Source of the DNA: an uncultured Isoptericola sp.
GTDB taxonomy: Bacteria; Actinomycetota; Actinomycetes; Actinomycetales; Cellulomonadaceae
DNA length: 64,000 bases
Assembly: GCA_947497265.1 (NCBI GenBank)
Contig: CANMFP010000002.1
Span: 496,001 to 560,000, forward strand
Direction of reading: 5' to 3'
In this document: positions 1-64,000 of the stretch, piece after piece
Position numbering within the stretch: position 1 is the stretch's first letter
How the letters are laid out: each line of letters begins with the position of its first letter
Position numbers and translations under genes: made by a program
The notes under the pieces: model-generated
Databases searched by the model: none
What the model was told of the DNA's origin: nothing
The model's input: only the letters and a program-made list of their open reading frames with translations

Positions 1-272
1 ACGTGGCGGGCCACCAGCTCACCCGGCAGGGGCAGCCGGTGCGCCTCTCCCCGACCGAGCTCCGGCTGCTGCACTACCTGATGGAGAACGCGGGGCAGGT
101 CGTCTCGAAGGCACAGATCCTCGACCGGGTATGGCGATACGACTTCGGCGGCGACGCCAGCATCGTCGACACCTACATCTCGTACCTGCGGCGCAAGGTC
201 GACGGGGCCGGGCCGAAGCTCATCCACACCGTCCACGGCGTCGGCTACGTGATGCGGGAACCCCGGCCGTGA
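1..272 (+). CDS. Response regulator, OmpR/PhoB type (C-terminal part; 5' end outside window)
   Basis: Only the DNA-binding winged-helix domain is visible, 89 residues ending at the TGA at 270-272. The order of short motifs SPTELRLL, VSKAQILDRVW, DTYISYLRRKVD and IHTVHGVGYVMR is that of the OmpR/PhoB C-terminal domain, where the recognition helix precedes the final beta-hairpin wing. The receiver domain must lie upstream of the window. The stop overlaps the GTG start of the following sensor kinase by four bases (GTGA), so the two form a translationally coupled two-component system. The signal sensed is unknown. Confidence 0.9.
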   Translation, partial: VAGHQLTRQGQPVRLSPTELRLLHYLMENAGQVVSKAQILDRVWRYDFGGDASIVDTYISYLRRKVDGAGPKLIHTVHGVGYVMREPRP

Positions 273-1741
273 GGGGCCCTGTCCACCGGTTCTCGCTTCG
301 GACGAGGCTCCTGCTGATCACGGCGGGCCTCCTGCTGACCGGACTGGGCATCATCGGCACGGTCCTGACTGGTCACCTGGAGCGGTACCAGCTCGGTCGG
401 TTGGATGATCAGCTGGGCATGATGGCTTCGATCATCGCGACCGGGCCCGGTACGAGGGCGCCGGACCTCGAGCGCACCGCCGACGCCGCACTCCTCGAAC
501 CCGCCCTCGACGTCTTCGGCGATCCCTACCTGGTCCGCCTCGATCGCGACGGCACTCCGCACGGCACGATCCGCTCACCGCAGCTGGACCCGGCGAGCCT
601 GCCGAGCCTCGACGACCTTCGGGCGGTGCCCACGGACGGGTCGGCCACCGACCTGCCCGCCGCTGACCGGTCGGCACGGTGGCGAGTGGTCGCCCAGTCG
701 GCCTCCGGTGGGGACGGGACGGTGATCGCGGCCGCACCGCGCACCGACATCGATGCCACCGTCGCTCAGATCCGCGCGAGCAGTCTGATCAGCGGTCTGG
801 TCCTGCTGGTCACGCTGACGGCCGTCGGCTGGTTCGCGCTCGGACGAGGGCTGCGGCCGCTGCGCCGCGTCGAAACCACTGCGTCGGCCATAGCCGACGG
901 AGACCTCACCCAGCGTGTGCCCGACCTGGCCGTGGCGGGAACGGAGATCGGGCGGCTTGCGCGTTCGCTCAACGCCATGCTCGGTCAGCTGGAGCGAGCG
1001 TTCGCCGACCGGGCTGCCTCCGAGGCACGGATGCGAACCTTCGTGGCGGATGTCAGCCACGAGCTTCGCACCCCGCTGTTCGGCATCACGGGCACCGCCG
1101 ATCTCTACCGGATGGGTGCGCTTCCCGAACGGGCCGATGTCGACGAAGCGATCAGCAGCATCCACCGGGAGGCAGCTCGGCTGACGGCGCTGACCGAGGA
1201 CCTGCTGCTGCTCGCGCAGCTCGACGAGGCACCCGACGGACAGCTCGACCGGGCGCCGATGGATCTGCGCACCCTCGCAGGTGACGCGCGGAGCATCCTG
1301 CGCGCTCTCGACCCCACCCGCCCGGTCGAGCTCACCGGCCCGGGCGGCAACGGTCCACCAGGGCCGGCTCCCGCCCACGCCGATGAGGCCCGACTGCGCC
1401 AGGTCGCTACCAACCTCGTCGGCAACGCCACCGTCCACACCCCGCCAGGAACGCCCGTCCGCCTCGGCGTGGGGACCTTCGACGGCGGAGCGATACTCGA
1501 GGTGGCCGACCACGGGCCGGGGATGACCGCCGCACAGGCGGATCGCGTCTTCGAGCGCTTCTACCGCGCCGACCGCTCGCGCAGCCGGTCCGGTGGCGCC
1601 AGTGCCGGGCTGGGCCTGGCGATCGCGCGCTCGCTCGCGCGAGCGCACGGCGGAGACATCGAGCTCACCACAGCACTCGGCGAAGGCGCGCGCTTTCGCC
1701 TCGTGCTCCCCACGCCGGACCAAGGTCGGCACCCGGGATGA
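269..1741 (+). CDS. Two-component sensor histidine kinase
   Basis: Membrane sensor kinase partner of the preceding regulator, 490 residues from the GTG that overlaps its stop. A first membrane segment lies at about residues 12-32, an extracytoplasmic sensor region at about 35-165, and a second membrane segment at about 172-192 followed by a HAMP linker. The HisKA motif DVSHELRTP places the phospho-acceptor at His264. The ATPase core shows the N box (NLVGNATVH), G1 (DHGPGM), F box (FERFYR) and G2 (GLGLAIA). All catalytic motifs look intact. The longer frame reading back to 131 is rejected because it would overlap the regulator. The stimulus cannot be inferred. Confidence 0.93.
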   Translation: MRGPVHRFSLRTRLLLITAGLLLTGLGIIGTVLTGHLERYQLGRLDDQLGMMASIIATGPGTRAPDLERTADAALLEPALDVFGDPYLVRLDRDGTPHGTIRSPQLDPASLPSLDDLRAVPTDGSATDLPAADRSARWRVVAQSASGGDGTVIAAAPRTDIDATVAQIRASSLISGLVLLVTLTAVGWFALGRGLRPLRRVETTASAIADGDLTQRVPDLAVAGTEIGRLARSLNAMLGQLERAFADRAASEARMRTFVADVSHELRTPLFGITGTADLYRMGALPERADVDEAISSIHREAARLTALTEDLLLLAQLDEAPDGQLDRAPMDLRTLAGDARSILRALDPTRPVELTGPGGNGPPGPAPAHADEARLRQVATNLVGNATVHTPPGTPVRLGVGTFDGGAILEVADHGPGMTAAQADRVFERFYRADRSRSRSGGASAGLGLAIARSLARAHGGDIELTTALGEGARFRLVLPTPDQGRHPG

Positions 1742-1769
1742 GGACAACGCCGAACTGAGGCGACCAGAG

Positions 1770-1843
1770 TGGGCCCGGAGGGACTCGAACCCCCGACATC
1801 CACGGTGTAAGCGTGGCGCTCTGACCAACTGAGCTACAGGCCC
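1770..1843 (-). tRNA. tRNA-Val (anticodon UAC)
   Basis: A complete cloverleaf can be drawn on the minus strand: a 7-bp acceptor stem (GGGCCTG with CGGGCCC, one G-U pair), D arm GCTC/GAGC, an anticodon loop CTTACAC giving UAC, and a T arm with GTTCGAGTC. The discriminator is A. The 3' CCA is not encoded. It lies just downstream of the peroxiredoxin gene on the same strand. Confidence 0.95.
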
Positions 1844-1922
1844 TGGCAGCGCAGGCAAGGATACCGGCCCCGCGACCCGGTTCGGGACGACTCGGGCGGG
1901 CGCGCCGTCGACGGGCTCCGGA

Positions 1923-2387
1923 TCAGATCTCTGCGAGCGCCGCCCGGTACGCCTCGAGCTCGCGGCGCTCGCCGCGCGGGTGCACGACCGTCCAGCGGAC
2001 GATGCCGTCGGCGTCCACGAGGAACGAGCCCCGCAGCGCGTGACCGGACTCCGGGTCGAACACACCGAAGGCGGTCGCGGCGGCCCCGTGCGGCCAGAAG
2101 TCGCTGAGCATCTCGAACCCGAAGCCTTCGATCTCCTCCCACGCCTTGAGGGTGAAGACCGGGTCGGTGGAGACGGCCAGCAGACGCACGCCGGCCGCCT
2201 CGAAGTCCTCGATGTTGTCCCGGAGCTCGCTCAGCTCGCCCGTGCAGGTACCGGAGAAGGCGAACGGGAAGAAGACCACGAGCACGCTCTCACCGCGCAG
2301 GTCGGCGAGGTGGGTGGGCGTGCCGTGCGTGTCCGGCAGCGTGAAGTCCGGTGCCGGGTCGCCGGCACGCAGGACGGGGCTGCTCAT
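1923..2387 (-). CDS. ahpE: AhpE-type one-cysteine peroxiredoxin
   Basis: Thioredoxin-fold peroxidase of the AhpC/TSA family, 154 residues, expected to reduce hydrogen peroxide, organic peroxides or peroxynitrite in the cytosol. The active-site stretch PFAFSGTC (P41, S45, C48) fits the PxxxT/SxxC signature. Cys48 is the only cysteine in the protein, so it is a one-Cys enzyme that needs an external thiol reductant, as known for mycobacterial AhpE with mycothiol and mycoredoxin. It follows the DUF3052 gene by six bases on the same strand, and the pair is probably co-transcribed. Assignment to AhpE rather than Bcp rests on the short length and the lack of a resolving Cys. Confidence 0.88.
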   Translation of the reverse strand: MSSPVLRAGDPAPDFTLPDTHGTPTHLADLRGESVLVVFFPFAFSGTCTGELSELRDNIEDFEAAGVRLLAVSTDPVFTLKAWEEIEGFGFEMLSDFWPHGAAATAFGVFDPESGHALRGSFLVDADGIVRWTVVHPRGERRELEAYRAALAEI

Positions 2388-2393
2388 CCGGGG

Positions 2394-2798
2394 CTACCGA
2401 CCGCGCGGTGCCAGTCGCGTGGCGGACCAGTCGTCGCCCGCGGCGAACGTGCTGGTCGCGTGCAGGCCTGCCGTGGTGGCGGCCTCCATGATCTCGTCGT
2501 GGGCCACATGGCCTTCCCGGCGCGGCTTGCGCGTCAGGAGCCAGACCTGGCCTCCGTCGTCGAGCGCGGTCTGGACGTCGACGAGCGTGTCCGTCAGGTC
2601 GCCGTCCTCCTTGCGCCACCAGACGATGACCCCGTCGATGACGTCCCCGTAGTCCTCGTCCACGAGCTCGCCGCCGACCAGGCCCTCGAGCGCTTCGCGC
2701 AGAGGCTCGTCGACGTCGTCGTCCCACCCGAACTCCTGCACGACCTGACCGGTGGTGAACCCGAATCGCTCGGCCGGGCTTTCCGCCTGCTGTCCCAC
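2394..2798 (-). CDS. DUF3052 family protein
   Basis: A 134-residue soluble acidic protein of the actinobacterial DUF3052 family, recognised from its start (AERFGFTTGQVVQEFGWDDD) and the WLLTRKPRREGHV stretch near the middle. No catalytic motif is evident and its function is unknown. The family is commonly found beside aceE and an AhpE-like peroxiredoxin in actinobacteria, as here. The start is a GTG; an AAGGA stretch lies about 12 bases upstream, slightly far for a ribosome binding site. It is transcribed divergently from aceE. Confidence 0.85.
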   Translation of the reverse strand: MGQQAESPAERFGFTTGQVVQEFGWDDDVDEPLREALEGLVGGELVDEDYGDVIDGVIVWWRKEDGDLTDTLVDVQTALDDGGQVWLLTRKPRREGHVAHDEIMEAATTAGLHATSTFAAGDDWSATRLAPRGR

Positions 2799-3129
2799 GT
2801 GGACCTACGTTCCTTCCGTCGTCGTCAGGCGCACCCTGCGGTGCGCCTGTGAGCGTCAAGGTAGTGCACGCGGCGCCGTCGTGCGCGCCGGTCCACCGCC
2901 CCCACCGGCGCCCTCGACCGAGTCCGGACACATCACCATGACGTAGATCACGGATTCTTGACCGCCGCCTGGTGTCCGGGCTGAGAAAGTCAGGACACAA
3001 TGAGTAGTGACCACCCCGTGGGTGGACCGCGCCGTCGCGACCCCGGCGACGCGGCCGCCCGTGCACGGGACGCCTGACACGAGCGGTCGCCGGACCACGG
3101 CGGCAGCCCGCAGAAGAGAGAGGTTGCTG
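2799..3129. other. 331-bp divergent intergenic region with possible aceE promoter and 25-codon mini-ORF
   Basis: This gap separates DUF3052 (leftward) from aceE (rightward). It holds the hairpin at 2826-2849, a weak rightward promoter candidate (TTGACC at 2958-2963, then TGAGAA at 2982-2987), and an ATG-initiated 25-codon ORF at 3000-3077 that ends 52 bases before the aceE start. The coding frame of aceE stays open back to about 3007, but the Shine-Dalgarno-like AGAGAGG sits in front of the GTG at 3130. No other feature is seen. Confidence 0.35.
2826..2849. promoter_or_regulatory. Perfect 10-bp hairpin in the aceE/DUF3052 divergent region
   Basis: CAGGCGCACC and GGTGCGCCTG form a perfect 10-bp stem with a CTGC loop, 28 bases upstream of the DUF3052 start. 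It could be a 5' UTR structure of the leftward transcript or a binding site. No function is assigned. Confidence 0.45.
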
Positions 3130-5877
3130 GTGGCTTCGTACGACGAGACCGGACCGCTGATCGACGGTCTGCTCAGCGCGGTACCGGACATCGACCCGTC
3201 GGAGACGTCGGAGTGGATGGAGTCCCTGGACGGGCTGATCGACGACAAGGGCGGCCCACGGGCGCGCTACGTGATGCTCAACCTGATGCGTCGCGCACGC
3301 GAGCGCAGCGTGCAGATCCCCACCTCGGTGGCGACCCCGTACGTCAACACCATCGGTGTGCACGAGGAGCCCTACTTCCCCGGCGACGAGGCCATGGAGC
3401 GCAAGTACCGCTCCTGGAACCGCTGGAACGCCGCCGTCATGGTGACGCGCGCCCAGCGTCCCGGTCTGTCCGTCGGCGGGCACATCTCCTCCTACGCCTC
3501 CGTGGCGACGCTCACCGAGGTCGGCCTGAACCACTTCTTCCGCGGCAAGGACCACGCGGGCGGCGGCGACCAGATCTACTTCCAGGGCCACTCCTCCCCC
3601 GGCATGTACGCGCGGGCGTTCCTCGAGGGCCGGCTCAGCGCCGACCAGCTCGACGGGTTCCGGCAGGAGAAGTCGCACCCCGGCGGCGGCCTGCCGTCGT
3701 ACCCCCACCCGCGGCTCATGCAGGACTTCTGGGAGTTCCCGACGGTCTCCATGGGCCTCGGCCCGGCCTCGGCCATCTACCAGGCCTGGACGAACAAGTA
3801 CCTCGAGAACCGCGGGATCAAGGACACCAGCCAGCAGGACGTCTGGGCGTTCCTCGGCGACGGCGAGATGGACGAGCCCGAGTCGCGCGGCCTGATCCAG
3901 CACGCGGCGCACCAAGGCCTGGACAACCTGACGTTCGTCGTGAACTGCAACCTGCAGCGCCTCGACGGCCCCGTCCGCGGCAACGGCAAGATCATGCAGG
4001 AGCTGGAGGCGCAGTTCCGCGGCGCCGGCTGGAACGTCATCAAGGTCGTCTGGGGCCGCGAGTGGGACGCCCTGCTCAACGCGGACAAGGACCGCGCCCT
4101 GGTCAACCTCATGAACTCCACGCCGGACGGCGACTTCCAGACCTACCGTGCGGAGTCGGGCGCGTTCATCCGCGAGCACTTCTTCGGCCGCGACCCGCGC
4201 ACCAAGGCCCTCGTCGAGAACATGACCGACGACGACATCTGGAACATGAAGCGCGGCGGGCACGACTACCGCAAGATCTACGCGGCCTATGCGGCCGCTC
4301 GCGCGCACACCGGCCAGCCGACCGTCATCCTCGCCCAGACCGTGAAGGGTTACGCCCTCGGTTCGGGCTTCGCCGGCCGCAACGCCACGCACCAGATGAA
4401 GAAGGTCAAGAACACCGACCTCAAGGTGCTGCGCGACACTCTGCACATCCCCCTGACGGACGAGCAGATCGACGCCGAGCCGAACATGCCGCCGTACTAC
4501 CACCCGGGCATGGACGACGACGCGGTCCAGTACATGCTGGAGCGTCGCCGCCAGCTCGGCGGGTTCGTCCCCGAGCGCCGCTCGAAGGCGAAGCCGATCA
4601 AGCTCCCCGAGGCGAAGACGTACGAGCTGCTCAAGAAGGGCTCGGGCACGCAGGAGGTCGCCTCGACCATGGCGTTCGTGCGCCTGCTCAAGGACCTCAT
4701 CAAGGACAAGGGCATCGGCCCGCGCATCGTGCCGATCATCCCTGACGAGGCACGGACGTTCGGTCTCGACGCGATCTTCCCGAGCGCGAAGATCTTCAAC
4801 ACCGTCGGCCAGAACTACCTCGCGGTGGACCGTGAGCTCATGCTGAGCTACAAGGAGTCCGAGTCCGGGCAGATCATGCACACCGGCATCAACGAGGCAG
4901 GTTCCGCGTCTGCCTTCCAGGCGGTCGGCACCTCCTACGCCACGCACGGTGAGCAGATGGTGCCGTTCTACATCTTCTACTCGATGTTCGGCTTCCAGCG
5001 CACGGGCGACCAGTTCTGGGCCGCCGGCGACCAGCTCACGCGCGGTTTCATCATCGGCGCGACGGCGGGACGCACCACCCTGACGGGTGAGGGCCTGCAG
5101 CACGCGGACGGCCACTCGCCCCTGCTGGCCGGCACCAACACCGCGATGGTCCAGTACGACCCGGTGTACGGCTACGAGATCCGGCACATCGTGCGGGACG
5201 GCATCGAGCGGATGTACGGCGACGGCTCCGACGGCCGGGACCAGAACGTCATGTACTACCTCACGGTGTACAACGAGCCGATGGTCCAGCCGGCCGAGCC
5301 GGAGGACGTCGACGTCGAGGGCATCCTGCGAGGCATCCACCGCATCTCCGTCGAAGGCGGCGAGGGCCCCCGTGCTCAGCTCCTGGCATCCGGTGTGGGT
5401 GTTCCGTGGGCGCTCGAGGCGCAGCAGCTGCTGCGCGACGACTGGGGCGTCTCCGCCGACGTGTGGTCCGTGACGAGCTGGAACGAGCTGCGCCGGGACG
5501 CGCTGGCCGCGGAGAAGGACGCCCTGATCGACCCCGCGTCCGAGCCCCGCGTCCCCTACCTGACGCAGAAGCTCGGCGACGCGTCCGGTCCGTTCATCGC
5601 CTCCAGCGACTACGACCACCTGGTCCCCGACCAGATCCGGGCATGGGTCCCGGGTGACTACGCGGTGCTCGGTGCCGACGGCTTCGGCTTCTCGGACACC
5701 CGCGCGGCAGCCCGTCGACACTTCCTCATCGACGGTCCGTCGATGGTCGTCAAGACGCTCCAGCAGCTCGCCCGCCGCGGTGAGGTGCCTCGCGAGGTCG
5801 TCGCCCAGGCGGTCGAGAAGTACCGGCTGACCGACGTCACGGCCGGTACGTCCGGCTCCGCCGGCGGGGACAGCTGA
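3130..5877 (+). CDS. aceE: Pyruvate dehydrogenase E1 component, homodimeric type
   Basis: Thiamine-diphosphate enzyme that decarboxylates pyruvate and acetylates the lipoyl group of E2 in the pyruvate dehydrogenase complex. At 915 residues it matches the usual 890-930 of the homodimeric AceE family. The ThDP/magnesium motif is clear ([12 protein letters not shown], ending with [14 protein letters not shown]), as are the N-terminal YVNTIGV and the [13 protein letters not shown] region. The GTG at 3130 is chosen because AGAGAGG lies eight bases upstream and the family normally begins shortly before the [10 protein letters not shown] stretch. The gene stands alone in its transcription unit; E2 and E3 genes are not in the window. 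A strong hairpin follows the stop. Confidence 0.97.
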
Positions 5878-5889
5878 CCGCCTGCCCGC

Positions 5890-5938
5890 ACGACGACGGC
5901 CCCCGCACCGATGTTCTCGGTGCGGGGGCCGTCGTCGT
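5890..5938. terminator. Bidirectional terminator between aceE and the convergent 232-aa gene
   Basis: A perfect 22-bp stem (5890-5911 with 5917-5938) encloses a five-base loop TGTTC. It sits 13 bases after the aceE stop and 42 bases before the convergent gene end. There is no long U tract, as is usual for terminators of very GC-rich actinobacteria. Confidence 0.88.
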
Positions 5939-5979
5939 CCCCGGCTACTACCTCGGCGCGAACGCTCCTCCCTCGGAAG

Positions 5980-6678
5980 CTAGGTCGGGGATCCGGGCGT
6001 CGTGACGTCGGCGCTCTCCGCCGCCTCCACCAGCGCGGTGAGCTCCGCGTGCATCGGCGCCACGGCCTGCGTGTCCGGGTGCTCCGCCAGGGTGGCGAGA
6101 TGCTGTCGCGCCTCGAAGACGCGTTCCGCCTCGATCGCCGCCAGCACGAGCTGGCGCCCCACCCCGGGCGTCTGCTCGCGCACCCGCCAGTGCCCGATGC
6201 CCAGGCCGAGCGCCTCGACGGGCATCCCGGCGTCACGCAGGATCTGCAGGCTCTCGGCGAGGGCCTCGCCCGTCCCTTCGCGTTCCGCCGCCGTGGCGAA
6301 CCGGCGTGCCGCGCCCTCCGGGTCCTCGAGCACCGAGAGCCGCCCCAGCTCGAGCAGGGGCCGCCACGCCTTGGGATGGCCCGCGAGCTCCTCGGCGAGC
6401 GACCACACCGCCAGGTCCGCCGCCTCCTGGCGGTGAACCTCCTCCTCCGGCGCCGTCAACGGATCCTCGACCGTGGGCTCCACCGCCCGGCGCCGGACCA
6501 GATCGGCCAGCGCATCGAAAGCACGAGCATCGTTCGGGTCGTCCTGCAGCAGCGCCCGTAGCGCGTCCTCGTGGGCCGTGTCCCCGAACCGGCGGGTCTC
6601 CGTCGGTCGCCGCGTCCCCACGCGCGACGTCGAGCGCTGTCGGTGCAGGAGCTGGCGGAGTCGGGGCATCAGAGCCAT
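5980..6678 (-). CDS. Conserved hypothetical protein, helical/TPR-like
   Basis: A 232-residue soluble protein with no signal peptide or membrane segment. A basic N-terminus (MALMPRLRQLLHRQ) is followed by Ala/Glu/Leu-rich helices whose pattern (DDPNDARAFDALADLV, WRPLLELGRLSVLEDPEGAARRFATAA) resembles tetratricopeptide-type helical hairpins. The family is not recognised beyond this and no enzymatic motif is visible. It is divergent from fasR, with 108 bases between them. The ATG at 6678 is preferred; another ATG lies nine bases further in. A scaffold or interaction role is only a guess. Confidence 0.7.
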   Translation of the reverse strand: MALMPRLRQLLHRQRSTSRVGTRRPTETRRFGDTAHEDALRALLQDDPNDARAFDALADLVRRRAVEPTVEDPLTAPEEEVHRQEAADLAVWSLAEELAGHPKAWRPLLELGRLSVLEDPEGAARRFATAAEREGTGEALAESLQILRDAGMPVEALGLGIGHWRVREQTPGVGRQLVLAAIEAERVFEARQHLATLAEHPDTQAVAPMHAELTALVEAAESADVTTPGSPT

Positions 6679-6774
6679 GTCTCGACCATATCCGCTAGCG
6701 GCTCTCGGGGCCGGACAGAGCGTCCGGCGTGCGCTCGTCACCGCTGGTTTGTGCACTCTCCACAACGAGGGGCC

Positions 6775-6780
6775 TATCCT
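6775..6780 (+). promoter_or_regulatory. Candidate -10 element of a leaderless fasR promoter
   Basis: TATCCT fits the actinobacterial TANNNT -10 consensus and lies six bases before the fasR ATG at 6787. This spacing would put the transcription start at or next to the A of the ATG. No Shine-Dalgarno sequence is visible, which agrees with a leaderless mRNA. Confidence 0.5.
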
Positions 6781-6786
6781 CGTGGC

Positions 6787-7950
6787 ATGCCGACCTCGAC
6801 CGTCTCGCGCGACGAGAACGTCCAGCGCGTCCGTGAAGGCCTCGGCCTGCTCACCGCGGCGGCGATGCGCCGCCTCGACGAGGAGGTCGCCTGGTACCGC
6901 CAGCTCCCCGCCGAGGACCGCTCCTACGTCGCGCTCGTCGCCCAGACCGGCATCAACGCGTTCGTCACGTGGTTCGCGGACCCCCAGCAGACCCCGCACG
7001 GGGTCGGCGAGATGTTCGCCGCCGCACCGCCCGAGCTGACCCGCTCGATCTCCCTGCAGCACACGCTGCAGCTCGTCCGTCTCATGGTCGACGTCGTGGA
7101 GTCGCACTCGGACCAGATCGCCTCGCCCGGTTACGAGCGTGAGCTGCGGGAGGCGGTGCTGCGCTACTCCCGGGAGGTCGCCTTCTCCGCGGCGGAGGTC
7201 TACGCCCGGGCCGCCGAGGTGCGTGGCGCCTGGGACGCCCGCCTGGAGGCACTGGTCGTCGACGCGATCGTGCGTGGCGACACGGACGACGCCCTGCGTT
7301 CCCGCGTCTCGGCGCTCGGGTGGACCGGCCGGGGCCACGCGCTCGTCGTCGTCGGCGAAGCCACGACCGGCCTGGACGACGTCGGCACCGCGGACCTGCG
7401 GCGCGCAGCCCGGCGCGCGGCCGGTGACACCCTCGTGGGGATCCATGGCGACCGCCTCGTGCTCGTGCTCGGCGGCGAGGGTGACCTCGTCACGGCGGCG
7501 AGCTCCCTGATCGGCCGGTTCGGCCCGGGTCCCGTGGTCTTCGGGCCGGTCGTGGCGAACATCACCGAGGCGCCGTCGTCCGCCCGGTCGGCCCTGGCCG
7601 GGCTCGCCGCGGCGCCCGCCTGGCCGCAGGCGCCGCGGCCGGTGCTGGCCGACGACCTGCTGCCGGAACGCGTGCTGACCGGCGACCGCACCGCCCGCCG
7701 GATCCTCGTCGCGCAGGCGTACCGCCCCTTGCAGGAGGCCACGGGGTCCGTCCTGGAGACACTGTCGGCCTACCTGGGCACGGGCCGCTCGCTCGAGGCG
7801 GCCGCGCGCCGGCTCTACGTGCACCCCAACACGGTCAGGTATCGGCTCCGGAAGGTCTCCGAGATCACCGGCTGGGACCCGCTCGACGCCCGCGAGTCGT
7901 TCGTCCTGCAGGTGGCGCTGGCGCTCGGCCAGCTCGGCCCCGAGGACTGA
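6787..7950 (+). CDS. fasR: PucR-family transcriptional regulator of fatty acid synthesis
   Basis: A 387-residue regulator. The C-terminal PucR/CdaR-type helix-turn-helix is plain (SLEAAARRLYVHPNTVRYRL, about residues 339-358), preceded by a GGDEF-like middle region. Its place directly before fabD-fabH-acpP-fabF is the arrangement known for Streptomyces FasR, which activates the fab operon, so the name rests on synteny plus domain type. The 98-base gap to fabD is the expected operator region. The start is the ATG at 6787, with a -10-like TATCCT six bases upstream; in-frame sequence further upstream reads across the divergent gene and is not used. Confidence 0.88.
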   Translation: MPTSTVSRDENVQRVREGLGLLTAAAMRRLDEEVAWYRQLPAEDRSYVALVAQTGINAFVTWFADPQQTPHGVGEMFAAAPPELTRSISLQHTLQLVRLMVDVVESHSDQIASPGYERELREAVLRYSREVAFSAAEVYARAAEVRGAWDARLEALVVDAIVRGDTDDALRSRVSALGWTGRGHALVVVGEATTGLDDVGTADLRRAARRAAGDTLVGIHGDRLVLVLGGEGDLVTAASSLIGRFGPGPVVFGPVVANITEAPSSARSALAGLAAAPAWPQAPRPVLADDLLPERVLTGDRTARRILVAQAYRPLQEATGSVLETLSAYLGTGRSLEAAARRLYVHPNTVRYRLRKVSEITGWDPLDARESFVLQVALALGQLGPED

Positions 7951-8048
7951 GGCGGCCGACGGCGGTTGAGGATTCCCACAATCGCCCACCGTGAGGTTGG
8001 TACGGGTCGCCACGCTCCATGGCGGGTTCCAGGTGGCACCGTGGACTC

Positions 8049-9020
8049 GTGCTCGCCGTCGTCTGCCCTGGACAGGGCTCTCAGACCCCCGGGATGCTCA
8101 GCCCCTGGCTGGAGCTGCCCGGAACCACCGACCTGCTCGACTCGTTCTCCGCGGCCGCGGGCTGCGACCTGACGCTGCACGGCACGACCTCGGACGCGGA
8201 GACCATCCGTGACACCGCCGTCGCCCAGCCGCTCATCGTCTCGGCCTCCCTGGCCGCCCTGCGGGCGATCCTGGACGGTCGCCCGGCGACCGACGTCGTG
8301 GACGTCACGGCCGGGCACTCGGTCGGTGAGCTGTCCGCCGCCGCCGTGGCCGGCGTGCTGGACGACGCCGGAGCCGTCGGCCTCGTGTCGCACCGCGGTC
8401 GGGCCATGGCCGACGCCGCGGCGTCGGCCTCGTCCGGGATGAGCGCCGTCGTCGGCGGCGACCCCGACGAGGTGCTGGCCGCCATCGAGGCCGCGGGGCT
8501 CTTCCCCGCGAACGTCAACGGCGGTGGACAGGTCGTCGCTGCCGGTGACGACGAGCGCCTCGCCGCGCTCGCCGAGAACCCTCCTGCCCGCACCCGCGTG
8601 ATCCCGCTCCCGGTGGCCGGCGCCTTCCACACCCCGTTCATGGACGCGGCGCGCACCTCCTTCGAGAAGGTCGCGACGACGTGGCTCGCCACCGACCCGC
8701 GCCTGCCGCTGCTCAGCAACGCCGACGGCAGGGACTACTCCGGGCTCGGTGAGGGGGCCCACGGCCACGGCCGCTCCCCGGACGTCCTCGCACGGCTCAC
8801 TGCGCAGATCACGGCGCCCGTGCGCTGGGACCGGTGCCAGGAGACGCTCGCGGAGCGGGGCGTCACCGGCATCCTCGAGCTGGCGCCCGGCGGTGTCCTG
8901 ACGGGCCTGGCCAAGCGGGCGCTCAAGGGCGTCGAGTCGGTGGCCGTGAAGTCGCCCGCGGACGTCGAGGCCGCCCGCGATCTGATCGCTCGCCACTCGG
9001 CCGTCGGCGCGGCCGCATGA
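8049..9020 (+). CDS. fabD: Malonyl-CoA:ACP transacylase
   Basis: Transfers malonate from CoA to acyl carrier protein, the entry step of the type II fatty acid synthase. The 323 residues contain the N-terminal CPGQGSQTPGM motif, the serine nucleophile at Ser91 in GHSVGE, and the conserved His in AGAFHTPFM. The GTG at 8049 is chosen because FabD proteins begin only a few residues before the GQGSQ motif; the open frame extends upstream without a better start. It overlaps fabH by four bases (ATGA), and the operon continues with acpP and fabF. Regulation by the adjacent FasR is inferred from the Streptomyces precedent. Confidence 0.95.
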   Translation: MLAVVCPGQGSQTPGMLSPWLELPGTTDLLDSFSAAAGCDLTLHGTTSDAETIRDTAVAQPLIVSASLAALRAILDGRPATDVVDVTAGHSVGELSAAAVAGVLDDAGAVGLVSHRGRAMADAAASASSGMSAVVGGDPDEVLAAIEAAGLFPANVNGGGQVVAAGDDERLAALAENPPARTRVIPLPVAGAFHTPFMDAARTSFEKVATTWLATDPRLPLLSNADGRDYSGLGEGAHGHGRSPDVLARLTAQITAPVRWDRCQETLAERGVTGILELAPGGVLTGLAKRALKGVESVAVKSPADVEAARDLIARHSAVGAAA

Positions 9021-10027
9021 GCGCGCGCAGGACGCTGCGCCAGGCGGAGCCCGTCCGGTACTCGCGGCTCCTCGCCGTCGCCGCCGAGCGCGGCAGCGAG
9101 ACGGTCACCAACGACGACGTCGCGGGCCCGATCGACTCTTCCGACGAGTGGATCCGTCAGCGCACCGGCATCGTCACGCGTCGTCGTGCCACCGCCGACG
9201 TCGACGTCCTCGACCTCGCAGAGGCCGCGGCCCGCAAGGCGATGGACGCCGCCGGCCTGCGCGGTGCCGACATCGACGCGGTGATCCTGTCGACCATCAC
9301 GTACTTCCACCAGACACCGTCGGGCGCCGCCATGCTGGCCGACCGTCTCGGGGCGACGCCGGCCGCGGCCTACGACATCTCGGCGGCCTGCGCGGGGTAC
9401 GCGTACGGCATCGGGCAGGCGGACGCCCTGGTGCGCTCCGGCGCCGCGCGCAACGTCCTGGTGATCGGCGCGGAGAAGCTCAGCGACATCATCGACCCCA
9501 CCGACAGGTCGATCTCGTTCCTGCTGGGAGACGGCGCGGGCGCGGCCGTCGTGGGCCCTTCCGACGTGCCGGGCATCGGCCCGACCGTCTGGGGCTCGGA
9601 CGGCTCGAAGGCGCAGGCGATCCGCCAGACGCACTCCCTGCAGGAGCTGGCGGCCGACGGGACGCTCGGCATGCCGACACTCCGCCAGGACGGCCAGACC
9701 GTCTTCAAGTGGGCCAGCTTCCAGATGGCCCCGATCGCGGCCAAGGCGATGGCCGAGGCGGGCGTCGAACCGGGAGACATCCAGGTGTTCGTGCCCCACC
9801 AGGCGAACATGCGGATCATCGACCAGATGGTCAAGCAGCTCAAGCTGCCCGAGTCGGTGGTCGTCGCCCGCGACATCGCCGACTCCGGGAACACCTCGGC
9901 AGCGTCGATCCCGCTCGCCACCGAGCGGTTGCTCGCCGAGGGCAGCGTGCGTCCCGGCGACCTCGCGCTGCAGATCGGGTTCGGCGCCGGCCTCGTCTAC
10001 GCCGCACAGGTGGTCGTGCTCCCGTAG
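9017..10027 (+). CDS. fabH: Beta-ketoacyl-ACP synthase III
   Basis: Condenses a short acyl-CoA primer with malonyl-ACP to start fatty acid synthesis; in actinobacteria it usually accepts branched primers. The 336 residues carry the thiolase-fold catalytic triad: Cys125 in AACAGYAYG, His in PHQANMRI and Asn in DSGNTSAAS. The ATG overlaps the fabD stop, which fixes the start. The N-terminal extension of about 15 residues before the RYSRLLAV strand is common in the family. Confidence 0.96.
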   Translation: MSARRTLRQAEPVRYSRLLAVAAERGSETVTNDDVAGPIDSSDEWIRQRTGIVTRRRATADVDVLDLAEAAARKAMDAAGLRGADIDAVILSTITYFHQTPSGAAMLADRLGATPAAAYDISAACAGYAYGIGQADALVRSGAARNVLVIGAEKLSDIIDPTDRSISFLLGDGAGAAVVGPSDVPGIGPTVWGSDGSKAQAIRQTHSLQELAADGTLGMPTLRQDGQTVFKWASFQMAPIAAKAMAEAGVEPGDIQVFVPHQANMRIIDQMVKQLKLPESVVVARDIADSGNTSAASIPLATERLLAEGSVRPGDLALQIGFGAGLVYAAQVVVLP

Positions 10028-10131
10028 CCACGCCCCGTAGAGTCCGAACCCGGTGGTGCGCGAGAATCGCACTGCCACACCCCGACCCGGTGCCGGACGG
10101 CCGGTACCCAGTACAAGGAGATACGCACCTC

Positions 10132-10380
10132 ATGGCTCACACTGCTTCCGAGATCCTCGAAGGCCTCGCCGAGATCGTCGCCGAGGAGACCGGCCTGCCG
10201 ACCGACGCCGTCGTCGCCGAGAAGTCCTTCACCGACGACCTCGACATCGACTCGCTGTCGATGATGACGATCGTCACCCACGCCGAGGACAAGTTCGGCG
10301 TCCGCATCCCGGACGACGAGGTCAAGAACCTCGCGACCGTCGGCGACGCCGTGAAGTACATCGAGGGCGCGCAGGCCTGA
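10132..10380 (+). CDS. acpP: Acyl carrier protein
   Basis: An 82-residue acidic four-helix carrier protein. The 4'-phosphopantetheine attachment motif is DIDSLS, with Ser41 as the modified residue. A good ribosome binding site (AAGGAG at 10115-10120) precedes the ATG at 10132. It lies 104 bases after fabH and 106 bases before fabF. A strong hairpin follows its stop, which may raise its expression over fabF, as fits a protein needed in excess. Confidence 0.97.
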   Translation: MAHTASEILEGLAEIVAEETGLPTDAVVAEKSFTDDLDIDSLSMMTIVTHAEDKFGVRIPDDEVKNLATVGDAVKYIEGAQA

Positions 10381-10414
10381 TCCGCTCAGCCTGATCGGCG
10401 TTCCCACGCCGTCG

Positions 10415-10450
10415 CCGCGCGGGCGGGCCTCCTCCGGCCCGCCCGCGCGG
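10415..10450 (+). terminator. Hairpin between acpP and fabF (partial terminator or mRNA stabiliser)
   Basis: A perfect 15-bp GC stem (10415-10429 with 10436-10450) with a TCCTCC loop lies 34 bases after the acpP stop. It probably reduces read-through into fabF or protects the 3' end of the acpP message. Confidence 0.7.
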
Positions 10451-10486
10451 TCCCCGCACACCACACTGAACCTCAGGAGCTCCCCC

Positions 10487-11737
10487 ATGACCGCTGCTGC
10501 CTCGCGCGAGGTCGTCGTCACCGGCCTCGGCGCCACCACCCCGCTCGGCGGCGACGTGCCCACCACCTGGTCGGCCGCGCTGGCCGGCGAGTCGGGCGCG
10601 CGGACCATGGAGAACGACTGGTCGGAGAAGTACGGCATCCCCGTCACCTTCGCCGCGACCATCAAGGTCAAGCCGGACGAGGTGCTGCCCCGGCCCGAGA
10701 TCAAGCGGATGGACCCGTCCGCGCAGTACGCGATGATCGCGGCGCGGGAGGCCTGGCAGGACGCCGGCGCACCGGAGGTCGACGGCGAACGCCTCGGTGC
10801 GGTCGTCTCGTCCGGCATCGGTGGCATCTGGACCACCCTGGACGGCTGGGACACGCTCCAGGAGCGCGGCGCCCGGCGGGTGCTGCCCATGACGGTTCCC
10901 ATGCTGATGCCGAACTCGCCGGCCGCGTACGTCTCGCTCGAGCTCGGCGCGCAGGCCGGCGCGCACGCGCTCGTCTCGGCCTGCGCCTCCGGCGCCGAGG
11001 CGATCGGGTACGGCATGGACATGATCCGCAACGGCCGCGCCGACGTCGTCGTCTGCGGCGGCACGGAGGCGACCATCCACCCGATGCCGATCGCGGCCTT
11101 CGCGGCGTCCCGCACCCTGTCCCTGCGCAACGACGACCCGGCCGGCGCCTCGCGCCCGTACGACGTCGACCGCGACGGCTTCGTCATCGGCGAGGGCGCG
11201 GCCGTCGTCGTGCTGGAGAGCGCGGAGCACGCCGCTGCGCGCGGCGCCCGGGTGTACGCGCAGCTCGCCGGAGTGGGCCTCTCGGCCGACGCCTACCACA
11301 TCACCTCCCCGGACCCCGAGGGCAAGGGGCAGGTCTCGGCCATGCGCCGGGCGCTCGCCGACGCCGGCGCGACCGGGCCCGACGTCGTGCACATCAACGC
11401 GCACGCCACCTCCACCAAGGTCGGGGACCTGACCGAGACGCGATCGATCCGTGCCCTGCTCGGATCGGACGCCGACCACGTGCAGCTCTCCGCGACGAAG
11501 TCGATGACGGGCCACCTGCTCGGTGGTGCCGGGGCGCTGGAGACGTTGTTCGCGGTCAAGGCCGTGCACGAGCGGCTCGCACCACCGACGATCAACGTCG
11601 CGAACCCTGATCCAGAGCTCCAGGTCCCGCTGGTCCGCGACCAGCCGTCGGCGCTGCCCGACGGTGACATCGTGGCGCTCAACAACTCGTTCGGGTTCGG
11701 CGGACACAACGTGGCGCTGGCGGTGACGAACGTCTGA
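10487..11737 (+). CDS. fabF: Beta-ketoacyl-ACP synthase II
   Basis: Elongating condensing enzyme of type II fatty acid synthesis, 416 residues. The catalytic Cys166 lies in VSACASGAEA, and the two histidines are in NAHATSTKVGD and SMTGHLLGGAGA, with the final glycine-rich NNSFGFGGHN. The ATG at 10487 follows a weak AGGAG (10476-10480). It is the last gene of the fasR-fab cluster and is closed by a strong terminator facing a convergent DUF3145 gene. Confidence 0.96.
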   Translation: MTAAASREVVVTGLGATTPLGGDVPTTWSAALAGESGARTMENDWSEKYGIPVTFAATIKVKPDEVLPRPEIKRMDPSAQYAMIAAREAWQDAGAPEVDGERLGAVVSSGIGGIWTTLDGWDTLQERGARRVLPMTVPMLMPNSPAAYVSLELGAQAGAHALVSACASGAEAIGYGMDMIRNGRADVVVCGGTEATIHPMPIAAFAASRTLSLRNDDPAGASRPYDVDRDGFVIGEGAAVVVLESAEHAAARGARVYAQLAGVGLSADAYHITSPDPEGKGQVSAMRRALADAGATGPDVVHINAHATSTKVGDLTETRSIRALLGSDADHVQLSATKSMTGHLLGGAGALETLFAVKAVHERLAPPTINVANPDPELQVPLVRDQPSALPDGDIVALNNSFGFGGHNVALAVTNV

Positions 11738-11762
11738 CCTGCGGAGCAGCCCGAGCGGGTGC

Positions 11763-11813
11763 AACGGCAGACGGCCCGGCGCGAGAGGTTCTCGCGCCGG
11801 GCCGTCTGCCGTT
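11763..11813. terminator. Bidirectional terminator between fabF and DUF3145 gene
   Basis: A perfect 24-bp inverted repeat (11763-11786 with 11790-11813) with a three-base GGT centre lies between the two convergent genes; the 3' arm ends two bases before the convergent stop codon. It should stop transcription from both sides. Confidence 0.88.
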
Positions 11814-11814
11814 C

Positions 11815-12315
11815 TCACCCGACGCGGTGCAGCCAGCGCACGGGGGCGCCCTCACCGGCGTACCGGAAGGGCTCGAGCTCGTCGTCCCACGCGCTGCCCA
11901 GCACGAGGTTCATCGCTGCCCGCAACGCGTGCGGGTCGTGGATCGACTCCATCGCGCTGCGCACCCTGTCCTCGGGCACGACCACGTTGCCGTGGACGTC
12001 GGTCATCGCGTGGAAGAGACCCAGGTCCGGGGTGTGCGACCACCGGGCACCGTCCGCCCCATGGCTGGCATCCTCGGTGACCTCGTAGCGCAGGTGGTCC
12101 CACCCGCGCAGGGCGGAGGCCAACGCTGCACCCGTCCCCTGGGTGCCCTGCCACGGATATTCCGCGCGGTAGAGCCCTCTGGCCGCCGGCTGGGGCGACC
12201 AGTCGAGCGACACGTCTCCGCCCAGCACGTTGCCCGCCGCCCACTCGAGGTGGGGGCAGAGCGCGCGCGGCGCAGAGTGCACGAACAGCACGCCGCGGGT
12301 GATTGCGCCAGCCAT
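11815..12315 (-). CDS. DUF3145 family protein
   Basis: A 166-residue soluble protein of an actinobacterial family of unknown function, recognised by the opening TRGVLFVHSAPRALCPHLEW and the central LRYEVTEDASHGADG. DUF3145 genes are commonly found next to fabF in actinobacteria, so a link to lipid metabolism or cell envelope is possible but unproven. A GGGAGGA ribosome binding site precedes the ATG at 12315. Confidence 0.85.
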   Translation of the reverse strand: MAGAITRGVLFVHSAPRALCPHLEWAAGNVLGGDVSLDWSPQPAARGLYRAEYPWQGTQGTGAALASALRGWDHLRYEVTEDASHGADGARWSHTPDLGLFHAMTDVHGNVVVPEDRVRSAMESIHDPHALRAAMNLVLGSAWDDELEPFRYAGEGAPVRWLHRVG

Positions 12316-12475
12316 CTTGTCCTCCCTGGGTTTCGAGGTCCGTCTTCCCCTACGTCCTCAAGACCCATGAAGTTGCTGGTCAGCGCACTTCTTCGGCGTG
12401 TCGCGTTGCGTTCCTCGTCACAGTTTGCCCGAACCCCCACGCCCGTGCGAGAGGAATCCAGACATTTGAGGCACC

Positions 12476-12961
12476 TCAGAGGCGCTCTCGCAGCTCCCGC
12501 ATGGCCTTCTTCCGGGTTCCCCGCTCGAGGCGGTCCAGATAGAGCTTGCCGTCGAGGTGGTCGCACTCGTGCTGCAGGCACCTCGCCATGAGGTCGGTCC
12601 CCTCGACCACGACCGGCTCGCCGTCCAGGTCGATCCCCTCGACCCGGGCGTACCACGCACGCTCGGTCGGGTAGTAGAGCCCGGGCACGGAGAGGCAGCC
12701 CTCGTCGCCGTCCTGCGTCTCCTCGGAGAGGTCGACGATCCGGGGGTTGAGCACGTAGCCGATCTCGTCGTCGACGTTCCACGAGAACGCCCGCAGGCTC
12801 ACCCCGATCTGGTTGGCGGCCAGTCCGGCACGGCCCTCGGCGTCCACGGTCTCGAGGAGGTCGTCGACGAGCCCACGGACCCGGTCGTCGATCGTCGTGA
12901 TCTCGTCGCACGCCGTGCGCAGCACGGGGTCGGGCACCACCCGGATCTCTCGCATCGCCAT
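12476..12961 (-). CDS. def: Peptide deformylase
   Basis: Metalloenzyme that removes the N-formyl group from nascent proteins. The three family motifs are visible: GLAANQIG (motif 1, with Asn where Pro is usual), EGCLS (motif 2, metal-ligand Cys) and QHECDHLDG (motif 3, HExxH with two metal-ligand histidines). Of three close ATG codons, the one at 12961 is chosen because GGAAGA lies nine bases upstream; this gives 161 residues. The ATG nine bases upstream would sit directly against that ribosome binding site. Confidence 0.93.
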
Positions 12962-13065
12962 GGCGGTCATTCTTCCACGTCGAGGCCATGACCTGCGGCA
13001 TCCAGGCGCCCGACGACGGTACGTCACACCGGCGGGTCGGTGACGTTCCGATAGGCTCACGCCGC

Positions 13066-13142
13066 GCCCCGTTAGCTCAGCTGGTCAGAGCAGTCGACTC
13101 ATAATCGATCGGTCGCGGGTTCAAGTCCCGCACGGGGCACCA
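13066..13142 (+). tRNA. tRNA-Met (anticodon CAU, probably elongator)
   Basis: Acceptor stem GCCCCGT pairs with ACGGGGC. The anticodon loop CTCATAA gives CAU, and the T arm contains GTTCAAGTC. The 3' CCA is encoded. The first base pair is a normal G-C, unlike an initiator tRNA, which has a 1-72 mismatch. An isoleucine tRNA with a lysidine-modified CAU cannot be fully excluded from sequence. Confidence 0.93.
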
Positions 13143-13189
13143 TCCCCCCTGCGGGTATCACCAGGCCGCCGCCCGGCCTCTCTTCGGGT

Positions 13190-13410
13190 ATGGACACCGC
13201 ACGTTCCGTGCTCGTCCTCGACGACAGCTCCGATCTCGCCGAGATGCTGGAGAGCGCCACCTGGCTGAACCGGCGTCGCGTCGACGACGTCCAGGTTCGC
13301 CTCCGCGCGCTCACCTCCTCGCCGCGAGCCGGGCCCGACTGCGCACCGAGCTGCGGCGGCTCGGCGCCCTGACCGGCCGAGGTGAGTCCGATGGCAGAGA
13401 TCTGCCGTGA
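13190..13410 (+). pseudogene. Small ORF disrupted by a likely -1 frameshift, upstream of the metzincin gene
   Basis: An ATG at 13190 opens a well-behaved frame (start MDTARSVLVLDDSSDLAEML, then WLNRRRVDDVQVRLRA) that turns into Ser/Pro/Cys-rich noise and stops at 13372. From about 13306 the -1 frame continues smoothly as an amphipathic stretch (LLAASRARLRTELRRLGAL) and ends at a TGA around 13408-13410, overlapping the next gene's start. The switch point is the run CGCGCGC at 13304-13310. This suggests a small protein of about 73 residues broken by one missing base, a sequencing error, or a programmed slip. The family is not recognised and the start lacks a good ribosome binding site. Confidence 0.4.
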
Positions 13411-14779
13411 CATCGACGAATGGATCGAGGAGGAGGTCTCCCGCCCCATCGAGGAGTGGGAGGAGCGACAGGAGGAGAGGTGCCGCGAGGAGGAGTGCAA
13501 CTGGTGGATGCTCTGCCTGAACAAGCTCTTCTGCTGGTTGGTGACGGTGCTGGTCAAGGTGGCGCGCTGGATCGTCGTCACCGTCGGGCGCTGGGTGACC
13601 CGCACCGTGTGCACGATCATCGCCATCGTCGTCGACCTGGTCGTGGCGCTCGCGACCGGGCTGTGGGACGTCGTCGTCGGCATCTTCACGTGGGACCGGG
13701 AGCGGGTGTGGGACGGCTTCGTCACGGTCCTCGGCGGCGCGCTCGTGGCCGTGCTCGGGCTGCTGCGCGTCGGCCTGCTGCTGGACACGGTCGACTTCGT
13801 CCGCGAGGAGATCCAGGAGTCGCGGCTGCGCGATCACGTCCGCGGACTGCTCGCTCGCCGGTTCGCCCGGGATCCCGAGGCCCTCGCAGCGGCACGTCGG
13901 GCGACGGGAGTGGACCACGGCGCGTTCGGCCTGCGCCTGCTGGGCCGGGCCACGCGGACCTTCGTCCGGTCCGATCGCACCCGTCCGGACGGTGGCGTCC
14001 CCGAGCTGGTCCGCTGGCACGAGGACCCTGCGCTCGACATCGACGTCCGCGTGCTGGCCGGCTACGACAGCGAGGGCTTCTGGCGACACGGACGCCCGGA
14101 GGTCGTCGGTGCCGACGAGGGGCAGGTCGACGCCTACCTGCGTGATCGCGGCGGCCGCAGCTTTCGGATCTACCCGATGAGCGAGGGCACCCTGCGGCAC
14201 AAGACGTCTGTCTGTGCCGAGCGGTCGCGCGAGCTGGGCCTCATCTACCAGTTCGTCCTGGACGAGCGCGAGGTCACCGACCCGGCCCACGTGGTGCTCA
14301 CCACGGGTCAGGACGACTACGACATCGACGTGCTGGGCCGGGTCAACGAGCGCGTCGACCCGGTGGGTGCACGCGAGGACCTCCCGACGCCGCACGCCGG
14401 GACGGTCTTCGCGTATGCGGGCACCCTCATCGGGTTGAGCGCCCACCTCGACGACGCCACCGGCGTCGACGGCACGCCGTTCCCCGGGAGCTTCACGTCG
14501 GGGGTGTCCGTACGGGACCGCGTCCCCGACCTCGTCTACGAGTACGTCCTCGCGCACGAGCTGGGCCACTACTTCGGTCTGACCCATGTGGACGGGTACC
14601 ACCGGATCATGTACACGGCGAACCCCGATGCCGGGACGGCGCCCGTCACGTGGTGGACGCTGCCGTCACTCATCCTCGTCGAGCAGCAGCCCAAGTTCGT
14701 GCTCGACGAGGCCAAGGCGGTGTGGGACTACATCGTCGCGGGCTTCCCGACGGAGGCGCTCACGACGCGCGCGCACTGA
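13391..14779 (+). CDS. Putative metzincin-like zinc metalloprotease with Trp/Cys-rich hydrophobic N-terminus
   Basis: A 462-residue protein of two unlike parts. Residues 1-30 are strongly acidic and helical. Residues 31-110 are rich in Trp, Cys (31, 36, 42, 48, 74) and Val with regularly spaced Arg/Lys, then hydrophobic to about 140, so this part could insert into membranes. The C-terminal part carries HELGHYFGLTH (His389, Glu390, His393, His399), the metzincin HExxHxxGxxH zinc site, with a candidate Met-turn IMYT at Met407. There is no classical signal peptide. The ATG at 13391 follows GAGGTGAG. A role as a secreted or delivered toxin/effector is inference; the metalloprotease fold is well supported by motif only. 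Confidence 0.75.
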   Translation: MAEICRDIDEWIEEEVSRPIEEWEERQEERCREEECNWWMLCLNKLFCWLVTVLVKVARWIVVTVGRWVTRTVCTIIAIVVDLVVALATGLWDVVVGIFTWDRERVWDGFVTVLGGALVAVLGLLRVGLLLDTVDFVREEIQESRLRDHVRGLLARRFARDPEALAAARRATGVDHGAFGLRLLGRATRTFVRSDRTRPDGGVPELVRWHEDPALDIDVRVLAGYDSEGFWRHGRPEVVGADEGQVDAYLRDRGGRSFRIYPMSEGTLRHKTSVCAERSRELGLIYQFVLDEREVTDPAHVVLTTGQDDYDIDVLGRVNERVDPVGAREDLPTPHAGTVFAYAGTLIGLSAHLDDATGVDGTPFPGSFTSGVSVRDRVPDLVYEYVLAHELGHYFGLTHVDGYHRIMYTANPDAGTAPVTWWTLPSLILVEQQPKFVLDEAKAVWDYIVAGFPTEALTTRAH

Positions 14780-14803
14780 CGCACGTCGTGAGTGCTCGTG
14801 TCG

Positions 14804-14977
14804 CTACTTCTTGAAGGCGTCCCTCACGTTGTCCCCCGCCTGCTTGAAGTTGGCCTTGGACTGGTCCGTCTCGCCCTCTGCCTGCAACTTCTCGTCGTCC
14901 GACGCCTTGCCCGCGCCTTCCTTGAGCTTGCCCGCCGCCTCTTCCGCGGCGTGCTTGGCCTTGTCGCCGATACCCAT
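14804..14977 (-). CDS. CsbD family stress protein
   Basis: A 57-residue, highly charged Lys/Ala/Glu-rich protein. It begins MGIGDKAKHAAEEAAGKLKE and contains GKASDDEKLQAEG and the closing QAGDNVRDAFKK, the layout of the CsbD family, which is induced in general stress responses; its biochemical function is unknown. A perfect AAGGAGG (14984-14990) lies six bases before the ATG at 14977, which suggests strong translation. The gene is convergent with the metzincin gene. Confidence 0.9.
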   Translation of the reverse strand: MGIGDKAKHAAEEAAGKLKEGAGKASDDEKLQAEGETDQSKANFKQAGDNVRDAFKK

Positions 14978-15071
14978 GAGTGGCCTCCTTCGTCGGGCTA
15001 TCGACGATACGAGCGCCAGCGTGTCGTCGCACCCGGGACATCGGCTGTCCGGCGGCCGCTACCGTGGCCCC

Positions 15072-15587
15072 ATGTTCTCGCGCCGCCGACAGCTCACGCC
15101 CGCCGCCCGCCGTGCCGTCCCCGTCCGGGGAGGCGAACGGCACCTGGCAGCGGCCGAGCTGGCCGACGGCGGCCGGGCCGTGGCGACGACGGCGAGCCTG
15201 GCGGTCGTCAGCGGCGGCGACGACGCTCTGCTGACGCTGCGGCGCCCGTGGTGCGACGTCGACCGGGCGGCGTTCGACCCGGAGCGGTCGGTGCTGACGG
15301 TGGAGTGGGTCGACGCCGAGCCCGACCTGCGCCTGCAGATGATCGACCCGACGGTGACCGACCTTCCCGCCGTCCTGCACGAACGCGTCCTGTGGTCCGT
15401 CGTCCTGGCCGAGACCGTGGACGTGCCGGGCGGTCGGGTGAAGGTGGCGGTGCGGCGCCGGCCCGACGGCTCGCTGTTCTCCCAGGCGCTCGCCGAGGAG
15501 GGTGTCGACCTCGCCCGGCCGGAGATCGCCCACGTGGTGAACGCCACCGAGTCCAACCTGCGGGGTGCGTGCGGACTACCCCTGTGA
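15072..15587 (+). CDS. Conserved hypothetical protein (171 aa)
   Basis: A small soluble protein with a basic N-terminus (MFSRRRQLTPAARRA) and alternating beta-strand-like stretches ending in EIAHVVNATESNLRGACGLPL. No membrane segment or catalytic motif is seen. Its size and layout resemble short actinobacterial proteins often annotated as hypothetical, but no family name is claimed. The ATG at 15072 is the first that leaves the upstream CsbD promoter region free. It ends 29 bases before tRNA-Asn. Confidence 0.7.
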   Translation: MFSRRRQLTPAARRAVPVRGGERHLAAAELADGGRAVATTASLAVVSGGDDALLTLRRPWCDVDRAAFDPERSVLTVEWVDAEPDLRLQMIDPTVTDLPAVLHERVLWSVVLAETVDVPGGRVKVAVRRRPDGSLFSQALAEEGVDLARPEIAHVVNATESNLRGACGLPL

Positions 15588-15616
15588 ACCTGGTATTGTT
15601 TTCTCCGGTTCGCCGA

Positions 15617-15689
<73 letters not shown>

Positions 15690-15696
15690 CACCAGA

Positions 15697-15732
15697 AGAG
15701 GCCCTGTCACCGAGTTCGGTGGCAGGGCCTCT
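15697..15732 (+). terminator. Terminator of tRNA-Asn
   Basis: Arms 15697-15713 and 15716-15732 are complementary except for one G-U pair and are followed by TT. The hairpin starts eight bases after the tRNA and ends 58 bases before the transporter gene. Confidence 0.82.
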
Positions 15733-15790
15733 TTGCCGAGGTTCCTTCCGTAGCGGAATATCGCACCGCCGCCGCACGCTTGCCAGTGAC

Positions 15791-17251
15791 GTGGCCCACA
15801 ACACCTCCGTCGGACTGCGTTCCGAACGCGGACCGATCCTCCTCGCCCTCATGCTCTCCACAGCGTTGGTCGCGCTGGACGCGACGATCATCGCGACCGC
15901 GTCGGCGACCATCGCCAGAGACCTGGGCGGGTTCGAGCAGCTCCCGTGGCTCTTCTCGACCTATCTCCTGGCGCAGGCGGTGGGGACGCCGCTGTCCGGC
16001 CGCCTGGCGGACGTCCTCGGCCGCAAGCGCATGATGCTGGCCGGTGTCGCGCTGTTCTTCCTCGGGTCGGTGCTCTGCGGGACCGCATGGTCGATGGGTG
16101 CCCTCATCGCGGGCCGCGTCCTGCAAGGGCTGGGCGCAGGTGCCGTGATGCCGGCGTCGCTGACCATCGCCGCGGACATCTACACGCTCGAGGAGCGCGC
16201 CAGAACGCAGGGCTATCTCGCGTCGGTATGGGCGATCTCGTCGGTCGTCGGCCCGACGCTCGGCGGGGTCTTCTCGGAGTTCGTGAGCTGGCGCTGGATC
16301 TTCTTCGTCAACATCCCGCTCTGCGCGTTCGCCGCCTGGATGCTGGTGCGCCGCTACCACGAGTCCCCACGCGAGGGCGCACGGGAGCCCATCGACTACC
16401 TCGGTGCGGCCCTGCTGGCGAGCGGCAGCACCTTCCTGCTCCTGGGACTGCTGGAGGGCGGCAGCTCGTGGAGCTGGGACTCCCCCGCGTCCGTGGCGAT
16501 CTTCGTGGCCGCCGCGGCCCTGCTCGCCGGGTTCGGGCTGCGGGCGCGCCGTGCGCGGCACCCGATCATCGACCTGGGCATCCTGCGACGGCGGGTGGTC
16601 GCCGTCCCCACAGCCGTGGCGCTGATGGTCGGCGTCATCGTGCTGGGGCTGGCCACCTACGTCCCGATCTACGCTCAGGGGGTGCTCGGCGTCGGACCCC
16701 TGGTGGCCGGCTTCGCCCTCGCGGCGATGATGGTCGGGTGGCCGCTGTCCGCCACCAACGCCGGCAGCCTCTACCTCCGGATCGGGTTCCGGCTGACCGC
16801 GATGATCGGTTCGTCCCTCGTGCTCACCGGGCTGGCGCTCGCCCTGCTGCTCGGCGCGTCGAGCACGGTCGTCGCCGTCGCCGGCGTGTGCTTCCTGGTG
16901 GGCGTCGGGATGGGCCTCACCGCGGTTCCCACCTTGATCGCCGCCCAGTCGTCGGCGTCCTTCTCCGAGCGCGGCGCCGTGACGGGGACCAACATGTTCG
17001 CCCGGTCGCTGGGTTCCGCCGTCGGGGTCGCCGTCTGCGGGGCGATCGTCAACGCCCGCACCACCGCGGGGCCGGACGGCGTCCCGGAGGGTCCCGGACT
17101 CCTGTCGGCGATGCACGTCGTGTTCATCATGCTGGCCGTGTGCGCCGTGGTCCTCGTGGCGCTGACCACGCTGATGCCGGTCGATCGGCAGGAGGCGCGC
17201 GGACGCCGCGCGGGTGTGGCGGAGGATCCCGCCCCCACCCGCGCGGCATAG
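15791..17251 (+). CDS. MFS drug:H+ antiporter, DHA2-like
   Basis: Inner-membrane proton-driven exporter, 486 residues, with about 14 predicted hydrophobic segments. Diagnostic features are the first segment with ALDATIIATASATIA, motif A-like GRLADVLGRKRMM after segment 2, motif B GRVLQGLGAGAVMPA, and motif C-like WAISSVVGPTLGGVFSE. These match the DHA2/EmrB-QacA family of multidrug exporters. Substrates cannot be predicted. The GTG at 15791 lacks a clear Shine-Dalgarno; the frame is open upstream across the tRNA, which rules out earlier starts. No regulator gene is adjacent. Confidence 0.9.
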   Translation: MAHNTSVGLRSERGPILLALMLSTALVALDATIIATASATIARDLGGFEQLPWLFSTYLLAQAVGTPLSGRLADVLGRKRMMLAGVALFFLGSVLCGTAWSMGALIAGRVLQGLGAGAVMPASLTIAADIYTLEERARTQGYLASVWAISSVVGPTLGGVFSEFVSWRWIFFVNIPLCAFAAWMLVRRYHESPREGAREPIDYLGAALLASGSTFLLLGLLEGGSSWSWDSPASVAIFVAAAALLAGFGLRARRARHPIIDLGILRRRVVAVPTAVALMVGVIVLGLATYVPIYAQGVLGVGPLVAGFALAAMMVGWPLSATNAGSLYLRIGFRLTAMIGSSLVLTGLALALLLGASSTVVAVAGVCFLVGVGMGLTAVPTLIAAQSSASFSERGAVTGTNMFARSLGSAVGVAVCGAIVNARTTAGPDGVPEGPGLLSAMHVVFIMLAVCAVVLVALTTLMPVDRQEARGRRAGVAEDPAPTRAA

Positions 17252-17265
17252 CGGCGGTCAGGTGG

Positions 17266-17832
17266 TCAGTCCGCGTCCCGGGCAGCTCGAGCCGCACCGA
17301 GCTCGGAGCTCTCACCAGCAGTGGACAGCTTCCCCGACGCCGACTCGAGGTGTGCCCGCACGAACCAGTGGAACTGCTCCAGGTCGCCCAGGTGCCCGAT
17401 CAGCATGTCGTTGGTGACGTCGTCGAGCTCCTCGGTCGCCTTGGCGGCCTCGCGATGTGCGGTGATGACGCCCTCGTAGACCTCGTCGAGCGCGCCGAGG
17501 TGCTCGATGGTCGTGGCCCTGCCGAGGTGGTAGTCCTCCCAGGTGCGGGACGCGACGAGGGCTCCCGGCGTGCCCACGGGCTCCGCACCGAGCGTCGCGA
17601 TCCGCTCGGCTGTGGCGTCCGTCATCAGGCGCACCGCGTCGACCTGCGGGTCGAGCATCTCGTGCACCGCGATGAAGTGCGGGCCCACTACGTTCCAGTG
17701 GACGTGCTTGAGGGTCAGGTGCAGGTCGGTGAGCGAGTTCAGCCGGTCCTGCAGGATCTCGGCGACCTTCGCACCGTCCTCGGCCGTCAGCGACGGCACG
17801 GTATAGGTGGGCACGTGCTTGGCAGCGGACAT
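17266..17832 (-). CDS. dps: Dps family DNA-protecting ferritin-like protein
   Basis: A 188-residue ferritin-like four-helix protein expected to form dodecamers that oxidise and store iron and shield DNA under stress. The ferroxidase region shows the family pattern (LKHVHWNVVGPHFIAVHEML followed by DPQVDAVRLMTD), with His, Asp and Glu ligands at the dimer interface. The ATG at 17832 has a strong AAGGAG about six bases upstream; upstream in-frame sequence is not used. It ends 14 bases from the convergent MFS gene and lies 64 bases downstream of dnaG on the same strand. Confidence 0.94.
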   Translation of the reverse strand: MSAAKHVPTYTVPSLTAEDGAKVAEILQDRLNSLTDLHLTLKHVHWNVVGPHFIAVHEMLDPQVDAVRLMTDATAERIATLGAEPVGTPGALVASRTWEDYHLGRATTIEHLGALDEVYEGVITAHREAAKATEELDDVTNDMLIGHLGDLEQFHWFVRAHLESASGKLSTAGESSELGAARAARDAD

Positions 17833-17896
17833 CAGCAGCTCCTTCTCTCGGGTCCGCCCATCGTGCCCAGGTGTGCTCGCCGCCGCGACCGGGGCG

Positions 17897-19852
17897 TCAC
17901 GCGCTGTCGCGCAGCTCGCGACGCTCCTTCTCGATCGCGACGAGGCGTTCGAAGGCGATCCGGTAGGCCTCGGCGTCCGCAGCCGGGTCGAGCCGCTGGA
18001 CGCGGCTCTTGGCATCCGCGATGCGGCGCGTGAGGCCGAGGTCGATGACCTTGCGGACGACGTCGGCCACGTAGGCCGCGATCACGTTCTCCCGGTCCTC
18101 GGGCACGGGAGCCACGGCCAGCTCCGTGACGAGGGGTCCGACGGCGTCGCCAGCCTCTTCGACCACCGACTCGACCCAGCGGCTCCCGCCGAGCCCTCGG
18201 CCGGTGCCGACGCCGCCGGCCGCCCGGACGGCTGCGTGCACGGCACGCCACGCGGGCGTGGCGAACGCGTCCTCGTCCAGCCCGTCGAACGTCGCGGGGA
18301 CGTGCTGGGGATACTGCAGCGCGACGACCAGGGCGAGCCGCTCGATGCGCGCCACCGGGTCGCGCGGGTCCGGTGCCGTCACCAGGGGCGTGACCGGCCC
18401 GTCCGTGCCCGACGCCGGCGCCTCGGCGCGCGAGCCCCGGACGTCGCGCTCGTCCCGCCGTCGGCCCGGCGCAGGGCGTCCGGAGACGCTGCCCACCTCT
18501 CGGCGGACCTCGTCCGGGTCGAGGCCGATCCACCGGGCGAGAGAGCGGCTGTAGCCGAGCTGCATCGAGCGGTCACGGATACCGGCCACGAGCGGCGCCG
18601 CTGCTCGCAGCGCGCCCACCCGGCCCTCGACGGTCTCGAGGTCGTAGGCGTCCAGGGTGGTGCGGATGACGAACTCGAACAGCGGGACACGGCCGTCCAC
18701 GAGGGACTTGACCGCCTCGGGGCCGCGAGCCATGCGCAGGTCGCAGGGATCCATGCCGCTCGGCTCGACGGCCACGAACGTCTGGGCGTGGAAACGCTGG
18801 TCCTCGCCGAACGCCCGCATCGCCGCCTTCTGCCCGGCGGCGTCGCCGTCGAACGTGAAGATGATCTCGCCGCCCAGGGAGGCACCCGAGGCGAGCTGGA
18901 GGCCGCCACCGGCGGTGGTGTCCCCCATGAGCCGCCGCACCACCTTGGCGTGGTCGCCGCCGAACGCGGTACCGCAGGTCGCCACGGCCACCTCCACGCC
19001 GGACAGGTGGGCCGCCATGACGTCGGTGTACCCCTCCACGATCACCACGCGCTTGGACTGCGCGATCGCACGCTTGGCCAGGTCGATGCCGTACAGGACG
19101 TGCGCCTTCTTGTAGAGGCTGGTCTCGGGGGTGTTGAGGTACTTGGGTCCCTGGTCCTCGTCGAACAGCTTGCGTGCGCCGAAGCCGATGACCGCACCGG
19201 TGACGTCGCGGATCGGCCAGACGAGCCGGCCGCGGAAGCGGTCGTAGATGCCGCGCTGGCCCTGGCTGACGAGCCCGGAGGCAACGAGCTCCGCCTGGGT
19301 GAAGCCGCGGCCCTGCAGGTGGCGCATCAGTGCGTCCCATCCGGTGGGCGCGAAGCCGAGACCGAACGTCTCGGCGTCGTCGCGGCCGAAGCTGCGCTCG
19401 GCGAGGAACGCCCGCGCGGCCTGCGCCCCGGGGGCGAAGAGCTGGTCGGCGTAGAACTCCGCGGCGACGCGGTGGGCCTCGATGAGCCGCTGCCGCCGTC
19501 CCGGCTCCTCCCGGGGTCCGCGCTGGGCGGCACCGCCGGTTCGCGAGTCCTCGTAGCGCAGCTGCATGCCGACCCGGTCCGCGAGGTGCTCGACGGCGTC
19601 GGTGAAGCCCATGCCGTCGATCTTCTGCACGAACGAGATGACGTCGCCGCCCTCGCCGCAGCCGAAGCAGTGCCAGCGGCCGACCCCCGGGCGCACGTGG
19701 AACGACGGCGTGCGCTCGTCGTGGAAGGGGCAGAGACCCTTCATCGAGCCGACGCCGGCCGTCTTCAGGGTGACGTACGCCGAGACGATCTCCTCGATCC
19801 GCGCGCGCTCGCGAACGGCCTCGACGTCCTCCCGTTTGATCAGCCCAGCCAC
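17897..19852 (-). CDS. dnaG: DNA primase
   Basis: Synthesises RNA primers for the replication fork. The 651 residues show the CHC2 zinc finger (Cys41, His44, Cys62, Cys65), the RNA polymerase-like core with EGYTDV, and the TOPRIM motif FTFDGDAAG for metal binding. A DnaB-helicase-binding C-terminal region follows a Pro/Arg-rich linker at about residue 440-480. Length is normal for actinobacterial DnaG. Usually dgt lies directly upstream; here an AraC/VOC/GrpB block separates them. Confidence 0.96.
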   Translation of the reverse strand: MAGLIKREDVEAVRERARIEEIVSAYVTLKTAGVGSMKGLCPFHDERTPSFHVRPGVGRWHCFGCGEGGDVISFVQKIDGMGFTDAVEHLADRVGMQLRYEDSRTGGAAQRGPREEPGRRQRLIEAHRVAAEFYADQLFAPGAQAARAFLAERSFGRDDAETFGLGFAPTGWDALMRHLQGRGFTQAELVASGLVSQGQRGIYDRFRGRLVWPIRDVTGAVIGFGARKLFDEDQGPKYLNTPETSLYKKAHVLYGIDLAKRAIAQSKRVVIVEGYTDVMAAHLSGVEVAVATCGTAFGGDHAKVVRRLMGDTTAGGGLQLASGASLGGEIIFTFDGDAAGQKAAMRAFGEDQRFHAQTFVAVEPSGMDPCDLRMARGPEAVKSLVDGRVPLFEFVIRTTLDAYDLETVEGRVGALRAAAPLVAGIRDRSMQLGYSRSLARWIGLDPDEVRREVGSVSGRPAPGRRRDERDVRGSRAEAPASGTDGPVTPLVTAPDPRDPVARIERLALVVALQYPQHVPATFDGLDEDAFATPAWRAVHAAVRAAGGVGTGRGLGGSRWVESVVEEAGDAVGPLVTELAVAPVPEDRENVIAAYVADVVRKVIDLGLTRRIADAKSRVQRLDPAADAEAYRIAFERLVAIEKERRELRDSA

Positions 19853-19861
19853 GCAGGGAGT

Positions 19862-20743
19862 CTATGCCCGGGAGAGAGCCCCCTCCCGCGCTCGTGCACA
19901 ACGCCGGGCGTAGGCGGCCGGTGTCGTGCCGAGGACGCGGGCGAAGTCGGCCCCGAGGTGCGCCTGGTCGTAGTAGCCGACCGTTGTCGCCAGCATGGCG
20001 AGGTCGGCCGAGGGGTCCGCTGCGAGCGCCTCCGCCGCCACGTGCACCCGGTGGCGCGCCAGCACCCACTTGGGGCTCACGCCGACCCAGTGGGCGAACA
20101 GCCGCTGCAGCGTGCGTGGTGTGGTCCCGGCGAGCGTCGCGAGGTCGGGCACGGTGGCGTGCGGGCCGACGGCGCCGCTCACGACCGCGCTCAGTACGTC
20201 GGCCACCTGGGCGAGCGCCGCGGCCGACCGCCGGGTGCGCCCGCGCTCCGCGGCGGCGAGCAGCAGGGGCGTCACCGCGGCGACCGCCTCGGCGTCGCGC
20301 CCGTCCCGCGCCGCGAGGACGGCTGCTGCTCCCGCGGTGCCGGCCGCCGGTCCGAGCACCCGTTCGGCGGGCAGCACGACGTCGGGCCGGACGGAGTCCG
20401 GGTGGTCGACCAGCAGGCGCAGCGCTCCGGGGCGGAGCTTGGTCCCGACGACGGCGCCGCTCCCTCGCAGCGTCCGGTCGAACAGCCCGGAGGGGATGCC
20501 GTGTGCGGCGAACACGTCGGCCTCGGCGACGACATTGGCGTGCGGGTGCGGGATGACGGTCTGAGTGAACTCCGCGCCGGGCGGCAGGTCCCAGCGGATC
20601 ACCCAGTGCCGCTCGACGACGTCGGCCAGGTCGGGTGCCGGCTCCAGCCGGACGAGCTCGAACGCGCGGCGCGCCGCCGCCGGGTCCACGATGCCCGCCT
20701 CGCCCCGTGGCCCGGGCACCGGTCGCTCGAACACCTGTCGCAT
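19862..20743 (-). CDS. AraC family transcriptional regulator
   Basis: A 293-residue regulator. The C-terminal AraC/XylS helix-turn-helix pair is visible (TVPDLATLAGTTPRTLQRLF and the conserved DLAMLATTVGYYDQAHLGADF). The N-terminal half (VVERHWVIRWDLPPG, QTVIPHPHANVV) matches the cupin-like DUF6597 ligand region. The ATG at 20743 has GGAAGA two bases upstream, overlapped by a palindrome. It is divergent from a VOC-family gene that it probably controls. Its stop lies nine bases before dnaG begins, so read-through into dnaG is possible. Confidence 0.9.
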   Translation of the reverse strand: MRQVFERPVPGPRGEAGIVDPAAARRAFELVRLEPAPDLADVVERHWVIRWDLPPGAEFTQTVIPHPHANVVAEADVFAAHGIPSGLFDRTLRGSGAVVGTKLRPGALRLLVDHPDSVRPDVVLPAERVLGPAAGTAGAAAVLAARDGRDAEAVAAVTPLLLAAAERGRTRRSAAALAQVADVLSAVVSGAVGPHATVPDLATLAGTTPRTLQRLFAHWVGVSPKWVLARHRVHVAAEALAADPSADLAMLATTVGYYDQAHLGADFARVLGTTPAAYARRCARAREGALSRA

Positions 20744-20756
20744 TCTTCCAAGAATG
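20741..20756. promoter_or_regulatory. Inverted repeat over the AraC-regulator start codon
   Basis: CATTCTT-CC-AAGAATG is a perfect 7-bp inverted repeat with a two-base centre. Its left end is the regulator's own start codon. Its location in the divergent AraC/VOC promoter region suggests an operator or an RNA hairpin hiding the start. Confidence 0.45.
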
Positions 20757-20812
20757 GCACGCACCGCCGACAGCACCATGGGAGCACGACCACCACCAGA
20801 CCGGGAGGAACC

Positions 20813-21271
20813 ATGGACCTGTCCCCGCTGCACCCCAACCTGACCGTCGCCGACCCCCGTGCCGCCATCGACTTCTACGTCGCCGGCCTCGGCGCCGAGC
20901 TCCTCGACGAGATCACCGCCGGCGACGCGATCATCCACTCCGACCTGAGGATCACGACGGCGCGCGGCAGCTCGACGTTCACCGTGGCCGCGGCGTTCCC
21001 GGGGGCCGGCGCCGTCGCTCCCGAGCCGGACGGCGGCACGACGGCGTCGTTCACGCTGCACGTCGAGGACACCGACGCCGCGCACGACCGCGCCGTCGCG
21101 GCGGGCGCCACCAGCGTGCAGCCTCCGGAGGACTGGTTCCCCGGCTTCCGGCAGGCCGCCGTGCGATGCCCTGCCGGGCACCGCTGGTTCCTCGTGACCG
21201 TCGCCGACCACGTCACCACCGCGGACATCCAGCGGGCCAGCGACGCGTGGATGGCCGACCAGCAGTCGTGA
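20813..21271 (+). CDS. VOC superfamily (glyoxalase/bleomycin-resistance-like) protein
   Basis: A 152-residue protein with the two beta-alpha-beta-beta-beta modules of the vicinal oxygen chelate fold. The N-terminal module (HPNLTVADPRAAIDFYVAGL) and the C-terminal module (TLHVEDTDAAHDRAVAAGAT then PPEDWFPGFRQAAVRCPAGH) resemble PhnB-like/glyoxalase members. Metal ligands are not certain. The ribosome binding site GGGAGGA lies just before the ATG at 20813. It is divergent from the AraC regulator, which probably governs it. The substrate is unknown. Confidence 0.87.
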   Translation: MDLSPLHPNLTVADPRAAIDFYVAGLGAELLDEITAGDAIIHSDLRITTARGSSTFTVAAAFPGAGAVAPEPDGGTTASFTLHVEDTDAAHDRAVAAGATSVQPPEDWFPGFRQAAVRCPAGHRWFLVTVADHVTTADIQRASDAWMADQQS

Positions 21272-21334
21272 CGTCGTTGCGGCGACGGGCCGGTGCCGCA
21301 CCGGCGCCGCCCGCGTCCGGATAGGGTGCGGAGA

Positions 21335-21940
21335 ATGCCCACCGCCGCGCAGATCGTGACCTTCGACGACGCACCCGGACCACCCGGCAGCACGCCGTGG
21401 GTGGACGGCGCCCTCCTCGAGACCGACGTGGCGATCGCCGACCACGACCCGGCCTGGGCAGACCGCTTCGCGCAGGTCGAGAGCCTGGTCCGCGGGGCGC
21501 TGGACTTCCGCGCGCTCGTCGTGGAGCACGTGGGGTCCACCGCGGTGCCGGGCCTGCCGGCCAAGCCGATCATCGACATCGACCTCACGGTCGCCGACTC
21601 CACCGACGAGCAGGCGTACGTGCCCGCCCTGACCGCTGCCGGGTTCGTGCTCCGCGTGCGCGAGCCGTGGTGGTACGAGCACCGGTGCCTCCGCCACGAC
21701 GGCCTGCCGACCAACCTGCACGTCTGGTCCCCGGGGAGCCCGGAGGCGTTCCGGCACCGCCTGTTCCGCGACTGGCTGCGCTCCGCGCCCGAGGACCGCG
21801 CCCGCTACGGGCACGCCAAGCTCGCAGCGGCCGAGGCGGCGAACGCGGCCGGAGAGCACGTCATGCAGTACAACGCCCGCAAGCAGCAGGTCGTGCGGGA
21901 GATCTACGCGCGCGCCTTCGCCGCGGCAGGGCTCGTCTGA
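21335..21940 (+). CDS. GrpB/UPF0157 family protein (nucleotidyltransferase-like fold)
   Basis: A 201-residue member of the GrpB family (related to the C-terminal part of some CoaE proteins), recognised by DHDPAWADRFAQVESLVRGA, the nucleotidyltransferase-like VEHVGSTAVPGLPAKPIIDIDL, and NLHVWSPGSPEAFRHRLFRDWLR. The pattern GS...DxD is retained, so catalytic activity is possible but undefined. It follows the VOC gene by 63 bases on the same strand and may share its transcript. It is convergent with dgt, with 20 bases between them. Confidence 0.88.
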   Translation: MPTAAQIVTFDDAPGPPGSTPWVDGALLETDVAIADHDPAWADRFAQVESLVRGALDFRALVVEHVGSTAVPGLPAKPIIDIDLTVADSTDEQAYVPALTAAGFVLRVREPWWYEHRCLRHDGLPTNLHVWSPGSPEAFRHRLFRDWLRSAPEDRARYGHAKLAAAEAANAAGEHVMQYNARKQQVVREIYARAFAAAGLV

Positions 21941-21960
21941 CCCGCCGGCCCGGTACGCGG

Positions 21961-23292
21961 TCAGTCGCCGCGCACCAGCCGCGCGTGCAGCTGCATCGCC
22001 GAGACGTCGGTGAGCGAGGCCACCTGGTCGACGACGACGCGCAGCCGGGCGTCGTCGTCGGCCGCCTCGGCCCAGTCGGCCGCGAAGGCCGGCTCCAGCG
22101 CTACCGGCGCCCGGTCCGCGATCGCCGTCACCAGGTCGGCGATGATCTCCCGCTGCGCACCGTAGACCGGCTCGGACTCGCGCGGCGCCATCACGTAGGT
22201 CACGGCCACGCCCTTGAGCGCGAGGATCTCGTCGGCCGTGTCGTCCGGGACCACCAGCCGGGCGGAGTACCGGGTGAGCGGGCCGTCGCCGTAGACGTCA
22301 CGCGTCGCGCGCTGCGCCGCACCGCTGAACCGGCCGATGAGCTGGCTCGTGGCGTCCTTGAGCGCGGCGAGCGACCGCCGTGAGCCGTCGAAGTCGGTCA
22401 CGAGATGGCCGGTGCCCAGCAGCCGGCACAGGGCGGCGTCGAGCGCCTCGGGGTCGTGCCAGTCGCCGTACCAGGACCGCACGTGCTCCACCACCCGCCG
22501 GCGCTCGGACTCGTCGTCCAGCAGGCGCAGGTCCACCCGGCCGCCGACCACGGCGTCCTCGACGTCGTGCACCGAGTAGCTGATGTCGTCGGCCAGGTCC
22601 ATCACCTGGGCCTCCATGCAGCGCACTCCCCCGCGCGGCGCTCCCTGGCGCAGCCACGCGAACACCGGGGCGTCGTCCGGGTAGACACCGAACTTGTGGG
22701 TGGAGCGGCCGTCGGGCCGTGGCGGTCCCTCGCCGAGACGCCACGGGTACTTGACGCTGGCGTCCAGCGAGGCACGCGTGAGGTTCAGACCGCGGGGGGC
22801 GCCGTCGTCGGCGATGATCTTCGGCTCGAGGCGGGTCAGGAGGCGCAGCGTCTGCGCGTTGCCCTCGAACCCGCCGATGCCGGCCGCGATGTCCGCGAGC
22901 GCTCGCTCGCCGTTGTGCCCGAACGGCGGGTGGCCGAGGTCGTGCGTCAGGCAGGCGGTGTCCACGAGGTCGGGGTCGCAGCCCAGCGCGCGGCCCATCT
23001 CCCGCCCCACCTGGGCGACCTCGAGAGAGTGGGTCAGGCGGGTCCGCACGAAGTCGTCGCTGCCGGGGGTGAGCACCTGGGTCTTGGCGCCGAGGCGGCG
23101 CAGCCCCGAGGAGTGCACCACCCGCGCCCGGTCCCGCTCGAAGGGCGTGCGGTGCTTGGACTTGGCGGGCTCGGCCGCCCACCGCTCGGTGTCGGCGTCG
23201 GTATACGACGCCGTACCCTCCTCGCCCGGGGCGGGGCGCGGCCCGGTCCCGACGACGGTCGGGTCGAACGCGTCCTGCGAGAACGTCTGCAC
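21961..23292 (-). CDS. dgt: Deoxyguanosinetriphosphate triphosphohydrolase-like protein
   Basis: HD-domain dNTP hydrolase, 443 residues, that releases deoxynucleoside and triphosphate. The HD motif is complete: RTRLTHSLEVAQ (first His), LTHDLGHPPFGHNGE (HD pair), and the later DLADDISYSVHDVED (second Asp). The region KSKHRTPFERDRARVVHSSG is typical of the family. In many actinobacteria dgt is followed directly by dnaG; here three accessory genes intervene. The ATG at 23292 is the only good start. Confidence 0.93.
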   Translation of the reverse strand: MQTFSQDAFDPTVVGTGPRPAPGEEGTASYTDADTERWAAEPAKSKHRTPFERDRARVVHSSGLRRLGAKTQVLTPGSDDFVRTRLTHSLEVAQVGREMGRALGCDPDLVDTACLTHDLGHPPFGHNGERALADIAAGIGGFEGNAQTLRLLTRLEPKIIADDGAPRGLNLTRASLDASVKYPWRLGEGPPRPDGRSTHKFGVYPDDAPVFAWLRQGAPRGGVRCMEAQVMDLADDISYSVHDVEDAVVGGRVDLRLLDDESERRRVVEHVRSWYGDWHDPEALDAALCRLLGTGHLVTDFDGSRRSLAALKDATSQLIGRFSGAAQRATRDVYGDGPLTRYSARLVVPDDTADEILALKGVAVTYVMAPRESEPVYGAQREIIADLVTAIADRAPVALEPAFAADWAEAADDDARLRVVVDQVASLTDVSAMQLHARLVRGD

Positions 23293-23325
23293 GCAGGTCA
23301 GCCTACCGACCGGGACCGACGGACC

Positions 23326-24069
23326 TCACAGCGTCAGCGCGCGGTAGACCGCGGTCCGCAGCTCCTGCTCCCACGCCGCGTACTGCGGCATGCCTGCCTC
23401 GCGGGCGAAGGAGAGCTCGGCCTCGACGTCGTAGGGCAGCCGCACCAGGCGCAGGGCGAACGGCGCGGGGCCGACGGCGCCGGGCACGCCCTCGAGGATC
23501 GCGTAGCTCGCGCTCGGCTCGTCGAGGGCGTTGCCGACGCTGCCCGTGTTGAACAGCGTGCGGCCCCGGCGGGTCCGCTGGTAGGCGGCGTGGACGTCGC
23601 CGTAGCCCACCATGTCGGGCTCCGGGCCGGGACCGGTGAGCTCGGTCGCGGCGAACATGCCGTCGAACTCCTCGCGCGTGTGGTCCACGTGAACACGCAC
23701 GTGGACGCTGGTCGCCGAGGCGTGGAAGAGCCGGACGCGGCGTCCGGAGAGCTCCAGGTCGTGGCACAGCGGGCGCGCCCGGATCGCCGCCAGCCGCTCG
23801 GGGCCGACCTCGTCGCGCCACCACACCATCTCCGGCGCGCCGTCGTCGGGGATCTGCGGCAGGAAGTCGTCCCAGTTGCCGCGGACGTTGACCTCGCACA
23901 CCTGCGTGGTGCGGTCGACGACGGCGCGCCCGCGCGGCCCCTTGCCGACGTCGTCGCCCAGGTTGACGATGCGCTCGATGCCGCGCGCCGCGACGTCCGC
24001 GAGGACCGCCTCCAGCGCGGTGAGGTTGCCATGGACGTCGGAGATGATCGCGATCCGCTCGGTGGCCAC
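23326..24069 (-). CDS. Calcineurin-like metallophosphoesterase
   Basis: A 247-residue phosphodiesterase/phosphatase of the YfcE/MJ0936-like group. Metal-binding motifs are visible in order: ISDVHGN (D, H), LGDDVGKGP (GDxxxxGP), VRGNWD (GNWD in place of GNHD), and the closing GYGDVHAAY and NTGSVGN. The GNHD-to-GNWD change affects a residue that normally protonates the leaving group, so activity may differ. The GTG at 24069 has GGGAG eight bases upstream; a GTG at 24084 is an alternative adding five residues. The substrate is unknown. Confidence 0.87.
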   Translation of the reverse strand: MATERIAIISDVHGNLTALEAVLADVAARGIERIVNLGDDVGKGPRGRAVVDRTTQVCEVNVRGNWDDFLPQIPDDGAPEMVWWRDEVGPERLAAIRARPLCHDLELSGRRVRLFHASATSVHVRVHVDHTREEFDGMFAATELTGPGPEPDMVGYGDVHAAYQRTRRGRTLFNTGSVGNALDEPSASYAILEGVPGAVGPAPFALRLVRLPYDVEAELSFAREAGMPQYAAWEQELRTAVYRALTL

Positions 24070-24093
24070 GCCCGATGCTCCCACAGCCGACGG

Positions 24094-24609
24094 CTACGCC
24101 CGCCCCGTCCTCTCGAGGACGCCGCGCAGGTAGTCGATCTGCGCGGCGTGCTCCAGGGAGTCGACGGCGATACTCACGAGGCGGGCACCGAGCGTCACCG
24201 GCGGGTCCCACGACCGGTCGACCACAGTCTCCAGGTCGACGTCGGCCAGACCGGTGAGCACGTCGAGGGACTCGTTCTGGACGTCCTCGACGTAGCCCAG
24301 CAGCAGCTCGGCAGGTGCGCGTACCGCTGCGACGTCGTCCGCGGTGTGGCCGTTGCCGGAGTCCTCCGGGCCGAACGGCAGCGCGAACTTCTCGTCCCAC
24401 GCGCCCGCGGTCCACACCTGTTCACGCTCGCAGGCTTCGGACACCTGCAGGTCCTGCCCCCGTGCGGCGTGCCAGGCGAGCCACGCGATGGTGTTCGACG
24501 CCGGGTCGAGCCGTGCCGTCAGGGCGTGGTCGGACACCCCCTCGACGCCACGGCGCAGCGTGGGCCCGATCCGTGCGTACAGGTCCTCCAGCAGCTGCAT
24601 GCCGTCCAT
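24094..24609 (-). CDS. DinB-like / mycothiol-dependent maleylpyruvate isomerase-fold protein
   Basis: A 171-residue four-helix bundle protein of the DinB/MDMPI-N superfamily, recognised by NTIAWLAWHAARGQDLQ (metal-binding His in the second helix) and the C-terminal DSLEHAAQIDYLRGVL (second His pair). In actinobacteria these proteins often work with mycothiol or act as metal-dependent transferases, but the substrate is unknown. GGAGG precedes the ATG at 24609 by four bases. The next gene downstream on the same strand is the phosphoesterase, 24 bases away, so the two may be co-transcribed. Confidence 0.8.
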   Translation of the reverse strand: MDGMQLLEDLYARIGPTLRRGVEGVSDHALTARLDPASNTIAWLAWHAARGQDLQVSEACEREQVWTAGAWDEKFALPFGPEDSGNGHTADDVAAVRAPAELLLGYVEDVQNESLDVLTGLADVDLETVVDRSWDPPVTLGARLVSIAVDSLEHAAQIDYLRGVLERTGRA

Positions 24610-24650
24610 CAGTCCTCCGTGCTTCCGGGTGGTTCGGCTCGGGGCGGGCC

Positions 24651-25223
24651 TCAGCGTCGGCGGCGGCCGATCGCCCACCCGGCGGCGAGCGCGATCGCGA
24701 TCCCGACGGCCTGACCGCCGAGGATCACCTTGTTCAGGTCGAGCACGGGCTGCCAGCGGGCACCCTCCGGCGAGACGACGTAGACGCCGAGCGGCTTGAC
24801 CTGGAGACCGAAGCCGCCGCCCCCGCCCCCACCTTCGCCCGACCCTTCGCCGTGGGTCTCGGCGCGGATCTCGCCCTGGGCGTCACCGGAGGCGTCACCC
24901 GCGTCGGACCCGTTCGCCGAGTCGTCGCCGGGCTCGTCGGCAGCCCTGGAGCGCGAACCGAGCTGGAAGCTCCGGGACCAGCCGCCGAGGTGGCCGGAGC
25001 CCTTCCCCGTGCCGGTCCCCTGCCCGGAGCCGTGGCCTGCGCCCGTGCCGCCGCCACCTCCGGAGCCCGTGCCGATCCCGCCCCAGACCTTGGCGACGGG
25101 GATGACGAGGTGGCCCTGATGCTCATAGGGCTCGCCGTACGCGCGGCGCACGGAGAACGAGTCGTCGGCGGCGTCGGTGAGGCGCCCGAGATCCGGGGTG
25201 TAGCTGCGCGTGTCATCCGTCAT
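24651..25223 (-). CDS. GerW/YtfJ-like family protein
   Basis: A 190-residue protein with three parts: an N-terminal conserved strand region (VRRAYGEPYEHQGHLVIPVAKV), a long Gly/Ser/Asp-rich low-complexity stretch at about residues 50-135, and the C-terminal FGLQVKPLGVYVVSPEGARWQPVLDLNKVILGGQ ending in a membrane segment and an Arg tail. This is the layout of the GerW (YtfJ) family, first known from Bacillus spores but widespread in non-sporulating actinobacteria, where its role is unknown. It probably sits at the membrane. It stands alone, 54 bases upstream of the malG 3' end. Confidence 0.82.
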   Translation of the reverse strand: MTDDTRSYTPDLGRLTDAADDSFSVRRAYGEPYEHQGHLVIPVAKVWGGIGTGSGGGGGTGAGHGSGQGTGTGKGSGHLGGWSRSFQLGSRSRAADEPGDDSANGSDAGDASGDAQGEIRAETHGEGSGEGGGGGGGFGLQVKPLGVYVVSPEGARWQPVLDLNKVILGGQAVGIAIALAAGWAIGRRRR

Positions 25224-25277
25224 GTGCTCAGGCTATGGCCGCGGTGTGACCACCGCCACAGGCCGGGCCGATGTTCG

Positions 25278-26192
25278 TCAGCCCTTCACCGACCCGGCCG
25301 TCAGACCGCCGACGATGTACTTCTGCAGGAACAGGAACAGCGCGAGGATCGGGATCGTCGAGATGACGGCGCCGGCGGCGAACAACCCCCAGTTGGCCTC
25401 GAGCAGGCTGGACACCCACGAGTAGAGGCCGACGGCGAGGGTCCAGTTCGACTCGGACTGCAGCAGCACGCGCGCGATGACGAACTCGCCGAACGTCGCG
25501 ATGATCGACAGCAGCGCGACGACGGCGAGGATCGGCGTGACCAGCCGCAGGATGATCGTCCAGTAGGTCTGCGCGTGCGTGGCGCCGTCGATCTTCGCGG
25601 CCTCGTCCAGCTCGCGCGGGATCGTGTTGAAGAACCCGTACATCAGGAACGTGTTCACGCCCAGCGCCCCGCCCAGGTAGACGCACACGAGCGCCACCTT
25701 GGAGTTGAGCCCGAGGGCCGGCACCACCTCTCCGAGGCTGATGAGCAGCAGGAAGATCGCCACGAACGCGAGCATCTGGGGGAACATCTGCACGATCAGC
25801 AGCGTCGTGAGCCCGGCCCGGCGGCCCTGGAAGCGGAACCGGCTGAGGGCGTACGCCGCGGCCGCCCCCATCAGCACGGTGCCGATCGAGGTCACCACCG
25901 CCACCTGGACCGAGTTGACGAACCAGGACCAGAACGCCGTGCCGGACAGTGCGTCGTAGTTCCCGCCGTCGATCGAGTCGAAGAGCTGGTTGGACCCCGT
26001 CAGGGTGCCGCCCTCGGAGAGCGACGCCGAGAGCACGTAGACGATCGGGAACACGGCGTAGACGACGAACACGACGCCGACGACGTGCCGCCAGCCGGTC
26101 TCGGCGAACCAGCGTCCGGCGGGCTGCCGACGACGGGACGCCGCCGCCACCGGACGTGCGGCACGGTTCTCGGGGAGAGTGGAGGCGGTCAT
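25278..26192 (-). CDS. malG: ABC sugar permease, MalG-like
   Basis: Inner-membrane subunit of a maltose/maltodextrin-type ABC importer, 304 residues with six hydrophobic segments. The cytoplasmic EAA loop that contacts the ATPase is clear (ELDEAAKIDGATHAQTYWTI). The C-terminus KYIVGGLTAGSVKG is the MalG signature. It begins one base after the malF stop on the same strand, so the two are translationally coupled. No ATPase gene is present nearby. Confidence 0.92.
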   Translation of the reverse strand: MTASTLPENRAARPVAAASRRRQPAGRWFAETGWRHVVGVVFVVYAVFPIVYVLSASLSEGGTLTGSNQLFDSIDGGNYDALSGTAFWSWFVNSVQVAVVTSIGTVLMGAAAAYALSRFRFQGRRAGLTTLLIVQMFPQMLAFVAIFLLLISLGEVVPALGLNSKVALVCVYLGGALGVNTFLMYGFFNTIPRELDEAAKIDGATHAQTYWTIILRLVTPILAVVALLSIIATFGEFVIARVLLQSESNWTLAVGLYSWVSSLLEANWGLFAAGAVISTIPILALFLFLQKYIVGGLTAGSVKG

Positions 26193-26193
26193 G

Positions 26194-27831
26194 TCAGTTG
26201 ATCTCCTCGAGCGAGCGGGTCCGCTTGAAGGCGATGGCCGAGATCGTCGCGATGATCACGAAGATGACGATGGACAGCGCGCTGGCCAGCCCGAAGTTCT
26301 TGGGCGCGCTGCCGTCCAGCCCGGCCACGGAGTAGACCATCGTGATGAGGATGTCCGTGTGGCCGAGCGGCACGGAGGCGTCGTCGAACCGCGGCCCGCC
26401 GCCGGTGAGCATGTAGATCAGCGCGAAGTTGTTGAAGTTGAACGCGAAGCTCGAGATGAGCAGCGGCGTGGTGGAGACGAGCAGCAACGGCATCGTCACC
26501 GAGCGCCACGTGCGCAGCCGCCCCGCGCCGTCGATCTTCGCCGCCTCCATCACGTCCGTGGGCAGCGACTGCAGCGCCCCCGTGCAGATGAGGAACATGT
26601 AGGGGAAGCCGAGCCACAGGTTGACCGCGATGATCGAGAACTTCGCGAGCCAGGGGTCCGTGAGCCACGGGATCGCGGCCCCGCCGAGCAGCACCTGGTT
26701 GACGAACCCGAAGCTGCGGTTGAGCAGACCGGACCACAGCAGCGGCGCGACGAACCCGGGGATCGCGTACGGCAGGATCAGCAGCGTGCGGTAGAGCTTG
26801 CGGCCCCGGATCGGGGCGTTGAAGACGGTCGCCAGGAACATCCCGAGCAGGAACGTGGTGGCCACCGACGCGAACGCGAACACGAAGGTCCACACCACGA
26901 CCTGGAAGAACGGGCCCGCGTACCGGGAGTCGGAGAACGCCGTGGTGAAGTTGTCGAACCCGACGAACACGCGCCAGCCCACCTGCAGGGTGGTGCCGTC
27001 GGCGGCCTCGAACTGCCCGTCGTCGTTCGGGGCGTAGACCGTCCCGGTGACGGTGTCCGTCATCGTGTCGGCGGCCTCGTCGTAGACGAGAGTCGGCTTG
27101 AACGTGTACCCGGTCCGGGCGTCCTGGGTGCGGACGGACCCGTCGTTCGGGTCGTCGGAGACCGGCACCCGCAGGTCGGTGACCTCGCCCTGACGTTCGA
27201 GGATCTCCTGGCGGCCCAGGACCTCCCAGCCGTCGACGGCCGTGACCTGTCCGTCCGTCACCGTCGCCTCGACGGGGGCGAGCGCGTCGTCCGCGTCGCC
27301 CACCGCCGTCGTGCCGTCCGGACGGACGACGGCGAAGCCGAGGTCGTCGCCGTCGGTCACGACGGTCAGGGGCAGGCTGGGCGAGCCCTCGACGCGGCGC
27401 TCGTTCTGCGCGAGCAGCGCGGTGATCGCGTCGTCCTTGGTGGAGTTGTGGCCGTCGCCGTAGTTCGTGAAGGCCACCCAGCCGGTGTACGCGATGGTGA
27501 AGATCTGGAACGTGAACAGGAAGACCAGGCCGGGCAGCACGTACTTCATCGGCACGGTGCGCCGGGAGAAGTAGACCCAGTTCGCGACGGCGAGCATCGC
27601 CACCATCGCGCCCAGGATCACCCAGGACTCCGCGACCCACGCCGACCAGACGACGTAGACGCCGAACGCGTCGATGACGGCCATCAGCGCGAGCTTGACG
27701 AGGAACCCGGGGCCGTAGCGCCCGGCCGGGGACTCGTCGCGTCGCGCGGCCCGACGGCGGCGCTCGTCAGGGGGCGGGGTGGCGTCGCCGGACGTCTCGC
27801 GGGCGTCGGCGACGTGCTGCAGGTCGGTCAT
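26194..27831 (-). CDS. malF: ABC sugar permease, MalF-like
   Basis: Partner permease of MalG, 545 residues. It begins with a cytoplasmic stretch and three closely spaced membrane segments, followed by a large extracytoplasmic domain (about residues 115-275) comparable to the P2 loop of enteric MalF, which caps the binding protein. The core permease follows, with the EAA loop DVMEAAKIDGAGRLRTW. The size and P2-like insert favour maltodextrins or other alpha-glucosides as substrate. It lies 68 bases after malE, with a hairpin between. Confidence 0.92.
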   Translation of the reverse strand: MTDLQHVADARETSGDATPPPDERRRRAARRDESPAGRYGPGFLVKLALMAVIDAFGVYVVWSAWVAESWVILGAMVAMLAVANWVYFSRRTVPMKYVLPGLVFLFTFQIFTIAYTGWVAFTNYGDGHNSTKDDAITALLAQNERRVEGSPSLPLTVVTDGDDLGFAVVRPDGTTAVGDADDALAPVEATVTDGQVTAVDGWEVLGRQEILERQGEVTDLRVPVSDDPNDGSVRTQDARTGYTFKPTLVYDEAADTMTDTVTGTVYAPNDDGQFEAADGTTLQVGWRVFVGFDNFTTAFSDSRYAGPFFQVVVWTFVFAFASVATTFLLGMFLATVFNAPIRGRKLYRTLLILPYAIPGFVAPLLWSGLLNRSFGFVNQVLLGGAAIPWLTDPWLAKFSIIAVNLWLGFPYMFLICTGALQSLPTDVMEAAKIDGAGRLRTWRSVTMPLLLVSTTPLLISSFAFNFNNFALIYMLTGGGPRFDDASVPLGHTDILITMVYSVAGLDGSAPKNFGLASALSIVIFVIIATISAIAFKRTRSLEEIN

Positions 27832-27851
27832 CGGTGGCCTTCCGGGCTCGC

Positions 27852-27884
27852 GTGCCGGGCCGCGGCGTCACCGCGGCCCGGCAC
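27852..27884 (-). terminator. Hairpin between malE and malF
   Basis: A perfect 14-bp stem (27852-27865 with 27871-27884) with a CGTCA loop lies 15 bases after the malE stop. Such intercistronic hairpins commonly let the binding protein be made in excess over the permeases by limiting read-through or protecting the malE 3' end. Confidence 0.75.
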
Positions 27885-27899
27885 AGGGAGGTCAGGACG

Positions 27900-29147
27900 T
27901 CAGGAGTCGAGCGCGCCCTCGATGTCCGAGATCATCTTGTTCCACGCCTCGGCCGGCTCGGCCTTGCCGGAGATGATGCCGGCCTCGGTCACGCCCCAGA
28001 AGGCCCACACCGAACCCATCTCGGGGATGGAGGGCATCGGCACGGCGTCGGCGCCGACCTCGCGGAAGCCCCCGACGATCGGGTCAGACGACGCGGCGTC
28101 GGCAGCGGCCGTCAGGGCCGGCGGACGGCCGCCCGCCTCGAAGAGCGCCGTCTGCGCCTCCTCGGTGGACAGGTAGTTGACCAGGAAGTCGTTGGCGAGC
28201 AGGGCGTTCTCGCTCTTCGCGCTGACGTAGAAGCCCTGGACGCCGACGAACGGCTGGGCGGGCTCGTCACCGGGAGCCGGGACGGGGTCGATCGCCAGGT
28301 CGAGGTCGGAGAACTGCTCGAGCATCCACGGACCCCCCACGATGAAGGGCGACTCGCCGTTGGCGAACGCCTCGACCGCGATGTCGTAGGTGGTGTCGAT
28401 GGTCAGGTTGCCGGCCTCGCCCTGGTCGGCGAGCCACTGCGCGTAGGCCTCGCCGTTCTCGCCGCCCATGGCGAGCTCCGGGGAGTAGGAGCCGTCGGCG
28501 TTCTGCTCGAAGACGGGGGCGCCGAACGACGTCTGGAAGGGGTAGTACGTGTACGGGTCGCCGTTCTCCCCGTCGGACTGGATGAGGAACGGGAACTTCG
28601 TCCCCGCGTCCTTGCCGGCGGCGATCGCGTCGTCCCACGTGGCCGGGGCGGAGTCCGCCAGCTCGGTGTTGCGGATCAGGGCGATGTTCTCGATCGCGTA
28701 CGGCAGGCCGTAGACCTGCTCGTCGGCGGTGAACGCCTGGACGGCGACCTCCTCGAACTCGGCGGCCTTGTCGCCGAGCTCGACGGGTGCCACGACGCCG
28801 TTGGTGATGAGCTCGCCGAGCCAGTCGTGCGCTCCGACCGTCACGTCGGGGCCCTCGCCGGTAGGGACCTGCGCGATGAAGTCGGCGCGGATGTCCTCGA
28901 ACGGCTTGAGGACGAGCTCGACCTCCGCGCCCGTCTCGGCCTCGAAGTCCTCGGCGGCGGCCTCGACGGCAGCCTGCCGGGTCTCGTCGACCCAGACCGT
29001 CAGGGCGCCGCCGTCCGCGGCGGTGTCCTCGGCGGCCGACTCCTCGGTGTTCCCCTCGGCTGCCTCACCGGCATCGTCGGTCCCGCCGCACGCCGACAGG
29101 GCGAGGGTGGTGACCAGGGCGGAGGCAAGAAGGATGCTCCGTCGCAT
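27900..29147 (-). CDS. malE: Maltose/maltodextrin-type ABC substrate-binding lipoprotein
   Basis: Extracytoplasmic lipoprotein of 415 residues that captures the sugar for MalFG. The signal peptide ends in lipobox LSAC (Cys20), followed by an acidic linker. Family stretches such as ALTVWVDETRQAAVE, VTVGAHDWLGELI, NTYTYYP-like region PYTYYPFQTSFGAPVF and FIVGGPWMLEQF agree with MalE/cyclodextrin-binding proteins. First gene of malEFG, transcribed from a promoter whose -35 lies in a LacI-type operator. Which alpha-glucoside it binds cannot be read from sequence. Confidence 0.93.
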   Translation of the reverse strand: MRRSILLASALVTTLALSACGGTDDAGEAAEGNTEESAAEDTAADGGALTVWVDETRQAAVEAAAEDFEAETGAEVELVLKPFEDIRADFIAQVPTGEGPDVTVGAHDWLGELITNGVVAPVELGDKAAEFEEVAVQAFTADEQVYGLPYAIENIALIRNTELADSAPATWDDAIAAGKDAGTKFPFLIQSDGENGDPYTYYPFQTSFGAPVFEQNADGSYSPELAMGGENGEAYAQWLADQGEAGNLTIDTTYDIAVEAFANGESPFIVGGPWMLEQFSDLDLAIDPVPAPGDEPAQPFVGVQGFYVSAKSENALLANDFLVNYLSTEEAQTALFEAGGRPPALTAAADAASSDPIVGGFREVGADAVPMPSIPEMGSVWAFWGVTEAGIISGKAEPAEAWNKMISDIEGALDS

Positions 29148-29213
29148 CGTGGTACTCCCAGCATCAGAAGGATGGCCCGACGGCTTGGACGCCGGTGGGC
29201 CCTGCTGGCGGAG

Positions 29214-29242
29214 AATCTAGGAGGTTCAGTCGCCTTTTGCAA
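29214..29242 (-). promoter_or_regulatory. malE promoter
   Basis: On the minus strand TTGCAA (29242-29237) and TAGATT (29219-29214) are separated by exactly 17 bases, each matching four of six consensus positions of a housekeeping sigma promoter. The -35 forms the end of the operator palindrome, so repressor binding would block polymerase. Confidence 0.6.
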
Positions 29243-29252
29243 GATCTTGCAA
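29237..29252. promoter_or_regulatory. LacI-type operator in the malE/lacI divergent region
   Basis: TTGCAAGATCTTGCAA is a perfect 16-bp palindrome. It overlaps the malE -35 and lies 89 bases upstream of the divergent LacI-family gene. A further half-site (CTGCAA) lies at 29261-29266. TTGCAA-type palindromes are known for maltose repressors of the LacI family in actinobacteria. Confidence 0.78.
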
Positions 29253-29340
29253 TAACATTTCTGCAACACGACGTACGAACTGGCGTCCAGCCGATGGTCG
29301 CCCAGGACGAGGGGGTCCGTTGTCACCTACGATCGGCGGC

Positions 29341-30363
29341 GTGCGAACCCGACTGAGCGACCTGGCCGAGCAGGCCGGCGTCTCCACCGCAACGGTTTCG
29401 CGCGTGCTCAACGGCAAGCCAGGCGTCGCCAGCTCGACGCGACAGGCCGTCCTGGCCGCCCTCGACGTCCTCGGGTACGAGCGGCCCACCGCCCTGCGCG
29501 GGCGCTCGGCCGGGCTCGTCGGCCTGGTCGTCCCCGAGCTGACGAACCCCGTCTTCCCCGCCTTCGCGCAGGCCGTCGAATCGATCCTGGCGCAACGCGG
29601 CTACACGCCGCTGCTGTGCACCCAGGCACCCGGCGGCACCACGGAGGACGAGTACGTCTCCACGCTGGTGGACCACTCCGTCGACGGCATCGTCTTCATC
29701 TCCGGTCTGCATGCGGACACCCGGGCGGACCACACCCGCTACGAGCTGCTGCGCGGACAGGGCATCCCCATCGTGCTGGTCAACGGCTACGCCCCGGGGA
29801 TCGACGCCCCGTTCGTCTCCCCCGACGACGTCGCCAGCGTGGACGTCGCGGTCCAGCACCTGGTGACGCTGGGTCACCGCCGGATCGGCCTCGCGATCGG
29901 GCCCGAGCGGTACGTCCCGGCCCAGCGCAAGGTGGCCGCGTTCATGGCGGCGCTCGTGCGGCACGGGCTGGCCGACGACGAGGCCGACGCGCGCGGCCAC
30001 GTCACCAGCACGCTGTACACGCTGGAGGGTGGTCAGGCCGCCGCCGCGGAGCTCCTCGCCTCCGGCCACACGGCCGTCGTCTGCGGCTCGGACCTGATGG
30101 CCCTCGGGGTCGTGCGGGCTGCCCGGGCGCGCGGGCTCCGCGTCCCGGAGGACGTCTCGGTCGTCGGGTACGACGACGCTCCGCTCATCGCCTTCACCGA
30201 CCCGCCGCTGACCACCGTGCGCCAGCCGGTCGAGGCGATGGCCCACGCCGCGGTCAGCGCGCTGCTGACCGAGATCGGCGGCGACCCGGCACCGCGCACG
30301 GAGCTGCTGTTCGCACCGGAGCTGGTGGTGCGCGGATCCACGGGCATCGCCCCCCGCGCCTGA
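29341..30363 (+). CDS. LacI family transcriptional repressor (alpha-glucoside regulon)
   Basis: A 340-residue repressor. The N-terminal helix-turn-helix and hinge are typical: RLSDLAEQAGVSTATVSRVL followed by NGKPGVAS; the periplasmic-binding-like effector domain follows (GLVVPELTNPVFPAFAQAVE, VSVVGYDDAPLIAFTDPPLT). The GTG at 29341 starts one codon before the HTH and is preferred over an in-frame TTG at 29320. It is divergent from malEFG and upstream of the GH13 gene; matching TTGCAA operators at both promoters make it the likely local regulator, responding to maltose or a related sugar. Confidence 0.92.
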   Translation: MRTRLSDLAEQAGVSTATVSRVLNGKPGVASSTRQAVLAALDVLGYERPTALRGRSAGLVGLVVPELTNPVFPAFAQAVESILAQRGYTPLLCTQAPGGTTEDEYVSTLVDHSVDGIVFISGLHADTRADHTRYELLRGQGIPIVLVNGYAPGIDAPFVSPDDVASVDVAVQHLVTLGHRRIGLAIGPERYVPAQRKVAAFMAALVRHGLADDEADARGHVTSTLYTLEGGQAAAAELLASGHTAVVCGSDLMALGVVRAARARGLRVPEDVSVVGYDDAPLIAFTDPPLTTVRQPVEAMAHAAVSALLTEIGGDPAPRTELLFAPELVVRGSTGIAPRA

Positions 30364-30374
30364 TTTGCGCGCAC

Positions 30375-30395
30375 CCAGCCTGCCACGCAGGCTGG
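30375..30395 (+). terminator. Hairpin after the LacI-family gene
   Basis: CCAGCCTGC and GCAGGCTGG form a perfect 9-bp stem with a CAC loop, 11 bases after the repressor stop. It probably ends the repressor transcript and isolates the glucosidase promoter. Confidence 0.7.
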
Positions 30396-30435
30396 TCTGC
30401 AAGTGCGACACGCCCGGGCGCGCCCCGCGCCAGCG

Positions 30436-30463
30436 TTGCAAACCTTGCAGCAAGGATTACACT
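30436..30463 (+). promoter_or_regulatory. GH13 gene promoter with internal LacI-type operator
   Basis: TTGCAA (30436-30441) and TACACT (30458-30463), 16 bases apart, form a candidate promoter. Between them lies CCTTGCAGCAAGG (30443-30455), a perfect palindrome around one central base that shares the CTTGCA core with the malE operator. Repression by the neighbouring LacI-family protein is inferred. Confidence 0.6.
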
Positions 30464-30501
30464 CGACCGACATACCTACCGCCGACTCATCGAGGACCCT
30501 C

Positions 30502-32250
30502 ATGGCCACCACCGAGCCGACCCCTCCGACGCCCGCGCCGCTCACCGCCGACGGCACCGTGCACGTCGGATCCGCCGCAGCCCGCGAATGGTGGCGCGAC
30601 GCCGTCATCTATCAGGTCTACCCGCGCTCCTTCGCGGACGGCAACGGCGACGGCATCGGTGACATCCCGGGCATCACGTCCCGGCTCGACCACCTGCAGA
30701 CCCTCGGGGTCGACGCCGTCTGGCTCTCGCCGTTCTACCGGTCCCCGCAGAAGGACGCCGGCTACGACGTCGCCGACTACCGCGACGTCGACCCGCTGTT
30801 CGGCACCCTCGCCGACTTCGACGCGATGCTGGCCGGCGCCCACGAGCGCGGCATGCGGGTCATCGTCGACCTGGTCCCGAACCACACCTCGGACCAGCAC
30901 GTCTGGTTCGCCGAGGCGCTGGCCGCCGAGCCCGGGGCGCCCGCGCGCGACCGCTACATCTTCCGCGACGGCCGCGGGCCGGACGGCTCCGAACCGCCCA
31001 ACAACTGGCAGTCGATCTTCGGCGGCGCGGCCTGGACGCGCGTCGACGACGGCCAGTGGTACCTGCACCTGTTCGACGCCTCCCAGCCCGACCTGGACTG
31101 GAACCACCCCGAGGTCCGCGCGGAGTTCGAGGACGTGCTGCGGTTCTGGCTCGACAAGGGCGTGGACGGGTTCCGCATCGACGTCGCCCACGGCATGGTC
31201 AAGGCCGACGGCCTGCCGGACTGGCACGGTCACGTCTCGATGGTCGAGGGCAGCGCCGCCGAGGAGGACCAGCCCGTCGACCCCGGCGCGCCCGAGGACG
31301 GCTCCACCGGTGCCGGCAACCAGGGCCCGATGTTCGACCAGGACGGCGTCCACGAGATCTACCGGTCCTGGCACCGCGTGCTCGCCGAGTACGACGGCGA
31401 CCGCTGCCTCGTGGCCGAGGCATGGGTGGAGCCCCTCTCCCGCCTGGCGCGCTACGTGCGACCGGACGAGATGCACCAGGCGTTCAACTTCTCGTTCCTG
31501 ACCACCGCGTGGGACGCGGCCGCTCTGCGCCGCGTGATCGCGGCGTCGTACCGTGCCAACGACGAGGTGGGCGCCCCCACGACGTGGGTCCTGTCCAACC
31601 ACGACGTGGTGCGCCACGCCACCCGCCTCGGGCTGCCGGAGGCGGGCGTGCGCCCGAACGGCGTGTTCGCGACCGACCCGCAGCCCGACGAGGAGCTGGG
31701 TCTGCGCCGGGCGCGGGCCGCCTCGCTGCTCATGCTCGGCCTGCCTGGCTCGGCCTACCTCTACCAAGGCGAGGAGCTCGGCCTGCCCGAGCACACGACA
31801 CTGCCGAACGAGGTGCGCCAGGACCCCGGACACTTCCGCACCGGTGGCGCCGAGGCCGGCCGCGACGGCTGCCGCGTGCCGCTGCCCTGGGAGGCCGACG
31901 CCCCCGGGTACGGGTTCGGACCGTCCGGTGAGACCTGGCTCCCCCAGCCCGAGTCCTACGGCCGCTACGCCGCCGACACCCAGTACGGCGTCGACGGCTC
32001 GACGTTCGAGCTGTACCGGGCGGCGCTGGCGACGCGGCGCGCCGAAGGGCTCGGGCACGGCGGGCTGACCTGGCTCGAGGCCTGGGCCGACTCCCCCGAC
32101 GTCGTGGCGTTCGTCGACCGTGGCGTCGCCGTCGTGGCGAACCTGGGATCCGATCCGGTCGCGCTGCCCGAGAACGAGGTGCTCCTTGCCTCCGGCGACC
32201 TTGCCGAAGGCATGCTCCCGGCCGACACGACGGTCTGGCTGCGCGTCTGA
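30502..32250 (+). CDS. Alpha-glucosidase, glycoside hydrolase family 13 (oligo-1,6-glucosidase/maltase type)
   Basis: Cytoplasmic enzyme of 582 residues that should hydrolyse imported alpha-glucosides to glucose. GH13 conserved regions are present: DLVPNHTSDQH (region I), GFRIDVAHG (region II, Asp nucleophile), LVAEAWVEP (region III, Glu acid/base) and LSNHDVVRH (region IV, Asp). The start WWRDAVIYQVYPRSFADGNG is typical of the GH13 maltase/isomaltase group. There is no signal peptide. GAGGA precedes the ATG at 30502. Linkage preference cannot be decided without alignment. Confidence 0.93.
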   Translation: MATTEPTPPTPAPLTADGTVHVGSAAAREWWRDAVIYQVYPRSFADGNGDGIGDIPGITSRLDHLQTLGVDAVWLSPFYRSPQKDAGYDVADYRDVDPLFGTLADFDAMLAGAHERGMRVIVDLVPNHTSDQHVWFAEALAAEPGAPARDRYIFRDGRGPDGSEPPNNWQSIFGGAAWTRVDDGQWYLHLFDASQPDLDWNHPEVRAEFEDVLRFWLDKGVDGFRIDVAHGMVKADGLPDWHGHVSMVEGSAAEEDQPVDPGAPEDGSTGAGNQGPMFDQDGVHEIYRSWHRVLAEYDGDRCLVAEAWVEPLSRLARYVRPDEMHQAFNFSFLTTAWDAAALRRVIAASYRANDEVGAPTTWVLSNHDVVRHATRLGLPEAGVRPNGVFATDPQPDEELGLRRARAASLLMLGLPGSAYLYQGEELGLPEHTTLPNEVRQDPGHFRTGGAEAGRDGCRVPLPWEADAPGYGFGPSGETWLPQPESYGRYAADTQYGVDGSTFELYRAALATRRAEGLGHGGLTWLEAWADSPDVVAFVDRGVAVVANLGSDPVALPENEVLLASGDLAEGMLPADTTVWLRV

Positions 32251-32296
32251 CGCTCCGAGGGTTCGCGCCGAGGTAGTGGGGCGGTCTCGGCGGGGA

Positions 32297-33550
32297 TCAG
32301 CCGCCGGAGACGCTCAGCTCGGCCTCGCGCAGCTTCGCCTCGAACTCGGCGTCCAGCTCGCGCGAGTCCAGCCAGCCGTAGGGCAGGTGCGGCTTCTTCG
32401 GCGTGCCGGCGCGCCCGCGCGGCCCTTCGGCGTCGGCCCCCGGGTAGCCGAGCGTGAGGTCGAGCGCGTCGAGGAGCGTACGCAGCTCGTCGAGCGTGGA
32501 CACCATCGCCAGCTCACGGCGGGTCTCGCCGCCGACGGCGTAGCCCTTGAGGTACCAGGCCATGTGCTTGCGCAGGTCGCGCATCGCCTTGGACTCGTCG
32601 CCGTCGTAGTAGGAGATCATCAGCTCGCCGTGGCGGTGGATCGTCCCGGCCACCTCGCGCAGACCGGGCCGCACCCGCTGGTCGGAGCCGTTGAAGGCGG
32701 CGGCCAGATCGGCGAACAGCCAGGGGCGGCCCTGGCAGCCGCGGCCGACGACGACACCGTCGGCGCCGGTCTCGCGGACCATGCGCAGTGCGTCCTCGGC
32801 GGACCAGATGTCACCGTTGCCGAGCACCGGCACCGTGGTCACGGCCTCCTTGAGGCGAGCGACAGCGGACCAGTCCGCCGTCCCGGAGTAGTGCTCCGCC
32901 GCCGTGCGGGCGTGCAGCGCGACGGCGGCCACCCCGAGGGACGCGGCCGTCCGGCCGGCGTCGAGGTACGTCAGGTGGTCGTCGTCGATGCCCTTGCGCA
33001 TCTTGACCGTCACGGGGACGCCGTACGGCTCGGCGGCGTCCACGGCGGCGCGCACGATGTCGCTGAAGAGCTGCTTCTTCCACGGCAGCGCGGAGCCGCC
33101 GCCCTTGCGGGTCACCTTGGGGACGGGGCAGCCGAAGTTGAGGTCCACATGGTCCGCGCGGTCCTCGCTCGCGATGATCTTCACGGCGGCGCCGACGGTC
33201 GCGGGGTCGACGCCGTAGACCTGCGCCGAGCGCGGCGTCTCGTCGTCGCCGAAGGTGACGATGCGCAGCGCCTCGGTGTTGCGCTCCACGAGCGCCCGGC
33301 TCGTGACCATCTCCGCCACGTAGAGCCCCGGGTCGAACCCGGTGGAGCGGCCGGCCTCGCGGCACAGCGTGCGGAAGGCGCGGTTGGTGACGCCGGCCAT
33401 GGGTGCGAGGACCACGGGCGTGCCGACGGTGATCGGCCCGATCTGCAGCGGGAGCAGCACGCGCGTGCCCGACGACGGAGCCCCGGTCGCGGTGGCGGGC
33501 TGCGGCGTCGTCGTGCTGACGGGTTCGAGCGTGGAAGTCACATCCGCCAT
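32297..33550 (-). CDS. dusB: tRNA-dihydrouridine synthase, DusB-type
   Basis: FMN-dependent reductase that makes dihydrouridine in tRNA D loops, about 417 residues. Family features are LAPMAGVTNRAFR, the catalytic Cys in DLNFGCPVPKV, KMRKGIDDDH, the HARTAAEHYSG stretch and the FMN-phosphate-binding GNGDIW and VGRGCQGRPW. The ATG at 33550 (MADVTSTLEP) is favoured; GGGAGA lies about 12 bases upstream, which is long. The frame remains open further upstream. It is convergent with the GH13 gene. Confidence 0.93.
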   Translation of the reverse strand: MADVTSTLEPVSTTTPQPATATGAPSSGTRVLLPLQIGPITVGTPVVLAPMAGVTNRAFRTLCREAGRSTGFDPGLYVAEMVTSRALVERNTEALRIVTFGDDETPRSAQVYGVDPATVGAAVKIIASEDRADHVDLNFGCPVPKVTRKGGGSALPWKKQLFSDIVRAAVDAAEPYGVPVTVKMRKGIDDDHLTYLDAGRTAASLGVAAVALHARTAAEHYSGTADWSAVARLKEAVTTVPVLGNGDIWSAEDALRMVRETGADGVVVGRGCQGRPWLFADLAAAFNGSDQRVRPGLREVAGTIHRHGELMISYYDGDESKAMRDLRKHMAWYLKGYAVGGETRRELAMVSTLDELRTLLDALDLTLGYPGADAEGPRGRAGTPKKPHLPYGWLDSRELDAEFEAKLREAELSVSGG

Positions 33551-33707
33551 TGTCGCAAACGTCTCCCGGCGACACCGGGCCGTCAGAGCCTCCCGGATGC
33601 GTGACACCGGTCACCGGACGATCGCTCGACGTGCCAGCACCGCGAACCTGTGACAGGTTCGGAACATGTCGCGACAAAAACCGTCGTGACGGACGAAGGA
33701 GGTCGAC

Positions 33708-33857
33708 ATGCCCCTGTGGCTGATTCTGATCTTGATCGGCGTGGTGCTGGTCGTTCTCGGTGTTGCCACCGAGATCGGACAGTTCCTGCTCTGGATCGGC
33801 GTCGTCGTGCTGGTCGTCAGCCTGGTGCTGGCGCTCATGAGGCGCGCCAAGACCTGA
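33708..33857 (+). CDS. Small two-segment membrane protein (49 aa)
   Basis: A tiny hydrophobic protein beginning MPLWLILILIGVVLVVLG, with a second hydrophobic stretch LLWIGVVVLVVSLVLALM and a basic tail RRAKT. Two membrane helices are joined by a short ATEIGQF loop. A perfect AAGGAGG (33696-33702) lies five bases before the ATG, and a terminator follows, so it is a real, well-translated gene. Similar small membrane proteins are frequent in actinobacteria without known function. Confidence 0.82.
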   Translation: MPLWLILILIGVVLVVLGVATEIGQFLLWIGVVVLVVSLVLALMRRAKT

Positions 33858-33894
33858 CCCTCGCCACGACGAGCTTCCGCCCGCCGGGCGGAGC

Positions 33895-33930
33895 AGAACG
33901 GGGGTCGCCCTGCTGGGCGGCCCCCGTTCT
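33895..33930. terminator. Bidirectional terminator between the small membrane protein gene and glyS
   Basis: Arms 33895-33909 and 33916-33930 pair along 15 bases with one G-U pair and enclose a short loop. The hairpin lies between convergent genes, 20 bases from the glyS stop. Confidence 0.82.
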
Positions 33931-33950
33931 CGTGCTCGGACGGATCGGCG

Positions 33951-35339
33951 TCAGACGCCGGGCATCCGCTGGGCGAGGTAACCGGCGACCTGGTCCAGGG
34001 CCACGCGCTCCTGCGCCATGGTGTCGCGGTCACGGATCGTGACGGCCTGGTCCTCGAGCGTGTCGAAGTCGACCGTGACGCAGTAGGGCGTGCCGATCTC
34101 GTCCTGACGGCGATACCGCTTGCCGATCGCCTGGGTGACGTCGTGGTCGACGTTCCAGTGCTGGCGCAGCTCGGCGGCCAGCTTGTCCGCCGTGGGCAGC
34201 AGGTCGGCGCTCTTGGACAGCGGCAGCACGGCGGCCTTCACCGGTGCGATGCGCTTGTCGAGACGCAGCACGGTGCGCTTGTCGACGCCGCCCTTGGTGT
34301 TGGGCGCCTCGTCCTCGGCGTACGCCTCGACGAGGAACGCCATGAGCGACCGCGTCAGGCCGGCGGCCGGCTCGATGACGTACGGGAAGTACTTCTCGTT
34401 GGTCACCGGGTCGCGGTACATCAGGTCCTTGCCCGAGTGCTTCGCATGCGTGCTGAGGTCGAAGTCGGTGCGGTTCGCGATGCCCTCGAGCTCGCCCCAC
34501 TCGCTGCCGGTGAACCCGAAGCGGTACTCGATGTCCACGGTGCGGGTCGAGTAGTGCGAGAGCTTGTCCTCGGGGTGCTCGTACAGGCGCAGGTTCTCCG
34601 GGTCGATGCCCAGGTCGGTGTACCAGGCCATGCGCGTGTCGATCCAGTACTGGTGCCACTCGGCGTCCGAGCCCGGCTCGACGAAGAACTCCATCTCCAT
34701 CTGCTCGAACTCGCGCGTGCGGAAGATGAAGTTGCCCGGCGTGATCTCGTTGCGGAACGACTTGCCGATCTGCGCGATGCCGAACGGCGGCTTCTGGCGG
34801 GACGCGGCGGCCACGTTGGCGAAGTTCACGAAGATGCCCTGCGCCGTCTCGGGACGCAGGTAGTGGCGGCCCGACTCGTCCTCGACCGGGCCGAGGTACG
34901 TCGAGAGCATCATGTTGAAGTCTCGCGGCTCGGTCCACTCGCCGCGGGTGCCACAGTTCGGGCAGGCGATCTCGGCGAGCCCGCCCTCAGGCGCGCGGCC
35001 CTTGCGCTCGGTGAACTCCTCGATCATCTGGTCCTCGCGGAACCGCTTGTGGCAGCTCAGGCACTCGGTCAGCGGGTCGGTGAACGCACCGAGGTGGCCG
35101 GAGGCCTTCCACACGGGGGTGGGCAGGATGACGGCCGAGTCCAGGCCGACGACGTCGGGCCGGCGGGTCATCGCCTTCCACCACTGCCGCTTGATGTTGT
35201 CCTTGAGCTCCACGCCCAGCGGGCCGTAGTCCCACGCGGAGCGGGTCCCGCCGTAGATCTCGCCGGACTGGAAGACGAACCCCCGGCGCTTGGCGAGGGA
35301 GACGACGGCGTCGAGCTGGGCGGTCGCGGATGCAGCCAC
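33951..35339 (-). CDS. glyS: Glycyl-tRNA synthetase (class II, single-chain alpha2 type)
   Basis: Charges tRNA-Gly. The 462 residues show class II motifs: [13 protein letters not shown] near the N-terminus, motif 2-like [21 protein letters not shown], and motif 3-like [14 protein letters not shown]. Zinc-ribbon cysteines occur in ECLSCHKRF and [10 protein letters not shown]. The C-terminal anticodon-binding domain follows from about residue 360. The GTG at 35339 has AGGAG about seven bases upstream. A 9-bp hairpin sits in the presumed 5' UTR, but no T-box features are seen. Confidence 0.96.
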
Positions 35340-35358
35340 GGATCACTCCTGAGGTCGA

Positions 35359-35381
35359 CCCCGCAGGTGGCTCCTGCGGGG
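35359..35381 (-). promoter_or_regulatory. 5' UTR hairpin upstream of glyS
   Basis: CCCCGCAGG and CCTGCGGGG form a perfect 9-bp stem with a five-base loop, 20 bases before the glyS start. It could affect translation initiation or mRNA stability; there is no Shine-Dalgarno sequestration evident. Confidence 0.4.
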
Positions 35382-35504
35382 CGGGTGTGCACGGTAGGTC
35401 GGCGCCTGCGAACTGCCGGCGGCGCCGGTCTGCCAGCCTACCGGGCGGGGCGGAGCGAGCCTGCGACCCGACTGCTGACACACCTGATCGAAGAGGGCGC
35501 CACC

Positions 35505-35630
35505 GTGATCGAGCAGGAGTGCGGCTCTCGCGATGTCGAGCACGATCGGGCCGTGGAGGAGCTCACCTCCTTGGCCGCCTTCTACTCGAAGGGATACCTG
35601 GACGACGTGCGTGAAGGGTGGGGCGAGTGA
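35505..35630 (+). CDS. Putative antitoxin of a VapBC-type pair (41 aa)
   Basis: A short acidic protein ending AAFYSKGYLDDVREGWGE, translationally coupled to the PIN-domain toxin by a GTGA overlap. The GTG at 35505 has AAGAGGG about six bases upstream. At 41 residues it is much shorter than usual VapB proteins and lacks a visible N-terminal DNA-binding domain, so only a toxin-binding tail may be encoded. The frame is open upstream into the glyS leader, but no better start is seen. Assignment as antitoxin rests on position. Confidence 0.62.
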   Translation: MIEQECGSRDVEHDRAVEELTSLAAFYSKGYLDDVREGWGE

Positions 35631-36031
35631 TCGTCGCCGACGCGAACGTCGTGATCGCCGCAGCCCAACCGGACCACGTCCACCACTCAGGTGCCCGACG
35701 CATCGTGCGGGAACACGGACTCGAGCACATCGCGATGCACTCCCTGACCCTCGCCGAGCTCCTCGTCGGCCCGGCCCGCGTGGGTGCTCACGCCTCAGTC
35801 CGCGCGAAGCTCGCCGAAGCCGGGTTCGCGCTCTCCCCTCAGGGCGACCCGGCGCCGGAAGCGCTCGCCGTGGTGCGGGCCGAGACGTCGTTGAAGATGC
35901 CTGCCGCATGCGTGCTCGCACTCGCCGAGCACCTCGACGTCGCTCTCGCCACCTTCGACCAACGCTTGGCCCGCGAGGCCGGGGCGCGTGGGAGGCACGT
36001 CTACGGACTCGAGTCGGGCTACCACGCCTGA
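35627..36031 (+). CDS. PIN-domain ribonuclease toxin, VapC-like
   Basis: A 134-residue PIN domain. The first conserved acidic motif is VADANVVIAA (Asp near residue 5). The second is the LTLAELLVGPARVG stretch (Glu), and further conserved acidic residues lie in the C-terminal ALAEHLDVALATFDQRLA region. VapC toxins are magnesium-dependent RNases, often cleaving tRNA or rRNA. The GTG start overlaps the upstream antitoxin stop. The pair sits between glyS and the zinc uptake operon. Confidence 0.85.
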   Translation: MIVADANVVIAAAQPDHVHHSGARRIVREHGLEHIAMHSLTLAELLVGPARVGAHASVRAKLAEAGFALSPQGDPAPEALAVVRAETSLKMPAACVLALAEHLDVALATFDQRLAREAGARGRHVYGLESGYHA

Positions 36032-36071
36032 GACTCGGCGCGCAGCGTGACGAACGCCCCACCCGACCTCT

Positions 36072-36101
36072 TTGACAGAGGTTCCTGCCAAGGCTGAGAA
36101 T
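36072..36101 (+). promoter_or_regulatory. znuACB promoter with consensus -35
   Basis: TTGACA at 36072-36077 matches the -35 consensus perfectly. GAGAAT at 36096-36101, 18 bases later, serves as -10. Transcription would begin near 36108-36109, at the second ATG of znuA, so the transcript is probably leaderless. Confidence 0.7.
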
Positions 36102-36109
36102 GGTTCTCA
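36095..36109. promoter_or_regulatory. Zur-like operator over the znuA -10 and start
   Basis: TGAGAA-TGG-TTCTCA is a perfect 6-3-6 palindrome of the Fur/Zur type. It covers the -10 element, so zinc-loaded Zur, encoded by the fourth gene of the same cluster, would shut off the operon when zinc is plentiful. Confidence 0.8.
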
Positions 36110-37062
36110 TGCCCCGACGCCTCGCGCTGCCCGTCGCAGCCGCCCTGCCCCTCGCTCTCGTCCTGGCCGCCTGCGGCACCGACGGTGTGGGTACCGGAGC
36201 CGACGGCACGGGCGACGGGATGCAGGTGCTCGCCTCCTTCTACCCGCTGCAGTACGTGGCCGAGCAGGTCGGCGGCGACCTGGTGAGCGTCGACAACCTC
36301 ACTCCCCCGGCCGCCGAGCCGCACGACCTCGAGCTCGCGCCCTCCCAGGTGCGCGAGGTCGGTGACGCCGACCTGGTCGTCTTCCAGTCCGGGTTCCAGC
36401 CGGCCGTCGACGAGGCCGTCGAGGCCCGCGCCCCCGAGCACGTGGTGGACGCCGCCGAGCTCGTCACGCTGGAGGAGAACCCCGGGTCCGCCGAGCACGC
36501 GGACGAGGAATCCGGCGACACCCACGATCACGGCAACACCGACCCGCACTTCTGGCTCGACCCCACCCTGCTGATCCCCGTGGCCGACGAGGTCGCCACC
36601 GAGCTCGGTGCCGCTGACCCGGACAACGCCGCCACCTACACGGCCAACGCGGACGCCCTCCAGGCCACGCTCGAGGACCTCGACACGGAGTACGCCGCCG
36701 CGCTGGAGCCGTGCCAGGGCGAGACCCTCGTGACGAGCCACGCCGCGTTCGGGTATCTCGCCGAGCGGTACGGGCTGTCCCAGATCGGCATCTCCGCCCT
36801 CGACCCGGAGGCCGAGCCGTCCCCGGCCCGCCTGCGCGAGATCGGCGACGTCGTCGCCGACAACGACGTGCGGACCATCTTCACCGAGACCCTCACCAAC
36901 CCGAAGGTCGCCGAGACCCTCGCCGACGACCTCGGCGTGACCACCGCCGTCCTGGACCCGCTGGAGGGCCTGTCCACCGACGCCGCGGAGTCCGGGGCGG
37001 ACTACCTTTCTGTCATGGACAACAACCTCGCCGCCATCACCGAGGGGCTGGGCTGCGCGTGA
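36109..37062 (+). CDS. znuA: Zinc ABC transporter substrate-binding lipoprotein
   Basis: Cell-surface zinc receptor of the cluster A-1 (TroA/ZnuA) type, 317 residues from ATG 36109. The signal peptide ends in lipobox LAAC (Cys22). Metal-ligand stretches include AEPHDLELAP (first His), an internal His-rich DTHDHGNTDPHFWLDP, VTSHAAFGYLAERYGL and FTETLTNPKVAETLA. The His-rich loop favours zinc over manganese. The ATG at 36100 (three residues longer) is inside the Zur-like box and upstream of the predicted transcription start, so 36109 is chosen. Confidence 0.93.
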   Translation: MPRRLALPVAAALPLALVLAACGTDGVGTGADGTGDGMQVLASFYPLQYVAEQVGGDLVSVDNLTPPAAEPHDLELAPSQVREVGDADLVVFQSGFQPAVDEAVEARAPEHVVDAAELVTLEENPGSAEHADEESGDTHDHGNTDPHFWLDPTLLIPVADEVATELGAADPDNAATYTANADALQATLEDLDTEYAAALEPCQGETLVTSHAAFGYLAERYGLSQIGISALDPEAEPSPARLREIGDVVADNDVRTIFTETLTNPKVAETLADDLGVTTAVLDPLEGLSTDAAESGADYLSVMDNNLAAITEGLGCA

Positions 37063-37862
37063 CCTCTCCCGTCATCGACGCCCGTGACGTGCACGTACGC
37101 CTCGGCGCGAGCCACGTGCTGCGCGGCGTGGACCTGCGCGTCGACGCCGGCGAGGTCGTCGCCCTCCTGGGCGCCAACGGGTCCGGGAAGTCGACCCTCG
37201 TGCGCACCGTGGTCGGCGTGCTGACCCCGTCGCAGGGCTCGGTCAGCATGCTCGGCCACCCGCTCGGCAACGGCGTGCCCTGGCACCGCATCGGCTACGT
37301 CCCCCAGCGGGTCAGCGCCGCCGCGGGTGTCCCGTCGACGGCGGCCGAGGTCGTCGCCTCCGGGCTGCTGCACGGCCGCCGTCTCGCCCTGCCCCGCGGC
37401 TGGCGGAGCCGGGCGCGCGAAGCCCTCGACCAGGTCGGCCTCGCCGACCGCGCCGACGACGCCACGAGCCAGCTCTCCGGCGGGCAGCAGCAGCGCGTCC
37501 TCATCGCCCGAGCCCTGGTGCGCGAGCCCGAGGTGCTCGTCCTCGACGAGCCCGTCGCGGGCGTCGACCGGCCCAGCCAGGAGGCGTTCGCCGCGACCAT
37601 GACGCGGCTCATCGGCAGCGGCCTGACGGTGCTCGTCGTCCTGCACGAGCTCGGCGAGCTCGCGGGCCTCGTCACCCGCGCCGTCGTCCTGCGGCACGGC
37701 AAGGTGGTGCACGACGGCGCCCCGCCCCGCCCGCACGGCGGCCACGACGCCACGGGCCACGAGCACGTGCACCCGCACACCTCGGAGCTGCCCGTCCAGG
37801 CGCCGGAGGTCGGCCTCACCGACGGACCTCTCGGTACCGGCTCGACGGAGGTGGGCTCGTGA
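37059..37862 (+). CDS. znuC: Zinc ABC transporter ATP-binding protein
   Basis: A 267-residue ABC ATPase energising zinc import. Walker A is GANGSGKST, the signature is LSGGQQQR, Walker B is VLVLDEP, and the H loop is VLHELGE. The C-terminal tail contains a His-rich run (PHGGHDATGHEHVHPHT), a plausible zinc-binding extension found in some ZnuC proteins. The GTG overlaps the znuA stop by four bases and its own stop overlaps znuB. Confidence 0.94.
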   Translation: MTSPVIDARDVHVRLGASHVLRGVDLRVDAGEVVALLGANGSGKSTLVRTVVGVLTPSQGSVSMLGHPLGNGVPWHRIGYVPQRVSAAAGVPSTAAEVVASGLLHGRRLALPRGWRSRAREALDQVGLADRADDATSQLSGGQQQRVLIARALVREPEVLVLDEPVAGVDRPSQEAFAATMTRLIGSGLTVLVVLHELGELAGLVTRAVVLRHGKVVHDGAPPRPHGGHDATGHEHVHPHTSELPVQAPEVGLTDGPLGTGSTEVGS

Positions 37863-38785
37863 GCGAGATCGGCTACATGCTCACCGACCCGCTCATGCAG
37901 CGGGCGCTCGTCGCGGCGCTCCTCGTTGGCGTGAGCGCCCCCGTGGTGGGCACCTACCTGGTCCAGCGCCGGCTCGCGCTGCTCGGCGACGGCATCGGGC
38001 ACGTCGCCCTCACCGGCGTGGCGCTCGGCTGGCTCGTCGGCGCCGCCCTGGGCCTGGTGCCCGACGACGTCCTGGCCATCCCCGGCGCGGTGGTCGCCGC
38101 CGTCGTCGGCTCCGTCCTCATCGAGGTGGTCCGACGGCGCGGGCGCACCTCGGGCGACCTGGCCCTGGCCATCATGTTCTACGGAGGCATCGCCGGCGGC
38201 GTGCTCATCATCGGGATCGCCGGCGGCTCCTCGGGAAACCTCATGGCCTACCTGTTCGGGTCGATCTCGACGGTGACCAGCACCGACCTGATCCTGACCG
38301 TGGTGCTGTGCGCCCTCATCCTCCTGGTGGGCGTCGGGCTGCGGCCCGCCCTGTTCTCCGTGAGCCACGACGAGGAGTTCGCCATCTCCTCCGGCCTACC
38401 CGTCTGGGCGCTCAACATGGCCGTCGCCGTGCTGGCGGCCCTCACCGTCACCGTCGCGATGCGCGTCGTCGGGCTGCTGCTCGTCTCCGCGCTCATGATC
38501 GTGCCCGTCGCGATCGGCCAGCTCGTCACCCACTCGTTCCGGCGCACCATGGCCGTCGGCTCGGTGATCGGGGTCGTCGTGTGCGTCGTCGGGCTCAGCA
38601 TCACCTACTGGTACCCGGTCTCCCCAGGTTCCCTCATCGTGGTCCTGGCCATCGCGGTGTACGCGGTCGTGGCAGGCTTGCACCCGCTGCTGGCCCGCCG
38701 CCGGCCGGCACGCGACCCGCACCCCGACATCCCCGACGACGTCGAGGTGGGGACCACCAGCGAAGCAGGAGAGTGCGAAAGATGA
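37859..38785 (+). CDS. znuB: Zinc ABC transporter permease
   Basis: A 308-residue membrane protein of the ABC-3 family with about eight to nine hydrophobic segments (GVSAPVVGTYLVQRRLALLGDGIGHVALTGVALG near the N-terminus is the family signature, read here in parts). The C-terminus is charged and cytoplasmic. It overlaps znuC by four bases and zur by four bases, so all four genes are translationally coupled. Confidence 0.94.
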   Translation: MSEIGYMLTDPLMQRALVAALLVGVSAPVVGTYLVQRRLALLGDGIGHVALTGVALGWLVGAALGLVPDDVLAIPGAVVAAVVGSVLIEVVRRRGRTSGDLALAIMFYGGIAGGVLIIGIAGGSSGNLMAYLFGSISTVTSTDLILTVVLCALILLVGVGLRPALFSVSHDEEFAISSGLPVWALNMAVAVLAALTVTVAMRVVGLLLVSALMIVPVAIGQLVTHSFRRTMAVGSVIGVVVCVVGLSITYWYPVSPGSLIVVLAIAVYAVVAGLHPLLARRRPARDPHPDIPDDVEVGTTSEAGECER

Positions 38786-39210
38786 CCCAGCAGCTGCGCA
38801 TGACCAAGCAGCGAGCCGCCGTCGCCGGCGCGCTGGACGCCACCGACGAGTTCCGCAGCGCCCAGCAGCTGCACGAGCAGCTGCGCGACCGCGGGGACGC
38901 CGTCGGCCTCGCCACCGTCTACCGGACACTGCAGGCGCTCGCCGCCGGCGGCGAGGTGGACGTCCTGCGCACCGACGACGGCGAGGCCCTCTACCGTCGC
39001 TGCGCGCGGACCGAGCACCACCACCACCTGGTGTGCCGCTCCTGCGGCCGGGCGGTCGAGATCGACGGGCCCACCGTCGAGTCGTGGGCCGCGCAGGTGG
39101 GCGCGTCGCAGGGGTTCACGGACATCGAGCACACGGTGGAGCTCTGGGGCACGTGCACCGACTGCCGACCGTCGGCAGGCAGGAAAGTTAGGCCAGGCAT
39201 ACCTCAGTAG
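38782..39210 (+). CDS. zur: Zinc uptake regulator, Fur family
   Basis: A 142-residue Fur-family repressor. The winged-helix region contains RMTKQRAAVAGALD and VGLATVYRTLQALAAGGEVDVL; the structural zinc site is CRSCGRAVEI with CTDC near the C-terminus, and the regulatory site has the HHHHLVC cluster. The operon context with znuACB identifies it as Zur rather than Fur. It should bind the palindrome at 36095-36109 and thus be autoregulated. Its last codons overlap a DtxR-like iron box. Confidence 0.93.
   Translation: MTQQLRMTKQRAAVAGALDATDEFRSAQQLHEQLRDRGDAVGLATVYRTLQALAAGGEVDVLRTDDGEALYRRCARTEHHHHLVCRSCGRAVEIDGPTVESWAAQVGASQGFTDIEHTVELWGTCTDCRPSAGRKVRPGIPQ
39188..39206. promoter_or_regulatory. 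DtxR/IdeR-like iron box 1 (before the small membrane protein gene)
   Basis: TTAGGCCAGGCATACCTCA matches 14 of 19 positions of the DtxR/IdeR consensus. It lies inside the last codons of zur, 19 bases before the ATG at 39225. Confidence 0.65.
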
Positions 39211-39224
39211 GGCATGATGGCGGC

Positions 39225-39785
39225 ATGCTCGCCGCCCTGACCGCCACCGCGACCGACGAGGTCGGGCGCCATGGCGTCTTCACGCTCGAGGGTTTCCCGT
39301 TCTGGGCCGTGTACGTCATCGCGTTCTGCATCGTCATGGCTCGCGCCCAGGCGACGTACTGGCTCGGCCGCGGCGTCGCCCGCGGCATGGGCGGCACCCG
39401 AGTGGCACGGCTGCTGGCCTCCCCGCGCGCCGTCCAGGTGATCGACCGCATCCACCGCTGGGGGCCGGCGGCGGTGACCGTGTCCTTCCTCACCGTGGGC
39501 ATCCAGACCGTCGTCAATCTTGCGGCCGGCTACCTGCGCATGCCGCTCGGGCGCTACCTCATGGCACTGACCCTCGGCTGCCTCCTCTGGGCGGCCATCT
39601 GGACCACCGTCGGCACCGCCGTGGTCTACGGCGCGATCCTGCTGTTCCTGCTCGACCCGGCAGCCCTCGGGGCTGCCGGTGCGCTCGCGATCGGGCTCAC
39701 CGCCTGGCTGTTGCGCCGCCGTCGGGCCCGGGCGGGCGCGGCACGCCCCGTCGCCGCTGTCGAGGCGGCGGCCGAGCGGGGCTGA
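39225..39785 (+). CDS. Small polytopic membrane protein, DedA/VTT-like
   Basis: A 186-residue protein with four to five hydrophobic segments. The stretches ARAQATYWLGRGVARG and VQTVVNLAAGYLRMPLGRYL-like region (TVGIQTVVNLAAGYLRMPLG) resemble the DedA/SNARE-associated membrane family, where the YxLGR and GxxxMP patterns mark the re-entrant loops. The C-terminus is an Arg/Ala-rich cytoplasmic tail. Its promoter region holds an iron box, and it lies between zur and the iron-siderophore importer, so a role in metal-linked envelope homeostasis is possible but unproven. Confidence 0.7.
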   Translation: MLAALTATATDEVGRHGVFTLEGFPFWAVYVIAFCIVMARAQATYWLGRGVARGMGGTRVARLLASPRAVQVIDRIHRWGPAAVTVSFLTVGIQTVVNLAAGYLRMPLGRYLMALTLGCLLWAAIWTTVGTAVVYGAILLFLLDPAALGAAGALAIGLTAWLLRRRRARAGAARPVAAVEAAAERG

Positions 39786-39835
39786 CCTCTCACGGGCCGG
39801 ACGGGTGCGTGAGCACCCCGAGGCCTGTGTCAGAC

Positions 39836-39854
39836 TTAGGCAATGCTTACCTCA
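39836..39854. promoter_or_regulatory. DtxR/IdeR-like iron box 2 (over the start of the first FecCD permease gene)
   Basis: TTAGGCAATGCTTACCTCA matches 14 of 19 consensus positions. It covers the ATG at 39843, so the repressor would sit on the transcription/translation start of the permease operon. Confidence 0.75.
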
Positions 39855-40880
39855 CCACCGGTCACGTCCTCGGACGCGGCCCGTCAGGTGGGACAGCGGA
39901 CCCGTCGCAAGATCGCCGCCTGCGCGGTCGCCCTCGGAGTGCTGGCCCTCATCGTGGTCGCGAGCCTCGTGCTCGGCGTCCGCGACGTCTCGCTGCCCGT
40001 CGTCTGGGAGGCACTCACCGCCCCCGCAGCCGGCAACGTGGACCACCAGGTCATCATGGGCCAGCGCGTCCCCCGGGCCCTCGTCGGCCTCGCCGCCGGC
40101 CTCGCCCTCGGCGTCACCGGAGCCGTCATCCAGGGCGTCACCCGCAACCCGATCGCCGATCCCGGGCTGCTCGGGCTGAACTCCGGAGCCTCGCTCGCCG
40201 TCGTCTGCACGGTCTGGCTGCTCGGGCTGACGGCGCCCTCGCAGTTCGTGTGGTTCGCCTTCCTGGGCGCCGCGGCCGCCGCCGCTCTGGTGTTCTCCAT
40301 CGGCTCCGGACAGCCGGTGAGGCTCGCCCTCGTCGGCGCAACCGTCACCGCGCTGATCACACCGCTCATCACCCTCGTGCTGCTGCGCGACCCGCAGGCC
40401 TTCAACCTCTACCGGTTCTGGGCGGTCGGTTCACTGACCGGCCGCGGGCTCGAGACCCTCCTGGTCGTCCTGCCCTTCGTCGCCGCCGGCACCGTGCTCG
40501 CCGCAGGGCTGGCACAGCGGCTCAACATGCTCGCCCTCGGCGACGACGTCGCCCGCGGGCTCGGCCAGCGGGTGGGCGTGACCCGGGCCGTGGCCGGACT
40601 GACGATCGTGCTCCTGGCCGGCTCCGCGACGGCGCTCGCCGGCCCGATCGCCCTCGTCGGCCTCGCCGTCCCGCACGCCGCCCGGCGCCTCGTCGGCACG
40701 GACTACCGCTGGATCCTCGTGCTCTCCGCACTGCTCGGGCCGGTCATGCTGCTCGGCGCCGACGTCATCGGCCGCCTGCTGCTGCCCGGCACCGAGCTGG
40801 AGGCCGGAGTCGTGGCGGCCGCGATCGGCGCCCCGGTCCTGGTCGCGGTGGCACGTGGCCGCAAGGTCGCGGGGGTGTGA
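39843..40880 (+). CDS. Iron-siderophore ABC transporter permease (FecCD family, first)
   Basis: A 345-residue permease with about nine to ten hydrophobic segments. FecCD signatures are GQRVPRALVGLAAGLALGVTG, VTRNPIADPGLLGLNSGASLA and ALAGPIALVGLAVPHAARRL. It pairs with the next permease to form the membrane channel for ferric siderophores. An iron box spans its start codon and no Shine-Dalgarno is visible, which suggests a leaderless transcript. The gene pair overlap is close: the next start follows two bases after its stop. Confidence 0.93.
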   Translation: MLTSPPVTSSDAARQVGQRTRRKIAACAVALGVLALIVVASLVLGVRDVSLPVVWEALTAPAAGNVDHQVIMGQRVPRALVGLAAGLALGVTGAVIQGVTRNPIADPGLLGLNSGASLAVVCTVWLLGLTAPSQFVWFAFLGAAAAAALVFSIGSGQPVRLALVGATVTALITPLITLVLLRDPQAFNLYRFWAVGSLTGRGLETLLVVLPFVAAGTVLAAGLAQRLNMLALGDDVARGLGQRVGVTRAVAGLTIVLLAGSATALAGPIALVGLAVPHAARRLVGTDYRWILVLSALLGPVMLLGADVIGRLLLPGTELEAGVVAAAIGAPVLVAVARGRKVAGV

Positions 40881-40881
40881 G

Positions 40882-41910
40882 ATGACTGTCCTCACCGCGG
40901 CCCAGGACGTGCGCAGCCGTCGCCACCGCCGCAGGGTCGCCGTGCTCGCCTCCCTCGCCGTGCTCGTCGTCGTCCTGACCACCTTGGCACTCACCCTCGG
41001 CGCCGCCTCCCTCCCACCCGGGCGCGCCCTGCTCGCCCTGCTCGGGATCGGCGACGACGGCGACCTGTTCGTCGTCCAGCGCCTGCGGCTGCCCCGGGTC
41101 GCCACCGCCCTGCTCGCCGGCGCCGCGTTCGGCCTCGCTGGCGCGCTCTTCCAGTCGACCCTGCGCAACCCGCTCGCCAGCCCCGACATCCTGGGGATCG
41201 CCAGCGGCGCCTCGGTCGGTGCCGTGGCGGTGCTGCTGGGCCTCGGCATGTCGGGCCTGGCCGTCTCGGTAGGGGCGTTCGTCGGGGCGGCCACCATCGC
41301 CCTGCTCATCTGGTTCTTCGCCTGGCGCCAGGGCCTGCACTCGATCCGGTTCGTGCTGGTCGGCGTCGGGTTCGCCTACCTGGCCTCCTCCGTGCTGGCG
41401 TGGATGCTCGCGAGCGCCGGGGAGCGCGACGCCGCCGCCGCCCTCGTGTGGACCGTCGGGAGCGTCGCGGACGTCCGGGGCGCCGAGCTGGCCGTCCTGG
41501 GCGGCGGGTTGGTCGCCCTGACCGTCGCCGCCGCTGTCGTCTCCCGCTGGCAGCACCCGCTCGCTCTCGGGGACGACCATGCGCGCGGCCTGGGCGTGGC
41601 CACAGACTCCGCCCGCGTCATCACCCTCCTCGTCGCCGTGGGGCTCGTTGCCCTGGCCACCGCGACCGTCGGGCCGCTCGCGTTCGTCGCGCTGGTCGCA
41701 CCGGCCATCGCCCGCCGTCTCACCGACGACGGCGGGCCTGCCCTGTCCGTCTCCGTCGCCACCGGTGCCACGCTGGTCCTGGCTGCCGACATCGTCGCCC
41801 AGCACGGTCTGCTCGGGGTCGCCGCCCCGACCGGCATCGTCACGGGCATCGTCGGCGCCCCCTACCTGCTGTGGCTGCTCGCCACCCACGAGAGAAGAAC
41901 TCGCGCATGA
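40882..41910 (+). CDS. Iron-siderophore ABC transporter permease (FecCD family, second)
   Basis: A 342-residue permease with FecCD features (QRLRLPRVATALLAGAAFGL, STLRNPLASPDILGIASGASV, TATVGPLAFVALVAPAIARRL). It starts at the ATG at 40882 just after the first permease and its stop overlaps the ATPase start by four bases. Together with the first permease it forms a heterodimeric channel, as in enterobactin- and ferric citrate-type importers. Confidence 0.93.
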   Translation: MTVLTAAQDVRSRRHRRRVAVLASLAVLVVVLTTLALTLGAASLPPGRALLALLGIGDDGDLFVVQRLRLPRVATALLAGAAFGLAGALFQSTLRNPLASPDILGIASGASVGAVAVLLGLGMSGLAVSVGAFVGAATIALLIWFFAWRQGLHSIRFVLVGVGFAYLASSVLAWMLASAGERDAAAALVWTVGSVADVRGAELAVLGGGLVALTVAAAVVSRWQHPLALGDDHARGLGVATDSARVITLLVAVGLVALATATVGPLAFVALVAPAIARRLTDDGGPALSVSVATGATLVLAADIVAQHGLLGVAAPTGIVTGIVGAPYLLWLLATHERRTRA

Positions 41911-42809
41911 TCGACATCCCGCACGGCATCGACGTGGCACGCGCCTCCGACGCCCCGAACGGTCCGAGCACCCGAGCCGGCGACCTCTCGGCGCACGGCG
42001 TGTCCATCGGGTACGACGGCCACCCGGTCATCGACGAGCTCGACCTCACGCTGCCCCATGGCGTGGTCACGGCGATCGTCGGGCCGAACGCCTGCGGCAA
42101 GTCCACGCTCCTGCGTGGGCTGGCACGGCTGCACCCGCTCACCGCCGGTCGCGTGACCCTCGGGGACCGCGACGTGACCGGGATGCCCCGCAAGGAGCTC
42201 GCCCGCCTCGTCGGCGTCCTGCCGCAGTCGTCGATCGCCCCTGACGGCGTCCGGGTGGCCGAGCTCGTCTCCCGCGGCCGCTACCCCCATCAAGGCTGGT
42301 TCGGGCGGCACAGCAGCGACGACGACGTCGTGGTGCAGCGCTCGCTCGAGGCGACGGGCGTGGCGGACCTCGCCGACCGGCCCGTGGCGGAGCTGTCCGG
42401 CGGCCAACGTCAGCGCGTGTGGATCGCGATGGTGCTCGCCCAGGAGACCGACGTGGTGCTCCTGGACGAGCCGACGACGTTCCTCGACGTCACCCACCAG
42501 GTGGAGCTGCTCGACCTGCTGCACGACCTCAACCGCGAGCGCGGCACCACGGTGGTGATGGTGCTCCACGAGCTCAACCTCGCCGCCCGCTACGCCGACC
42601 ACCTGGTCGTGATGAGCGCGGGACGGGTGGTGGCGCAGGGGGCTCCGGCGGAGGTCCTGGACGAGGCCACGGTGCTGTCGGCCTTCGGGCTGGACGCCCG
42701 GGTCGTGCCGGACCCGGTCGCCGGCAGCCCGATGATCGTGCCTGTCGGGCGGCACCATCGGCCCGACGGCACGCCGGCTCCGGACGGGTCGACCGAACCG
42801 ACCTCGTGA
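41907..42809 (+). CDS. Iron-siderophore ABC transporter ATP-binding protein
   Basis: A 300-residue ABC ATPase. Walker A is GPNACGKST, the signature is LSGGQRQR, Walker B is VVLLDEP, and the H loop is VLHELNLAARYAD, all typical of FecE/FepC. A family stretch LVSRGRYPHQGWFGRHSSDD is also present. An N-terminal extension of about 25 residues precedes the ABC domain. The ATG at 41907 overlaps the permease stop. Confidence 0.94.
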   Translation: MIDIPHGIDVARASDAPNGPSTRAGDLSAHGVSIGYDGHPVIDELDLTLPHGVVTAIVGPNACGKSTLLRGLARLHPLTAGRVTLGDRDVTGMPRKELARLVGVLPQSSIAPDGVRVAELVSRGRYPHQGWFGRHSSDDDVVVQRSLEATGVADLADRPVAELSGGQRQRVWIAMVLAQETDVVLLDEPTTFLDVTHQVELLDLLHDLNRERGTTVVMVLHELNLAARYADHLVVMSAGRVVAQGAPAEVLDEATVLSAFGLDARVVPDPVAGSPMIVPVGRHHRPDGTPAPDGSTEPTS

Positions 42810-42869
42810 GCGACCTCACATCACCGATTGCTCACGAAGCGGTCTCCAGGGTTCCACGTCGTGAGCCAG

Positions 42870-42888
42870 TGAGGTTAGCCTTGCCTCA
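42870..42888. promoter_or_regulatory. DtxR/IdeR-like iron box 3 (before the siderophore-binding lipoprotein gene)
   Basis: TGAGGTTAGCCTTGCCTCA matches 14 of 19 consensus positions and lies 45 bases before the GTG at 42934. It implies a separate iron-controlled promoter for the binding protein. Confidence 0.78.
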
Positions 42889-42933
42889 TTAGCCGTCCCT
42901 CGCGCTCCGAGCGCGAGCAACCGAGGAGTACCC

Positions 42934-43983
42934 GTGCGCCTTCACCGTTCCCTGACCACCGCCGTCGGTCTCGCCGCCGTCGGCGCGCTCGCCCTGTCGG
43001 CCTGCGCGTCCGATCCCTCCACCGAGGCGGGCACGACCGAGGCGACGGCGGCGACCGGAGGCGCTACCGACGAGTTCCCCGTCACCATCACCCACGCGCT
43101 GGGCGAGACGGTCATCGAGGCCGCGCCCGAGCGGGTCGCGACGTGGGGCTGGGGCTCCACCGAGGCCGCCCTCGCCGTCGGCGTCACCCCCGTCGCGGTC
43201 GCCGAGCAGTCCTGGACCGTCGGTGAGGGCGCCCTGCTCCCCTGGGTCGAGCAGGAGTACGACGACCTCGGCGTCGACCACCCCGCCGTCCTCACCGACG
43301 CCGAGGGCGGCGCCACGGTTCCCTACGAGGAGTTCGTCGAGGCCGACCCGGACCTCATCCTCGCGCCATACTCGGGCATCACGGCCGAGCAGTACGAGGT
43401 GCTGTCGGACATCGCCCCGGTCGTGGCCTACCCCGACACCCCGTGGACCACCCCCTGGGACGAGGTCATCACGACGACGGCCGAGGCCCTGGGCCGCTCC
43501 GACGCCGGTGAGCAGGTGCTCGCGGACGTCGACAGCTACATCGGCGACCTGGCCGACGAGCACCCCGAGATCGAGGGCAAGACCTTCGCCGCGATCGTCG
43601 ACTCCCCCTCCGAGGGACTCGTGTACGTCTACACGCCGGCCGACCCCCGTGTCGGGATCCTCGAGGGCCTCGGCGTCATCTCGGCACCGTCGGTGACCGA
43701 GCTCGACACCTCGGACGGCGGGTTCTTCTACACGCTGTCCTACGAGGAGCTGGACAAGCTCGAGTCCGACTTCCTGGTCGCCTACACCTACACCGAGGAG
43801 GAGGCCGCCACCTTCGGCGAGGGCGAGGAGCTCCAGGCGATCCCGGCTGTCGCGGCCGGCGACGTGGTCAAGGTCGTCGGCAACGTCGCCGTGTCGTCCG
43901 TCTCCCCGCCCACCGCGCTGTCCTACGACTGGGCCGACGGCGTGCCCGCGATCGTCGACCAGCTCGCCGAGATCTACGGCTGA
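42934..43983 (+). CDS. Iron-siderophore ABC transporter substrate-binding lipoprotein
   Basis: A 349-residue FecB/FepB-type receptor. The signal peptide ends in lipobox LSAC (Cys24), followed by a Thr/Ala/Glu-rich linker and the type III binding fold: EFPVTITHALGETVIEAAPE, RVATWGWGSTEAALAVGVTPVAV, DLILAPYSGITAEQYEVLS and the C-terminal PPTALSYDWADGVPAIVDQL. GAGGAG lies five bases before the GTG. It has its own iron box and therefore probably its own transcript, with the 32-bp inverted repeat as terminator region. The siderophore is unknown. Confidence 0.94.
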   Translation: MRLHRSLTTAVGLAAVGALALSACASDPSTEAGTTEATAATGGATDEFPVTITHALGETVIEAAPERVATWGWGSTEAALAVGVTPVAVAEQSWTVGEGALLPWVEQEYDDLGVDHPAVLTDAEGGATVPYEEFVEADPDLILAPYSGITAEQYEVLSDIAPVVAYPDTPWTTPWDEVITTTAEALGRSDAGEQVLADVDSYIGDLADEHPEIEGKTFAAIVDSPSEGLVYVYTPADPRVGILEGLGVISAPSVTELDTSDGGFFYTLSYEELDKLESDFLVAYTYTEEEAATFGEGEELQAIPAVAAGDVVKVVGNVAVSSVSPPTALSYDWADGVPAIVDQLAEIYG

Positions 43984-43992
43984 CCGACCTCT

Positions 43993-44096
43993 GACGCCGG
44001 CCGGACGAACCCGCCGCACGATCGTCGCCTTCCCGAAGTGGAGCGCCCCCAGGGCGCGTGAACGCGATCGTGCGGCGGGTTCGTCCGGCCGGCGTC
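43993..44096. repeat. Perfect 32-bp inverted repeat with 40-base spacer between fecB-like gene and uppS
   Basis: Arms 43993-44024 and 44065-44096 are exact reverse complements. The 40-base spacer holds a second small hairpin (GCGCCC at 44043-44048 with GGGCGC at 44052-44057). The element fills the gap between two convergent genes, starting 10 bases after one stop and ending seven bases before the other. It may be a bidirectional terminator, but the arm length and large spacer also resemble a small mobile element. Confidence 0.85.
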
Positions 44097-44102
44097 GATG
44101 TG

Positions 44103-44897
44103 TCAGGTCGTCGACGCGGCGTCCACCGCTCCCCCGTAGCGACGGTCGCGCCGGGCGTACTCCTCGACCGCACGCCACAGGTGCCGCCGGTCCACGTCCG
44201 GCCACGGCTCCGGCAGGAACACCAGCTCCGCGTACGCGGCCTGCCAGATCATGAAGTTGCTGGTGCGCTGCTCGCCGGACGAGCGCAGGAACAGGTCGAC
44301 GTCCGGCAGGTCCGGCTCGTCCAGGTACTTCTGCACCGTCTTCTCGGTCACCCGGTCCGGGTTGATCCGGCCCGCCGCCGCCTCCCGGGCGATCGCCGCG
44401 GCCGCGTCCGCGACCTCCGCGCGGCCGCCGTAGTTGACGCACATCGTCAGCGTGCAGCGGTCGTTCTCACGGGTCATCTCCTCCGCGACCTGCAGCTCCT
44501 TGATCACCGAGCCCCACAGCCGCGGACGGCGCCCCGCCCAGCGGATCCGCACGCCCCACGACGACATCTCGTCCCGCCGTCGGCGGATGACGTCGCGGTT
44601 GAAGTTCATCAGGAAGCGCACCTCGTCGGGCGAACGCTTCCAGTTCTCGGTGCTGAAGGCATACGCCGAGACGTGCTTGACGCCGATCTGCACCGCGCCC
44701 GCGACGACGTCCAGCAGCGACTTCTCGCCCTCCTTGTGACCCTCGACGCGCGGCAGGCCGCGCGCGTTCGCCCACCGCCCGTTGCCGTCCATCACCACGG
44801 CGACGTGGTTCGGCACGAACTCGGCCGGGATGGCCGGCGCAGTGGCTCCGGACGGGTGGGGGTACGGCTCGGCGTACTGCTGCGGGGCGCGGGGCAT
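44103..44897 (-). CDS. uppS: Isoprenyl transferase (undecaprenyl/decaprenyl diphosphate synthase type)
   Basis: cis-Prenyltransferase that builds the polyprenyl carrier for peptidoglycan and other wall polymers, 264 residues. Family motifs are [14 protein letters not shown] (catalytic Asp and phosphate binding), [25 protein letters not shown], and the closing [22 protein letters not shown]. The ATG at 44897 shares one base with the recO stop (TGATG). The product chain length cannot be decided from sequence. Confidence 0.95.
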
Positions 44898-45631
44898 CAG
44901 GCCTCTCTCTCGATCATGCGCAACGAGCGCAGGGTGCGCTCGAGGTAGAACTGCGAGTAGGCGGCCACCAACCCGGCCGCCTCGGAACGGTGCCGCCGGT
45001 CCGCAGCGTCGGCCACGGCCCAGTCCCCGGCGAGCAGAGCGGCCAGGAGCGTGAAGGTCTCGGGCGCGGGGGCCGTCGCCCCGGGCGGGCGGCAACGCAG
45101 GCACACCGCCCCGCCCTGGGCGACCGCGAACGCGTGGTGCGGGCCCGGCTCGCCGCACCGGGCGCAGTCGGTGAACGACGGCGCCCACCCGGCCACCGAC
45201 AGCGCCCGCAGCAGGTAGGAGTCCAGCACGAGGCCCGGCGCATGGGCACGGCCGGCCAGGGCGCGCAGCCCGCCGGCCAGCAGCCAGTACTGCTGGACGG
45301 CGGGCTCGTGCTCCGCGGCCACGAGTCGGTCCGCGGCCTCGAGCATCGCGGCACCCGCCGTGTACATCCCGTAGTCCGCGCAGATCGCGCCGGCGTACGC
45401 GCCGAGCGTCTCGACCTGGGTGACCGAGTCGAGGCTGCGACCGGTGTGCAGCTGGACGTCGACCGCCATGAACGGCTCCAGGCGCGCGCCGAACCGCGAC
45501 GAGGTGCGCCGCACCCCTCGACCGACGGCCCGCACCTTGCCGTGCTCACGCGTCAGGAGCGTGATGATGCGGTCGGCCTCACCCAGCTTGTGGGTGCGCA
45601 GCACGATCGCGTCGTCTCGGTACAGGGGCAC
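44897..45631 (-). CDS. recO: DNA repair protein RecO
   Basis: Recombination mediator that loads RecA with RecR in the RecFOR pathway. The 244 residues show the N-terminal OB fold ([20 protein letters not shown] then [19 protein letters not shown]) and a C-terminal zinc-like site ([11 protein letters not shown] with CLRC). It is directly upstream of uppS with one-base overlap; the recO-uppS pair is common in actinobacteria. The GTG at 45631 is the only good start. Confidence 0.94.
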
Positions 45632-45670
45632 CGTGCCATTGTCCCAGGTGCGGCCGACACCAGACGGCGG

Positions 45671-47476
<1,806 letters not shown>

Positions 47477-47504
47477 TCACGATCGGCCGGCGCACCACGA
47501 TCCA

Positions 47505-47544
47505 CCGCGGCGAGGTTCCGGCCTCTTAGTAGGCCTCGCCGCGG
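47505..47544 (-). promoter_or_regulatory. leuA attenuator stem
   Basis: On the minus strand CCGCGGCGAGG (47544-47534), within the last leader codons, is exactly complementary to CCTCGCCGCGG (47515-47505) downstream of the leader stop. A smaller GGCC/GGCC pairing lies inside. Ribosome position on the leader would decide whether this 11-bp stem forms. Confidence 0.72.
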
Positions 47545-47576
47545 CACCGAAGGAGGAGGCTCACCGCGTGCTGCAC
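47526..47576 (-). CDS. leuA leader peptide (16 aa, three consecutive Leu codons)
   Basis: A GTG-started ORF reading VQHAVSLLLRCRGEAY, then TAA, 73 bases before leuA. The three leucine codons in a row and the RCRGEAY ending match the conserved leader peptides predicted upstream of leuA in actinobacteria. Translation stalls when charged tRNA-Leu is scarce, altering the downstream RNA fold and relieving attenuation; this mechanism is inferred from the family precedent. Confidence 0.85.
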   Translation of the reverse strand: MQHAVSLLLRCRGEAY

Positions 47577-47636
47577 AGTGCCACCGTACACCGAGCGTGC
47601 CGTACGTCACGTCGGTGCCCGCAGACGCCGGAGCGG

Positions 47637-49328
47637 TCACCGACGGGTCCGCAGCGCCGCGTCCACGGACGGGTCGCCCAGGGCGCCGAGCCAGTCGAGC
47701 AGCGCCGGGTACGTCGACGGGTTCGCCGCCACGTGGGGGCGCAGGTGCGGCGCCTCCTGGACGATCTGGGCGAGGTCCGCCAGCGGCGTCGTCGGGTCGA
47801 GGGCGCGCTCCGGCGTCCAGCGGGAGCCAGGCACGTCCGCCACGGGCTGGAGCACCTGGGTGTGGTCCGGCCGCTGGACCGGCTGGTCGTCGGCGGCCGA
47901 CCGCGCGGCCTCGACGGGCGCCATCTGCTGCGTCGCGTCCGTCCCGGCCGCCCAGGTGCCGCGCCAGCGCGAGCCCGCGTCGGCAGCGGGCGCGGCGGAC
48001 GGCGCGGCGACCGGCTGCTGGACGGCGGTCTGCTCGACGCCGGGCTGCCCGGGGCGTGCCACCTCGCCCAGGGGCACCGCTGACGCCATGGGACCGGGTG
48101 TCTGCCACTCGCCGGTCGACGTCCCGTCCCGCACCGGCTCTGCCGGCTCGCCCGACCCGACGAGATTCCGGACCGACGGCGGCACGAGCAGCGCGACGAG
48201 CACCATCGCCGGCAGCGCGAGCGCCAGCAGGAGTTCCTCGACGTGGGAGCGGGTGCCGACACCGGCACGCGCCACGATGATCACCAGGCCCAGCACGACG
48301 ATCACGCAGGCGGCGCCGACGGCGGTGGCGTGCGCCGTGCGCGCGTCACGCACCAGGGCGCGCCGCGCGAGGAACGCCATGACGACCACGACGACACCGA
48401 CGATCAGGCGCAGGACGGGCTCCACACCGAAACCGAACCCCGGGATGTCCGCCGTCGCCGCGGCGACGAGTCGCACGATCGCGACGAGCGCGACGAACGC
48501 CGCCACGGCCATGACCAGGTCGAGCGCACGTACCGCGACACGGATCCACCGGGCCGCGCCGATCTCCTCCGGTTCACCGGCCCGCGTCGCCGCCCGCTGC
48601 AGGACCACCGGCACGGCGGACGCTGCGACCACCGGCAGCAGGAGCAGCCCGTAGCGGTCCGCGTGCAGGGACTCGACCCAGCCGTGTCGTGCACCGCCGC
48701 CCAGCAGCGCGAGCTCGAGCGCGACCGCGCCGCCGACGGCGAGGAGCACCAGACCCGCCGCGTCGTCCTGGTGGCGCAGGAACGCCCCGGCCGTCAGCCA
48801 CAGGACCCCGACCACGAGCAGCGCGGCCAGCACGCCCCCCACGACGGCCGGCCAGGGCAGACCGTCCACGACCGAGATCAAGGGCGTCAGCACCGCGGCG
48901 GCCGCCACCAGCACCGCCGACACGGTCAGTCCCCGGGACGTCGGCAGTGCGGCGGCCAGCACCGCGCCCGCGATGCCCAGCGCGAGGCCTGCCCCGATCC
49001 CCCCGTCGCCCACCGAGAACAGGTCGAGCACGACGTAGAGGAGCGCCACGAGGGCGTAGGGGGCGAGCCCGACGAGACGCGCCCGCGGTGCGGCGACGCC
49101 CGACCAGCTCTCCGGCACGAGCCCGGCCCGCCGCGCGTACGGAGCGGCGACCGCCAGCAGCGCGACCACCGTCGTGAGCACCACCCACAGCAGGTCGCTC
49201 CCCCGGAGCGCCACGTCCCACGGCAGCGGCAGCGCCACGAGGAGCGCGACGGCGGCGATGGCGTCGCGCACGATGTCGCGGGTCGGGACGTCCGCGAACG
49301 GAGACCGGGGATGAGCGACGTCGGACAT
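47637..49328 (-). CDS. Polytopic membrane protein with C-terminal LRV-like domain (DUF7937-like)
   Basis: A 563-residue protein. Residues 1 to about 385 carry some ten or eleven hydrophobic segments; a Pro/Gln/Ala-rich linker follows. The last 55 residues (LDPTTPLADLAQIVQEAPHL, then VAANPSTYPALLDWLGALGD) match the short variant leucine-rich repeat domain found at the ends of many actinobacterial membrane proteins. Its function is unknown. The ATG at 49328 follows a weak GGGAGT. It is downstream of the alpha/beta hydrolase and upstream of the leuA leader on the same strand. Confidence 0.75.
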   Translation of the reverse strand: MSDVAHPRSPFADVPTRDIVRDAIAAVALLVALPLPWDVALRGSDLLWVVLTTVVALLAVAAPYARRAGLVPESWSGVAAPRARLVGLAPYALVALLYVVLDLFSVGDGGIGAGLALGIAGAVLAAALPTSRGLTVSAVLVAAAAVLTPLISVVDGLPWPAVVGGVLAALLVVGVLWLTAGAFLRHQDDAAGLVLLAVGGAVALELALLGGGARHGWVESLHADRYGLLLLPVVAASAVPVVLQRAATRAGEPEEIGAARWIRVAVRALDLVMAVAAFVALVAIVRLVAAATADIPGFGFGVEPVLRLIVGVVVVVMAFLARRALVRDARTAHATAVGAACVIVVLGLVIIVARAGVGTRSHVEELLLALALPAMVLVALLVPPSVRNLVGSGEPAEPVRDGTSTGEWQTPGPMASAVPLGEVARPGQPGVEQTAVQQPVAAPSAAPAADAGSRWRGTWAAGTDATQQMAPVEAARSAADDQPVQRPDHTQVLQPVADVPGSRWTPERALDPTTPLADLAQIVQEAPHLRPHVAANPSTYPALLDWLGALGDPSVDAALRTRR

Positions 49329-49426
49329 GGGTACTGACTCCCTGCATGAGTGGACGACCGAGGGGACCGGTCGGGTCGTTTCTACCCGACTCGACCCCCT
49401 CACGTCAGATCGGGCGTGTCGGCGCG

Positions 49427-51007
49427 TCAGATGCCGAGCTGGTAGACACCCCAGTACGCGAGCGTCAGCAGCAGCGACACCGACCCGACGACGACGCACC
49501 ACAGCACGACGGCTGCCGGTGCTGCGCGGGTCACGACGACGTCGCCACCCGCCCGACGTGCCGAGCGTACGTCGGCGATGCGCTGAAGCAGAACCGCTGC
49601 CGCCACCGCCGTCGCGACGCCGAGGAGCCGGACGGTCACCCACCCGCCCTGGACGATCACGTCGTTGCGCTGGTAGTCGAACGCGAGGCGCGCGACGAGC
49701 AGCAGGTATGCGGCCAGCGCGCCCGTGGTGGCGACGGACCCTGCTCCGAGCGCCACGAGCGAAGGCCCGACGCCCGGCGCGAAGGGCTGCGCCGGGCCGC
49801 CACGGCGCCGTCGGGCCAGCGGGACCACCAGTGCCGCGACGCCCCACGCACCGAGCGCGAGCACCACCAGTCCCGTCCCGCCGAGGACCGCCGCCACGAC
49901 CACGTCCCCGTTGCCCCACCAGAGCGGCTGGGGCACGGGGGCCGCCAGGAAGAGCTGCTCAGGGGTCGCGCCCGCCACCTGCGGTGCCGCGTCCGCCGTT
50001 CCCGGCTGGCCCTGGATCCACGCGGCGAGGTCGGGCACGAAGTCGCGGTGCAGCGGAGCCACGCCGCCCCCGGGCACGCCGTCACGCACACGGATCCCGT
50101 GATCGGCACCCGCGTAGTAGCGGACGGTGACGGGTGCGTCCCCAGGCCCGGCGGCGGTGTCGGCCAGGACGATCCGGGCCCCCTGCTCGATGGGCATCGA
50201 CGGGTCGGCGGCGCCGTACACCACCAGCACCGGCGCCGTCTGGGCCGCGAGCCAGGGTCGCACGTCGAAGTCGGCGTACGTGAAGCCGCCGCCGGGGAAC
50301 TGCATCCCGACCGCCCGCGGGATCGCGCGGAACACCTGGTCGGGCACACGGGTGTTCCGCAGATAGTTGTCGACGGCGTACGCCGCCTGCTCGCGGGGCG
50401 GCACGATCGGCGCCGACGTCAGGACCGTGAACGCGATCGTGGGGTCGTCAGCCTGCAGGACGGGCACGATCCAGGTGCCTTCGGACTCGCCGTACAGCCC
50501 GACGCGCGCCGGGTCGACGCCCTCGACGGTACGCAGGAGGTCGACCGAGTGGTGGTAGTCGAGCGCCATGGCCTCGTAGTCGCGGTCACGCAGCGAGTAG
50601 GTGTCCATCCGCTTGTCGGGCACGAGAGTGACCACCCCGGCGCTGGCGAGGCTCGCTGCCGTCTCCGCGAAGGCCTCCGCGGCCCGCCCGGTGCCCGCAC
50701 CGTGGACGAAGACGACGCCCGGCCGTCCCGTCATCAGGTCGCCGTCGCCGTCCAGCGGACGGCGCAGCAGGCCGTCGACAGTCGCACCGTCGAGCTCGAT
50801 GGTCACCGGGTCGGTGCGGACCTCGTGGTCGCCCACCCCGCCCACCTCACCGGCGGCAGCGTCCACGCCGCCGATCGTCGTGTCCTCGGTCGCCGGCACG
50901 ACGTGCTCCGTGACCGGTTGCGGGTCCCACTGCGGTCCCGCGACGGCACCCGCGACGGCCAGGCCGACCAGCAGCGCTGCGCTCGTCGCGATCGTCCGGA
51001 ACACCAC
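49427..51007 (-). CDS. Alpha/beta hydrolase fused to a C-terminal membrane domain
   Basis: A 526-residue protein. A signal anchor at about residues 5-24 is followed by an alpha/beta hydrolase domain with nucleophile elbow YGESEG (Ser), acid VVYGAADPSMP (Asp) and AGADHGIR (His), preceded by FVHGAGTG as oxyanion loop. From about residue 355 four hydrophobic segments follow (GLVVLALGAWGVAALVVPLA and others). Catalysis is therefore extracytoplasmic, tethered to the membrane. The hydrolase part resembles the BAAT/dienelactone hydrolase-like group. The substrate is unknown. Confidence 0.82.
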   Translation of the reverse strand: MVFRTIATSAALLVGLAVAGAVAGPQWDPQPVTEHVVPATEDTTIGGVDAAAGEVGGVGDHEVRTDPVTIELDGATVDGLLRRPLDGDGDLMTGRPGVVFVHGAGTGRAAEAFAETAASLASAGVVTLVPDKRMDTYSLRDRDYEAMALDYHHSVDLLRTVEGVDPARVGLYGESEGTWIVPVLQADDPTIAFTVLTSAPIVPPREQAAYAVDNYLRNTRVPDQVFRAIPRAVGMQFPGGGFTYADFDVRPWLAAQTAPVLVVYGAADPSMPIEQGARIVLADTAAGPGDAPVTVRYYAGADHGIRVRDGVPGGGVAPLHRDFVPDLAAWIQGQPGTADAAPQVAGATPEQLFLAAPVPQPLWWGNGDVVVAAVLGGTGLVVLALGAWGVAALVVPLARRRRGGPAQPFAPGVGPSLVALGAGSVATTGALAAYLLLVARLAFDYQRNDVIVQGGWVTVRLLGVATAVAAAVLLQRIADVRSARRAGGDVVVTRAAPAAVVLWCVVVGSVSLLLTLAYWGVYQLGI

Positions 51008-51064
51008 CCGTCGGATGCTACTCGCCGGAACCGCGCGGCGGGCGGTCGACGCCCGCGGGCGCGG

Positions 51065-52015
51065 TCAGAAGCCCATGCGTTGCAGCTGCTTCGGGTCCCG
51101 CTGCCAGTCCTTGGCGACCTTGACGTGCAGGTCGAGGTAGATGCGCGTGCCGAGCAGCTTCTCGATGCCCTCGCGTGCGACGGTCCCGACCTCGCGCAGC
51201 CGCGAACCACCACGCCCGATGATGATGCCCTTCTGGCTCTGCCGCTCCACGAACAGCGTGACGCGCACGTCCAGCAGCGGCCGCCGGCCGGCCTTCTCGT
51301 CCCCGCTGCCCTCGCGCTCCACGATCTCCTCGACCGAGACGGCCAGGGAGTGCGGCAGCTCGTCCCGGACGCCCTCGAGGGCGGCCTCGCGCACCAGCTC
51401 GGCGATCATGACCTCCTCGGGCTCGTCCGTGAGCTCGCCGTCCGGGTACAGGTCCGGGCCCTCCGGCAGGTGCGCGCCCAGCACCTCGGTGAGCTCGTCC
51501 ACCTGGAACCCGCCCTTGGCGGACACCGGCACGATCGCCGACCAGTCGAGCTCCATCGACCGGGCGAGCTGGTCGACCGCCATCAGGTGCTCGGCCAGCC
51601 GGCCCCGGTCCACCAGGTCCGCCTTGGTCACGACGGCGACCACCGGCACCGGACTGCGCCCCTGCATCAGCGGAGCGAGCTTGCTCGCGATGTACTTGTC
51701 ACCCGGGCCGATCTTCTGGTCCGCCGGGAGGCAGAAAGCCACGACGTCGACCTCGCTGAGCGTGTCCTGGACCAGCGTGTTGAGCCGCTCGCCCAGCAGG
51801 GTGCGTGGCCGGTGCAGGCCCGGGGTGTCGACCAGCACCAGCTGGAAGTCCTCGCGGTGCACGATGCCGCGGATGGTGTGTCGCGTCGTCTGCGGCCGCG
51901 CCGACATGATCGCGACCTTCTCCCCGACCAACGCGTTGGTGAGGGTCGACTTGCCGACGTTGGGCCGGCCGACCAGGCAGGCGAAACCTGACCGGTGGGG
52001 GATCTCGTGCGTCAT
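51065..52015 (-). CDS. era: Ribosome-assembly GTPase Era
   Basis: A 316-residue GTPase required for 30S subunit maturation. G1 is GRPNVGKST, G3 is DTPGLH, G4 is TKAD and G5 is VSAKG. The C-terminal KH RNA-binding domain has the GIIIGRGGSRLREVG loop. The ATG at 52015 overlaps the stop of the upstream hlyC-like gene by four bases. It is the last gene of the hrcA-to-era cluster. Confidence 0.96.
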   Translation of the reverse strand: MTHEIPHRSGFACLVGRPNVGKSTLTNALVGEKVAIMSARPQTTRHTIRGIVHREDFQLVLVDTPGLHRPRTLLGERLNTLVQDTLSEVDVVAFCLPADQKIGPGDKYIASKLAPLMQGRSPVPVVAVVTKADLVDRGRLAEHLMAVDQLARSMELDWSAIVPVSAKGGFQVDELTEVLGAHLPEGPDLYPDGELTDEPEEVMIAELVREAALEGVRDELPHSLAVSVEEIVEREGSGDEKAGRRPLLDVRVTLFVERQSQKGIIIGRGGSRLREVGTVAREGIEKLLGTRIYLDLHVKVAKDWQRDPKQLQRMGF

Positions 52016-53346
52016 GCGGGGACGTCCTTCTGATCGTGCGGCACGACGTCGTCGTCCGCTGCTTCGGGTGTGCTCCTGCGCACCAGGATGCTGGCGACCT
52101 GCTTGCGGCGCCCCTCGACGCGCTCGGCCTCGAGGCGCAGCGCGCCGACGTCGGCGCACGCGCCGGCGAGCGGCACCTTGCCGAGCGCCTTGGCGAGCAG
52201 GCCGCCGGCGGTGTCGACGTCGTCGTCGTCGAGCCGCAGGTCGAACAGCTCGCCGAGCTCGTCGACCGGCAGCCGCGCGGGCACGCGCCACAGCCCGTCG
52301 CCGAGGTCCTCCGGCTCCGGCTCGGGCGCCGTGTCGTGCTCATCGGTGAGCTCGCCGACGAGCTCCTCGATGATGTCCTCGACCGTGACCAGGCCCGCCA
52401 CCCCGCCGTACTCGTCGACGACGATCGCGATGTGCGAGCGCCGCGCCTGCATGTCCCGCAGCAGGTCGTCGGCCGGCTTCGACTCGGGGACGAACACCGG
52501 CGCACGGACGTGGTCGATGACCGGGCTGTCCTCGGCGGACGGGTCGGCGTCCAGCAGCCGGGCCACGTCCTTGAGGTAGACGACGCCGATCAGGTCGTCC
52601 ACGGTCCGGCCCACGACGGGGACCCGGGAGAAGCCGGACCGCAGGAACAGGCGCATCGCCTTGCGCAGCGACGTGTCCTCGCTCGTCGTGACCATGTCGG
52701 GGCGGGGCACCATGACCTCGCGCGCCAGCGTGCCGCCGAGCTCCAGGGCGGAGCGGAGCAGCTCGCGCTCCTCGGCCTCGATGGCCTCGTTCTCCCGCAC
52801 CCTGTCGGCCATGTCGCGCAGCTCGTCGGTCTCGGGGGCGGGCGCCTCGCCGGGTGCGCGTCGCCGCGGGACCCAGTCCACGGCCCGGTGGACTGCGGCG
52901 AGCGGGCCGCCCAGCGTGATGAGGGCCCGCGCCGGGTGGTGGTGCGCCCACGTCCGCGGGCTGAACCGCAGCAGCAGCACCCCGGCGGCGAGCCCGGCGA
53001 CGGCGACGCCCAGGAGCGCCTCCCACCACCCGTCGAACCAGTCGGCCAGGAGCAGTGCGAAAGAGCCCACGGCGACGGCCTCCGCGAGGACCCCGACCAG
53101 ACCCAGGGACACCGGGACGCCCGGGTCGGCAGCCAGCTGCTGCGCACGCCGGATCCGGCGGGTGCGTGCGGGAGCCGCCGGACCGTCGTCGTCCCCGGCG
53201 AGCGCCTCGGCGAGAGCGTCAGCCAGCGACGCGCGCGTCACCCGCTGCACCGCCGTCCGCCCCGCGCTGAGCAGCGCCGAGAGCATCAGCGCGACGACGA
53301 GCGTCATCCACAGGACGACGTCGGGAGCATCCACCGCGCCCGTCAC
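52012..53346 (-). CDS. HlyC/CorC-type membrane protein with CBS pair
   Basis: A 444-residue protein of the hemolysin-C/CorC family, often linked to divalent cation export. The N-terminal DUF21-like membrane domain has three to four segments, followed by the tandem CBS domains ([20 protein letters not shown] and [20 protein letters not shown]) and the CorC_HlyC domain ([19 protein letters not shown]). The GTG at 53346 overlaps the ybeY stop (GTGA), which fixes the start. Despite the family name, haemolysis is not implied. Confidence 0.91.
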
Positions 53347-53795
53347 CGCCCGGCGAGGAAGGTGAGCAGGAGGCGTCGCTGCAGCGCGAACATCTCCTTC
53401 TCCTCCTCGGGCTCGGCGTGGTCGTAGCCGAGGAGGTGCAGGATGCCGTGCGTGGTGAGCAGCAGCAGCTCCTCCACCGTCGAGTGGCCCGCCGCCTTGG
53501 CCTGCTGCGCCGCCACGTCCGGGCACAGGACGATGTCGCCGAGCGTCCCCGGCGGTGCCTCCTCGCCCTGGCGGCCGGGGCGCAGCTCGTCCATCGGGAA
53601 GGAGAGCACGTCGGTGGGGCCGGGCTCGTCCATCCACTGCACGTGCAGGTCCGTCATCGTGGCCGTGTCCACGAACAGGACGGACAGCTCGCTGGCCGGG
53701 TGCACGTGCAGGCTGTCGAGAGCGAAGCGGGCCAGCGCCGCGAACTCCGCCTCGTCGACCTCGTGGCCCGACTCGTTGTTGACCTCGATGCTCAC
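53343..53795 (-). CDS. ybeY: Endoribonuclease YbeY (rRNA maturation factor)
   Basis: A 150-residue zinc-dependent endonuclease for 16S rRNA 3' processing and ribosome quality control. The three-His zinc site [11 protein letters not shown] is complete. The GTG at 53795 overlaps the phoH stop (GTGA), fixing the N-terminus as [10 protein letters not shown]; the longer frame reading is rejected. Order phoH-ybeY-hlyC-era is a classical bacterial cluster. Confidence 0.95.
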
Positions 53796-54856
53796 CGGCG
53801 TCCCCCTCGGTCGTTCCGGCTCCCCCGGCCGGCGCCGTCGCCGCGGGGCCGCGTGGTGTCCCACCGCGCGTAGGCGTCGATGATGTCGCTCACGAGCCGG
53901 TGCCGCACGACGTCGGAGCTCGTCAGACGGCAGAACTCCACGTCGTCGACGCCGGTGAGGATGTCCTCCACGACCCGCAGGCCCGACGTCGTGCCACCCG
54001 GCAGGTCCACCTGCGTGGCGTCACCGGTGATGACCATCGTGGAGCCGAACCCGAGCCGGGTGAGGAACATCTTCATCTGCTCCGCAGAGGTGTTCTGCGC
54101 CTCGTCGAGGACGATGAACGAGTCGTTGAGCGAGCGGCCCCGCATGTACGCGAGCGGGGCGACCTCGATCGTGGAGGAATCGATGAGCTTGGGGATCGAG
54201 TCGGGGTCGACCATGTCGTGCAGCGCGTCGTACAGCGGCCGCAGGTACGGGTCGATCTTCTCGCTGAGCGACCCGGGCAGGTAGCCGAGCTTCTCGCCCG
54301 CCTCCACGGCGGGGCGCGTCAGGATGATCCGGTTGACCTGCTTGGCCTGCAGGGCCTGGACCGCCTTGGCCATCGCCAGGTACGTCTTGCCGGTCCCGGC
54401 AGGGCCGATGCCGAACGTGATGGTGTTCGCGTCGATGGCTTCGACGTAGCGCTTCTGCCCGACGGTCTTGGGCCGGATCGTGCGGCCCCGGCTGGACAGG
54501 ATGTCGAAGGTCAGGACCTCGGAGGGGAGCTGGACGGTCTTGGCCGTGAGCATCGCCACGGACCGCGAGACGACGTCCGGGGTGAGCGGCGTCCCGGACT
54601 CGACGACCTCGACGAGCTCGTCCAGCAGCCGGGAGACGATCGCGACCTCGGCGGCCGGGCCGTGCACGGAGATCTCGTTGCCCCGGGCGTGCACGTCGAC
54701 GCCGGGGAACCCGTCCTCGACCGCGCGGAGCACGGAGTCGCGGCTGCCCAGCAGGGCGACCATCGGTACGTGGGCCGGGACGACGACGCGGTGCTCGGCG
54801 GTGTACCCGGCAGGTTGCTGGCCCGGGGGCCGATCGGAGGCGGCAGAGGTCGACAT
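53792..54856 (-). CDS. PhoH-like ATPase
   Basis: A 354-residue P-loop protein. Walker A is GPAGTGKTY, Walker B is FIVLDEAQN, with the family stretches [12 protein letters not shown] and [13 protein letters not shown]. An N-terminal KH-like region (about residues 25-105) is present, as in PhoH family members that act with YbeY in RNA metabolism. The ATG at 54856 lies two bases after the upstream HIT stop; an in-frame ATG at 54874 would overlap the HIT gene and is an alternative. ybeY overlaps its end. Confidence 0.93.
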
Positions 54857-54858
54857 GC

Positions 54859-55212
54859 TCAGGCGGGGCTCCATCCGAGCTGGGTCCCGGCGATGACGTG
54901 CCCGTGCACGTGGAAGACGCTCTGGCCCGCTCGCGGGCCGGAGTTGAAGATGAACCGGTACTGCCCGTCGGCGAGGTCGTGCGCCACGGTGTCGGCGACC
55001 TCGACCACCTCGGCGAGCAGGCCGGGGTCCGCTGCGGCGAGCACGGAGACGTCACCGTGGTGCTCCTTGGGCACGACGAGCACGTGCACAGGAGCCTGCG
55101 GGTCGATGTCGCGGAACGCGATCACGCGTTCGGTGGTCTCGACGACGTCGGCTGGCAGCTCGCCCGCGACGATCCTGCAGAACAGGCACTCGGGATCAGT
55201 GGTGTCGGTCAT
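54859..55212 (-). CDS. HIT family nucleotide-binding hydrolase
   Basis: A 117-residue histidine-triad protein of the HINT type, which hydrolyses purine nucleoside phosphoramidates or AMP conjugates. The triad motif is HVHGHVIAG; the start ECLFCRIVAGELPADVV and FIFNSGPRAGQSVFHVHG are typical. The ATG at 55212 is chosen; a GTG at 55221, which would add three residues, sits one base after the rsmE stop. It is embedded in the rsmE-phoH operon. Confidence 0.92.
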   Translation of the reverse strand: MTDTTDPECLFCRIVAGELPADVVETTERVIAFRDIDPQAPVHVLVVPKEHHGDVSVLAAADPGLLAEVVEVADTVAHDLADGQYRFIFNSGPRAGQSVFHVHGHVIAGTQLGWSPA

Positions 55213-55222
55213 ACCGTCCACG

Positions 55223-56005
55223 CTACCGCCACCGGCCCAGACGTTCGCTCAGGAGTGCGACGGCGACGGGTCCGGCCGTCGAGGTGCGCAGCACGTGCGG
55301 GCCGAGGCGTGCCGCGGTCGCGCCCGCCGCGACGAGCGACGCGAGCTCGGCCTCACCGATCCCGCCCTCCGGCCCCACGACCACGAGCAGCTCGGGCGCG
55401 ACGGCCCCGGAGGCCCGCTCGGCGGCCGCGGGCAGCGCGACGTCCGCGAGCGCCGTCGTCGCCTCCTCGTGGAGGACGACGACGGTACCCCCGGCGGCCG
55501 CGACCTCACGGGTGCGCGCCGCGAGCTGCTTGGTCGTGACGTGCTCGGACACCGCGGGCAGGTGCGCCCGGCGCGCCTGCTTCACGGCGGAGCGCACGGT
55601 CGATTCCCAGCGCGCCCGGGACTTCGCGGCCCGGGCGCCTCGCCAGACGACGACGGACCGGTCCGCCTGCCACGGCACGACGGCGTCGGCCCCGACCTCC
55701 ACGGCCGCCTCGACCGCGAGCTGGTCGCGGTCGCCCTTGGCGAGCGCCTGGACGAGCGTGAGGACGACGCCGGGTGCCGGCTCGGTGGCACGCTCGGCCA
55801 CCCGCAGGCGGACGTCGGTACCGTCGACCGACTCGACGACGCCGCGCAACCGGGTCCCGCCGCCGTCGACAACGTCGAGGGTCTCGCCGGGTCCGCGGCG
55901 CTGCACGACTCCGGCGTGGCGGCCCTCGTCACCGCCCAGGACGTAGACCTCGCCCGGTGCGACCCTGCTCAGGTCGTCCGCCGAGAGGAAGACGGGCGCG
56001 CTCAC
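55223..56005 (-). CDS. rsmE: 16S rRNA m3U1498 methyltransferase RsmE
   Basis: SPOUT-class methyltransferase of 260 residues that methylates U1498 of 16S rRNA. The N-terminal PUA-like region is followed by the C-terminal knot with VVVGPEGGIGEAELASLV and LGPHVLRTSTAGPVAV, the SAM-binding signature. The GTG at 56005 follows one base after the dnaJ stop. Position dnaJ-rsmE is common in Firmicutes and actinobacteria. Confidence 0.95.
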   Translation of the reverse strand: MSAPVFLSADDLSRVAPGEVYVLGGDEGRHAGVVQRRGPGETLDVVDGGGTRLRGVVESVDGTDVRLRVAERATEPAPGVVLTLVQALAKGDRDQLAVEAAVEVGADAVVPWQADRSVVVWRGARAAKSRARWESTVRSAVKQARRAHLPAVSEHVTTKQLAARTREVAAAGGTVVVLHEEATTALADVALPAAAERASGAVAPELLVVVGPEGGIGEAELASLVAAGATAARLGPHVLRTSTAGPVAVALLSERLGRWR

Positions 56006-56006
56006 C

Positions 56007-57128
56007 TCAGCGGCCGCTCAGCTTGTCCTTGAGGCGGGAGAACACACCCGGGTGCGCCGCGACGAGCCGTGGCTCGGGCCGCTCCTCACCGCGCAGGCCG
56101 GCGAGCTGGTGCAGCAGCGCAGACTGCTCCTCGCTCAGCTCCGTGGGCACCTGCACCTCGACGTGGATGTTCAGGTCGCCCCGGCCGTTGCCGTGCAGGT
56201 GCCCGACGCCGAGACCCTTGAGGGTGATGATCTGGCCCGGCTGGGTGCCCGGGCGCAGGTCGATCTCCTCGGCACCGTCGAGGGTGTCGAGCTCGAGGAC
56301 CGTCCCGAGCGCCGCCGCCGTCATGGGCACGGGCAGGGTGCAGTGCAGGTCGTCGCCGCGGCGGACGAAGACGTCGTGCGCCCGCTCGCGGATCTCGACG
56401 TACAGGTCGCCGGCGGGACCGCCGCCCGGGCCGACCTCCCCCTGGGACGTCAGCTTGATCCGCGTGCCGGTGTCGACGCCGGCCGGGACGTTGACCGTCA
56501 GGCTGCGGCGCGAGCGCACGCGACCGTCGCCGGAGCACTCGGCGCACGGCTCGGGGATGACCGTGCCGAAGCCCTGGCAGGCGGCGCACGGCGCCGTGGT
56601 CATGACCTGCCCGAGGAAGGACCGGGCCACGCGCTGGACGTTGCCGCGGCCGTGACACACCTCGCAGGTGCGCACGTCGGTGCCGGGCCGGCAGCCGTTG
56701 CCGCCACAGGTGCCGCAGACGACGGCCGTGTCGACCTGGAGCTCACGCTTGGCGCCGAACGTGGCCTCGACGAGGTCGATGTCCATGCGTACCAGCGCGT
56801 CCTGGCCGCGGCGCGCGCGCGGTACCGGGCCGGAGGCCTGGCCACCGCCGAAGAACGTCTCGAAGATGTCCTGGAAGCCGAAGCCCTGGCCGAAGCCGCC
56901 GCCGGCGCCCCCGCCCGGCGCGGTCGGGTCCACGCCGAGGTCGTACTGCTCGCGCTTCTCGCGGTTAGACAGCACCTCGTACGCGCGGGCGACGTCCTTG
57001 AACTTCTCCTCGCCGGCAGCCCCGGCGACGTCCGGGTGCAGCTCGCGAGCGAGCTTGCGGTATGCCTTCTTGATCTGCTCGGGAGAGGCGTCGCGCTCGA
57101 CGCCCAGGATCTCGTAGTAGTCGGTCAC
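56007..57128 (-). CDS. dnaJ: Chaperone DnaJ
   Basis: Hsp40 co-chaperone of DnaK, 373 residues. The J domain contains the HPD motif ([12 protein letters not shown]), followed by a Gly/Phe-rich region and four zinc-finger CxxCxGxG repeats ([33 protein letters not shown]) and the C-terminal substrate-binding domain. The GTG at 57128 ([11 protein letters not shown]) is the family start. It is the second, hrcA-linked DnaJ type common in actinobacteria; the dnaK operon is not in the window. Control by HrcA and CIRCE is expected. Confidence 0.96.
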
Positions 57129-57177
57129 AGTTCTCTCTTCGGTGACGTACGCGGTCTGGTCAGGGTTTCCGCGTGGC

Positions 57178-58209
57178 TCAGCTCGGCAGCACGCGGGAGA
57201 GGTAGCGGGCCACGGCGTGCACCGAGGCGATCGTGCCGGGATAGTCCATGCGGGTCGGGCCGATCGAGCCGAGGGACGCGACGGGGTCGCCGCCCGACCC
57301 GTAGTCGGAGACGACGACGGATGCCTCGGTGAGGCCGTCCAGCCGGTTCTCGTGACCGATCCGCACACCGACGCCGTCGCTCGACATCTCGGTGAGCAGC
57401 CCCAGCAGGATGACCTGCTCCTCGAGCGCCTCCAGCACAGGGCTCAGCCCTTGCTCGAAGGTCGCCTCGGAGCGGGCGAGGTTCGCCGTGCCCGCGAGCA
57501 CGATCCGTTCCTCGTTCTCCTGGCCGAGGGTGTCGACCACCAGGTCGGCCACGGCACCGGCGACACCCGCCAGGTCCGGGCCGACGGCCTCCACCACGGC
57601 GGCGAACGCCACGGGGAGGTCCGCGAGCCGTTTGCCGGCCGCCGCGGCGTTGAACCGGGCGCGCAGCTCGGCCAGCGTCGCCTCGGCCAGCGGGCTCCCG
57701 CCGTCGGAGGTGCCGGGCAGCTCGCAGAAGCGCTGCTCGACCCGGCCCGTGTCCGTGATGACGACGACGAGCAGGCGTCCCTCCCCCACGGGGACGATCT
57801 CGAGGTGGCGCAGGCCCGACCGCCGCAGCGACGGGTACTGCACCACGGCGACCTGCCCGGTGAGCTGGGCGATCAGCCGCCCGGCCCGCACGAGGACGTC
57901 GTCGAGGTCGACGGCCTCGGACAGGAACGTCTCGATGGCGCGCTTCTGCGGGATCGTCAGGGGCCGCACCTCGGCGAGGCGGTCGACGAAGAGCCGGTAG
58001 CCGGCGTCGGTGGGCACGCGCCCGGCCGACGTGTGCGGCTGGGCGATGTAGCCCTCCTCCTCGAGCGCCGCCATGTCGTTGCGGATCGTGGCGGGCGAGA
58101 CACCCAGGCGGTGGCGCTCCGTCAGCACGCGCGAGCCCACGGGCTCCCGCGTCGTGACGTAGTCCTCCACGATGGCGCGCAGCACCTCGAGACGACGTTC
58201 CTCGCTCAC
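57178..58209 (-). CDS. hrcA: Heat-inducible repressor HrcA
   Basis: Repressor that binds CIRCE operators and controls heat-shock genes with GroEL as partner. The 343 residues begin with a winged helix ([39 protein letters not shown]) and contain the GAF-like and dimerisation domains ([13 protein letters not shown]). The GTG at 58209 starts right before the winged helix, with GGAG close upstream; upstream in-frame sequence is not used. dnaJ follows 49 bases downstream. Autoregulation through the CIRCE at 58263-58289 is expected. Confidence 0.95.
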
Positions 58210-58262
58210 TCTCCTGCGCCTCCCTCCGCCGAGCACCCTGGCGTTCGTGCGTGGCCGTACCT

Positions 58263-58289
58263 TTAGCACTCTCGATCGTTGAGTGCCAT
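58263..58289. promoter_or_regulatory. CIRCE operator (left half perfect, right half degenerate)
   Basis: TTAGCACTC, a nine-base spacer and GAGTGCCAT lie 54 bases upstream of hrcA. The left half matches the CIRCE consensus exactly; the right half has GAGTGC followed by CAT instead of TAA. Confidence 0.88.
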
Positions 58290-58474
58290 CCTACGCGTCC
58301 CGACGGACAGAACCACGAGTGCCGCCCACCGGCCCGGTGAGGTACCTCAGACCGCTCGAGGGCCTTGCGGTGCGCCGAGAACCGGGCACCTGCCCGATCC
58401 ACGCGCCTGCCTCACCCGTCGAGGCTGGTCGATGACGGGTCACCCGGCCCGGCACGACAGTCACGGAGGCGATC

Positions 58475-58654
58475 ATGCACCCGATCGAGCACCACACCCT
58501 CTACCGCCGCCAGGAGTCCGAGCTCGCCCGACGTGCCGAGCAGGTGCGTCAGGCACGCGAGCGCCGCACCGCAGAGCCGGAGCGCGCCACGGGGCGACGG
58601 AAGCCTCGGGCGGACCGTCACCGCCTCACGCTGCTGTGGCGCCGCACGGCGTGA
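58475..58654 (+). CDS. Small basic protein (59 aa)
   Basis: A highly charged Arg/Glu-rich peptide beginning MHPIEHHTLYRRQESELARR and ending LTLLWRRTA; the middle is predicted to be one long amphipathic helix. GGAGG lies five bases before the ATG, so translation is likely. Similar short basic proteins are frequent in actinobacteria with no known function. It lies between CIRCE and a LAL regulator gene, 57 bases upstream of the latter. Confidence 0.68.
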   Translation: MHPIEHHTLYRRQESELARRAEQVRQARERRTAEPERATGRRKPRADRHRLTLLWRRTA

Positions 58655-58711
58655 GCACCACCGTGCCCCCCGGTCCGGGGCGACCACGCCGCCACCTGGC
58701 ACGATGACCAG

Positions 58712-61561
58712 GTGAGCCTCGAACCCTCTCCGCTGGTGGGCCGCGCCGACCAGCTCGGCACGCTGCGCGGCACCCTGTCGTCGGCCCGGCACGGCCAGGG
58801 CGACACGGTGCTGCTGTCGGGCGAGGCGGGGATCGGCAAGACCCGCCTGGTCACCGAGCTGCTCGCCGCCGTCGGCGACGACGTCCTCGTCGTGCGCGGA
58901 CAGTGCGCCGACTCGGGCTCCGGCCCGGTCCCCTACGCGGGCGTCGAAGGCGTGCTGCGCGAGGTCGTCGCCGCCCTGGGGCCCGCCGACGCCCTCGCCG
59001 CCGCCGGCCCGGCCGCGGACGCGCTCGGCGCCGTCCTGCCCGGGCTCGTCGACGTCCGCCCCGACGTCGGCACCGGGCGCGCACCCGACGTGCTGGCCGA
59101 CCTCCTCACGACGCTCGCCACCGAGCGGCCGGTCCTCGTCGTCGTCGAGGACCTGCACTGGTCCGACGACGTCACCCGCGCCGTCGTGTCCCGCCTGGCC
59201 CGCGCGGCACGCACCACCGCCCTGTGCCTGGTGGCCACCTACCGCAGCGACGACGTCGGCCGCCGGCACCCGCTGCGCACCACCCTCGCCGAGCTGGACC
59301 GGGCGCGGCTCGTCACCCGGGTCGAGGTCCCGCGCCTCGGTGCAGCCGAGGTCGCCGAGCTCGCCCGGTCGGTGCTCGGCACCGGCGCGCTCGACAGCAC
59401 CGGTCTCGCCGACCTCGTCGAACGCTCCGAGGGTGTGCCCTTCTACGTCGAGGAGCTCGCCCGCTGCCTCGACGCGGAGATGCCGACCTCCCTGCGCGAC
59501 GTGCTGCTGCTGCGCTACTCCCAGCTCTCGGCCGGGGCGCAGGAGTTCTGCCGACTCGTCGCGGCCGCCGGCGCACGGGCCACCCACGACGTCCTCGCCG
59601 GCGTGCTGGGCGACGACGCGCTCGCCGCCGCCGAGCCTGCCGCACGCGAGGCGGTGGACGCCCTCGTGCTGCTCGCCGAGGCGGACGGCTACCGGTTCCG
59701 CCACGCGCTCATGCAGGAGGCCGTCGACGCGGAGCTCCTGCCGACCGAGCGCCGTCGCCTGCACACCGGGTACGCGCAGACGCTCGCGAGCGGCCCCCGG
59801 ACCGTGCCTCGGCTCGCCGAGATCGCGGACCACTGGTGGCGGGCCCGGGTCCCCGGCAAGGCGCTCGCCGCCGCGGTCACCGCCCACGCGGCCGCCGGGC
59901 ACGACGCCGCGGTCTCCACGGCGGCGGCACTCGGCGAACGAGCCCTGGAGCTCTGGGAGCTCGTCGAGGACGCCGAGGCCGTCACCGGCACCACCCACCA
60001 CGAGCTGCTGCTGCGGGTCGCCGACACGCAGCAGCTCGCGACCCGTGCGGACCGCGCACTGACGCTCGGCCGTCAGGCGCTCGTCGAGTGGCCGGCCCGC
60101 GACCCTGGCGGACGTGCACAGGCCCTCGGCCAGGTGGCCCTGTACTCGCTGCGCACCGGCGACCCCGCCGGTCAGGACCTGCTGTCCGAGGCGCTCGAGA
60201 TCGCCCCTGCCGACGACGCGGACACCCGGCTGTGGCTGCTGCGCGCGCAGGCACGCACCGCGATGCTCGCCGGCCGGGCCGACGAGGCGATCGACGCCGC
60301 GACGCGCGGTCTCGAGGTGGCGACGGCGTCGGGCGACGCGGTCACCGCGTCGATCCTGCACAACACCCGCGCCGTGGCCCGGATCAACACCGGCGACCTG
60401 GTCGCGGTCGACGAGCTCGTGGCGGCCCGCGACCTGGCCGGGGACGACTGGCACGCCGTCAGTCGGTACTTCACGAACGGTTCGGACGCCTTCATCATGC
60501 TCGGCCGGTACGCCGACGCGCTCCGGCTCGCGGCGGAGGGCGCCGACCGTGCCCGCCGCAGAGGTGCGGGCATGGTCAGCCGCACCATGCTCGAGGGGAA
60601 CGTGGCCGAGGCCCTCGTCATGATGGGCCGATGGAGCGAGGCCGACGCCTGGTACGAGCAGGCCACGACCCAGGTCGAGCCCAGCACGTTCGCCGTGTAC
60701 CTCGCCGAACGGTGGACGTGGCTGACCCTGTGGCGCGGTGACGTCGACGGGGCGTTGGCGATGGCCCGCCGCCACCGTCCGGTGTGGATGCGCCACGAGC
60801 GCATCGAGACGCAGGTCCGCTACCGGATCCGCACCACGCTGGCCGAGCTGGCCCTCGTGCGCGACGACCTCGACGACGCACTGGACCTCGTCGGCATCGT
60901 CACCGACCACCACGATGGCGCCATCCCGTACGCCCTCTCGTTGCTCGGGGTGGCCGGACGAGTGCTGGCCCGCGCCCGCGACGAGGGCCGGGACGTCGAC
61001 GTCGTGCCCTATCGCGACGCACTGGAGCGGTGCGCCGTGTGGCCCACCCACCCGGTGTGGGAGGCGGTGTTCGACGCCGAGCTCGGCGAGGGGCCCTGGT
61101 CGGCCGTCGCTGACCTCGGCCCCGACGACGGCGCGCCGGCTCATTTACGGCCCTACGCCCTGTGGCGCGACGGCCGCGCACGGCTCGACGGCGGCGACAC
61201 GGCGGGGGCCCGCGGCCACCTGACCGCCGCCGTCGAGGCGGCCGAGGCGATCGGTGCGGGCTACGTGCGGGACCGGGCCCTCGCCCTGCTCGACGACGCA
61301 GGGCCCGCCGTCCCTCGACGTGCGCCGCGTCAGGGCTCCCGGTCCGGCCTCGGCGGCCTGACCGACCGCGAGCGCCAGGTGCTCGACCTCGTCGCGGAAG
61401 GGCTGACCAACGGCGAGATCGCCGAGCGGCTGTACATCTCGCGCAAGACGGCGTCGGTGCACGTCTCGGCGATCCTGCGCAAGCTCGGTGTCGCCTCCCG
61501 CACGGAGGCGGCCGTCGTCGCCCGCACCGACTCTCACAGGGACTCGCACACCGCGAAGTAG
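58712..61561 (+). CDS. Large ATP-binding LuxR-type (LAL) transcriptional regulator
   Basis: A 949-residue regulator. The N-terminal AAA/STAND-type ATPase has Walker A GEAGIGKT (about residue 39), Walker B VLVVVEDLHW, and a sensor-like region FYVEELARC; a long middle of helical TPR-like repeats follows (about 350-830). The last 65 residues form the LuxR helix-turn-helix (LTDRERQVLDLVAEGLTNGE, RLYISRKTASVHVSAILRKL). LAL proteins often activate sugar or secondary-metabolite genes. No target cluster is adjacent, so its regulon is unknown. The GTG at 58712 is the first good start. Confidence 0.92.
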   Translation: MSLEPSPLVGRADQLGTLRGTLSSARHGQGDTVLLSGEAGIGKTRLVTELLAAVGDDVLVVRGQCADSGSGPVPYAGVEGVLREVVAALGPADALAAAGPAADALGAVLPGLVDVRPDVGTGRAPDVLADLLTTLATERPVLVVVEDLHWSDDVTRAVVSRLARAARTTALCLVATYRSDDVGRRHPLRTTLAELDRARLVTRVEVPRLGAAEVAELARSVLGTGALDSTGLADLVERSEGVPFYVEELARCLDAEMPTSLRDVLLLRYSQLSAGAQEFCRLVAAAGARATHDVLAGVLGDDALAAAEPAAREAVDALVLLAEADGYRFRHALMQEAVDAELLPTERRRLHTGYAQTLASGPRTVPRLAEIADHWWRARVPGKALAAAVTAHAAAGHDAAVSTAAALGERALELWELVEDAEAVTGTTHHELLLRVADTQQLATRADRALTLGRQALVEWPARDPGGRAQALGQVALYSLRTGDPAGQDLLSEALEIAPADDADTRLWLLRAQARTAMLAGRADEAIDAATRGLEVATASGDAVTASILHNTRAVARINTGDLVAVDELVAARDLAGDDWHAVSRYFTNGSDAFIMLGRYADALRLAAEGADRARRRGAGMVSRTMLEGNVAEALVMMGRWSEADAWYEQATTQVEPSTFAVYLAERWTWLTLWRGDVDGALAMARRHRPVWMRHERIETQVRYRIRTTLAELALVRDDLDDALDLVGIVTDHHDGAIPYALSLLGVAGRVLARARDEGRDVDVVPYRDALERCAVWPTHPVWEAVFDAELGEGPWSAVADLGPDDGAPAHLRPYALWRDGRARLDGGDTAGARGHLTAAVEAAEAIGAGYVRDRALALLDDAGPAVPRRAPRQGSRSGLGGLTDRERQVLDLVAEGLTNGEIAERLYISRKTASVHVSAILRKLGVASRTEAAVVARTDSHRDSHTAK

Positions 61562-61678
61562 GGCCGCCTGCCGTCCAGGAGTGCCCGCGGGCCACTTCGC
61601 CACCACCGGAGGCACTACTTGGCGGTGACGGGGTGTCGGTCACCGCCGCGGCCGCGACCGCTGCCTAGGCTCGCCTGC

Positions 61679-62560
61679 GTGCACGACCGCTACGGATCCG
61701 ACGTCCTCGCCACCGCCTCGACCCGCGTGGCGGGCACCCCCGACGGGTCGGCGCACCATCGCCGACGACCCGCGTCACGACCCCAGGCAGCCGAGCCCGG
61801 CCTGGTGGTCGAGGAGGTGCAGACCGGCTGGGTGGGCGCCGTCGTCCGCGTGGAGAAGTCCGGCGGGATGCACCTGGTGGTGCTCGAGGACCGGCGCGGC
61901 AAGACCCGCTCGTTCCCCCTGGGGCCGGGATTCTGGGTCGACGGGCAGCCGGTCGAGCTCACCGCGCCCGTGACGTCGCGGGCACCCGCCCCACCGGCCC
62001 GGACCGCCTCCGGGTCGGTCGCCGTCCACGGCGCGCGGGCACGGGTCGCCCGCGGCTCACGCATCTGGGTGGAGGGCAAGCACGACGCGGAGCTCGTCGA
62101 GAAGGTCTGGGGCGACGACCTGCGCGTCGAGGGCGTGGTCGTGGAGATGCTCGACGGGGTGGACAACCTGGCCGACGCCCTGGCGGAGTTCGGCCCCTCC
62201 CCGGAGCGCCGTGTCGGGGTGCTGGTCGACCACCTGGTGCCCGGCGCGAAGGAGCAGCGGCTGGCGGACGCCGCGCTGCGCACCGTCCGCCCTGGCACGG
62301 TGCTCGTCCTGGGACACCCCTACGTCGACGTCTGGCAGGCGGTGCGCCCGGCACGGGTCGGGCTGCCGGCGTGGCCGGCGATCGACCGCGGCACCGAGTG
62401 GAAGATCGGCATCCTGCGCGAGCTCGGCTGGCCGGCGTCGGGCCCCGCGGACGTCGGCCGGGCGTGGCAGCGGATCCTCGCCTCGGTCCGGGACTTCCGA
62501 GACCTCGACCCGGCCCTGCTGGGCCGGGTCGAGGAGCTCATCGACTTCGTGACGGCGTGA
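61679..62560 (+). CDS. DUF3097 family protein
   Basis: A 293-residue actinobacterial protein of unknown function, recognised by the start VHDRYGSDVLA, the central RGSRIWVEGKHDAELVEKVW and LVDHLVPGAKEQRL, and the end VDVWQAVRPARVGLPAWP. The TOPRIM-like pattern (WVEGKHDAELV and DHLVPG) suggests a nucleic-acid or nucleotide enzyme, but this is inference. The GTG at 61679 is the family start; a longer in-frame reading has no support. It ends directly against the convergent DUF4282 gene. Confidence 0.86.
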   Translation: MHDRYGSDVLATASTRVAGTPDGSAHHRRRPASRPQAAEPGLVVEEVQTGWVGAVVRVEKSGGMHLVVLEDRRGKTRSFPLGPGFWVDGQPVELTAPVTSRAPAPPARTASGSVAVHGARARVARGSRIWVEGKHDAELVEKVWGDDLRVEGVVVEMLDGVDNLADALAEFGPSPERRVGVLVDHLVPGAKEQRLADAALRTVRPGTVLVLGHPYVDVWQAVRPARVGLPAWPAIDRGTEWKIGILRELGWPASGPADVGRAWQRILASVRDFRDLDPALLGRVEELIDFVTA

Positions 62561-63082
62561 TCACAGCATCCCGTCACGCCGGGCGTAGTGGTTGACCTTC
62601 TCGGAGATCGACACCACGGCCAGGTAGAACTCGAGCGTGATGCGGGCGATCGCGAGATAGACCAGCGCGATGATCCAGCCGAAGAGCAGGAACCCGATGC
62701 CCGCCCACACGCTGTTGCTGAACGCCGCCACGAGCGCGACCAGCCAGCCGAGCGCGATGAGCACCGTCACGATGACGTAGACGATCTTGACGACCTTGGG
62801 CGTCACGTAGCTCATGAACGAGTAGTCGAACAGCGCCCCGAAGAATCCCTTGGTGTCGTTGCGGGCCACGTCCGCCGCCGACGACGCCGCACCGGCGTAG
62901 AACGGGGGGTCGCCCGCGGGCGGCTCGCCGACCGGCCGCTCGCCGATCGGCTGCTGGTACGGCTGGGCCGGCTGCTGGTGAGGCTCCTGGTGGTACGGCT
63001 GGTGGGGCGGCTGACCCGGCGGCGGCTGCTGGCCGTACGGGTCCTCCGGCTCTCCGGGGGGCCTCGGCGTGTTCTCGCTCAT
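62561..63082 (-). CDS. DUF4282 family membrane protein
   Basis: A 173-residue protein with a disordered Pro/Gln-rich N-terminal half (about residues 1-70) and two membrane segments separated by a short loop (IVYVIVTVLIALGWLVALVA and GFLLFGWIIALVYLAIARI), then a cytoplasmic tail. Conserved FDYSFMSYVTPKVVKI marks the DUF4282 family, whose function is unknown. GAGGAGGAA precedes the ATG at 63082. Its stop abuts the stop of the convergent DUF3097 gene. Confidence 0.88.
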   Translation of the reverse strand: MSENTPRPPGEPEDPYGQQPPPGQPPHQPYHQEPHQQPAQPYQQPIGERPVGEPPAGDPPFYAGAASSAADVARNDTKGFFGALFDYSFMSYVTPKVVKIVYVIVTVLIALGWLVALVAAFSNSVWAGIGFLLFGWIIALVYLAIARITLEFYLAVVSISEKVNHYARRDGML

Positions 63083-63200
63083 CGTTCCTCCTCATAGGTG
63101 GGCCAGCACCACTCTCGGCCCGCCGGACAGGGCACGCCACCGGTGCGTCCGGTTCGTCCGACATCTGGGAAGCCGCACCGCCCTCTGCCAGGATGGATGC

Positions 63201-63596
63201 ATGACCCACAACCCGCCGCCTCCCGACCAGCACTACGGGCCTCGGCCGCTCTCGCAGCCCGACGAGCGGACCTGGGCGATCCTCGCCCACATCGGCCCCC
63301 TGCTGGTGGCGGCGATGACCGGCGGGACGCTCGGACTCCTGGCCCCGTTGATCATCTGGCTCGTGCTCCGCGACCGCAGCGCCTTCGTCGCCGACCAGGC
63401 CAAGGAGGCGCTGAACTTCCAGATCACGCTGCTCATCGCGGTCATCGTCGGCTGGGTCACCACCATGATCCTCGTCGGCTGGCTCGTCCTCGTCGCGGCC
63501 TGGATCACCGGCCTGGTGCTCGCGATCATCGCGGCGATCACCGTGAACCGCTACGAGCTCTACCGCTACCCGATCATCCTTCGCCTGGTGAAGTGA
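63201..63596 (+). CDS. DUF4870 family membrane protein (first copy)
   Basis: A 131-residue protein with a Pro-rich N-terminus, the conserved DERTWAILAHIGPLLVAAMT, then GLLAPLIIWLVLRDRSAFVADQAKEALNFQ and two more hydrophobic segments. This is the DUF4870 layout of three to four membrane helices. The ATG at 63201 has AGGATGG upstream. A related gene follows 117 bases downstream. Confidence 0.87.
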   Translation: MTHNPPPPDQHYGPRPLSQPDERTWAILAHIGPLLVAAMTGGTLGLLAPLIIWLVLRDRSAFVADQAKEALNFQITLLIAVIVGWVTTMILVGWLVLVAAWITGLVLAIIAAITVNRYELYRYPIILRLVK

Positions 63597-63713
63597 CCGG
63601 GTGAAATCTTGTCGCGGCCGTGGAGGCCCGCACCACCAGCCCTGCGCGACCGATAGGTTCGCCCGGGTGCGCCCGGCGCCAGAGAGCGCCATCCGACGAT
63701 GGAGAGGAATCAG

Positions 63714-64000
63714 ATGACCGAGCAGTCACCCGACCCGAACGCAGGTCAGGACCCCCAGCAGCCGCCCCAGCAGCCCTACGGCCAGCAGCCGCCCCAGCAG
63801 CCCTACGGCCAGCAGCCGGGCGGCCCCGTCTCGCCGTCGGACGAGCGCACCTGGTCGATCGTCGCGCACGCCGGCGGCATCCTCGTCGGCTTCGTCGCAC
63901 CGCTCGTCGTCTGGCTGATCTTCAAGGACCGCAGCCAGCGCCTGAACGACCAGGGCAAGGAGGCGCTGAACTTCCAGCTCACGCTCCTGCTCGCCTACGT
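63714..64000 (+). CDS. DUF4870 family membrane protein (second copy; 3' end outside window)
   Basis: Starts at the ATG at 63714 after GAGAGGA. The first 95 residues are visible: a Gln/Pro-rich N-terminus with a tandem QQPPQQPYG repeat, then DERTWSIVAHAGGILVGFVA, PLVVWLIFKDRSQRLNDQGK and EALNFQLTLLLAY. The core is clearly a paralogue of the preceding gene. The gene continues past position 64000. Confidence 0.85.
   Translation, partial: MTEQSPDPNAGQDPQQPPQQPYGQQPPQQPYGQQPGGPVSPSDERTWSIVAHAGGILVGFVAPLVVWLIFKDRSQRLNDQGKEALNFQLTLLLAY
63756..63809 (+). repeat. 27-bp tandem repeat (two full copies plus a partial) in the DUF4870 coding region
   Basis: Two identical 27-base units (63756-63782 and 63783-63809) are followed by the first nine bases of a third. 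They encode QQPPQQPYG twice. The exact DNA identity suggests recent duplication and possible length variation. Confidence 0.9.

Follow-up and report, generated by a model that had tools for sequence, protein, structure and literature searches.

The window analysed here, a stretch of 64,000 nucleotides from the 3.77-Mb actinobacterial genome of an Isoptericola species, carries one copy of a two-gene module in which a metzincin-type protease with a Trp- and Cys-rich N-terminus is encoded beside a small partner protein of fixed pattern. A literature search that included the motif strings did not find this protease-partner pair described, and within the libraries and literature searched the module is supported as undescribed and unnamed. 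Our main reading, to which we assign a probability of roughly 0.4, is that the module moves horizontally and combines a membrane protease with a dedicated membrane protein that would neutralise or regulate it.

Arrangement of the locus

In the window the module lies directly 3′ of a tRNA-Met gene (anticodon cat; 13066..13142, forward strand; ARAGORN), which follows the def gene and holds the same place in both further Isoptericola carriers (L098 and L101). The remains of the small partner gene occupy 13190..13410 (forward), as recognised by a profile of the partner family and by DNA alignment with the loci of I. halotolerans (L078) and I. chiayiensis (L079). The gene for the metzincin-type, probably membrane-associated protease of 462 amino acids extends over 13391..14779 (forward), an assignment based on the open reading frame, its close copies and the ATG at 13391, which is conserved in relatives; a GTG at 13382 is the alternative start, and the end at 14779 is common to both. 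The closest copies in the genus are 89% identical and, for the one interrupted by a TAG, 85% identical. A gene outside the module, placed from its sequence at 14804..14977 on the reverse strand, marks the right boundary and is probably CsbD-like. In two genomes of the genus that lack the pair (L099 and L103) the CsbD-like counterpart lies within about 110 bases of the tRNA with nothing between them, and in the other 13 genus genomes the right-hand neighbour of the tRNA differs or was not identified. The region to the right of the tRNA-Met (13066-15690 in the window) is variable within the genus and holds other small ORFs in some genomes.

A conserved two-gene pair

A scan of the genome_contigs collection (84,980 species) with two short peptide patterns returned 107 stretches, 19 of which are relatives; together with the window, a genome of the same family (G028) and two further loci (L130 and L132), these make up the 23 loci considered here. 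They comprise three from the genus Isoptericola, 13 from Micromonosporaceae, two from Nocardia, one from a Nocardioidaceae MAG, that of G028, one from a cyanobacterium and two from Rhodobacteraceae. The earlier note had staked its proposal on a small gene being kept beside homologues of the protease, and such a gene is present in 23/23 loci on one side or the other, the broken copy of the window counted. The partner is upstream in 17 loci and downstream in six (L086, L087, L090, L093, L132 and G028), and the link between the two genes thus outlives their order. In Isoptericola, the Nocardioidaceae MAG and G028 one gene runs into the other; a gap of 4-30 bases separates them in Micromonospora, Nocardia and the cyanobacterium, and one of about 150-190 bases in the two Rhodobacteraceae. 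Intact-looking partners are encoded at 21 of the 23 loci, the exceptions being the window and L094, the latter lacking an in-frame start; the proteases that are not whole are those of L079 (one TAG) and L094 (169 aa).

Two types of metzincin carry the Trp/Cys N-terminus. The long type, with the signature HELGHxxGLxHxDGxxRIMY, accounts for the majority of copies, and the shorter type is found in the two Rhodobacteraceae and G028. The window protease and that of L093 are 63% identical over the N-terminus and 23% over the remainder. At one locus of genome G002 (L007), a metzincin without the Trp/Cys N-terminus matches a portion of the G028 metzincin at 41% identity, and a partner was not found in its neighbourhood. 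Since two metzincin types carry the N-terminus and L007 lacks both N-terminus and partner, we read the partner as probably going with the N-terminus rather than with one type of metzincin, a reading that depends on a single negative locus. The L007 protein (L037, 7064-7939) has a Lys/Arg/Ala-rich start, which may represent a second, membrane- or nucleic-acid-binding version.

Other searches delimit the membership. With the N-terminus as query, 7/396 genomes of the phylum were matched, the window's own genome convincingly and six weakly (E 1.4e-4 to 0.005). The query L004 matched 34/396 genomes, consisting of three genus members recognised by their N-terminus, G002 (L007) and 30 others; these 30 were dropped, the 26 inspected having the look of ordinary exported or anchored metzincins. 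The weak, partial hits L005 and L006 were not taken as members.

The zinc site and catalytic domain

The long ORF with a metzincin-like motif that the earlier note had picked out is real: HELGHYFGLTH occupies residues 389-399 (14555..14587, forward), and IMYT is also in place. Across the aligned proteases, H389, E390, G392, H393, L397 and H399 are invariant (20/20 rows) and G396 is conserved in at least 90%, a pattern that fits the HExxHxxGxxH zinc site of metzincins. Behind the motif, M407 (14609..14611, forward) is conserved in at least 90% of the same 20 rows, and presumably serves as the Met-turn methionine known from metzincins. Alignment A7 omits L079 and L094, which are broken, and alignment A8 omits L094.

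Beyond the motif, likeness to known families is slight. Pfam recognises the zinc-site stretch alone, with Peptidase_M57 at 21.5 bits against a gathering cut-off of 21 and matrixin (M10) below its cut-off (21.3 vs 24), and sequences in the PDB match over about 40 residues, the best being MMP-1 at E 7.6e-5. The AlphaFold2 model of the protease has a mean pLDDT of 63.2, with values mostly below 50 in the zinc domain (residues 317-437). Compared with matrixins (M10), fragilysin and Peptidase_M57, the protease has in common HExxHxxGxxH and the conserved Met and gives weak profile matches; it differs in that the detected likeness covers only about 30-60 residues, in having the Trp/Cys N-terminus and a dedicated membrane partner, and in lacking, by eye, a signal peptide.

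The N-terminal region of the protease

The best conserved part of the protease is its N-terminus (13391..13792, forward), a region that probably is membrane-bound as judged from an 11-row alignment, hydropathy and moments, and the AlphaFold2 model. Its richness in Trp, Arg and Cys, remarked on in the earlier note, is confirmed. The cysteines listed there (31, 36, 42, 48 and 74) are correctly placed, although Cys5 had been missed; Cys 5, 31, 48 and 74 do not vary among the 11 aligned rows, of which the window is one. The region is composed of an acidic helix (residues 2-33), a long amphipathic Trp/Cys/Arg helix (43-100) and a hydrophobic helix (103-128), and the model renders helices at 2-33, 43-100, 103-128 and 131-157 with ten-residue pLDDT means of 60-86. 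Residues ~50-75 are strongly amphipathic and parts of 67-137 are hydrophobic by hydropathy and moment calculations, from which we conclude that the N-terminus probably lies in or on the membrane. Inspection by eye agrees that the protease has no signal peptide. An ordinary housekeeping membrane domain, the outcome that would have undercut the original proposal, is disfavoured, as the N-terminus matched no known domain of that kind in Pfam or NCBIfam.

Within this region, residues 82-113 (13634..13729, forward) form a tape-measure-like stretch, delineated by PHROG and viral matches with a shuffled control. Residues ~82-113 match one viral protein with pairwise E-values of 4e-6 (window) and 6e-7 (cyanobacterium), although these values are flattered because the viral protein was picked from a large scan. 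In the viral collection two of six stretches bearing the pattern are relatives (32 residues, 63% and 56%), and both belong to tape-measure proteins according to PHROGs (E 1e-160 and 2e-34); apart from this short match, searches of viral contigs gave no relative. Tape-measure PHROGs, counted at E up to 1, were matched by 5/10 real segments (best E 0.0064) vs 0/10 shuffles, the ten shuffles deriving from five of the ten parent segments, and phrog_1535 was matched by 6/20 full proteins (best E 0.0027). PHROG families of any kind were matched by 9/10 real segments and 2/10 shuffles, and the window's own segment gave no tape-measure PHROG match. We regard the tape-measure resemblance as a weak lead.

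That lead suggests a quite unlikely role in phage defence at the injection site, in which the tape-measure-like stretch would meet the incoming tape-measure protein, the metzincin would cut that protein or other injected ones, and the partner would restrain or position the protease. The excess over shuffled segments and the two viral tape-measure relatives speak for such a role. So does the precedent of SNIPE, a membrane-bound nuclease reported to act where phages inject and to associate with tape-measure proteins (PMC13190303). Against it, the E-values are weak, a 32-residue match may reflect a shared membrane-helix pattern, the real segments also match families other than tape measures, and the window segment matches no tape-measure family. 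A comparison of five proteins with the anti-phage systems of PADLOC-DB gave capP as the sole match (E 0.034, residues 353-399 of the window protease), and a single restriction-type methylase was present among 20 scanned neighbours. SNIPE itself is alike in being a membrane-tethered enzyme with a possible tape-measure link, but in the same account it is a nuclease with other domains (DUF4041) and no metzincin (PMC13190303).

The same resemblance could mean that the N-terminus loads the protease into the tube of a contractile particle, with the partner as immunity protein, a proposal we consider highly improbable. A study of actinobacterial contractile systems does describe tape-measure-like effectors, one of them followed by an immunity gene (PMC13277306), and a tube gene is present in the genome of the window (G000:C13:76415-76843; PF06841, E 3.5e-42). 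However, that gene is on another contig, of the 12 carriers searched for a tube gene (PF06841) four gave one and eight did not, and tail genes were not seen among the shared ORFs or the 20 scanned neighbours. The Sle1-type effectors resemble the present proteins in their tape-measure relationship, a predicted membrane hairpin and, in one case, an immunity gene, but they are encoded in contractile clusters, whereas no cluster was seen at the loci here (PMC13277306). More generally, the idea of a delivered effector, raised in the earlier note, is not supported: a signal peptide is not apparent by eye, secretion or tail genes were not seen among the shared ORFs or the 20 neighbours, and 4/12 carriers gave a tube gene.

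The partner family and its broken copy

The partner follows a fixed pattern, CGC-TM-TM-GK..G, in which C-G-C, one K and one G are invariant in 19/19 aligned copies; its N-terminal part is loosely conserved and missing from both Nocardia copies. That the partner is a chance ORF was rejected on the strength of this invariance and of its adjacency to the protease gene throughout the 23 loci. Local alignments of the most distant partner, that of G028 (L040:6585-6926, reverse strand), with two others beat 998 and 1000 of 1000 shuffles. The model of the L078 partner (mean pLDDT 83) consists of a small strand-helix-strand-helix part followed by CGC at 60-62, a helix at 62-82 and a long helix at 90-134; in a Foldseek comparison with solved structures 0/86 matches reached E <=0.001. 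Two partners scanned against Pfam had a best E of 3.8, with no known small-membrane-protein family emerging, the best match to PDB sequences was at E 0.21, and the best PHROG match of two partners scanned was a weak one of the G028 partner to phrog_16692 (function not known; E 0.0026). The viral tape-measure protein mentioned above also matches this family, over a different part, which we likewise take as no more than a lead. A partner search of 200 genomes of the family returned 28 at E 0.01 including the query G028, the best of the other 27 raw matches being G888 (E 2.8e-5). The partner profile gave two matches in 296 genomes of the class, the window remnant and G1076, of which G1076 was rejected by eye as an unrelated small membrane protein; two additional ORFs that fit the partner pattern (L078, 4142-4456; L087, 7753-7911) were likewise dropped as unrelated.

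For the window, the earlier note had described a small disrupted partner upstream of the protease, and the small ORF at 13190-13372 (60 aa) is indeed the remnant of a real gene. The cause it gave, a frame switch at a CGCGCGC run, is rejected, since comparison with the intact genes of L078 and L079 reveals that 196 aligned bases are missing from the window. The loss sits mid-gene a few bases past the run, with the junction at ~13315/13316, and corresponds to about codons 43-107 of the L078 partner. What is left is a reading frame of the first ~42 codons and a 3′ remnant in another frame whose end at 13410 lies within the protease gene by 20 bases, like that of intact relatives; the deletion has removed the CGC motif, all of the first predicted TM segment and most of the second one, and the partner profile matches the remnant at positions 3-39 only. 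The intact partner of L078 (2367-2783) has 138 aa and that of L079 (7601-8020) has 139 aa, and both genes run into the start of the protease gene.

Constraint and decay

Within Isoptericola the protease has evolved under constraint, with a dN/dS of 0.12-0.13 (0.127 for the window vs L078), and the partner has changed fast, with a dN/dS of 0.637 (L078 vs L079), a difference in favour of the main reading. Two pairs of Micromonospora speak against it, as their partners evolve little faster than the proteases (0.34 vs 0.31 and 0.47 vs 0.38). Since their split, the protease has accumulated 14 nonsynonymous and 35 synonymous changes on the window branch vs 8 and 40 on the I. halotolerans branch, and relaxation on the window branch is not significant (Fisher p 0.23). 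An intact and constrained protease beside a broken partner implies either that the partner is not strictly needed there or that the protease is silent. For a toxin/immunity pair one would look for the cognate gene to be adjacent, which is the case at 23/23 loci, and for immunity to be kept wherever the toxin is intact, which the window contradicts; the unpaired window protease thus speaks against toxin and immunity being strictly tied together, provided that it is not silent. In mirror-tree comparisons with the partner, the N-terminus (r 0.666) and the rest of the protease (r 0.668) perform alike, and the N-terminus is therefore not favoured as the partner contact.

The module is broken in 3/23 loci, namely the window, L079 and L094. 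In I. chiayiensis (L003/L079) the protease reading frame, which begins at 8001, meets a TAG after 59 codons and the partner is intact, a mirror image of the window, although the TAG could be a sequencing error. In Micromonospora qiuiae (L094, 7688-8510) both genes look decayed, the protease being shortened by internal loss.

These patterns bear on an unlikely alternative in which the small protein is the substrate of the protease and the real effector, cleavage releasing or activating a membrane-damaging two-helix peptide. Gasdermin-protease pairs provide a model for a cleavage-activated membrane effector. The partner would suit this role as a small, two-helix membrane protein that changes rapidly in Isoptericola and is found beside the protease at every locus, and the state of the window, where the protease is kept and the membrane part of the partner is lost, would be safe. 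Yet the partner, whose N-terminal part is loosely conserved and absent from the two Nocardia copies, shows no inhibitory segment or site of cleavage that is conserved, and in I. chiayiensis it is the protease that is broken and the small gene that is kept.

Distribution and apparent transfer between phyla

The pair was found in 3/18 genomes of the genus and, with the centre genomes included, in 6/180 Micromonosporaceae, 2/129 Rhodobacteraceae and 1/214 cyanobacteria. These hits overlap with the 19 relatives from the scan, in that 5/6 of the Micromonosporaceae hits and 1/2 of the Rhodobacteraceae hits are among the latter, three of the five being recognised by protein match to L085, L091 or L096. 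In a tree that includes L130 and L132 and omits L004, L007, L079 and L094, the cyanobacterial protease clusters with L130 from Micromonosporaceae (85/74) next to Nocardia (93/95), and this grouping sits inside a Micromonosporaceae-Nocardia clade (99/98). The cyanobacterial and Nocardia copies are 76% identical in the N-terminus and 69% in the rest, and the cyanobacterial gene agrees in GC content with its surroundings (0.435 vs 0.444 and 0.413). The nesting of the cyanobacterial copy among actinobacterial ones implies transfer between phyla, and the module thus appears to have moved horizontally. Carriage on plasmids was rejected as plasmid searches gave no match, and carriage by phage as no match was convincing (one at E 4).

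By BLAST of the ORFs of 20 loci, no ORFs are shared across groups as widely as the protease and the partner; besides these, loci have in common a DUF305 gene and some scattered pairs, most of them between Micromonospora and Nocardia. The DUF305-like gene, of which the L096 copy was scanned, is found close to the module in G028 (L040, 8493-9152) and in two Micromonosporaceae, L092 (6655-7323) and L096 (6748-7416), possibly by chance. Twenty neighbours scanned out of 132 ORFs at 12 loci are mostly metabolic, and include one N6-methylase (restriction-type), one RecD2-like helicase, one GIY-YIG protein and five without a family.

The metabolic neighbourhood, the constraint on the Isoptericola protease and the lack by eye of an export signal would fit ordinary physiology, with the protease acting in membrane-protein processing or quality control and the small protein as a scaffold subunit. 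However, the patchy occurrence within the genus and in Micromonosporaceae, the apparent transfer across phyla and the broken state of three loci all make such a role rather improbable.

Proposed mechanism and related systems

The main reading, that of a mobile membrane protease with its own membrane neutraliser or regulator, can be set out as follows. Without a signal peptide, the protease would be held at the membrane by an N-terminus lodged in or on it, which would also keep the C-terminal metzincin there. In the partner, the invariant CGC would open the first predicted membrane helix, to be followed by a second helix carrying GK..G together with a basic tail, and both ends of the protein probably face the cytoplasm. 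The partner would bind the protease N-terminus in the membrane and keep the protease inactive or harmless until needed, whichever target it may have, and the setting may be one of conflict between bacteria or of phage defence. The CGC cysteines may reach the catalytic zinc, and are thus candidates for a cysteine switch supplied in trans. A very unlikely elaboration of this scheme would have a tape-measure-like anchor carry interchangeable metzincins to membrane sites breached by phages or contractile particles, under the control of a CGC protein that recognises the anchor instead of the enzyme and possibly acts as the trans cysteine switch.

Several known systems are similar in part. In SpoIVFB/BofA, as in our proposal, a small membrane protein holds a membrane metalloprotease, but SpoIVFB is an intramembrane protease of the S2P type that functions in sporulation, and the systems are likened by description rather than by sequence (PMC9042235). 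The polymorphic toxins Tox-MPTase1-5 also join a metallopeptidase domain to other parts in a conflict setting; they are described as typically joined to RHS repeats, which sets them apart from the short N-terminus and CGC partner found here (PMC3482391). Pairs of MPTase and FxSxx-COOH proteins likewise match a zincin with a small, rapidly diverging neighbour, but in those pairs the small protein serves as the substrate, and they accompany NTP-dependent conflict systems (PMC7159879).

Significance

The Trp/Cys N-terminus together with a CGC-TM-TM-GK..G partner provides a membership test for the module, and by this combination members are present in three phyla here. The three carriers in the genus, with an intact pair, a broken partner and an interrupted protease, respectively, constitute a natural experiment on the mutual dependence of the two genes. 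More broadly, the module may serve as a test case for the control of a metzincin by a small membrane protein, and for whether bacterial conflict systems have put tape-measure-like segments to new use as membrane anchors of enzymes.
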